A stretch of DNA of 27,496 bases, from IMG/VR virus record IMGVR_UViG_3300025674_000294, positions 1 to 27,496 of that record; one strand, given 5' to 3'. This DNA comes from a virus. Shown here piece by piece: positions 1-27,496 of the stretch. Below the pieces are notes generated by a model. That model was not told the DNA's origin and ran no database searches. It saw only the letters and a list, made by a program, of their open reading frames with translations. Each line of letters opens with the position of its first letter. Positions within the stretch are counted from its first letter, which is position 1. The translations under genes and the position numbers were made by a program.

Positions 1-1020
1 ACCTCATCAGATGGCAAAACATATGTAGAGGTTGTTGATGGTGTTCAATATGAAAAAGGGCTAAAAAATTCTCATTTTATTACTAACAAAGCTAGTAAGA
101 CTGCAGAATTAGAAAAGCCACTTGTTTTATTATTAGAATCACCAGTAGATACTATCAGACAGATACAGTCTGTGCTAGAGTATGTAATAAAAAACAATAA
201 ACCTTTGCTTATTATAGGCGACTTAGAACAAGGTGTTTTATCAGCTCTAGCTATGAATAAAACAAAGGGTAATATTAAAGTAAATGTGATTGATGCACCT
301 ACGTATGGTATAAACAAACAGCAAATGCTACAAGATTTATCTATGCTTACTGGTGCTACCATTATAAATGAAGATCTAGGCGATGATATGAATATGATAC
401 AGCCAGATCATTTAGGTACATGCTTGAAAAGTGTAACATCACATGAAGACACAATATTGCAAATAAATGAAAGCACAGAAGAAGTTAATCAAGTTATACA
501 GGATATAAAAGAAAAACTTTTAGAAGAAAAAAATCCTGGTAAACTTGTTAAGCTCGAAAAAAGATTAGCAATGCTATCAGCTAAAATAGCTATTGTAAAA
601 GTAGGTGCTAATTCAGAAATAGAATTAAAAGAAAAGACAGATAGAGTTGAAGATGCTATCTGCGCTACTAAAGCTGCTATTAAAGAAGGGATTGTTCCTG
701 GTGGTGGTATTGCTCTATTAAACGCTGCTACAAATATTAATGCTAAGTCTATTGGTGAAACAGTTTTACTAGAAGCTATTAAAGCACCTTATAAAACAAT
801 ACTTGAAAATGCAGGTGTTGACAACGTAGAAACACCCGTTAGAAAAGGACAAGGCTACAATGTGGTTACAGGAAAAATGGTAAATATGATCAAGTCAGGT
901 ATTATAGATCCACTACTTGTCACCAAGAGCGCTCTTCAAAATGCAGCTTCTGTAGCAACAACAATATTGTCTACTGATTGTGTAATCAATAATTTAAGAA
1001 TAGATGAAGGCAATAGGTAG
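1..1020 (+). CDS. groEL: Phage-encoded chaperonin GroEL (partial, 5' end outside window)
   Basis: The frame is open from base 1 to the TAG at 1018-1020 (339 codons), so the N-terminal equatorial part with the main ATP-binding loop lies upstream. What remains covers the apical, second intermediate and C-terminal equatorial segments of this 60-kDa ring chaperone. It aligns by eye with E. coli GroEL from about residue 185. Recognisable stretches are KPLLIIGD (209-232), QMLQDLSMLTGAT, the VEDA motif holding the Asp equivalent to catalytic D398, GGGIAL, and GIIDP-x3-TKSALQNAASVA. The apical FIT stretch is kept, but the positions of E. coli Y199 and Y203 read Leu and His. The hinge pair G374-G375 reads Ala-Lys (580-585). 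It ends in NNLRIDEGNR, without the Gly-Gly-Met tail. groES follows with a 17-base overlap. Family assignment is near certain; its role in folding virion proteins is inferred. Confidence 0.95.
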   Translation, partial: TSSDGKTYVEVVDGVQYEKGLKNSHFITNKASKTAELEKPLVLLLESPVDTIRQIQSVLEYVIKNNKPLLIIGDLEQGVLSALAMNKTKGNIKVNVIDAPTYGINKQQMLQDLSMLTGATIINEDLGDDMNMIQPDHLGTCLKSVTSHEDTILQINESTEEVNQVIQDIKEKLLEEKNPGKLVKLEKRLAMLSAKIAIVKVGANSEIELKEKTDRVEDAICATKAAIKEGIVPGGGIALLNAATNINAKSIGETVLLEAIKAPYKTILENAGVDNVETPVRKGQGYNVVTGKMVNMIKSGIIDPLLVTKSALQNAASVATTILSTDCVINNLRIDEGNR

Positions 1021-1264
1021 AAACTTAATAATAAACAAAATTAAAGAAGGAACCACCAAAACGAAAGGTGGTTTACTTCTTGCAGAAAACCAACGTGAAG
1101 ATATACGATATGTAAAAGCAGATGTAGTGTCTGTTGGAACAGAAGTAGCTGGTGTCAAAGAAACTGATACTATATACTTTGATCGTCATGCTGGTCATAA
1201 AATTGAAGTTGGTGATAATTCATATCACGTAATTAAATCTGCAGACGTTGTCGTTGTAGTATGA
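1004..1264 (+). CDS. groES: Co-chaperonin GroES (86 aa)
   Basis: Small lid protein of the GroEL chamber. The start at 1004 gives the standard N-terminus of the family (MKAIGRNLIINKIKEGTTKTKGGLLL). The mobile loop lies at residues 15-27, and G22-G23-L24-L25-L26 corresponds to the GGIVL GroEL-contact motif of E. coli. The C-terminal strand (VIKSADVVVVV) matches the ESDILAIV end of cellular GroES. At 86 aa it is slightly shorter than the usual 95-97, because the roof-loop region is compressed. It overlaps the end of groEL by 17 bases and its TGA stop overlaps the next start as ATGA, so the three genes are probably translationally coupled. The order groEL-groES is reversed relative to bacterial operons, which argues against a recent copy of a host operon. 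Confidence 0.93.
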   Translation: MKAIGRNLIINKIKEGTTKTKGGLLLAENQREDIRYVKADVVSVGTEVAGVKETDTIYFDRHAGHKIEVGDNSYHVIKSADVVVVV

Positions 1265-1701
1265 GACTAGATGCTAGTGACATTAGAGAACTAAACCTAA
1301 TGAAGCACTATCGCATCATAAGAAAATGGGCTTGTAAAAACAACAATTTAAATGATGCAGATCTAGAACTTTTAATATATCTTGATTGTATAGATTTTTT
1401 TACTAAAAAAGATTTTGAAATGGGTGTATACTCATACAGTTGGGATAACCGCAGATGGAACAGGCTGTTAAAAGAAGGTTGGATAGTTGTATGGAGGCAT
1501 AGAAACAGGTCCACTCAGAAATACCACATATATAAAGTATCTTTCAAAGGCAAGCAATTAATAAGTAGAATATACAGGATAATGCTAGGCGAAGAAGATA
1601 TAAATACAGGTAGGCGTAATAAAATAATCAATGGCGATACGTATACTGATAAAGTTATGACAAAAGCCATTTATAACGTAAACAACGATAAAGATAGATA
1701 A
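1261..1701 (+). CDS. Winged-helix DNA-binding-like protein (146 aa)
   Basis: The protein has the layout of a MarR-type winged helix. An N-terminal helix with many basic residues (about 8-26) is followed by LNDADLELLIYLD (30-42), a likely recognition-helix segment (48-72, FTKKDFEMG to WNRLLKEGW) and a two-strand wing (73-94) that runs into VSFKGKQLISRIY, the usual return helix of MarR-like folds. The last 35 residues are polar and probably disordered. The start overlaps the groES stop as ATGA. No catalytic motif is visible. Similar proteins occur beside structural genes in Bacteroidota phages, so it could be a late-gene regulator or a small virion/packaging protein; the sequence does not decide this. 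The fold call is moderate and the function unknown. Confidence 0.6.
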   Translation: MRLDASDIRELNLMKHYRIIRKWACKNNNLNDADLELLIYLDCIDFFTKKDFEMGVYSYSWDNRRWNRLLKEGWIVVWRHRNRSTQKYHIYKVSFKGKQLISRIYRIMLGEEDINTGRRNKIINGDTYTDKVMTKAIYNVNNDKDR

Positions 1702-1702
1702 C

Positions 1703-2014
1703 ATGGAAGCACCATTAGAATTTAACGAAGGTCTTAAAAAAGCTTCAGCTGAAGGAAAACTAGATAATAATCCTAAGTTTAAAGCAGCTGTAGATTCAGC
1801 TCCAATTAAAATGATTAGTACAGCTATGCCGGGCGTAGATCCAATGACAGGTATGGTTCAACAAAATCAATTTGCACCATCACCAATTAATCCAACAGCA
1901 TTAGGTGGTTTACAAAACCAAATACCAAATATAGCAGGTGCAGCAGTTCCTGGTATGTATGATAGAGTATTACCTACACCTTTAAGTAAAAAAGCTTGTA
2001 AATATAAAAAATAA
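1703..2014 (+). CDS. Unknown small Pro/Ala-rich phage protein (103 aa)
   Basis: First of a run of six small genes. The ATG at 1703 lies one base after the preceding TAA. Residues 1-37 look helical and charged (FNEGLKKASAEGKLDNNPKFKAAVDSA). Residues 38-90 are rich in Met, Pro, Gly, Asn and Gln, with no predicted membrane segment (MPGVDPMTGMVQQNQF, PSPINPTALGG). The C-terminus is basic with a single Cys (SKKACKYKK). The Cys-Lys-Tyr-Lys tail recalls the CKY of the next gene and the FPYKK end of the 51-aa protein at 4237. I do not recognise the family. A minor virion or assembly role is only suggested by the location. Confidence 0.75.
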   Translation: MEAPLEFNEGLKKASAEGKLDNNPKFKAAVDSAPIKMISTAMPGVDPMTGMVQQNQFAPSPINPTALGGLQNQIPNIAGAAVPGMYDRVLPTPLSKKACKYKK

Positions 2015-2019
2015 TAATT

Positions 2020-2226
2020 ATGAATCACGATATTGAAAAAATACGTAAAAATCCTAAATTATCAGGACAAATAGGTGAAAATGCTATATGGGACGGACCG
2101 TTAGATAAAACTGGTTTTCCAATGGGTGTTGGAAACAGTAATGGTATTACAGGTATGCAAGTATCTAAATATCCTTGCAAATACGAAGCTGGACCAATAA
2201 CTCAAAAAGCTAAAGTTTACAAGTAA
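2020..2226 (+). CDS. Unknown small phage protein (68 aa)
   Basis: Short soluble protein with a charged start (IEKIRKNPKLSGQIGENAIWDGPLD) and a Gly/Asn-rich middle. Its basic C-terminus contains VSKYPCKYEAGPITQKAKVYK. No signal peptide, membrane segment or enzyme motif is visible. Its last base is the A of the next gene's ATG (TAATG), so translation of the pair is probably coupled. The Pro-Cys-Lys-Tyr element resembles the KACKYKK tail of the gene before it. Coding status rests on the tight packing and clean A-rich leader. Function is unknown. Confidence 0.72.
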   Translation: MNHDIEKIRKNPKLSGQIGENAIWDGPLDKTGFPMGVGNSNGITGMQVSKYPCKYEAGPITQKAKVYK

Positions 2227-2423
2227 TGTATACTCAGTTTAAAAGTCCATTTTCAAAAACAGGCAAAGGTTGTGCTGAATCTGAAGGTGGATCAGGTTGT
2301 ATTAAAAGAAGAGGTAATGAATATATTATCTTAAACAATAAAAAAGGTGGCGTGTGGAGAAGTGGTTTTGCATCTGAAGCAGAAGCAAAAAAAGCACTAT
2401 CTGCATATCACGCAAATAAATAA
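2226..2423 (+). CDS. Unknown small phage protein with KSP motif (65 aa)
   Basis: The N-terminus carries FKSPFSKTGKGC, a member of the short SP-containing motifs shared across this cluster. The rest looks like a compact domain: a Cys pair (16 and 25), a beta-hairpin-like stretch (IKRRGNEYIILNNKKGGVW) and a C-terminal helix (SEAEAKKALSAYHANK). The start overlaps the previous stop by one base. A different-frame ATG at 2347 lies inside this gene but is not the real start of the following one. I do not recognise a family. A small nucleic-acid-binding or virion protein is possible from the basic hairpin, but this is weak inference. Confidence 0.72.
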   Translation: MYTQFKSPFSKTGKGCAESEGGSGCIKRRGNEYIILNNKKGGVWRSGFASEAEAKKALSAYHANK

Positions 2424-2427
2424 CACT

Positions 2428-2823
2428 ATGGGTAAATTTTCTAGTTCATTTATGTATAAATCACCTTTAAATGGAGCTTATACTTCAGCTGCAGGTCAAG
2501 GATCAACTTATATGTCTAACAGAGAAGCTTTTCAGCAATTACAAAGTGATATTGTAGCAGGTGCTAAAGAAGGTGATAGAATTGAAGGAATTAATAAAGC
2601 AAAAAATGAATTTAAAAAATGGTATGCGAATAATCCTAATGCTACTAAAGAAGAAATAGAAGCAAAAAAAATAGCTTTAAATTTATTAACTCCTAAAGAT
2701 ACAAAAAATACAGAAGACACTCCTGTTGTTATGCTAGGTAAATGTCCTAAGGGTAAAGTGCGTAGTAAAATAAATAATAAATGTGTATCTAAAAAAGGTG
2801 CAGGAAAAGAATACGATAAATAA
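2428..2823 (+). CDS. Unknown protein with C-terminal two-cysteine motif (131 aa)
   Basis: The start at 2428 is preferred because it follows the previous gene by four bases and gives MGKFSSSFMYKSPLNGAYTS, containing the KSP motif of the cluster. An in-frame ATG at 2347 would overlap the neighbour by 77 bases and add a charged out-of-frame shadow. Residues 30-90 look helical (REAFQQLQSDIVAGAKEGD, INKAKNEFKKWYANN, KEEIEAKKIALNLL). Residues 105-123 read KCPKGKVRSKINNKCVSKK, with Cys106 and Cys119. This spacing and the CP-x-GK-x-R-x6-C pattern resemble the two-cysteine adaptor motif known from large DNA viruses. That resemblance is by eye only. Function is unknown. Confidence 0.75.
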   Translation: MGKFSSSFMYKSPLNGAYTSAAGQGSTYMSNREAFQQLQSDIVAGAKEGDRIEGINKAKNEFKKWYANNPNATKEEIEAKKIALNLLTPKDTKNTEDTPVVMLGKCPKGKVRSKINNKCVSKKGAGKEYDK

Positions 2824-2831
2824 TATATAAA

Positions 2832-3086
2832 ATGAAACTACATAAAGGACATTACGGAAAATATAGTGGAAACGCTAAATGGTCAATGGATCACGCTCAT
2901 ACTAAAGTTACTAAAGAAAATTATAAATCTACAGAGCGAGACGACGCTGCTCATATTAGCTATTTAAAACAAGATATTGACTATGATGCAAAACATGGTC
3001 ATAGCGACGAAAAAATGACTGCTGATGAAAAACATATTTCTAAATTAGCAGGCGATATGAAATACGATAAAAAACATCACAGTTAA
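2832..3086 (+). CDS. Small His/Lys/Asp-rich protein with internal repeat (84 aa)
   Basis: Ten of 84 residues are His. The C-terminal half is an internal duplication of a 17-residue unit: residues 41-57 and 68-84 align as HIS-x-L-x2-D-x2-YD-x-KH, separated by SDEKMTADEK. The spacing of His and acidic residues would suit metal binding or a charged coiled or disordered segment. There is no Cys, signal peptide or membrane segment. The leader (AATATATAAA before ATG) is A-rich with no Shine-Dalgarno sequence. The following gene is also His/Lys/Met-rich, so the two may act together. I do not recognise the family. Confidence 0.75.
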   Translation: MKLHKGHYGKYSGNAKWSMDHAHTKVTKENYKSTERDDAAHISYLKQDIDYDAKHGHSDEKMTADEKHISKLAGDMKYDKKHHS

Positions 3087-3103
3087 ACTTAAAAACTAAC
3101 ATT

Positions 3104-3526
3104 ATGCCTTACGGAAAAAAATCACCTGCAAAAATGGGACACAAAGACTCAGCTATGAAAATGGAGTCTGCAAAACAAGAAAAATACAATTTAATGCACG
3201 ATGATCCTATAGCTAAACACGGTAGCTGGATGTCAAAGCATTCAAAATCTGCTTTTCAAATGGGTCATGAATCTCCTGCTAAAATGCACGGCGGAGATCA
3301 TGTTGACCATACTGCAAAAGTAAAAGAACATGATAGAAAACAAGGTCTTTTAGATCCAAAAACAGGTGAAAGAAAAAAGAAACATACTTTTGACTATAAT
3401 TACATTAAAGATGAAAAAACTGGTGCAATAACAAGTAAAAAAACCGGTGAAAAATCTTTTGTAACAGCTAGCGGAAAAAAACTTCCTCTTGGTCCTGGTT
3501 CACCAGCAGGAAAGCACTGCATGTAA
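3104..3526 (+). CDS. His/Met/Lys-rich protein with SPAKM motifs (140 aa)
   Basis: Highly polar protein containing SPAKM twice (residues 7-11 and 57-61) and a degenerate third copy SPAGK (133-137). It has 11 His and 9 Met in 140 residues. The middle (GLLDPKTGERKKKHTFDYNY) and the segment IKDEKTGAITSKKTGEKSF look like basic, extended strands. It ends HCM. No transmembrane or enzymatic motif is visible. SP-A-K motifs of this kind recur in small unannotated proteins of marine phage contigs, where no function is established. Possible roles are virion-associated peptide or metal or nucleic-acid binding; neither is shown. Confidence 0.78.
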   Translation: MPYGKKSPAKMGHKDSAMKMESAKQEKYNLMHDDPIAKHGSWMSKHSKSAFQMGHESPAKMHGGDHVDHTAKVKEHDRKQGLLDPKTGERKKKHTFDYNYIKDEKTGAITSKKTGEKSFVTASGKKLPLGPGSPAGKHCM

Positions 3527-3559
3527 AATAAACAGATTAGGACTGTATAAACCTAGCCA

Positions 3560-3595
3560 AACATTAACATTAACATTAACATCAACATTAACATT
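3560..3595 (+). repeat. Six tandem AACATT hexamers directly abutting a start codon
   Basis: The unit AACATT occurs six times without gaps, the fourth copy being AACATC, and the last base touches the ATG at 3596. The same element appears once before the ATG at 3104 (CTAACATT-ATG), so the array looks like expansion of a natural leader. Because it occupies the ribosome-binding region, changes in copy number would alter leader length without shifting the frame. Confidence 0.9.
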
Positions 3596-3892
3596 ATGGC
3601 AAAATTTATTAAAATTAAAAGCGCTAATTTAAATGTTACTAACGTAACTGAACTTTTGTTTTCAGCTGATTCCATATCATATGTTCAGCAAGGTAATACT
3701 GCTGGTGCAGGTAGCCCAAACACTTCAACAGTGTTTTTTACAACAGGAAAACAAGTAACACTAACAGCTACTGGACAAGGAGCTACTATAACTGAAGCTA
3801 TAAACAACGCACTTACTGCTAACCCAGGAGGTGTTTTAGCTTTTGTATCTTTACCAAGTACAGTAGTAATAACAGCAATAGCTGTAGTTTAA
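3596..3892 (+). CDS. Beta-rich small virion-like protein, paralogue A (98 aa)
   Basis: Begins MAKFIKIK and ends with a run of small and beta-branched residues (LPSTVVITAIAVV), with Thr/Ala/Gly-rich strands between. It is a clear paralogue of the next gene: both have MAKFIKIK, an EL-x-F-x-AD-x-IS-x-V-x-QG block, a GK/S-x-VTL strand, and INNALTANPGGVLAFV followed by LPSTV. No signal sequence or enzyme motif is present. The compact all-beta pattern and the neighbourhood suggest a capsid decoration, fibre-associated or other minor virion protein. Its leader consists of the hexamer repeat. Family is unrecognised. Confidence 0.8.
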   Translation: MAKFIKIKSANLNVTNVTELLFSADSISYVQQGNTAGAGSPNTSTVFFTTGKQVTLTATGQGATITEAINNALTANPGGVLAFVSLPSTVVITAIAVV

Positions 3893-3922
3893 TTAAGTAT
3901 TAACATTTAAAATATTAAAAAA

Positions 3923-4234
3923 ATGGCAAAGTTCATAAAAATAAAAAAAGGAAATGTAACAAAATCTAACATTGGAGAATTAGTATTTGGTGCTGACCAA
4001 ATTTCTTTTGTTAAGCAAGGACCAGCTACTGGTGCTGCGGATGCTGACAATGTAACTCTTTTTCTAAATGACGGTTCAATTGTTACACTAGAAGACGCTG
4101 GTAATGCTGCTGCAGGACCTGCTTTAACATCTGGAATTAATAATGCTTTAACAGCAAATCCAGGTGGAGTTTTAGCTTTCGTAGATTTACCTTCTACAGT
4201 TTTAATCGACACAATAGCTGTAACACCAGCATAA
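3923..4234 (+). CDS. Beta-rich small virion-like protein, paralogue B (103 aa)
   Basis: Second copy of the tandem pair. It shares the first eight residues and the identical 16-residue block INNALTANPGGVLAFV with paralogue A, but differs over the middle (QGPATGAADADNVTLFLNDGS). Codons for the identical block differ at many third positions, so the duplication is old and the block is under protein-level selection. The leader is ATATTAAAAAA before the ATG, A-rich with no Shine-Dalgarno sequence. The likely role is the same as or complementary to its partner; a minor virion protein is the best guess. Confidence 0.8.
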   Translation: MAKFIKIKKGNVTKSNIGELVFGADQISFVKQGPATGAADADNVTLFLNDGSIVTLEDAGNAAAGPALTSGINNALTANPGGVLAFVDLPSTVLIDTIAVTPA

Positions 4235-4236
4235 TT

Positions 4237-4392
4237 ATGAAGTCTACAGGTTTAGGAGACGATATCGCAAAGTTCACTAAAGCTACAGGCATTAAGAAAA
4301 TGGTTGACACAATGAGCAAGGGACTAAACATCCCTTGCGGTTGTGAAGCCAGACAAGGAGCATTAAATAAAATGTTTCCTTACAAAAAATAA
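4237..4392 (+). CDS. 51-aa protein with CGC-x3-RQ-x2-LN-x2-FPYKK motif
   Basis: A short gene with ATG two bases after the preceding stop and TAA at 4390-4392. The product starts with LGDDIAKFTKATGIKKMVD, an amphipathic helix. A short linker leads to a C-terminal motif with Cys34-Gly-Cys36, Arg39-Gln40, Leu-Asn and FPYKK. I recall small phage proteins with a similar helix-CGC-LN-FP pattern in Bacteroidota phage genomes, all without assigned function. The Cys pair could bind metal, but only two Cys are present, so a dimeric site would be needed. Tight packing between two convincing genes supports real coding. Confidence 0.75.
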   Translation: MKSTGLGDDIAKFTKATGIKKMVDTMSKGLNIPCGCEARQGALNKMFPYKK

Positions 4393-4395
4393 TAT

Positions 4396-4701
4396 ATGGC
4401 TTTTAAATTAAACGCACCGTTTCCAATAAATAATACTCCGATATATCATGTTGATATGGAAGAAGGCGTAATGGGTAAAGCCAATAACAATGGCACAATT
4501 ATTATAAATAAAGACTTAGATCCTAAAATGCTTGATAAAGTTGTTAAGCACGAAATGGTTCATATAGATCAAATGAAACGTGGTGATTTAGATTACGACG
4601 ATAAAAACGTTTACTGGAAAGGTAAAGTTTATCCTAGAGACAAAATGAACGAAGGAGCAAAAAATCTGCCTTGGGAAGACGAGGCCTATAAAAATGCCTA
4701 A
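4396..4701 (+). CDS. Small HExxH zincin-like metallopeptidase (101 aa)
   Basis: Residues 52-56 are H-E-M-V-H, the zinc-binding and catalytic motif of zincins, in a helix KVVKHEMVHIDQMKRGDLDYD. Downstream, NVYWKGKVYPR forms a likely hairpin and LPWEDEAY (91-98) offers Glu94 or Glu96 as the third zinc ligand. No signal peptide is visible. At 101 aa it is a minimal domain. The gene starts three bases after the CGC protein and overlaps the holin start by eight bases. This could mean a lysis-associated peptidase that cuts peptidoglycan stem peptides, or a protease for virion proteins. Related small proteins occur in marine phages, usually as hypothetical or putative metallopeptidase. Confidence 0.72.
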   Translation: MAFKLNAPFPINNTPIYHVDMEEGVMGKANNNGTIIINKDLDPKMLDKVVKHEMVHIDQMKRGDLDYDDKNVYWKGKVYPRDKMNEGAKNLPWEDEAYKNA

Positions 4702-5152
4702 AAAAAAATTTAAAGATACTAAAGTCGGTCAGTTTTTAAGCAAAGCCGCACCAGGTATATTAGGAACTGTTGGTGATGTATTACCAGATCAAGGTTTATT
4801 AGGTGTAGTAAAAAACCTAATACAAAAAGAAGATCCGGTAGTATTGCCACCAGAAGATAAAGAAAAAGCTCTAAAATTATTAGAGCAAGATATGGTAGAA
4901 ATGCAAGAAATATCAAAGCGTTGGGATAGTGATATGAAGTCTGATTCATGGCTTTCAAAAAACACAAGACCAATGACGTTGATATTTTTAACTGTTTCTA
5001 TGGTATTTTTAATACTATTAGATAGTTTTGAAATAGATTTTAGCGTAGACTCAGGTTGGGTTGATCTTTTAAAATCACTATTAATTACCGTGTATGTAGC
5101 ATATTTTGGCTCACGCGGTGCAGAAAAATTTAAATCAATAAGTAATAAATAA
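4694..5152 (+). CDS. Holin-like membrane protein, three-TM GTA-holin type (152 aa)
   Basis: Domains in order: a basic N-terminus, a moderately hydrophobic helix (about 20-43), a charged helix (54-78, EDKEKALKLLEQDMVEMQEIS), the sequence DSWLSKNTRP, a first strong membrane segment (93-111) and a second (124-140) running into YFGSRGAEKF. The SWLSKN-x-RP followed by LLKSLLITVYVAYFGSRG is characteristic of the three-TM holin family first described for gene-transfer-agent release. Holins open the inner membrane at the end of infection. The overlap with the zincin suggests a lysis unit; I see no other lysin in the window. A membrane-anchored role other than lysis cannot be excluded. Confidence 0.7.
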   Translation: MPKKKFKDTKVGQFLSKAAPGILGTVGDVLPDQGLLGVVKNLIQKEDPVVLPPEDKEKALKLLEQDMVEMQEISKRWDSDMKSDSWLSKNTRPMTLIFLTVSMVFLILLDSFEIDFSVDSGWVDLLKSLLITVYVAYFGSRGAEKFKSISNK

Positions 5153-5157
5153 AAATA

Positions 5158-5658
5158 ATGGCAAATAATCAACCAAATAGTTCACTGTTTGTAGTTCCAA
5201 GTAACACAATAAACATACCACAACCTGGTATTTTAACAACTGGTACTAATTCAAGTGGAGGATCAAACAACTTGACAGATGCTGGTCAAAACTTTACACC
5301 TTCAGTAACTAACGCTAACGGTTATAATGTAACAGGTGGTATTGTTTATCAAAGTTATACAGGTGCTTTTCCAGCTGCAGTAAACACTGTATTAGGTGTA
5401 AATTCAGCAACTATTTTACAGATGGCAAATTCTACTGCTGCAGGTGCTTACAATATATATTCTCCAAATCAAGACGGTAAAACTTCTTTTACTTTATTTG
5501 TAGGAACTGGAGGAGCAGGATCTACATTAAGAGTTTTAACAGCTGCAGGAGACGATGTTACATTAACTAATCTACCTGATTCATCATTTGTTCCTTTACA
5601 AGTAGTAAGAATTTTTGCAACTGGAACAACGTGTAGCGAAATTTTAGCACTATACTAG
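5158..5658 (+). CDS. Gly/Thr/Ser-rich beta virion-like protein (166 aa)
   Basis: An all-beta composition with few charges and abundant Gly, Ser, Thr and Asn, typical of phage decoration or fibre-associated proteins. Late residues (about 140-166) read LPDSSFVPLQVVRIFATGTTCSEILALY. The VPLQVVRIFATGTT-x2-IL-AL ending resembles the closing strands of small phage structural proteins that form trimers or barrels. The product has no signal peptide. It lies between the holin and the tail fibre, five bases after the holin stop. The leader is AAATAAAAATA before ATG. The specific role is not identified. Confidence 0.75.
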   Translation: MANNQPNSSLFVVPSNTINIPQPGILTTGTNSSGGSNNLTDAGQNFTPSVTNANGYNVTGGIVYQSYTGAFPAAVNTVLGVNSATILQMANSTAAGAYNIYSPNQDGKTSFTLFVGTGGAGSTLRVLTAAGDDVTLTNLPDSSFVPLQVVRIFATGTTCSEILALY

Positions 5659-5659
5659 T

Positions 5660-5833
5660 ATGCCAGGTGGACCAAGTATGTTAGCTAATGCTAACGCGAT
5701 ATTAGCAGTCCCATTAACTATACAAGGTGGTGGAGGTCCTAGTCCTATTACATTTTTCATATTAGCGGAAAATGGTAGTATATGTGAAACAGAAACTGGT
5801 GGTAACCTAATGGTACAAGAAATAGCACCTTAA
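5660..5833 (+). CDS. 57-aa small protein upstream of tail fibre
   Basis: ATG at 5660 lies one base after the previous TAG; TAA at 5831-5833. The product is MPGGPSMLANANAILAVPLT followed by a Gly-Gly-Gly-Gly-Pro linker, TFFILAENGSICETETGG and a short tail ending QEIAP. The central strand pattern (FILAENGS, ICETETGGNLMVQE) looks like two or three beta strands. It could be a peptide that associates with the fibre or with the preceding beta protein. It is too short for family recognition, and coding is supported mainly by coupling and the lack of other sequence in this gap. Confidence 0.6.
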   Translation: MPGGPSMLANANAILAVPLTIQGGGGPSPITFFILAENGSICETETGGNLMVQEIAP

Positions 5834-5850
5834 ATAAATAAAAATATAAA

Positions 5851-8800
5851 ATGGCAAATATAAAATTTTCAGCTTTTGCTACAGAAACAAATTCTGCTAA
5901 TGTAGATTTTCTTGTAGGTTATCAAGGCACAACAATGAAAAAAATAGCACCTGGTAATTTAGGTGGATATCCTTTCTTAATTGATGGTTCAGGATCATTA
6001 TATTCTGGTTTTGTACCTTCAGGATTATCAGGTAGTCCTTCTAAAAACACAACATTAGGTATAAATGCAGGAGCAAGTTTAACTACAGGATTTGAAAATG
6101 TTTACATTGGTTACAATGCTGGTAAAATAGGAACTACCGCAAACAGAAGAATAGCTATAGGTACAGAAGCTTATGCTAATGTTTCTACTGGTGGCCAATA
6201 TGGAATAAGTATTGGTTGGTATGCTGGTAGAAGTTCTACTTCAAATGAAGCCATTAATATAGGAAGAGGCGCAGGTGAACTATGTTCTGGTGCTGAAGCT
6301 ATTAATATAGGTAGAGATGCCGGTAGAGTTGTTATCTCTGGACCTGGAGCTGCAACAAACGTAGGATATAAATCTGGTTTCTCTCAAACTTCTGGGCAAA
6401 AAAATACTAATATAGGTTATGAAGCTGGGTATAGTAATACAACTAATACGTTTAGAACTTGTGTAGGTTATCAAGCTGGAAAATTAAATACTGGAACTGG
6501 TTGTACTTTTATTGGTCATTTTGCTGGTGGAGATAGAGCTAATGTTGAAGGAAGTAGTACAGCAGTAGGAAATGAAGCTGGAAGATATTGGGAAAGTGGC
6601 TCAAATACTGCACTTGGCGAAAATGCTGGTGCTTATGCTAATGGAACAAGTCGATATAATGTAATGGTAGGAAGAGATGCTATAGGTGGTGCTTTTGGTT
6701 CTAAATCAAACAATGTAGGAGTAGGATATAGAGCTGGATATAGTTTAACTTCTGGCGATAGTAATACTTTAATAGGAACTAATGCTGGAGATTCAATGAC
6801 TACTGGAACAAATAGTACAGCAGTAGGAATGGGTGCTTTATCTTCTTTATCAACTGGAGGTAATAATGTTGCAATAGGTAAAAATGCTTATTCGTCTGGT
6901 ACTGCCTCAAATAACGTTTACATAGGTAATGACGCTGGTACTTCTGCAAACACTGGTATATATCAAATAGGTGTAGGTGTTTCAGCTGGAAACAGTAATT
7001 CAGGTTCAAACAGTATTGCGATTGGTTGGTTTGCTAACAGAAATAACACAGCTAGTGGAACAATCGCAATAGGTCATCAAGCTGGTTATTCTCAAACTTC
7101 AGGAACAAATAATACAAGTATTGGTTATCATGCTGGATATTCTAATACAACTGGTGGTTCTCAAGTTTGTATTGGTTACGAAGCAGGTAAAAATATAACT
7201 GGTGGAGTTAATACATTCATAGGTTCTGGTTCAGCTTCTGGTGGTACTGGCGCTGGTTTTAATAACGTTGCAATTGGTCAAGGTTCTTTATATGCATTAA
7301 CTGGGGGTGCTGAAAATACTGCTATTGGTAGAATTGTTGCAAATAATCTTACAACAGGAAGTAGAAATGTTTGCGTTGGTTATCATGCCGGAGGTTCTAT
7401 TACAACAAGTCCAGATAATGTTTTTATTGGCCACCAAGCTGGTCGAAATTTTAATAATACAGGTAGTGATGGTAGAAATGTTGCTGTTGGTAACGCTGCT
7501 GGAAACGATTTAACTACAGGTTATAATAATACATTTTTAGGATATCAAGCTGGAGATTCAATAACAACGGGTGATAATAACATTGTAATAGGTTATCAAG
7601 CTGATGCTTCTGCAGTAGGTGTTAATAATGAAATAACTTTAGGTGATGCAAATATAACTTCGCTTAGAATACCAGGTTTACAATCAAGCGCTTCTAATGG
7701 TGATGTTTTAACTTATAATTCTTCTACTGGTAATATTACACTTCAAGCCGGTGGTGGTGGTGGTGCATCAAGTTTAAATGGTCTTTCAGATTGTTTAGTT
7801 GATACTGATTCTTTATATGTAGGTGAATCTCCAAGTAGTTTAAGTGGAAATCCACAAGGTAATACTTCACTTGGTATAGATTCTGGAGTAGCTTTAACAA
7901 GCGGTACTAATAATACTTTTATAGGTAATGATGCTGGGTTTGCTGCTACTACTACTACTAATAATGTTCTTATAGGTTTTCAAGCTGGTAAAGGAGTTAC
8001 AACTACTTCAAAGCAAAACAATGTAGCTATAGGTAGTGGAACTTTTGATATAGCTGCTGGTCAAAATTCTGTTGTAATAGGTTATCAAGCTGGTAGAGTT
8101 AGTAGCGTTACAAGTGGTGTTTATATCGGCTATCAAGCTGGTTGGGCAAATGCTGGTGCTAGTAATGTTGGTATAGGATACTTAGCTTTAAACGGAGGTG
8201 GTGGTGTTCATACTGTTGGTATTGGATATCAAGTTGCAAAAAGCAATACAGCTGCTGGTCATACTTCAATAGGTTACCAAGCTGGTTTTTCTCAAACTTC
8301 TGGAGCTAAAAATACTAACATTGGTTACCAAGCTGGTTATTCTCAAACTACTGGTTTTAACAATACTACATTAGGTTATGAAGCTGGGAAATCTTTATCA
8401 ACTGGAGATAGAAATGTATTAATTGGATCTGATGCTGGAATAAATATAACTGATGGTCAAAGAAATATAGTTATAGGTGATGATGCTGGAGATGCAATAA
8501 CAAGTGGTCAAAGAAACATTTTACTAGGTTCACCAGCTGGTGGTGCTTTAACAGATGGTCAACAAAATATAGTACTTGGTACTTTTGCTTTAAATTCAGC
8601 AACAAGAGACACTGGAACTATAGGTATAGGTCATGGATGTTTACAAAATCAAAATGCTGGTTTTGTTTCTGGTTTTAACACTGTTGTTGGTCATTTTGCT
8701 GGTGGAAGTATAACAACTGGTCAAAATAATACTATAATTGGAAATGGTGCAGATTCATCGTCTGCGACTGTATCAAATGAAATTACTTTAGGTAATTCGT

Positions 8801-9135
8801 CTATATCAACTTTAAGATGTCAAGTAACAAGTATTACTGCTTTATCAGATAAAAGAGATAAAACTAATATAGAAGATTCTAATTACGGCTTAGAACTTGT
8901 TGAAAAATTAAAACCAGTAACATTTGATTGGAACACAAGAGACGGTGCTAAAGTTGGTGTTAAAGATTTAGGTTTTATAGCTCAAGATCTTCAAGAAGTA
9001 GATAATGATTACTTAAAATTAGTATACGAAAATAATCCTGAAAAACTTGAAGCTACATATGGTAGATTAATACCTGTTTTAGTAAAAGCAATCCAAGACT
9101 TATCAGCAAAAGTAACAGCGTTAGAAAATGCTTAA
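5851..9135 (+). CDS. Tail fibre/adhesin with beta-roll repeats and S74 self-cleaving chaperone (1094 aa)
   Basis: Residues 1-45 (MANIKFSAFATETNSANVDFLVGYQG) resemble the virion-attachment start of phage fibres. Residues about 65-600 and 670-975 consist of repeats of roughly 10-20 residues with a core such as NIGYQAG followed by S-x-TTG or T-SG and N/NN. This is the head-type beta-roll pattern of YadA/Hep_Hag trimeric adhesins. The last 96 residues form a Peptidase_S74 intramolecular chaperone: Ser999-Asp-Lys-Arg-Asp-Lys1004 gives the Ser/Lys dyad, followed by LKPVTFDWN and LGFIAQDLQEV. A C-terminal coiled coil (LIPVLVKAIQDLSAKVTALENA) completes trimerisation. In this family the chaperone cuts itself off just before the Ser, which would leave a 998-residue mature fibre. 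It is the likely receptor-binding protein. Confidence 0.9.
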   Translation: MANIKFSAFATETNSANVDFLVGYQGTTMKKIAPGNLGGYPFLIDGSGSLYSGFVPSGLSGSPSKNTTLGINAGASLTTGFENVYIGYNAGKIGTTANRRIAIGTEAYANVSTGGQYGISIGWYAGRSSTSNEAINIGRGAGELCSGAEAINIGRDAGRVVISGPGAATNVGYKSGFSQTSGQKNTNIGYEAGYSNTTNTFRTCVGYQAGKLNTGTGCTFIGHFAGGDRANVEGSSTAVGNEAGRYWESGSNTALGENAGAYANGTSRYNVMVGRDAIGGAFGSKSNNVGVGYRAGYSLTSGDSNTLIGTNAGDSMTTGTNSTAVGMGALSSLSTGGNNVAIGKNAYSSGTASNNVYIGNDAGTSANTGIYQIGVGVSAGNSNSGSNSIAIGWFANRNNTASGTIAIGHQAGYSQTSGTNNTSIGYHAGYSNTTGGSQVCIGYEAGKNITGGVNTFIGSGSASGGTGAGFNNVAIGQGSLYALTGGAENTAIGRIVANNLTTGSRNVCVGYHAGGSITTSPDNVFIGHQAGRNFNNTGSDGRNVAVGNAAGNDLTTGYNNTFLGYQAGDSITTGDNNIVIGYQADASAVGVNNEITLGDANITSLRIPGLQSSASNGDVLTYNSSTGNITLQAGGGGGASSLNGLSDCLVDTDSLYVGESPSSLSGNPQGNTSLGIDSGVALTSGTNNTFIGNDAGFAATTTTNNVLIGFQAGKGVTTTSKQNNVAIGSGTFDIAAGQNSVVIGYQAGRVSSVTSGVYIGYQAGWANAGASNVGIGYLALNGGGGVHTVGIGYQVAKSNTAAGHTSIGYQAGFSQTSGAKNTNIGYQAGYSQTTGFNNTTLGYEAGKSLSTGDRNVLIGSDAGINITDGQRNIVIGDDAGDAITSGQRNILLGSPAGGALTDGQQNIVLGTFALNSATRDTGTIGIGHGCLQNQNAGFVSGFNTVVGHFAGGSITTGQNNTIIGNGADSSSATVSNEITLGNSSISTLRCQVTSITALSDKRDKTNIEDSNYGLELVEKLKPVTFDWNTRDGAKVGVKDLGFIAQDLQEVDNDYLKLVYENNPEKLEATYGRLIPVLVKAIQDLSAKVTALENA
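6046..8763 (+). repeat. Two blocks of short beta-roll repeats within the tail fibre gene
   Basis: By hand I count about 31 copies of the x-[IVL]-G-x2-A-G core in block 1 (6046-7620) and about 18 in block 2 (7858-8763). Spacer lengths vary from about 10 to 25 residues. The blocks are separated by a non-repeat linker including a Gly-rich stretch (AGGGGGASS). At nucleotide level many copies share ATAGGTTATCAAGCTGG-like sequence, so slippage or recombination between copies is plausible. Confidence 0.88.
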
Positions 9136-9136
9136 T

Positions 9137-9172
9137 AATAAAAATAAATAAAAATAAATAAAAATAATTAAA
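9137..9172 (+). repeat. A/T-only leader built from AAAATAAATA decamers
   Basis: Between the fibre stop and the ATG at 9173 the sequence is almost entirely A and T, with the decamer AAAATAAATA at 9141 and 9151 and a variant AAAATAATTA at 9161. There is no Shine-Dalgarno sequence. A/T-rich leaders of this kind are the usual initiation context in Bacteroidota. No hairpin is visible after the fibre gene. Confidence 0.7.
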
Positions 9173-9430
9173 ATGTATAAAAACGTAATTACATCAGAAA
9201 ACACACCAGACAGTCACAAAGCGGTTATTGTAGGTCAAGTAGATGGACAATTAGCACAAGCTGCAGATTCAGACACTTCAGCAGAGCAATTGCAAGCTAT
9301 TAAAGATCACTTTAAATGGTTATTATCAAATGACTTTTATAAAAATGAATGTAGCACTCAGCAGATTTCTGGTATGGAGTCATATTTACCAGCTGATTAC
9401 AAAGATGACTACGAAGAAATACCTGAATAG
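9173..9430 (+). CDS. Unknown small acidic phage protein (85 aa)
   Basis: Residues 1-30 look like two strands (YKNVITSENTPDSHKAVIVGQVDG). Residues 38-62 form a likely helix (TSAEQLQAIKDHFKWLLSNDFY), and the tail is acidic (ADYKDDYEEIPE). No membrane segment or enzyme motif is visible. The TAG stop is followed by 56 A/T-rich bases without a hairpin before the next gene; I see no recognisable promoter there. Function is unknown. The position after the fibre and before the packaging genes suggests a late protein. Confidence 0.72.
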   Translation: MYKNVITSENTPDSHKAVIVGQVDGQLAQAADSDTSAEQLQAIKDHFKWLLSNDFYKNECSTQQISGMESYLPADYKDDYEEIPE

Positions 9431-9486
9431 TAGATTTACTAAAACAGGTGTAACTATATAAATATAAAACAATTAAATTAAATCAA

Positions 9487-9744
9487 ATGGCAAAAATTAC
9501 AGAAGAAGAGTTAGAATTAATTAAAACTCAACAAGAAAAATTAAAAGTCGTATTAAACGATATTGGTATACTTGAAGCTCAAAAACACGGATTATTACAC
9601 GAGATAGGTAATATTAATTCTGCAATTGAAGAACACAAGGTAGAATTAGAAAAGAAATACGGAGCTATTCAAGTTGACATAGAAACTGGTGAGTATACTG
9701 AAATAGAAAAACCAGAAGAAGCTGAAACTGAAACAGAAGAGTAA
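9487..9744 (+). CDS. Small coiled-coil protein (85 aa)
   Basis: Residues 4-60 form a continuous charged helix with heptad-like spacing of Leu and Ile (EEELELIKTQQEKLKVVLND, ILEAQKHGLLHEIGNINSAI, EEHKVELEKKYG). It is followed by an acidic tail (about 71-85) composed mostly of Glu and Thr. The length and layout recall small coiled-coil proteins placed before packaging genes in Bacteroidota and other marine phages, with unknown role. A chaperone-like or scaffolding function is possible. The stop overlaps the next start by one base (TAATG), indicating coupling. Confidence 0.78.
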   Translation: MAKITEEELELIKTQQEKLKVVLNDIGILEAQKHGLLHEIGNINSAIEEHKVELEKKYGAIQVDIETGEYTEIEKPEEAETETEE

Positions 9745-9971
9745 TGGACTCTGTTATAAGAAAAATCAGTATTGGATCTGATTATAAAAACGATGCTATG
9801 CATTATTCTGTAGGACAACAAGTCTATGGAGGTCATGAAATAGCATATATTTTATTTGATGAATCTGATAGTTCTTATAATATACATATAAAGAAAAACA
9901 ACGAGGTATTGCCATGGAAGAAGTTTAACTCTAACATGGCTGTATCTGTTGAGTATGATTTAGAGTATTAA
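9744..9971 (+). CDS. Conserved-type small phage protein (75 aa)
   Basis: Compact predicted alpha/beta protein. IRKISIGSDYKNDAMHYSVGQ is followed by EIAYILFDESDSSYNIHIKK (a strand-turn-strand) and a C-terminal WKKFNSNMAVSVEYDL. The start SVIRKISIG-x-D-x-K-x2-AMHY-x-VGQ is a pattern I recall from hypothetical proteins next to phage packaging genes, but I cannot name a family with a known function. It is coupled on both sides by one-base stop/start overlaps (9744 and 9971). Confidence 0.75.
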   Translation: MDSVIRKISIGSDYKNDAMHYSVGQQVYGGHEIAYILFDESDSSYNIHIKKNNEVLPWKKFNSNMAVSVEYDLEY

Positions 9972-10597
9972 TGAAGAGTCTATATGATTTTATCGTTGAA
10001 CCAGTTGGCGATAAATACAGCAATACTGTTAATATAGGTGATAAAAAATTAGTTGTAAATACTAAAATAGAAAACTGGAAATTTGTTAATAGAGTTGCTA
10101 AGGTTATTGAAACACCAGCAGCTTTTTCTACGCCTATTAAGAAAGGTGCTTTAATAATCATACATCAAAATGTATTTAGAACATTTTATGATATGAGAGG
10201 TGAAAAGAAAAAAAGCAGATCTTATTTTAAAGATGATTATTATTTCTGCGCAGTTGACCAAATTTATTTATATAAAAATAAAAACAATTGGAAGACTATA
10301 AACAATAGATGCTTTATAACACCTATCAAAAGCAAACAAGATCTAACGCTTGATAAAGAAGCAAACCTTATTGGTATATTAAAATATGGTAATAAGTCCT
10401 TAGAAGAGCTTAATATCAACCCAGGTGATCTTGTAGGATTTACTCCTAACAGTGAGTGGGAGTTTTTAGTCGATGATAAACGACTTTATTGTATGAAATC
10501 AAATGATATTGTAATTAAGTATGAATACCAAGGAGACGAAGAAGAATATAATCCAAGCTGGGCAGAGAGCAGTAGAGGAGTTGATCAAGGTAGCTAA
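9971..10597 (+). CDS. GroES-like-fold phage protein, possibly a double co-chaperonin domain (208 aa)
   Basis: The N-terminal half starts with a strand (YDFIVEPVGDKY) and contains VNRVAKVIETP, then IKKGALIIIHQNVFR and YYFCAVDQIYLYKN. This follows the GroES order of core strand, G-x-V strand, GD-x-V-like turn and a closing x-DI strand. The C-terminal half repeats it: LIGILKYG, then NPGDLVGF (151-158), a D-x2-RLYCMKSNDIVIKYEY end (168-186), very like GDIVIF and LIMSESDILAIV of GroES. I infer two tandem chaperonin-10-like folds, comparable in idea to T4 gp31, though the mobile-loop GGIVL motif is not visible. The last 20 residues, after the fold ends, are overprinted by the next gene. Alternatives are an unrelated beta-barrel virion protein. 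Confidence 0.6.
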   Translation: MKSLYDFIVEPVGDKYSNTVNIGDKKLVVNTKIENWKFVNRVAKVIETPAAFSTPIKKGALIIIHQNVFRTFYDMRGEKKKSRSYFKDDYYFCAVDQIYLYKNKNNWKTINNRCFITPIKSKQDLTLDKEANLIGILKYGNKSLEELNINPGDLVGFTPNSEWEFLVDDKRLYCMKSNDIVIKYEYQGDEEEYNPSWAESSRGVDQGS

Positions 10598-10796
10598 AGA
10601 AGCTATTGTTGATTCAGATGATGATATATCAGCTGATAGACTTAAAAATGCTGCAGCTACAAAAAAGCTTGCTATATTCGATGCGTTTGAAATACTTAGT
10701 CGTATCGAAGAAGAAGAAAACTTATTAAACGAAAAACCAAAAGAAGTTAAAGAAGAAAGAACTTTTAAAGGTTTTGCAGAAGGTAGATCTAAGTAA
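10521..10796 (+). CDS. Terminase small subunit-like protein (91 aa)
   Basis: Lies immediately before terL and overlaps it by one base (TAATG). The helical sequence IIQAGQRAVEELIKVAKEAIV, then DISADRLKNAAATKKLAIFDAFEILSRIEEEE, is a short charged helical bundle as expected for a DNA-recognition or oligomerisation domain. The tail is basic (ERTFKGFAEGRSK). No other ATG is available, and the conserved-looking GQRAVEELI begins at about 10560, so the gene really overlaps the preceding one by 77 bases in another frame. Position and size support a TerS, which selects phage DNA for packaging. No classical HTH is obvious, so a different TerL-associated function is possible. Confidence 0.6.
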   Translation: MNTKETKKNIIQAGQRAVEELIKVAKEAIVDSDDDISADRLKNAAATKKLAIFDAFEILSRIEEEENLLNEKPKEVKEERTFKGFAEGRSK

Positions 10797-13006
10797 TGTA
10801 CGAACAAAGTTTATATAAAGTTTTAAAAGACCATATTAAACCTAAAGTTCTTAAACGAATGAACAGGTATAATAAATGGGAATATGGATACAATAAAGAA
10901 CACGATATTGTTGTAATAAGTAAAACAGGTAAAATAGGTGAAGTATATGAAATACAAAACCTAAAAATAGCTTTACCTCTAGAAAATAAAACATATAAGT
11001 TTGAAACAGATAAATGGGAATACACACCGTATCCTAAAGTTTTAAAAAAAATTAAATCTGTTTTTGACTGGGAACAATATCCACTAGATTTTAAAGAAAA
11101 ATGGTATGATTACATCGATGAGGAATTTAATAGAAGAGAGCAAGGTTTTTGGTTTTATAACAAAGGCAATGCTACTTATATTACTGGTACTCATTACATG
11201 TACTTGCAGTGGAGTAAAATTGATGTCGGTCAACCAGACTTCCGTGAATCGAACAGATTATTTTACATATTCTGGGAAGCTTGTAAGGCCGATCCTAGAT
11301 CCTATGGAATGTGTTACCTTAAGAACAGACGTTCTGGGTTTTCCTTTATGGCGTCCGGGGAGTGCGTTAATATGGCAACAATATCAAGCGACTCTAGGTT
11401 TGGGATATTATCAAAGTCTGGTCCTGATGCCAAGAAGATGTTTACCGACAAGGTGGTACCGATATCGGTTAATTACCCTTTCTTTTTCAAACCAATTCAG
11501 GACGGAATGGACCGTCCAAAGACAGAACTTGCGTACAGAGTACCCGCAACGAAGTACACGCGTAAGAAACTCGAGACGAACCAGCAGTTACAAGAGATCG
11601 ACGGTCTCGACACCACGATCGATTGGAAAAACACGGGCGACAACTCGTACGACGGTGAGAAGCTCAAGCTCCTCGTCCACGATGAGAGCGGCAAGTGGGA
11701 GCGTCCGACGAACATCCTCAACAACTGGAGGGTCACGAAAACCTGCTTACGATTAGGTAGTAGAATTATAGGTAAATGTATGATGGGTTCAACTAGCAAC
11801 TCATTAGACAAAGGTGGTGATAACTTTAAAAAACTATATAATGACTCAGATGTTACACAACGAAACGCGAATGGACAAACTCGCTCTGGATTATATAGCT
11901 TGTTCATACCTATGGAATGGAATTACGAAGGATACATTGATTCTTATGGCATACCTGTCTTCCAAACACCAAACAAACCTATTGAAGGACCACAAGGTGA
12001 AATTATAGATTTAGGTGTAATAGAATATTGGGATAACGAAGTAGAAGGATTAAAGCAAGATCAAGATGCTTTAAATGAATTTTACAGACAGTTTCCACGC
12101 ACTGAAAAGCATGCGTTTAGAGATGAATCAAAAGAGTCTTTATTTAATTTAACTAAAATTTATGAACAAATAGATTTTAATGAAGATTTAAGAAATTCTT
12201 TAAATTTAACACAAGGTAGTTTTCAGTGGGAAAACGCAAAACAAGATACAAAGGTTATATTTGTTCCTAATAAAAATGGTAGATTTACTGTTAGTTGGGT
12301 TCCTCCTGTTCATTTGCAAAACAAAAGATATAGAAAAAATAATACAAATTATCCTGGTAATGAGCATATAGGCGCTTTTGGATGTGACCCTTATGATATA
12401 TCAGGAACTGTTGATAAAAGAGGTTCAAAAGGATCTTTACATGGTTTAACAAAGTTTTCTATGGAAGACGCACCGTCTAATCATTTCTTTTTAGAATATA
12501 TAGCTAGACCTCAAACAGCAGAGATATTTTTTGAAGATGTACTTATGGCCTGCGTATTTTATGGTATGCCTATATTAATTGAAAATAATAAACCAAGACT
12601 TTTATATTATTTAAAAAAACGTGGTTACAGAGGATTTTCAATGAACAGACCTGATAGAAAATATAATAAACTATCAATAACAGAAAGAGAGTTAGGTGGT
12701 ATACCAAACTCAAGTGAAGATATAAAGCAAGCTCACGCTTCAGCAATAGAAACATATATAGAAACATTTGTAGGTTTAAAAGAATCTGGATATGGTGATA
12801 TGTATTTTCAAAAAACGTTAGAAGACTGGGCTAAATTTAATATTAATAATAGAACACGACACGATGCTTCTATTAGTTCTGGTTTAGCTTTAATGGCTTG
12901 TAATAAGCATAGGTATTCACCAGTAAATAAAACAAAATTACAACCTGTTGATTTAGGAATTAAAAGATATGACAATAGGGGAACTTCATCAAAAATTATA
13001 AGTTAA
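10796..13006 (+). CDS. terL: Terminase large subunit (736 aa)
   Basis: Packaging motor and nuclease. The N-terminal ATPase has a degenerate Walker A at 176-183 (K-N-R-R-S-G-F-S), similar to the R/K-x-GxS variants in terminases. Walker B is LKLLVHDE, with Asp296 and Glu297. NWRVTKTCL and GSRIIGKCMMGST follow as coupling elements. The C-terminal RNase H-like nuclease is supported by GAFGCDPYD (Asp531), ILIENN (Glu596) and TRHDAS (Asp690). At 736 aa it is longer than T4 gp17 (610) because of an N-terminal extension of about 100 residues. The portal gene starts at the next base after its stop. Bases about 11281-11760 have unusual composition but stay in frame. It works with the upstream TerS-like protein and the portal. 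Confidence 0.92.
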   Translation: MYEQSLYKVLKDHIKPKVLKRMNRYNKWEYGYNKEHDIVVISKTGKIGEVYEIQNLKIALPLENKTYKFETDKWEYTPYPKVLKKIKSVFDWEQYPLDFKEKWYDYIDEEFNRREQGFWFYNKGNATYITGTHYMYLQWSKIDVGQPDFRESNRLFYIFWEACKADPRSYGMCYLKNRRSGFSFMASGECVNMATISSDSRFGILSKSGPDAKKMFTDKVVPISVNYPFFFKPIQDGMDRPKTELAYRVPATKYTRKKLETNQQLQEIDGLDTTIDWKNTGDNSYDGEKLKLLVHDESGKWERPTNILNNWRVTKTCLRLGSRIIGKCMMGSTSNSLDKGGDNFKKLYNDSDVTQRNANGQTRSGLYSLFIPMEWNYEGYIDSYGIPVFQTPNKPIEGPQGEIIDLGVIEYWDNEVEGLKQDQDALNEFYRQFPRTEKHAFRDESKESLFNLTKIYEQIDFNEDLRNSLNLTQGSFQWENAKQDTKVIFVPNKNGRFTVSWVPPVHLQNKRYRKNNTNYPGNEHIGAFGCDPYDISGTVDKRGSKGSLHGLTKFSMEDAPSNHFFLEYIARPQTAEIFFEDVLMACVFYGMPILIENNKPRLLYYLKKRGYRGFSMNRPDRKYNKLSITERELGGIPNSSEDIKQAHASAIETYIETFVGLKESGYGDMYFQKTLEDWAKFNINNRTRHDASISSGLALMACNKHRYSPVNKTKLQPVDLGIKRYDNRGTSSKIIS
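11281..11760 (+). other. GC-rich, differently coded patch within terL
   Basis: By hand count about 233 of 480 bases are G or C (48-49%), and 128 of 240 in 11521-11760 (53%). Samples just downstream give 19 of 60 (11821-11880) and 10 of 60 (12121-12180). Codons shift to CTC, GTC, ACG, TCG and AAC, rare elsewhere in the window. The reading frame is uninterrupted and the patch spans Walker A to just past Walker B. The 3' edge is abrupt at about 11750; the 5' edge is gradual. Confidence 0.88.
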
Positions 13007-15394
13007 ATGAATATATATACTAACTCAAATAGCGCTTTTCCTAGTCAAGTAGTAAGTGATGCTGAAAAAGCAAGTTGGGAATATGGCAGTCAAGTTGCTA
13101 TGGCTATTGAATACGAGTGGTTTAGATCTGGAAGAGTTAACGGTAACAGATATTTAACAAACTGGAACAATTTTAACACTTTAAGACTTTACGCTAGAGG
13201 TGAACAACCCATACAAAAATATAAAGATGAATTATCAATTAATGGTGATTTATCTTATTTAAATTTAGACTGGAAACCAGTACCTATTTTATCAAAGTTT
13301 GTAGATATTGTAGTTAATGGTATATCGCAAAAAGCTTATGAAATAAAAGCTTATGCTCAAGATCCTAGTTCTGTTAAGAAAAGAACTTCATATGCCTCTA
13401 AGATGTATGAAGATATGTTAGCAAAAGAATATATTGAAAACATAAAAAATACATTAGGTATTGATTTATATCAAACACCAAATCCTGATGTAATACCTGA
13501 AACAGAAGAAGAGTTAGAGCTTCATATGCAATTAGGTTATAAACAAGCTATTGAAATAGCAGAAGAAGAAGCAATATCTTCTGTTATGGCTCAAAATAAA
13601 TATAACTTAGTTAGAAGAAGATTAAATATGGATTTAGCAGTATGTGGTATTGCTGCTTGTAAAACTAATTTTAATACATCAAACGGTATAACGGTTGATT
13701 ATGTAGATCCTGCATATATGGTTTATTCATATACTGAAGATCCTAATTTTGAAGATATATATTATGTTGGTGAAATAAAATCAATAACAATACCAGAACT
13801 TAAAAAAGAGTTTCCAGATATATCTGAAGAAGAATTAAAAAGAATACAAGCTATGCCAGGTAACAGACAGTATGTTACAGGCTGGGGTGGTTATGATGAA
13901 AATACTGTACAAGTTTTATATTTTGATTATAAAACATACCATAATCAAGTATTTAAAATAAAACAAACAGATCAAGGATTAATGAAAGCTATTGAAAAGC
14001 CTGATACATTTAATCCACCAGAAAGTGATATGTTTGAAAGAGTATCTAGATCTATTGAAGTATTATATAGCGGTGCTAAAGTATTAGGAACTGATACATT
14101 GTTAAAATGGGAGCTTGCTGAAAATATGTCAAGACCATATGCTGATACAACAAAAGTTGAAATGAATTACTCTATATGTGCACCACGTATGTATAAAGGT
14201 AGAATTGATTCACTAGTTAGTAAATGTATTGGCTTTGCTGATATGATTCAAATAACACATTTAAAACTGCAGCAAGTTTTATCTCGTATGGTACCAGATG
14301 GTGTATATTTAGATATGGACGGTTTAGCTGAAGTTGATCTTGGTAATGGTACTAATTATAATCCTGCTGAAGCATTAAACATGTATTTCCAAACAGGTTC
14401 TATTGTTGGTAGATCACTTACGCAAGATGGTGAAATGAATAGAGGTAAAGTACCTATTCAAGAATTACAAAGCAGTAGTGGTGGTGCTAAAATACAAAGT
14501 TTAATTACTACGTATCAATATTATTTACAAATGATACGTGATGTAACCGGACTTAATGAAGCAAGAGATGGTAGTTTGCCTGATCGTAATACATTAGTTG
14601 GATTACAAAAGTTAGCAGCTAATGCTTCGAACACAGCTACTAGACATATAAATCAATCAAGTTTATATATAACTCTTAGAATAGCTGAAAACATTGCTTT
14701 AAAAATAGCAGACGCTTTAGAGTTTCCATTAACTGCAGAGTCATTAAAAAATTCAATATCTGCTTTTAATGTTGAAACATTAAGACAAATAGAAGATTTA
14801 AACTTACACGATTTTGGTATATTCTTAGAATTAGAACCAGACGAAGAAGAGCAAGCTAAATTAGAAGCTAATATTCAAGTTGCTTTACAAGCAGGTAATA
14901 TTGATTTAGATGACGCTATAGATTTACGTCAAATAAAAAATATTAAACTTGCTAATCAAATGCTTAAAATTAAGCGTAAGAAAAAGCAAAAAGAAGACAT
15001 GCTTACTCAGCAGTCTAATATTCAAGCTCAAGCAGCTGCTCAAGCTGAAACAGCTGAAAAAACAGCTATGGCTGAAGTACAAAAACAAGAGGCAATATCT
15101 GGATCTAAAGTACAATACGAGCAAGCTAGAACTGAAATGGAAATTAAGAAAATGGAAGTTCAAGCACAACTTGATCAACAAAAAATGCAAATGCAACATC
15201 AGTTTGATATGCAATTAAAGCAAATGGAAACTCAAGTGCAAATGCAAAAAGAAAATCAAAAAGAAGATAGAAAAGACAAGCGTATAAAAATGGAAGGTAC
15301 GCAACAAAGTGAAATGATAAGTCAAAGAAAAAACGATGGCTTACCAATAGATTTTGAAAACCAACCTGATCAAGGTATGGGAGCGTTTATGTAA
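13007..15394 (+). CDS. Portal protein (795 aa)
   Basis: Dodecameric ring at the head vertex through which DNA passes. Support: position directly after terL, length, and the portal-like pattern of an N-terminal DUF-type wing (RYLTNWNNFNTLRLYARGEQ), KPVPILSKFVDIVVNGI (about 87-105) and a central domain with CKTNFNTSNGITVDYVDP. Helices near 480-560 (VTGLNEARDGSLPDRNTLVGLQ) resemble the stem/tunnel region of crAss-like and P22-like portals. Residues about 645-795 are a Gln/Met/Lys-rich coiled coil (IQAQAAAQAETAEKTAMAEV, and QMQHQFDMQLKQMETQVQMQ) with a flexible tail, comparable to the C-terminal barrel of P22-type portals but unusually rich in Gln. The next gene follows after 32 A/T-rich bases. 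No signal for another function. Confidence 0.9.
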   Translation: MNIYTNSNSAFPSQVVSDAEKASWEYGSQVAMAIEYEWFRSGRVNGNRYLTNWNNFNTLRLYARGEQPIQKYKDELSINGDLSYLNLDWKPVPILSKFVDIVVNGISQKAYEIKAYAQDPSSVKKRTSYASKMYEDMLAKEYIENIKNTLGIDLYQTPNPDVIPETEEELELHMQLGYKQAIEIAEEEAISSVMAQNKYNLVRRRLNMDLAVCGIAACKTNFNTSNGITVDYVDPAYMVYSYTEDPNFEDIYYVGEIKSITIPELKKEFPDISEEELKRIQAMPGNRQYVTGWGGYDENTVQVLYFDYKTYHNQVFKIKQTDQGLMKAIEKPDTFNPPESDMFERVSRSIEVLYSGAKVLGTDTLLKWELAENMSRPYADTTKVEMNYSICAPRMYKGRIDSLVSKCIGFADMIQITHLKLQQVLSRMVPDGVYLDMDGLAEVDLGNGTNYNPAEALNMYFQTGSIVGRSLTQDGEMNRGKVPIQELQSSSGGAKIQSLITTYQYYLQMIRDVTGLNEARDGSLPDRNTLVGLQKLAANASNTATRHINQSSLYITLRIAENIALKIADALEFPLTAESLKNSISAFNVETLRQIEDLNLHDFGIFLELEPDEEEQAKLEANIQVALQAGNIDLDDAIDLRQIKNIKLANQMLKIKRKKKQKEDMLTQQSNIQAQAAAQAETAEKTAMAEVQKQEAISGSKVQYEQARTEMEIKKMEVQAQLDQQKMQMQHQFDMQLKQMETQVQMQKENQKEDRKDKRIKMEGTQQSEMISQRKNDGLPIDFENQPDQGMGAFM

Positions 15395-15426
15395 ACGTTT
15401 ATTTAATTATTTAATTATATTATATT

Positions 15427-16641
15427 ATGTCAGAAGTAAAAACAAATGAACCTGTTAAACAGGAGGGTGACTTTAAATTAAAAACTAAAAAGAAAACACC
15501 TAAAAATTTAAACGAAACTAAAGATAATATTACTAAAGTTAATATTAATCCAAAAGAACCTTTGATTGAATTAGAACCAGAGGTTAAAAAAGTAATAATT
15601 CCAAAACAAGAAGAAAAAGAAGATGCCATTCAAATCGGAGAAACAAAGGAGGTATCTGTGGAAGAACCATCCGGAGATAGCACAAAGGTGGGAGAACCTG
15701 TACAAGAGTCCAACGAGACTACTGAAGGGTTTTCTCCGATCCAAGAAGTAACTGAAGCTGAAGTTAAAGAAGTTGAAGCTGAAGTTAAAGAAGCTATAAG
15801 AGATGAAAAAGTATTAGGTAAACCATTACCTGAAAATATTGAAAAACTAGTTGCTTTTATGGAAGAAACTGGTGGGACAATAGAAGATTATACTCGTTTA
15901 AATGCTGATTATAGCAATGTAGACGATAAAACTCTTATAAAAGAGTATTACAAAAAAAATAAACCTTATTTAGATAATTCAGATTTAGATCTTTTATTAG
16001 AAGATTTTGATTATGATGAAGATGTAGATGAGGAAAAAGATATACGCAAGAAAAAGCTTGCGTTTAAAGAAGAAGTTGCAAAAGCCAAAAACTTTTTAGA
16101 GGAAACAAAGAGTAAATATTACGACGAAATCAAGTTGAGACCCGGAGTAACTCAGGAACAGAAAAAAGCTATGGATTTTTTCAATAGATACAACAAGCAG
16201 CAAGAACAAGCTGAGCAACAACATCAATTGTTTAAAGATAATACTAAAAAACTTTTTAGTGATGATTTCAAAGGTTTTGATATCAAAGTAGGTGAAAAGT
16301 TATATAAGTATAACATTCAAAACAAAGATAAAGTTGCAGAAAACCAATCAAACATTAACAACCTAATCGGGAAGTTCCTTGATGAAAAAGGTAATGTTAG
16401 TGATACAAGTGGTTATCACAAAGCTATGTATGCCGCTGAAAATGTAGATAAAATCGCAGCTCATTTTTATGAGCAAGGAAAAGCAGATGCAGTTAAAGAA
16501 GTTGTAAACAAATCAAAAAACTTAAGTGATACTAAAGCTAGATCTACTCAAGGTGATGTGTTTGTCGGTGGATTTAAAGTTAAAGCTATTTCTGGTGCTG
16601 ATTCTACAAAACTAAAAATTAAAACAAAAAAATTTAACTAA
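15427..16641 (+). CDS. Scaffold-like/head assembly protein (404 aa)
   Basis: Located between portal and major capsid protein, the usual place of a scaffold. Residues 1-110 are Lys/Glu/Pro-rich and disordered. Residues 112-125 contain VKEVEAEVKEAI-type repeats, and residues 136-205 form an ordered segment (ENIEKLVAFMEETGGTIEDY, and a very acidic LEDFDYDEDVDEEKD). Residues about 210-270 are a coiled coil (KLAFKEEVAKAKNFLEETKS, NRYNKQQEQAEQQHQLF). The C-terminus is basic (STKLKIKTKKFN), similar to the MCP-binding ends of scaffolds. No protease motif is visible. It probably guides procapsid assembly. A short stretch near 15655-15735 is richer in G and C than its surroundings. Confidence 0.75.
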   Translation: MSEVKTNEPVKQEGDFKLKTKKKTPKNLNETKDNITKVNINPKEPLIELEPEVKKVIIPKQEEKEDAIQIGETKEVSVEEPSGDSTKVGEPVQESNETTEGFSPIQEVTEAEVKEVEAEVKEAIRDEKVLGKPLPENIEKLVAFMEETGGTIEDYTRLNADYSNVDDKTLIKEYYKKNKPYLDNSDLDLLLEDFDYDEDVDEEKDIRKKKLAFKEEVAKAKNFLEETKSKYYDEIKLRPGVTQEQKKAMDFFNRYNKQQEQAEQQHQLFKDNTKKLFSDDFKGFDIKVGEKLYKYNIQNKDKVAENQSNINNLIGKFLDEKGNVSDTSGYHKAMYAAENVDKIAAHFYEQGKADAVKEVVNKSKNLSDTKARSTQGDVFVGGFKVKAISGADSTKLKIKTKKFN

Positions 16642-16657
16642 TTAAAAATTATTAATC

Positions 16658-18121
16658 ATGAGTTTAACTCCTCAATTTGGAACAATTGTCCCATCTCAAA
16701 CACAAGAGTTATTAAACAGTAACTTTATTAAGTTTAATGACGGTGGTGCTGGAAACACGGACACTTTTATCCAACAATACTTACCAGAAATCTACGAACA
16801 AGAAGTAGAGCGTTATGGAAACAGAACGTTATCTGGATTTTTACGAATGGTAGGCGCTGAAATGCCTATGACATCTGATCAAGTAATTTGGTCTGAACAA
16901 AATAGATTACATATTGCGTATGATGGTGTTTCTGCTAATGGTGCTGGAACAGTTCTTACTGTTGCGCCTGGTGCTACACAAGCTACTATCACTAACGTTA
17001 TTTCTGTAAATGACACAGTTGTAGTTTTAGACCCTGCTACAGGATCTGAAGGAAAAGCAATTGTTTCTGCCTCTGTGCCTGGTTCTACTACTGGACCTGT
17101 AGATGGTACTATAACAGTAGTTCCTTTCGATGGTAATGCTTTTACAGTTGCTAATGGATTTACTGCTACAGGATTAAAAGTATTTGTTTATGGTTCTGCT
17201 TACGCAAAAGGAACTAATACTGCAGGTACTGGTTTAAATGCTGTAAGACAAAGCGTAGAGCCAAAACTTACTCAATATTCAAACACTCCAATTATTATTA
17301 GAAACCAATACGTAGTTAATGGTTCTGATATGGCACAAATTGGATGGGTAGAAGTTGCAACTGAAGATGGTGCTTCTGGATATTTATGGTATTTAAAAGC
17401 TGAGTCTGAAACAAGACTACGTTTTGAAGATTACCTAGAAATGTCTATGGTAGAAGGTGAAAGATTAGCTGCTGCTAGTGGTATTTATACTCCTGCTTTA
17501 ATTCCTGGTACTCAAGGTTTATTTGCTGCTATCGAAGAAAGAGGTAATGTAAACGTTGGGTTTACTGCTGCTGCTGGAATCGATGCTTTTGATGATATCT
17601 TGAAAAACTTAGATACTCAAGGAGCTATTGAAGAAAACATGTTATTTTTACAAAGACAAACTGCTCTTGATTTTGATGACATGCTAGCTTCAATTTCTGG
17701 TGGTGCTGCTGGAGGTACTGCATTTGGATTATTTGAAAACTCAGAAGAAATGGCTTTAAACTTAGGTTTTAGCGGTTTCAGAAGAGGTTCTTATGATTTC
17801 TACAAAACTGATTGGAAATACTTAAATGATGCTTCAACTCGTGGCGCTATCACTGGAATTAATTCTATTGAAGGTGTATTAGTACCTGCTGGAACATCAA
17901 CTGTATACGATCAAGTATTAGGAACTAACATCCGTAGACCTTTCTTACATGTACGTTATAGAGCTTCTCAAGCTGACGACAGAAGAATGAAGTCTTGGTT
18001 AACTGGTTCTGCTGGTGGTGCATTTACATCTACTTTAGACGCTATGGAAGTAAACTTCCTATCTGAAAGATGTTTAGTAACACAAGCTGCTAATAACTTT
18101 GTATTATTCAAAGGAATCTAA
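16658..18121 (+). CDS. Major capsid protein (487 aa)
   Basis: HK97-fold shell protein, assigned from position and sequence pattern. An N-arm (residues 1-35) precedes FIQQYLPEIYEQEVERYGNR, TLSGFLRMVGAEMPMTSDQVIWSEQ-type sequence (58-83), which I recall from crAss-like and related marine phage MCPs. Residues about 95-170 are a Gly/Thr/Val-rich insertion (TVLTVAPGATQATITNVISV, and TGPVDGTITVVPFDGNAFTV), probably a surface domain. The C-terminal part holds the P-domain-like helix (SETRLRFEDYLEMSMVEGERL) and ends SERCLVTQAANNFVLFKGI. Codon choice favours AAC and TTC slightly, as in highly expressed genes. The leader is AATTAAAAATTATTAATC, with no Shine-Dalgarno sequence. A hairpin terminator follows 15 bases later. 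Confidence 0.9.
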   Translation: MSLTPQFGTIVPSQTQELLNSNFIKFNDGGAGNTDTFIQQYLPEIYEQEVERYGNRTLSGFLRMVGAEMPMTSDQVIWSEQNRLHIAYDGVSANGAGTVLTVAPGATQATITNVISVNDTVVVLDPATGSEGKAIVSASVPGSTTGPVDGTITVVPFDGNAFTVANGFTATGLKVFVYGSAYAKGTNTAGTGLNAVRQSVEPKLTQYSNTPIIIRNQYVVNGSDMAQIGWVEVATEDGASGYLWYLKAESETRLRFEDYLEMSMVEGERLAAASGIYTPALIPGTQGLFAAIEERGNVNVGFTAAAGIDAFDDILKNLDTQGAIEENMLFLQRQTALDFDDMLASISGGAAGGTAFGLFENSEEMALNLGFSGFRRGSYDFYKTDWKYLNDASTRGAITGINSIEGVLVPAGTSTVYDQVLGTNIRRPFLHVRYRASQADDRRMKSWLTGSAGGAFTSTLDAMEVNFLSERCLVTQAANNFVLFKGI

Positions 18122-18136
18122 TAATGATTCAACATT

Positions 18137-18175
18137 AATAATATCCCCGTCTTCGGGCGGGGTATTATTTTATTA
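18137..18175 (+). terminator. Hairpin with UUCG loop and T-rich tail after the capsid gene
   Basis: CCCCGTC (18145-18151), TTCG loop (18152-18155) and GGCGGGG (18156-18162) form a seven-pair stem including one G-U. It is extended by seven A/T pairs, 18137-18143 with 18163-18169, leaving T18144 bulged. A T-rich stretch follows. This is a good intrinsic terminator or 3'-end stabiliser for the MCP transcript, and the cUUCGg loop is especially stable. Confidence 0.88.
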
Positions 18176-18196
18176 ACTATTTAATTTTATTATATC

Positions 18197-19024
18197 ATGG
18201 CTAAAAAAGCTAAAGCAGAAAATATTGAGGTTGCACCTCAAGAGATAGCAGTAAAAACTGCACCAAAACAAGAAGTAAAACCAACTAAACCTAGTTGGGA
18301 AATTAAAGATAGAGTTTATTATTTAAAAAACAATAAATCTCCATTAACATTAACAATACCAAGTAGACACACTAAAAAACACTCTTTATTATATTTTGAT
18401 AAACAAACAGGTAAGCAAAGAGAAATTAGATATGCTACTAATCAAGATTCACCTTTAGTAGACGAACAAAAAGGTGAAGCAACTTTAGGTCACATTATTT
18501 TTAGAGATGGTGATTTAAAAGTTCCAAAAGAAAAACAAAATCTACAAAAACTACTTTCTTTATATCACCCTTTAAAAGGTAAAATGTATGAAGAATTTAG
18601 CGCTGTTGAAGAAGCTGAAGATCAATTAGATATTTTAGATCTTCAAATTGATGCTTTAAATGCAGCTAGAAATATGGATATAGATCAAGCTGAAGCTATT
18701 TTAAGAGTAGAACTTGGTTCAAAAGTAAACAAAATGAGTTCTAAAGAATTAAAAAGAGATATTCTTTTGTTTGCTAGAAACAATCCACAGTTATTTATTA
18801 GTTTAGCAAATGACGAAAATGTTCAATTAAGAAACGTAGCTATTAGAGCTGCTGAAGCTGGTATAATTAATTTATCGCCAGATCAAAGAACATTTACATG
18901 GGGAACAAACGGTAGAAAACTAATGAATGTACCTTTTGATGAAAATCCATACTCAGCATTCGCTGCTTTCTTAAAAACAGATGAAGGTGTTGAGATCTAT
19001 AAATCTATAGATAAAAAACTATAA
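18197..19024 (+). CDS. Conserved structural protein downstream of MCP (275 aa)
   Basis: A Lys/Ala/Pro-rich N-terminal extension (1-35) precedes a beta-rich domain (KDRVYYLKNNKSPLTLTIPS, then HSLLYFDKQTGKQREIRYATNQ). A helical C-terminal part follows (EEAEDQLDILDLQIDALNAA, and SSKELKRDILLFARNNPQLF), ending VPFDENPYSAFAAFLKTDEG. This domain order and wording recall a protein conserved between MCP and connector genes in crAss-like and marine phages, possibly an auxiliary capsid or head-completion protein. It is flanked on both sides by UUCG-loop hairpins, so its transcript can be set apart from its neighbours. No enzyme motif. Exact function not established by me. Confidence 0.72.
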   Translation: MAKKAKAENIEVAPQEIAVKTAPKQEVKPTKPSWEIKDRVYYLKNNKSPLTLTIPSRHTKKHSLLYFDKQTGKQREIRYATNQDSPLVDEQKGEATLGHIIFRDGDLKVPKEKQNLQKLLSLYHPLKGKMYEEFSAVEEAEDQLDILDLQIDALNAARNMDIDQAEAILRVELGSKVNKMSSKELKRDILLFARNNPQLFISLANDENVQLRNVAIRAAEAGIINLSPDQRTFTWGTNGRKLMNVPFDENPYSAFAAFLKTDEGVEIYKSIDKKL

Positions 19025-19033
19025 AAACAAGTG

Positions 19034-19075
19034 ATACTATTATAAGGCGGTTTCGGCCGCCTTCTTAGTATTTAT
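19034..19075 (+). terminator. Second hairpin with UUCG loop, before connector genes
   Basis: AAGGCGG (19044-19050) pairs with CCGCCTT (19057-19063). The T·G pair at 19051/19056 closes a TTCG loop (19052-19055). An outer ATACTA (19034-19039) pairs with TAGTAT (19066-19071) across a small internal loop. The following tail is only weakly T-rich (TTATATAAA), so it may be a partial terminator or a 3'-stabilising structure. It lies 10 bases after the preceding stop and 18 bases before the next ATG. Confidence 0.72.
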
Positions 19076-19088
19076 ATAAAAATATAAA

Positions 19089-20006
19089 ATGGCAGTAAAC
19101 GTAAACACAGTATATAGAACCGTCTTGTTAATATTAAACAAAGAGCAACGTGGTTATTTAACACCTGATGAGTTCAATAAAACTGCTACTCAAGTACAGT
19201 TAGATATATTTAATTCTTATTTTGAAACAGAAAATCAACAATTAAGAATACCAGACAATGACTCTGAATATTCTGATAGAATTAAAAATGTACAAGAAAA
19301 AATAGCAATATTTCAAACATCAGGCACCTGCAGTTATGTAGGGCCTTATTTTACTTTACCTGCATCAACTACACTTTTAAGTGATTCTTTCTCAACTGTT
19401 GCAAGTCAACAAACATATATTCTTCCTACAATAACATCATCTGATATAGATCAAAATTTAGTCACTGTTACTTTTGGTGGTGTTGTACAACCTAATACAG
19501 AGTGGTCTATATCTAGTAACGTTATAACACTAACAACTATACCGTCTGGAGTTTTTACAGTTGTTGTAAGTGTTAGTTTATCTGATTTTTATAAATTAGG
19601 AACAGTAATTTATAAAGATGAAAAAGAAGTTGAATACGTACAGCCTAATGAATTATTACAACTTAATTTATCACCATTAACAAAACCTACAGAATATTTT
19701 CCTGTATATAAATACAAAGATTTAAAAATACATGTATTTCCTACATCTATAACTTCAAATATATCTTGTACTTATCTTAAAAAACCTCAAAATCCTGTAT
19801 GGAATTTTGAAACACCATCTGCTAGTAATAATTATCAATATATTTATAACTCTGCTACATCAGTAAACTTTGATTTACATCCGTCTGAACAAGCAACTAT
19901 TATAGAAAAAATATTACTATATTCTGGAGTTATTGTTAATGATCCTACTATTATTCAAGTAGCTGCTCAACAAATACAACAAGAAGAAGTCAACGAAAAA
20001 TCTTAA
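19089..20006 (+). CDS. Head-tail connector/ring-like protein with inserted beta domain (305 aa)
   Basis: The N-terminus (NVNTVYRTVLLILNKEQRGYLTPDEFNK, about 5-31) and the following helix KTATQVQLDIFNSYFETEN recall ring or connector proteins of crAss-like and P22-type tails. Residues about 98-163 look like an added beta-sandwich domain (QQTYILPTITSSD, LVTVTFGGVVQPNTEWSIS, NVITLTTIPSGVFTVVV). The sequence LSD occurs at both its edges (97-99 and 164-166). After it the connector core resumes: LGTVIYKDEKEVEYVQPNEL, then KYKDLKIHVFPTSITSNISC and LKKPQNPVWNF. Such proteins stack under the portal to begin the short tail. It starts 14 bases after hairpin 2. Specific ring identity is uncertain. Confidence 0.75.
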   Translation: MAVNVNTVYRTVLLILNKEQRGYLTPDEFNKTATQVQLDIFNSYFETENQQLRIPDNDSEYSDRIKNVQEKIAIFQTSGTCSYVGPYFTLPASTTLLSDSFSTVASQQTYILPTITSSDIDQNLVTVTFGGVVQPNTEWSISSNVITLTTIPSGVFTVVVSVSLSDFYKLGTVIYKDEKEVEYVQPNELLQLNLSPLTKPTEYFPVYKYKDLKIHVFPTSITSNISCTYLKKPQNPVWNFETPSASNNYQYIYNSATSVNFDLHPSEQATIIEKILLYSGVIVNDPTIIQVAAQQIQQEEVNEKS

Positions 20007-20009
20007 TAA

Positions 20010-21227
20010 ATGAGCTTAATAACAGAAACAAATCAACAATATTATCAAGGTGCACAAATTTTTGTTGTACCTGCTACTGCTACTGGGCAAGAATTTACTA
20101 CTACATTTAATACAGATTTAGTTTTTGGTTCTTTTGATCCTGCTATAACTAATTATGCTTTAAATAACTTTAAATTATATACTAGCGCTACAGGTTTACC
20201 AGGTAGTTTTACAGAATATACTTCTGCTTATACAGTTACAAATAATACTATAAAAGTAACTGGATCTTTAACTGTTAACAATTATGTAGTTGTTCAATTA
20301 AAAACACTAGATGGTGGTAACTATGGTAATCAAGATGCTTTTGGAACTACTGTTGAAAATAATTATGGTGGATATGAATATATAAAACTTAATGATATTG
20401 TTAATAATTTTTTAGTTGGTTATGTAGGTGATCAAAAACTAATATCAGATGCTAAAAGAAGTGATATTATATTTCACGCTAAAAGAGGTTTACAAGAATT
20501 TAGTTATGATACTTTAAAAAGTGTGAAGTCTCAAGAATTAACTATACCTCCAAGCTTAAGTGTTATTTTACCTCAAGATTATGTTAATTATGTAAGCATG
20601 TGTTATATAGATGAATTAGGTGTTAAAAGACCTATATATCCTGCTAATAATTTAACTACAAGTCCTTATGAAAATCCTATACAAGATAATCAAGGTGTAC
20701 CAACGCAAGATAACTTTGGAGAAAACTTAGAAGGAACATCAATTACTGAAGATAATTGGAAAAAAGCTAATAATACAATAATTAGTCAAGAATTTTTTGC
20801 TAATTTTGATGATTATTTATATTGGGCTAATTATTGGGGATTAGATAATTTTGGTTTTTACGGTCAGCAATATGGTATAATACCTCAGTATGCTCAAAGA
20901 AACGGTTGGTTTAATCCTAATTATAGAGAAGGTAAAATGTCTTTTTCAAGTAATCTAGTTAATAAACTAATTGTATTAGAATATATATCTGATGGTTTAG
21001 CTTATGATTTAGACTGTAAAGTACCTAAAATGGCAGAAGACGCTCTATATGCTTATATATTACATGCTATAATTTCAACTAGAGCTAATCAACAAGAATA
21101 CACTGTTCAAAGATTAAGAAGAGATAAAAGCGCTAAATTAAGAAACGCTAAAATAAGACTTTCTAACATTAAACTTGACGAAATAGTGCAAGTTATGCGA
21201 GGTAAGTCTAAATGGATAAAACACTAA
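20010..21227 (+). CDS. Second connector/tail-tube-like protein with N-terminal beta domain (405 aa)
   Basis: Starts three bases after the previous stop. A short N-terminus containing QQYYQGA leads into a Thr/Asn-rich beta domain (about 14-115). After that comes the core, NYGGYEYIKLNDIVNNFLVG and YVGDQKLISDAKRSDIIFHA. It is followed by KRGLQEFSYDTLKSVKSQEL and IPPSLSVILPQDYVNYVSMC, a conserved wording I recall from structural proteins of marine and crAss-like podoviruses. The rest includes aromatic-rich loops (WANYWGLDNFGFYGQQYGII) and a C-terminal basic helix (RLRRDKSAKLRNAKIRLSNI). It is probably a tail-tube/adaptor ring beneath the first connector. Role inferred from order and resemblance. 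Confidence 0.75.
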   Translation: MSLITETNQQYYQGAQIFVVPATATGQEFTTTFNTDLVFGSFDPAITNYALNNFKLYTSATGLPGSFTEYTSAYTVTNNTIKVTGSLTVNNYVVVQLKTLDGGNYGNQDAFGTTVENNYGGYEYIKLNDIVNNFLVGYVGDQKLISDAKRSDIIFHAKRGLQEFSYDTLKSVKSQELTIPPSLSVILPQDYVNYVSMCYIDELGVKRPIYPANNLTTSPYENPIQDNQGVPTQDNFGENLEGTSITEDNWKKANNTIISQEFFANFDDYLYWANYWGLDNFGFYGQQYGIIPQYAQRNGWFNPNYREGKMSFSSNLVNKLIVLEYISDGLAYDLDCKVPKMAEDALYAYILHAIISTRANQQEYTVQRLRRDKSAKLRNAKIRLSNIKLDEIVQVMRGKSKWIKH

Positions 21228-21233
21228 AATTAA

Positions 21234-24200
21234 ATGGCTAAACTTAGAAATACTTTTCTAAAGTCTAAAATGAATAAAGATTTAGACTCTAGACTTGTAC
21301 CAACTGGTGAATATAGAGACGCCTTAAATATAACGGTAGGTAAATCAGAATCTGCAAGTGTAGGTACTGCACAAAACGTATTAGGTAATTCTGAAATAGG
21401 CACAGGTGGTTTTGTAGGTGGAGTTCTTAATGCTATAGGATATATAAAAGATGATTCAAGAAATATAGTTATATTATTTCAAACTACATATGAAGATCCT
21501 AGCGAAACACAAATAACACCAGCTCCATCAACAGCAACTTGCCGAATAGTTTTAGTTGACTTTAATGGCACAGCTCCGGTTCAAAGTACTTTAGTTGAAG
21601 GTAATTGGTTAAATTTAGCTTACAATAATCAATATAGTATAACAGGTGTAAATTTAGTAGAAGATTTATTATTTTGGACTGATAATAGAAATCAACCAAG
21701 AAAAATAAATATAGCAACAGCATTAGCAGATAGTACATATTACAAATATGAACATCAAATATCTGTAGCTAAATACGCTCCTATAGAACCTATACAATTA
21801 TTTAAAAAAGTTGAAACTAGAGCTACAGCAGGTTCTACAGGAACACTTATAACTGTTGCTAGTACTACTGGTATTGAAGTAGGTATGTTTCTTGTTTCAA
21901 ATTCTACACTTGGTAGTATAAGTGGAGGTGAGTATATTCAAGTTGTTGACGTTAATAGTGCTACTACATTAACAGTTGATAATGGTAATGCTTCTTTTTC
22001 TGGAGTAACAGTTGTAAATAATCAAGATTTAATATTTTTATCATCAACAATGACTGATCAGTCTTCTGATGCTACTTGGCCAGGAGATCCAGATTACTTA
22101 GAAGGTAGATATGTAAGATTTAGTTATAGATTAAGATACGATGATAACGAATATTCTACATTTGCACCATTTACACAAATATGTTTTATACCTAAACAAA
22201 AAGGTTATTTAATAAATGGTGATGAACAAAGTGCTTTTAGAAGTACAATACTTGATTTCTTTGAAAACAATGTAAATAATATTGAATTATTATTACCTTT
22301 ACCAACGTTAGGCAGTAAATTAATATCTGATTATAGTATTTCTGAAGTAGATATACTTTATAAAGAAAGTGAAAGTTTAGTTGTAAGTGTATTAGAAACA
22401 ATAGAAGTATCAGAACTACAAACATCTATACCTAATACTAATATATTTAATTACACTTATAGATCAGAAAAACCATATAAAACATTACCAGAAGCTCAAA
22501 CAACTAGAGTATATGATAAAGTACCAGTAAGAGCAAGAGCTCAAGAGGTGTCTGGAAATAGAGTTATTTATGGTAATTATAGAGATGCTTGGACTACACC
22601 AGAGTCTATTAATTATAATATATCGGCTCAAGCTAAAACATCTCAATTTACAAATTTTATAGAATACCCAAATCATACGTTAAAGCAAAATAGAAACTAT
22701 CAAGTTGGTTTTATATTAGCTGATAAATATAATAGACAAACTTCAGTTATTTTATCTTCAAATGATACTGGCTCAACATCAGGATCTACATTTTTTGGTG
22801 GTTCAACAATATATTCTGCTTATACAACAAGCACGCTAGTTGTTAAAACTTGGTTTGGTAATGCTCTTAGAGTTTTAGTTAATTCACCTATATCAGTTTT
22901 AAATGACACTATAGCTGGTACACCAGGTTTATATGCTAATGCAATTAGTACAGGTTTAGGTTTTGCTATTACAGATACTGTTGTAATAACACCTACTACT
23001 TATACTTTTAATTTAAATGGATCATTTCCAAGTCAAAATCAAGTACCAACTATAGGATCTTATTTAAGAGGTCAATTTACTGATTATGTAGAAGTTAAAA
23101 ATATTACAGGTTCTGGCTCAGGACCTTATGTTGTAACTACAGATGAACAAGTTAACGACATATATAGATATGATCAAATTAACCCTCCAACAGTTGCAAA
23201 TACAAAATTTGCATACACTATAAATTCAACAGGTTGGTATTCTTATAAAGTAGTTGTAAAACAACAAGAGCAACAATATTATAACTCATATTTACCAGGT
23301 ATGCTAAACGCATATCCAGATGCACAAACGTCTGATAGTAATGTTAAATATATACAAGCTGCTTTTGGAACCGCAAATGCTAATACTACTGGTGCAAAAA
23401 TAATTTCAGTTACAGAAACACCACCAATGACTGATTTAATAGCTGGTATGAGTGTAGTAAATAGAACTACAGCTTTTACTAATCCTTCAGCTGTTTTAGT
23501 TGATTCTATATCTGGTATAGGTACTGGAACTATATCTGTTACAGTAAATCAAAACGTTAATGTTACAAATGGTGATAGTTTAAGTTTTTTAGGTTCAGAA
23601 GAACTAATAGAACATGGGGTTAATACTACTAGTTTTCCAGTAGATGAACAAGATAAAACAGCACATATTGTTTTAATAAATGACAATATAAATAAAATAC
23701 CTAGAGATTTAACAGAAGTTGGTCCTGATCAAAAACAATATAGAAGTAGCGTTGAACTTTTCGGTAGAGTAGAAAATTTTGGTGATACATTAACTCTAAA
23801 CGCAGGTACTATGACGCCATTAGCTGTTAGTGTTGAAACAAATACATTTAATTATATTACAACTACAGCTGATGGTTTAGCTTTAACTAAATTTAAACCA
23901 GGAGATGCTGTAGAAGCTAAAGACGGTGGTCCTGCTTCAGGAGATGTTTATCCTGCTGAGTGGCTTAAAGATACTGTTATAGTTTCTAATACTGTTGTTG
24001 GAACTACAGGTACAATAGTTTTTTCACCAAAACAAATTATTTATGGTACTGGTTCTGGTAATCCTAATACTGTATTTTCTTTTTTACGAGAAGAAAATAA
24101 ACAATATTTTCCAGAAAGAAAAGCAGATACTGTAAACACTATATCTACAGCTAGAGATTTAGATTTTTTACCAAATGGTATAGACAATGTAAGAGGTACT

Positions 24201-26975
24201 GCAGCTTTAAACTTTTATCAATTAGATACAAATCCTTTAATAGCTAGAATATCAACAGTTAAAGGTATTGGTGCAACAGCACAAAACATGCTACCATTTT
24301 TATCTGTATATGAAACTAAACCTACAGAATCACAACTTGATATTTTTTGGGAAACAGCAAGCACAGGTTATATATCAGATTTAAATGCTGATGTTTTAAC
24401 AGGTTTTGATGGACCAGTTGGTTTTACACCTACAAATTACACACATGTTGAAAATCAAGATGGAACTGGAAGTAATACTACAGAAGGTAATCCACTGAGT
24501 AAATTTATAACAACACAGTTTTTTGCTATTGATTTATCAGGAAGTAATATGACTGGTGCCACAATGGTTCTTTCAAATGTAGAAGATTTAACTGGCACTG
24601 ATAGAACATCAGATTTTGCTTTAATTTCTGGAGGTAGTCCTGGTGGTTATAGATTAACAATAAACCCAACAAGTAGTTTTGTATTTAATAGAGATGCTAA
24701 TACAAAAGAAAATTATGTTTTTACTATAGATATTACATATACAGTAGCAAGTGTTACATATACTGACTCTTTAACAACTACAGGTAGATTACAAAACGCG
24801 TCTCCAGTTATAATAAATGGTTGTAGTCATTATGATACTACTATAGATCAAACAGCTACAACTGTAGTTACTATAGACGCTAAAAATGGAGCACATAATC
24901 CTACAAATTCAGATACAGATTTATTTTATGAAATAGTTTCTGGTAATTCAGGTGGTTATTTTACAATAAATCCTGTTAATGGTACAATATCCGTAGACCC
25001 TACACCTGGAACTATACCAATAGGATTTTATTCTTTAAATATAAAAGTAACAGATGCTTATAATGGAGATCCTCTTATTAACGTAGGTCAACCACAGTTT
25101 TCTAAAAAAGAAGTTCAATGTTCTACGGCTAATGTTGGTATAACTGTTGGTCAAGAGCAAGTACCAGTTGGCTATAGAACAGATACAACAAATGTAATAA
25201 CAGGTATTGCAAACTTTTTTGGAGATAATACTAGTCCACTCCCAAACAGATTCAATAGAACAGAAGATCCTACTAATACTACAGCTTTATCTATAACAGC
25301 TCCTGCTGGTAATGAATTTGTAGTGCAAACAGGTGGAGCAGGTAGTACTGCTGAAACAACTGTTTCTACAAAAGTAACAAGACCAACTTTTAAAGGCAGT
25401 CAAACAACTGCAGATAATGTTAAGTTTGCTTGTCTTTATTTAGGTCCAGAATCTATAAATATTGACACTGATTTTAACGACTTAACAAGCACAACTTATG
25501 GCTCAAATCTTGGAACAGCCGCTTTGCCAGTATTAAATGAAATTGTTGATGGTTTTACTTTAAGTGCTGTAAATACAGCAGGACCTTACATGGGTGGAGC
25601 TAGTATACCGCAGGTAAATGGAGCTATATCACCTATTGGTTTGCTTTCTGGTCAATTAGAAATATCTAATAAAGTAAAAGCTGAAGGATCTTGGCTTGGT
25701 GCCACTCCTAATAATTGGGATAGAGGAAGTGTTCCATTTACTGGAAATGGTCAAATTAATTTATATTATAAAATATTTTATAGACCTGCAACAATTAACG
25801 CAGATGGAACAGTTGATTATGAAGCAAACACACCTGCCACTTGGAATCAAGTAGGTGATATGAATGGTTCAGTGTCTTCAACAGGCTGGACAAACGCAGC
25901 TGGTGGTGATAATACTAACAATGCAAATAATCCTTTAAGAACTAAAGTTTACATAGCACCAAGAGCAAATAATCTTAATGATGTTACTTGTTTTGGTGGT
26001 GGAACTTGTTTAGCTCGAACCGCTAGTAGACAAGATACATTTATATTAGATGGTACTAAAAATCCAGGTGAATATTGCATAGTATATAAACTTGAAGTAA
26101 GTGGAGCAACGGTAGCTACAGGAACTCCATCAACTGGTTTTTCAGATCAACCTTATTATCCAACAAGTAGTACTTTATTAGGAGATGGAACAATAGAAAT
26201 ATCAACTAAAGACTATAATTTTACATCTGGTGGCGCTCTTAGATTTGCACCTGGAGCTGGTACAGTTGCTCAATATGTAGTAAATCCAAGTATAGCTTCG
26301 CCTCCAGGTCCTTATAGTGTTGGTTATGTAACACAATCACAAGATCCAGCAAACGCTCCTGTTGCTGATAATACTTATAATACAAATGGTACTTTTAATT
26401 CAGGTGTATTTGATATAGTTTTAGACGCAGCACAAGTAACAGCAAATCCAGTATCCCCATATTTAGACATAACTGGAACTGGTATTCCTGGTAGTACTTA
26501 TATAGCAGCTATTAACGTAGGAGGTGATCCAAACAAGATAAAGCTTAGTGCTGCTTTAACTGGAACTATTACACCTTCAGATAATCTAACAATAGGTAGA
26601 CCTGGTTTAACTGCTCCTTTTGACGGTGCTACTACTGGAATAAAAGTTTATAGCACACAAGGATCATCTAACGGTATTAATCAATTATTTACAGATGTTG
26701 ATTGTACTAATAAATATCAAATATCTGGAACTGATGGTTCATCTGATTTATTTAAATTATATAATCAATTTGATAATGCTGCAAATCCTGCTTTTATAGA
26801 TTATCAACCTACAATAGCTCCTGGATATCAAACCAATAATTCAAATGGTATGCCACCGCTTACAGATAAACCTTTAGCTAGTGCTAAAATAGATGGAGAT
26901 GGATATATAACTAGTTCAGGTACAACATCAGGTGATAGAGGTAATAGTCCAATGTCTCAATCAACAACACCTTAA
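21234..26975 (+). CDS. Giant tail stabilisation-type structural protein (1913 aa)
   Basis: Begins KLRNTFLKSKMNKDLDSRLVPTGEYRDALN, a signature of the tail stabilisation proteins annotated in crAss-like and related phages. Further core segments are YRLRYDDNEYSTFAPFTQIC, VYDKVPVRARAQEVSGNRVIYG-type sequence, QNRNYQVGFILADKYNRQTS and INSTGWYSYKVVVKQQEQQY. Residues about 199-267, 721-788 and 1722-1788 look like copies of one inserted beta module. A cadherin-like domain lies near 1230-1280 (SGGYFTINPVNGTISV, then GFYSLNIKVTDAYNG). The C-terminal part is Gly/Thr/Asn-rich and ends in a flexible tail. It is much longer than usual members, owing to the added beta domains. It probably forms the distal tail, with exposed domains that may bind the host surface. 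Leader is AAAATTAA. Confidence 0.82.
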   Translation: MAKLRNTFLKSKMNKDLDSRLVPTGEYRDALNITVGKSESASVGTAQNVLGNSEIGTGGFVGGVLNAIGYIKDDSRNIVILFQTTYEDPSETQITPAPSTATCRIVLVDFNGTAPVQSTLVEGNWLNLAYNNQYSITGVNLVEDLLFWTDNRNQPRKINIATALADSTYYKYEHQISVAKYAPIEPIQLFKKVETRATAGSTGTLITVASTTGIEVGMFLVSNSTLGSISGGEYIQVVDVNSATTLTVDNGNASFSGVTVVNNQDLIFLSSTMTDQSSDATWPGDPDYLEGRYVRFSYRLRYDDNEYSTFAPFTQICFIPKQKGYLINGDEQSAFRSTILDFFENNVNNIELLLPLPTLGSKLISDYSISEVDILYKESESLVVSVLETIEVSELQTSIPNTNIFNYTYRSEKPYKTLPEAQTTRVYDKVPVRARAQEVSGNRVIYGNYRDAWTTPESINYNISAQAKTSQFTNFIEYPNHTLKQNRNYQVGFILADKYNRQTSVILSSNDTGSTSGSTFFGGSTIYSAYTTSTLVVKTWFGNALRVLVNSPISVLNDTIAGTPGLYANAISTGLGFAITDTVVITPTTYTFNLNGSFPSQNQVPTIGSYLRGQFTDYVEVKNITGSGSGPYVVTTDEQVNDIYRYDQINPPTVANTKFAYTINSTGWYSYKVVVKQQEQQYYNSYLPGMLNAYPDAQTSDSNVKYIQAAFGTANANTTGAKIISVTETPPMTDLIAGMSVVNRTTAFTNPSAVLVDSISGIGTGTISVTVNQNVNVTNGDSLSFLGSEELIEHGVNTTSFPVDEQDKTAHIVLINDNINKIPRDLTEVGPDQKQYRSSVELFGRVENFGDTLTLNAGTMTPLAVSVETNTFNYITTTADGLALTKFKPGDAVEAKDGGPASGDVYPAEWLKDTVIVSNTVVGTTGTIVFSPKQIIYGTGSGNPNTVFSFLREENKQYFPERKADTVNTISTARDLDFLPNGIDNVRGTAALNFYQLDTNPLIARISTVKGIGATAQNMLPFLSVYETKPTESQLDIFWETASTGYISDLNADVLTGFDGPVGFTPTNYTHVENQDGTGSNTTEGNPLSKFITTQFFAIDLSGSNMTGATMVLSNVEDLTGTDRTSDFALISGGSPGGYRLTINPTSSFVFNRDANTKENYVFTIDITYTVASVTYTDSLTTTGRLQNASPVIINGCSHYDTTIDQTATTVVTIDAKNGAHNPTNSDTDLFYEIVSGNSGGYFTINPVNGTISVDPTPGTIPIGFYSLNIKVTDAYNGDPLINVGQPQFSKKEVQCSTANVGITVGQEQVPVGYRTDTTNVITGIANFFGDNTSPLPNRFNRTEDPTNTTALSITAPAGNEFVVQTGGAGSTAETTVSTKVTRPTFKGSQTTADNVKFACLYLGPESINIDTDFNDLTSTTYGSNLGTAALPVLNEIVDGFTLSAVNTAGPYMGGASIPQVNGAISPIGLLSGQLEISNKVKAEGSWLGATPNNWDRGSVPFTGNGQINLYYKIFYRPATINADGTVDYEANTPATWNQVGDMNGSVSSTGWTNAAGGDNTNNANNPLRTKVYIAPRANNLNDVTCFGGGTCLARTASRQDTFILDGTKNPGEYCIVYKLEVSGATVATGTPSTGFSDQPYYPTSSTLLGDGTIEISTKDYNFTSGGALRFAPGAGTVAQYVVNPSIASPPGPYSVGYVTQSQDPANAPVADNTYNTNGTFNSGVFDIVLDAAQVTANPVSPYLDITGTGIPGSTYIAAINVGGDPNKIKLSAALTGTITPSDNLTIGRPGLTAPFDGATTGIKVYSTQGSSNGINQLFTDVDCTNKYQISGTDGSSDLFKLYNQFDNAANPAFIDYQPTIAPGYQTNNSNGMPPLTDKPLASAKIDGDGYITSSGTTSGDRGNSPMSQSTTP

Positions 26976-27004
26976 ATTAAATAAAAAACAAGTAATAATA
27001 TAGT

Positions 27005-27496
27005 ATGGCAGCAACACTCGAGCTTAAATATTTTAACTCTTTTTGGATAAAGAAGCTAGATACAATTGTTGATGTTGAAGATGGGTTTGGAGCTTATGTT
27101 AGTGGTACAACAAGTATAACTTTAACTGGTGTAAATGGACAACCCGCTGTAGGTCAAGTCTTACAAAATACAGCTTCTGGATCTGCTTTTACAAACGATG
27201 TATATATAACAGGTGTTTCTGGTGCTGTTATTACAGTAAACGTAGCACCAACTCCACTACCATCAGCTGGTGATAGTCTTACTTTTGGACCTATAGAAGA
27301 TTTTACTTTTATACCAGGAGCGTACAATACTACACAAGCTAGTGATTGGTATGTAGAAGAGTCTAGAATACGTGGTGGTTATAATAATACAGATGTTGAT
27401 TTAGGTGTTAAAGCTTATATAGTAGAAGATGATAATAAGCAAAATCATAGATTTAATTCAATGATATATTCTGGAATATTTAATTCTAGAACTGGT
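27005..27496 (+). CDS. Tail stabilisation/muzzle-like protein (partial, 3' end outside window)
   Basis: 164 codons are open to the window edge. The start MAATLELKYFNSFWIKKLD and the block DWYVEESRIRGGYNNTDVDL, GVKAYIVEDDNKQNHRFNSM, IYSGIFNSRTG recall a tail protein conserved in crAss-like and related marine podoviruses. Residues about 34-96 contain another copy of the beta module seen in the preceding giant protein, here inserted between KLDTIVDVEDGF and the conserved EDFTFIPGAYN. It follows the giant gene after 29 A/T-rich bases. The rest of the gene, and so its exact length, is unseen. Confidence 0.78.
   Translation, partial: MAATLELKYFNSFWIKKLDTIVDVEDGFGAYVSGTTSITLTGVNGQPAVGQVLQNTASGSAFTNDVYITGVSGAVITVNVAPTPLPSAGDSLTFGPIEDFTFIPGAYNTTQASDWYVEESRIRGGYNNTDVDLGVKAYIVEDDNKQNHRFNSMIYSGIFNSRTG

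Follow-up and report, generated by a model that had tools for sequence, protein, structure and literature searches.

Six small, lysine-rich genes follow the chaperonin genes of this phage, and the short KSPF, KSPL and SPAKM motifs in their products are the visible part of a modular N-terminal tag found across an uncultivated clade of phages. The existence of the tag itself is near certain: the genes are real and mostly conserved, and the tag is a protein-level module that sits on non-homologous bodies and is confined to late-strand arrays. As for its purpose, we give an even chance (a probability of about 0.5) to the reading that the small proteins of the array are made late and travel inside or on the phage particle, to which the SP[L/F]-ending N-terminal tag recruits many of them. 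A wider form of this reading is put forward more tentatively, at a little under even odds: an interchangeable address tag in two types, A and B, may bring small proteins of dozens of unrelated kinds, a metalloprotease and possibly anti-defence factors among them, into the virions of an abundant uncultivated marine clade of Bacteroidota phages, much as in T4 but with an independent origin and a much larger repertoire.

The window, by which is meant the whole stretch of DNA analysed, is a complete IMG/VR virus record of 27,496 bases and probably a fragment of a phage genome (Table 1). Its phage is a member of an uncultivated podovirus-like group of Bacteroidota phages. Searches with the large terminase subunit (TerL) turned up at least 600 related sequences in viral_contigs, as well as 87 in phage isolates, the latter including Flavobacterium elemo phages, Maribacter Panino, Tenacibaculum Gundel and the Cellulophaga phages phi38:1/phi40:1 (Pervagoviridae) and phi19:3 (Pachyviridae). 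The TerL of MW202828 is 63% identical to that of the window, and those of phi38:1 and phi40:1 about 37%. Judging from these relatives, Bacteroidota is also the probable host phylum of the window phage. Open reading frames (ORFs) in all counts were called mechanically (ATG starts, at least 35 or 38 aa, longest-first removal of overlaps, no gene finder), and the loci counted partly overlap.

Table 1. Positions of the six array genes and of the neighbouring features in the window
Feature	Position	Strand	Description
GroEL	1-1020	+	truncated by the left end of the window
GroES	1004-1264	+	ORF and synteny
146-aa protein	1261-1701	+	phrog_17028 (unknown function); directly before the array
Gene 1	1703-2014	+	103 aa, ATG; variable first slot of the array; C-terminal KKACKYKK
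Gene 2	2020-2226	+	68 aa, ATG; most conserved member; PCKY at 2173-2184
Gene 3	2226-2423	+	65 aa, ATG; N-terminal tag MYTQFKSPFSK at 2226-2258, with KSPF
Gene 4	2428-2823	+	131 aa, ATG; tag-A-like MGKFSSSFMYKSPLNGAY at 2428-2481, with KSPL
Gene 5	2832-3086	+	84 aa, ATG; His/Lys-rich
Gene 6	3104-3526	+	140 aa, ATG; SPAKM at 3122-3136 and 3272-3286; C-terminal GSPAGKHCM
51-aa protein	4237-4392	+	phrog_32048 (2e-4); untagged neighbour of the array
Small HExxH metallopeptidase-like protein	4396-4701	+	tag-B-type N-terminus MAFKLNAPF (4396-4422)
TerL	10796-13006		terminase large subunit

An earlier note, made from the letters of the DNA alone, had described six consecutive small lysine-rich genes with common short motifs, and this description holds: the ORFs are real and almost abut one another, and the motifs lie where they had been placed and exceed shuffle levels. 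The six proteins contain 10.7-18.6% lysine and have a pI of 8.7-9.7. Against 2,000 composition shuffles, SP[LFA] occurs 5 times where 0.35 are expected (no shuffle reaches 5), SPAKM twice (about 0 expected), KSP 3 times (0.30 expected, reached by 0.3% of shuffles) and CKY twice (0.04 expected, reached by 0.1%); these p-values are approximate, because the shuffles preserve composition only. The motifs do not reflect paralogy among the six, the sole blastp pair at E<1 being genes 4 and 5 at E=0.45. The note was also right that the proteins have neither membrane segments, given that hydropathy over 19 residues never exceeds 0.61 in any of the six, nor a known domain, as a Pfam and PHROG profile search of the six returned no family at E<0.01. 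It had further taken the 51-aa protein to echo the array tails, which did not stand up: its FPYKK end differs from the CKYKK motif. That protein is real and conserved, with 130 tblastn matches in the fetched loci and a dN/dS (omega) of 0.04-0.36. Among the 2,919 distinct ORFs of loci gathered without regard to the tag, 11 have CKYKK-like C-terminal endings, where 0.25 are expected.

Several minor points concern individual genes. The ORF list gives an alternative upstream GTG start at 2347 for gene 4, and a 2-cysteine adaptor domain considered for the C-terminus of its product was ruled out, Pfam giving no match at E<0.1. Histone-like SPKK DNA binding was set aside for the array motif because the conserved form is SP[LF], not SPKK. 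Promoter-like sites between 900 and 5200 did not exceed the shuffle level.

The strength of conservation differs along the array. Pairwise Nei-Gojobori omega against the closest distinct relatives, in which some dS values saturate, is 0.06-0.13 for gene 2, 0.05-0.14 for gene 5 and 0.10, 0.10, 0.07, 0.33 and 0.53 for gene 3, and these three genes are under purifying selection. Genes 1 (0.38-0.71) and 6 (0.23-0.65, from partial alignments) evolve faster, and gene 4 had no full-length homologue in this comparison. The lack of conservation, or dN/dS near 1, that the earlier note had named as counting against its interpretation is thus not seen for genes 2, 3 and 5. Gene 2 follows the consensus GENxIWDGPLDxxGxPxGxGSSSGITGM..GPITxxAK, and its product is predicted by AlphaFold to be unstructured (pTM 0.16). 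In viral_contigs at least 598 stretches were confirmed as gene 2, out of 599 listed matches to its pattern, and 84,980 bacterial and archaeal species genomes yielded 5 stretches, all on contigs of metagenome-assembled genomes under assorted names, a picture that misbinned phage would give. Among 50,697 phage records, phi40:1 included, tblastn found no match to genes 2 and 6, and for gene 4 only matches at E>=0.08, none of them significant.

The gene order of the clade runs from GroEL and GroES through the 146-aa gene, a variable slot (gene 1 here), gene 2 and a variable set to genes 5 and 6, the 3596/3923 family, the 51-aa protein, the metallopeptidase and the w4694 membrane protein, behind which lie the tail and packaging genes with the terminase. 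Gene 2 lies within the next few genes in 49 of the 52 loci that have the 146-aa gene (w1261), and GroES lies on the other side of that gene in 45 of 52, six of the seven exceptions beginning at a contig edge. The conserved co-occurrence with groEL and groES that the earlier note had proposed to look for is therefore borne out, the order from GroEL through GroES, the 146-aa gene and the array to the terminase recurring in relatives. The adjacency to GroEL and GroES is real synteny of the clade, but it is equally true of every gene there.

In the window, tag-like N-termini begin genes 3, 4 and 6 and the metallopeptidase; genes 1, 2 and 5 are without them. The gene 3 orthologue in L034 starts with MAYIQNNPLSRHSSPLL. 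Behind the tag of gene 4 stands a module, xAFQxLQxDIxxG, which relatives show in the same place after SPL. Gene 6 has 39 related loci, with up to five copies of [K/S/H..]SP[LFMA], and gene 5 orthologues in L083, L090 and L101 carry an SPA(A/K)KHxF-like string at the C-terminus or internally.

Across the clade the tag takes two forms: A, MSSPFQxxFSAKSPL (translated matches M[SN]SPFQ(K/Q)xF(S)AKSPL), and B, MAFKMKGxSPF (translated matches MAFKMKG(F/W)(S/T)PF or MAFKMKG..SPLKQ). Two DNA patterns for them, scanned over the 2.9 million contigs of viral_contigs, gave 60 and 72 stretches, and in translation both tags begin many different proteins. Nearly every locus that holds a tagged ORF (45/45 for A, 59/62 for B) has a further clade homologue as well, so the patterns return mainly this clade; 22 further loci had no tagged ORF by the test used. 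As these loci were picked by the tag itself, they served to establish modularity only, never enrichment. When clustered by body, 533 loosely tagged ORFs, some of them spurious (short or antisense), fell into 117 clusters, 16 with A, 75 with B and 6 with both. Moreover, five homologous body families are tagged differently between contigs, A against B or, in L147, a B-like NPL..SPL form, with body E-values of 8e-20, 5e-17, 3e-46, 8e-20 and 3e-26. No tagged body matched inside the 572 clade ORFs of at least 420 aa.

The tag is conserved as protein and not as DNA. Tag B has 24 nucleotide but 4 amino-acid versions in 26 distinct contexts, and tag A 34 nucleotide and 25 amino-acid versions in 39, with part of the residues fixed by the search patterns themselves. 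These counts bear on a reading in which the common N-termini have no binding function, being copied 5' ends of neighbours or first codons that favour translation, with the peptide a relic. Copying would give contigs that tend towards a single tag type, as the pattern loci do (A only in 42, B only in 63, both in 2), and the fast evolution of genes 1 and 6 would also suit it. A single type per genome, however, also fits a dedicated receptor. In loci not chosen by tag the split (A 15, B 22, both 0, with about 1.4 expected) is not significant. That residues stay fixed while synonymous codons vary, and that the tag is kept on bodies diverged to about 30-60% identity, makes a relic improbable.

Enrichment was assessed in loci gathered independently of the tag. 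Among proteins of up to 260 aa from 2,096 ORFs, 12 clusters contain the k-mer SSPF and 13 contain SPLN, near the N-terminus of different proteins, where a single shuffle gave 0 and 2 clusters. The tag motif is present in 171 of 2,919 ORFs against 14.3 in shuffles, and 10 of the 159 clusters carry it in at least half of their members, where 30 shuffles gave 0-2 such clusters. A looser test counting any member gave 17 clusters against 4-15, not clearly above the shuffles, which it barely exceeds because large clusters get many chances. One of the ten majority clusters, that of L050, lies on the minus strand and resembles an antisense ORF.

Nine of sixteen long records were fetched whole, and these relatives place the tag more closely. 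In their arrays [KSTNRHG]SP[LF] occurs 24 times in 12,199 residues against 1.5 in shuffles, whereas on the opposite strand it is at chance, in 3 of 342 genes (47,378 residues) against 3.95. Within the first 35 aa it is found in 15 of the 84 array genes, compared with 14 of the 581 others of up to 400 aa (Fisher p=2e-7) and with 14 of 258 when only same-strand genes are compared (p=0.001). Thirteen of these 14 non-array genes belong to a second late cluster of small genes; the other is a 35-aa ORF. In most whole relatives this second cluster is remote from GroEL. With a wider tag definition, 41 late-strand genes of up to 400 aa are tagged and none of the 342 opposite-strand genes. Tagged proteins are richer in lysine than untagged same-strand ones (15.4% against 10.7%), and none of the 41 has a transmembrane segment, against 35 of 301 (p=0.013). 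The tag is dispensable: G002, the one whole relative without it, shares the chaperonins and TerL of the others, yet none of its 53 same-strand genes is tagged, and in G004 the tag is on 2 of 60. In L315 numerous FKMKG-type small proteins lie on either side of GroEL.

Could the tag instead bring small proteins to the adjacent phage GroEL and GroES as clients or adaptors, as the earlier note had alternatively proposed? The synteny in 45 and 49 of 52 loci agrees with it, but with the second tagged cluster distant from GroEL, array tags absent from elemo, Panino and MW202828, which have both chaperonins, and tags in 1 of 399 ORFs of chaperonin-bearing cultivated relatives, the tag is not found wherever, and only where, a phage chaperonin is, and proteins so short and, to judge from the gene 2 model, probably unstructured would be poor folding clients, so that this proposal is very unlikely.

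The links to virion proteins are each modest, yet together they favour the particle. In phi40:1, gp069, gp077 and gp080, all in the late interval ahead of the lysis and terminase genes, bear the annotation 'structural protein' on the strength of experimental MS/MS; gp069 and gp080 are lysine-rich (sequences from phi38:1). The likeness to phi40:1 and phi38:1 thus consists in a related TerL and in small virion proteins upstream of the terminase. They differ in that gp069, gp077 and gp080 carry no tag and appear, from tblastn with genes 2, 4 and 6, not to be homologues of the six window proteins. In clusters at blastp E<=1e-4, built without phi38:1 and L124-L128, the nonredundant members listed for six window families included none from L122-L127. 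Being untagged and apparently non-homologous, the phi40:1 proteins therefore lend support through position and character only.

Further links come from bodies that occur both with and without the tag. The phi40:1 virion protein gp099 (MS/MS) has a family in phi38:1, elemo, Panino and phi19:3, with no match in L122 or L127 in the same homologue search; 16 of its 18 homologues are untagged and 2 have an N-terminal SP[LF]NFA. The two, L306 and L310, start MRNKEDSPLNFAG and MSEEKKGSPFNFAL and lie directly downstream of a tag-B gene. A tag-B body in L361 matches two families, phrog_220, annotated 'minor head protein and DNA pilot' (2.5e-12), and phrog_7595 (3.9e-16). In Roseobacter phage CRP-3 an untagged homologue of this body is encoded within a few genes of the small terminase gene, and in Aphanizomenon phage CL131 another is part of a putative portal protein. 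The untagged homologue of the 'THLMA' tagged body lies between the N4 gp69- and gp68-like genes of Littlefix.

These hints to head and packaging genes also weigh on the rival that fares best, in which the tag directs or docks its proteins to some place other than the virion (a host component, the lysis machinery, an assembly site) and these proteins are late accessories of takeover or lysis. The arrays do hold an M15 peptidase, PAP2 and membrane proteins, and most tagged bodies have no assigned function, as this rival would allow. Membrane-type proteins on the same strand are untagged, however, and the few functional hints point to the head, so that we consider it unlikely, if less so than a relic. 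Co-packaged or virion-internal peptides, the other proposal of the earlier note, remain the best supported reading, with the virion location itself still putative.

If the array proteins do travel in the particle, the tag, as an extended peptide, could dock during assembly to a head component such as the scaffold, the portal or the inner capsid surface, and the bodies behind it, many different basic proteins, would be cargo. With the body free to vary, the phage could therefore load many different basic cargo proteins, which might help condense the DNA or balance its charge, or act in the new host cell. A linear binding peptide is a possible role for the product of gene 2, given that it is conserved although predicted to be unstructured. 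We infer all three of these elements: the virion location, the partner of the tag and the role of the cargo. Were the tag to mark virion cargo, the delivered proteins of a widespread marine clade could be recognised from their first 15 residues, dozens of families of unknown function would become candidate injected effectors or DNA-condensing proteins, and the strategy of the T4 internal proteins would have a second, independent case. Even with another destination, a tag that can be swapped among so many unrelated proteins would amount to a new sorting signal, open to direct test; a limited literature search found no report of such a tag.

The T4 internal proteins are described as a highly diverse set with only a short capsid targeting sequence as their common feature, and with lysines that contact the packaged DNA (PMC3012670). 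The diverse small basic proteins of this clade likewise have only a short N-terminal sequence in common. They differ in belonging to another type of phage, with no known sequence relation, in that their tag is mainly found in another, uncultivated clade and in that their place in the virion is a presumed one. A T4-type targeting tag is removed by the prohead protease; neither such a protease nor tag cleavage was seen here, ten window proteins searched against Pfam giving only Peptidase_S74 (tail fibre) in what is probably a fragment. The Bacteroidota podophage crAss001 stores many proteins in its capsid and tail for ejection (PMC10172136). Its cargo proteins, however, are few and large (60-277 kDa), and the account in that source, as far as it goes, reports no common N-terminal tag (PMC10172136).

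Among the tagged bodies themselves, some belong to or resemble known small basic viral proteins: two fall in DUF6321 (1e-9 and 1.9e-11, above the cut-off), one resembles DUF5872 (0.009), and a scanned DUF5754-like protein scored 0.06. The DUF5754-like body is untagged in other phages. The c79 body had no match among phages, and PADLOC, run on 90 proteins that are tagged or related to tagged ones, gave one weak match (E=3e-4) and nothing convincing. The HExxH protein matches phrog_10499 (4.4e-10) and, below the cut-off, DUF6782 (5e-4); its MAFKLNAPF start is nearly invariant within its family, in which M1, F3, K4, P8, H52, E53 and H56 are conserved (A3), and in a fold search with its model (pLDDT 78) small zinc peptidases of the PDB came up, though only weakly (E>=0.15).

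A second shared motif, C-terminal in position, is apparent from the sequences: the ending C[KS]YK[KR] closes 11 of 2,919 distinct ORFs, against the 0.25 expected from shuffles. It ends different proteins in the variable first position of the array of small lysine-rich genes, both in the window (1703-2014) and in the fetched viral loci L184, L227, L086, L100 and L031, and proteins with this ending are also present in L045, L049 and L058.

Several whole relatives, G007, G005, G009 and G001 (L133, L142, L143 and L146), carry a second late cluster of small genes, some of whose products bear the N-terminal tag ending S-P-[L/F]. This cluster adjoins genes for an M15 peptidase and, by inspection, ribonucleotide reductase-like proteins, and small basic families, including DUF6321 and a DUF5872-like family, lie inside it. 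The locus L052 (see table) has a phage-encoded match to GldL_N, which is part of the gliding/type 9 secretion motor of Bacteroidota; against PHROG, the same L052 protein gives a weak spanin match.

Coordinates and matches of individual features
Feature	Location	Match or remark
GroES-like protein, 208 aa	window 9971-10597	phrog_13932 co-chaperonin GroES, 6.5e-26
GldL_N-matching phage protein	L052:7208-7648	Pfam 2.4e-23; match assigned to protein by inspection
Methyltransferase-like fragment	L105:3200-3502	by inspection; extra array gene
ATP-grasp-like protein	L105:6735-7202	R2K_2/ATP-grasp matches, assigned by inspection; extra array gene
Tail-fibre-like protein, 1,094 aa	window 5851-9135	Peptidase_S74, 2.2e-13
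AACATT x6	window 3560-3596	directly upstream of ATG at 3596
Two tandem paralogues, C-terminal NxALTANPGGV family	window 3596-4234	58% identity

Besides the GroES gene at 1004-1264 the window holds a second, GroES-like one (9971-10597), which lies two genes upstream of the terminase large subunit gene and is annotated alike in relatives. In the tail-fibre-like protein, short glycine-rich repeats are followed by the Peptidase_S74 chaperone domain at the C-terminus. The NxALTANPGGV family is present in one to several copies in relatives. The AACATT copies are possibly a translation or promoter element; other starts are also preceded by AACATT leaders, shorter than the set at 3560-3596.
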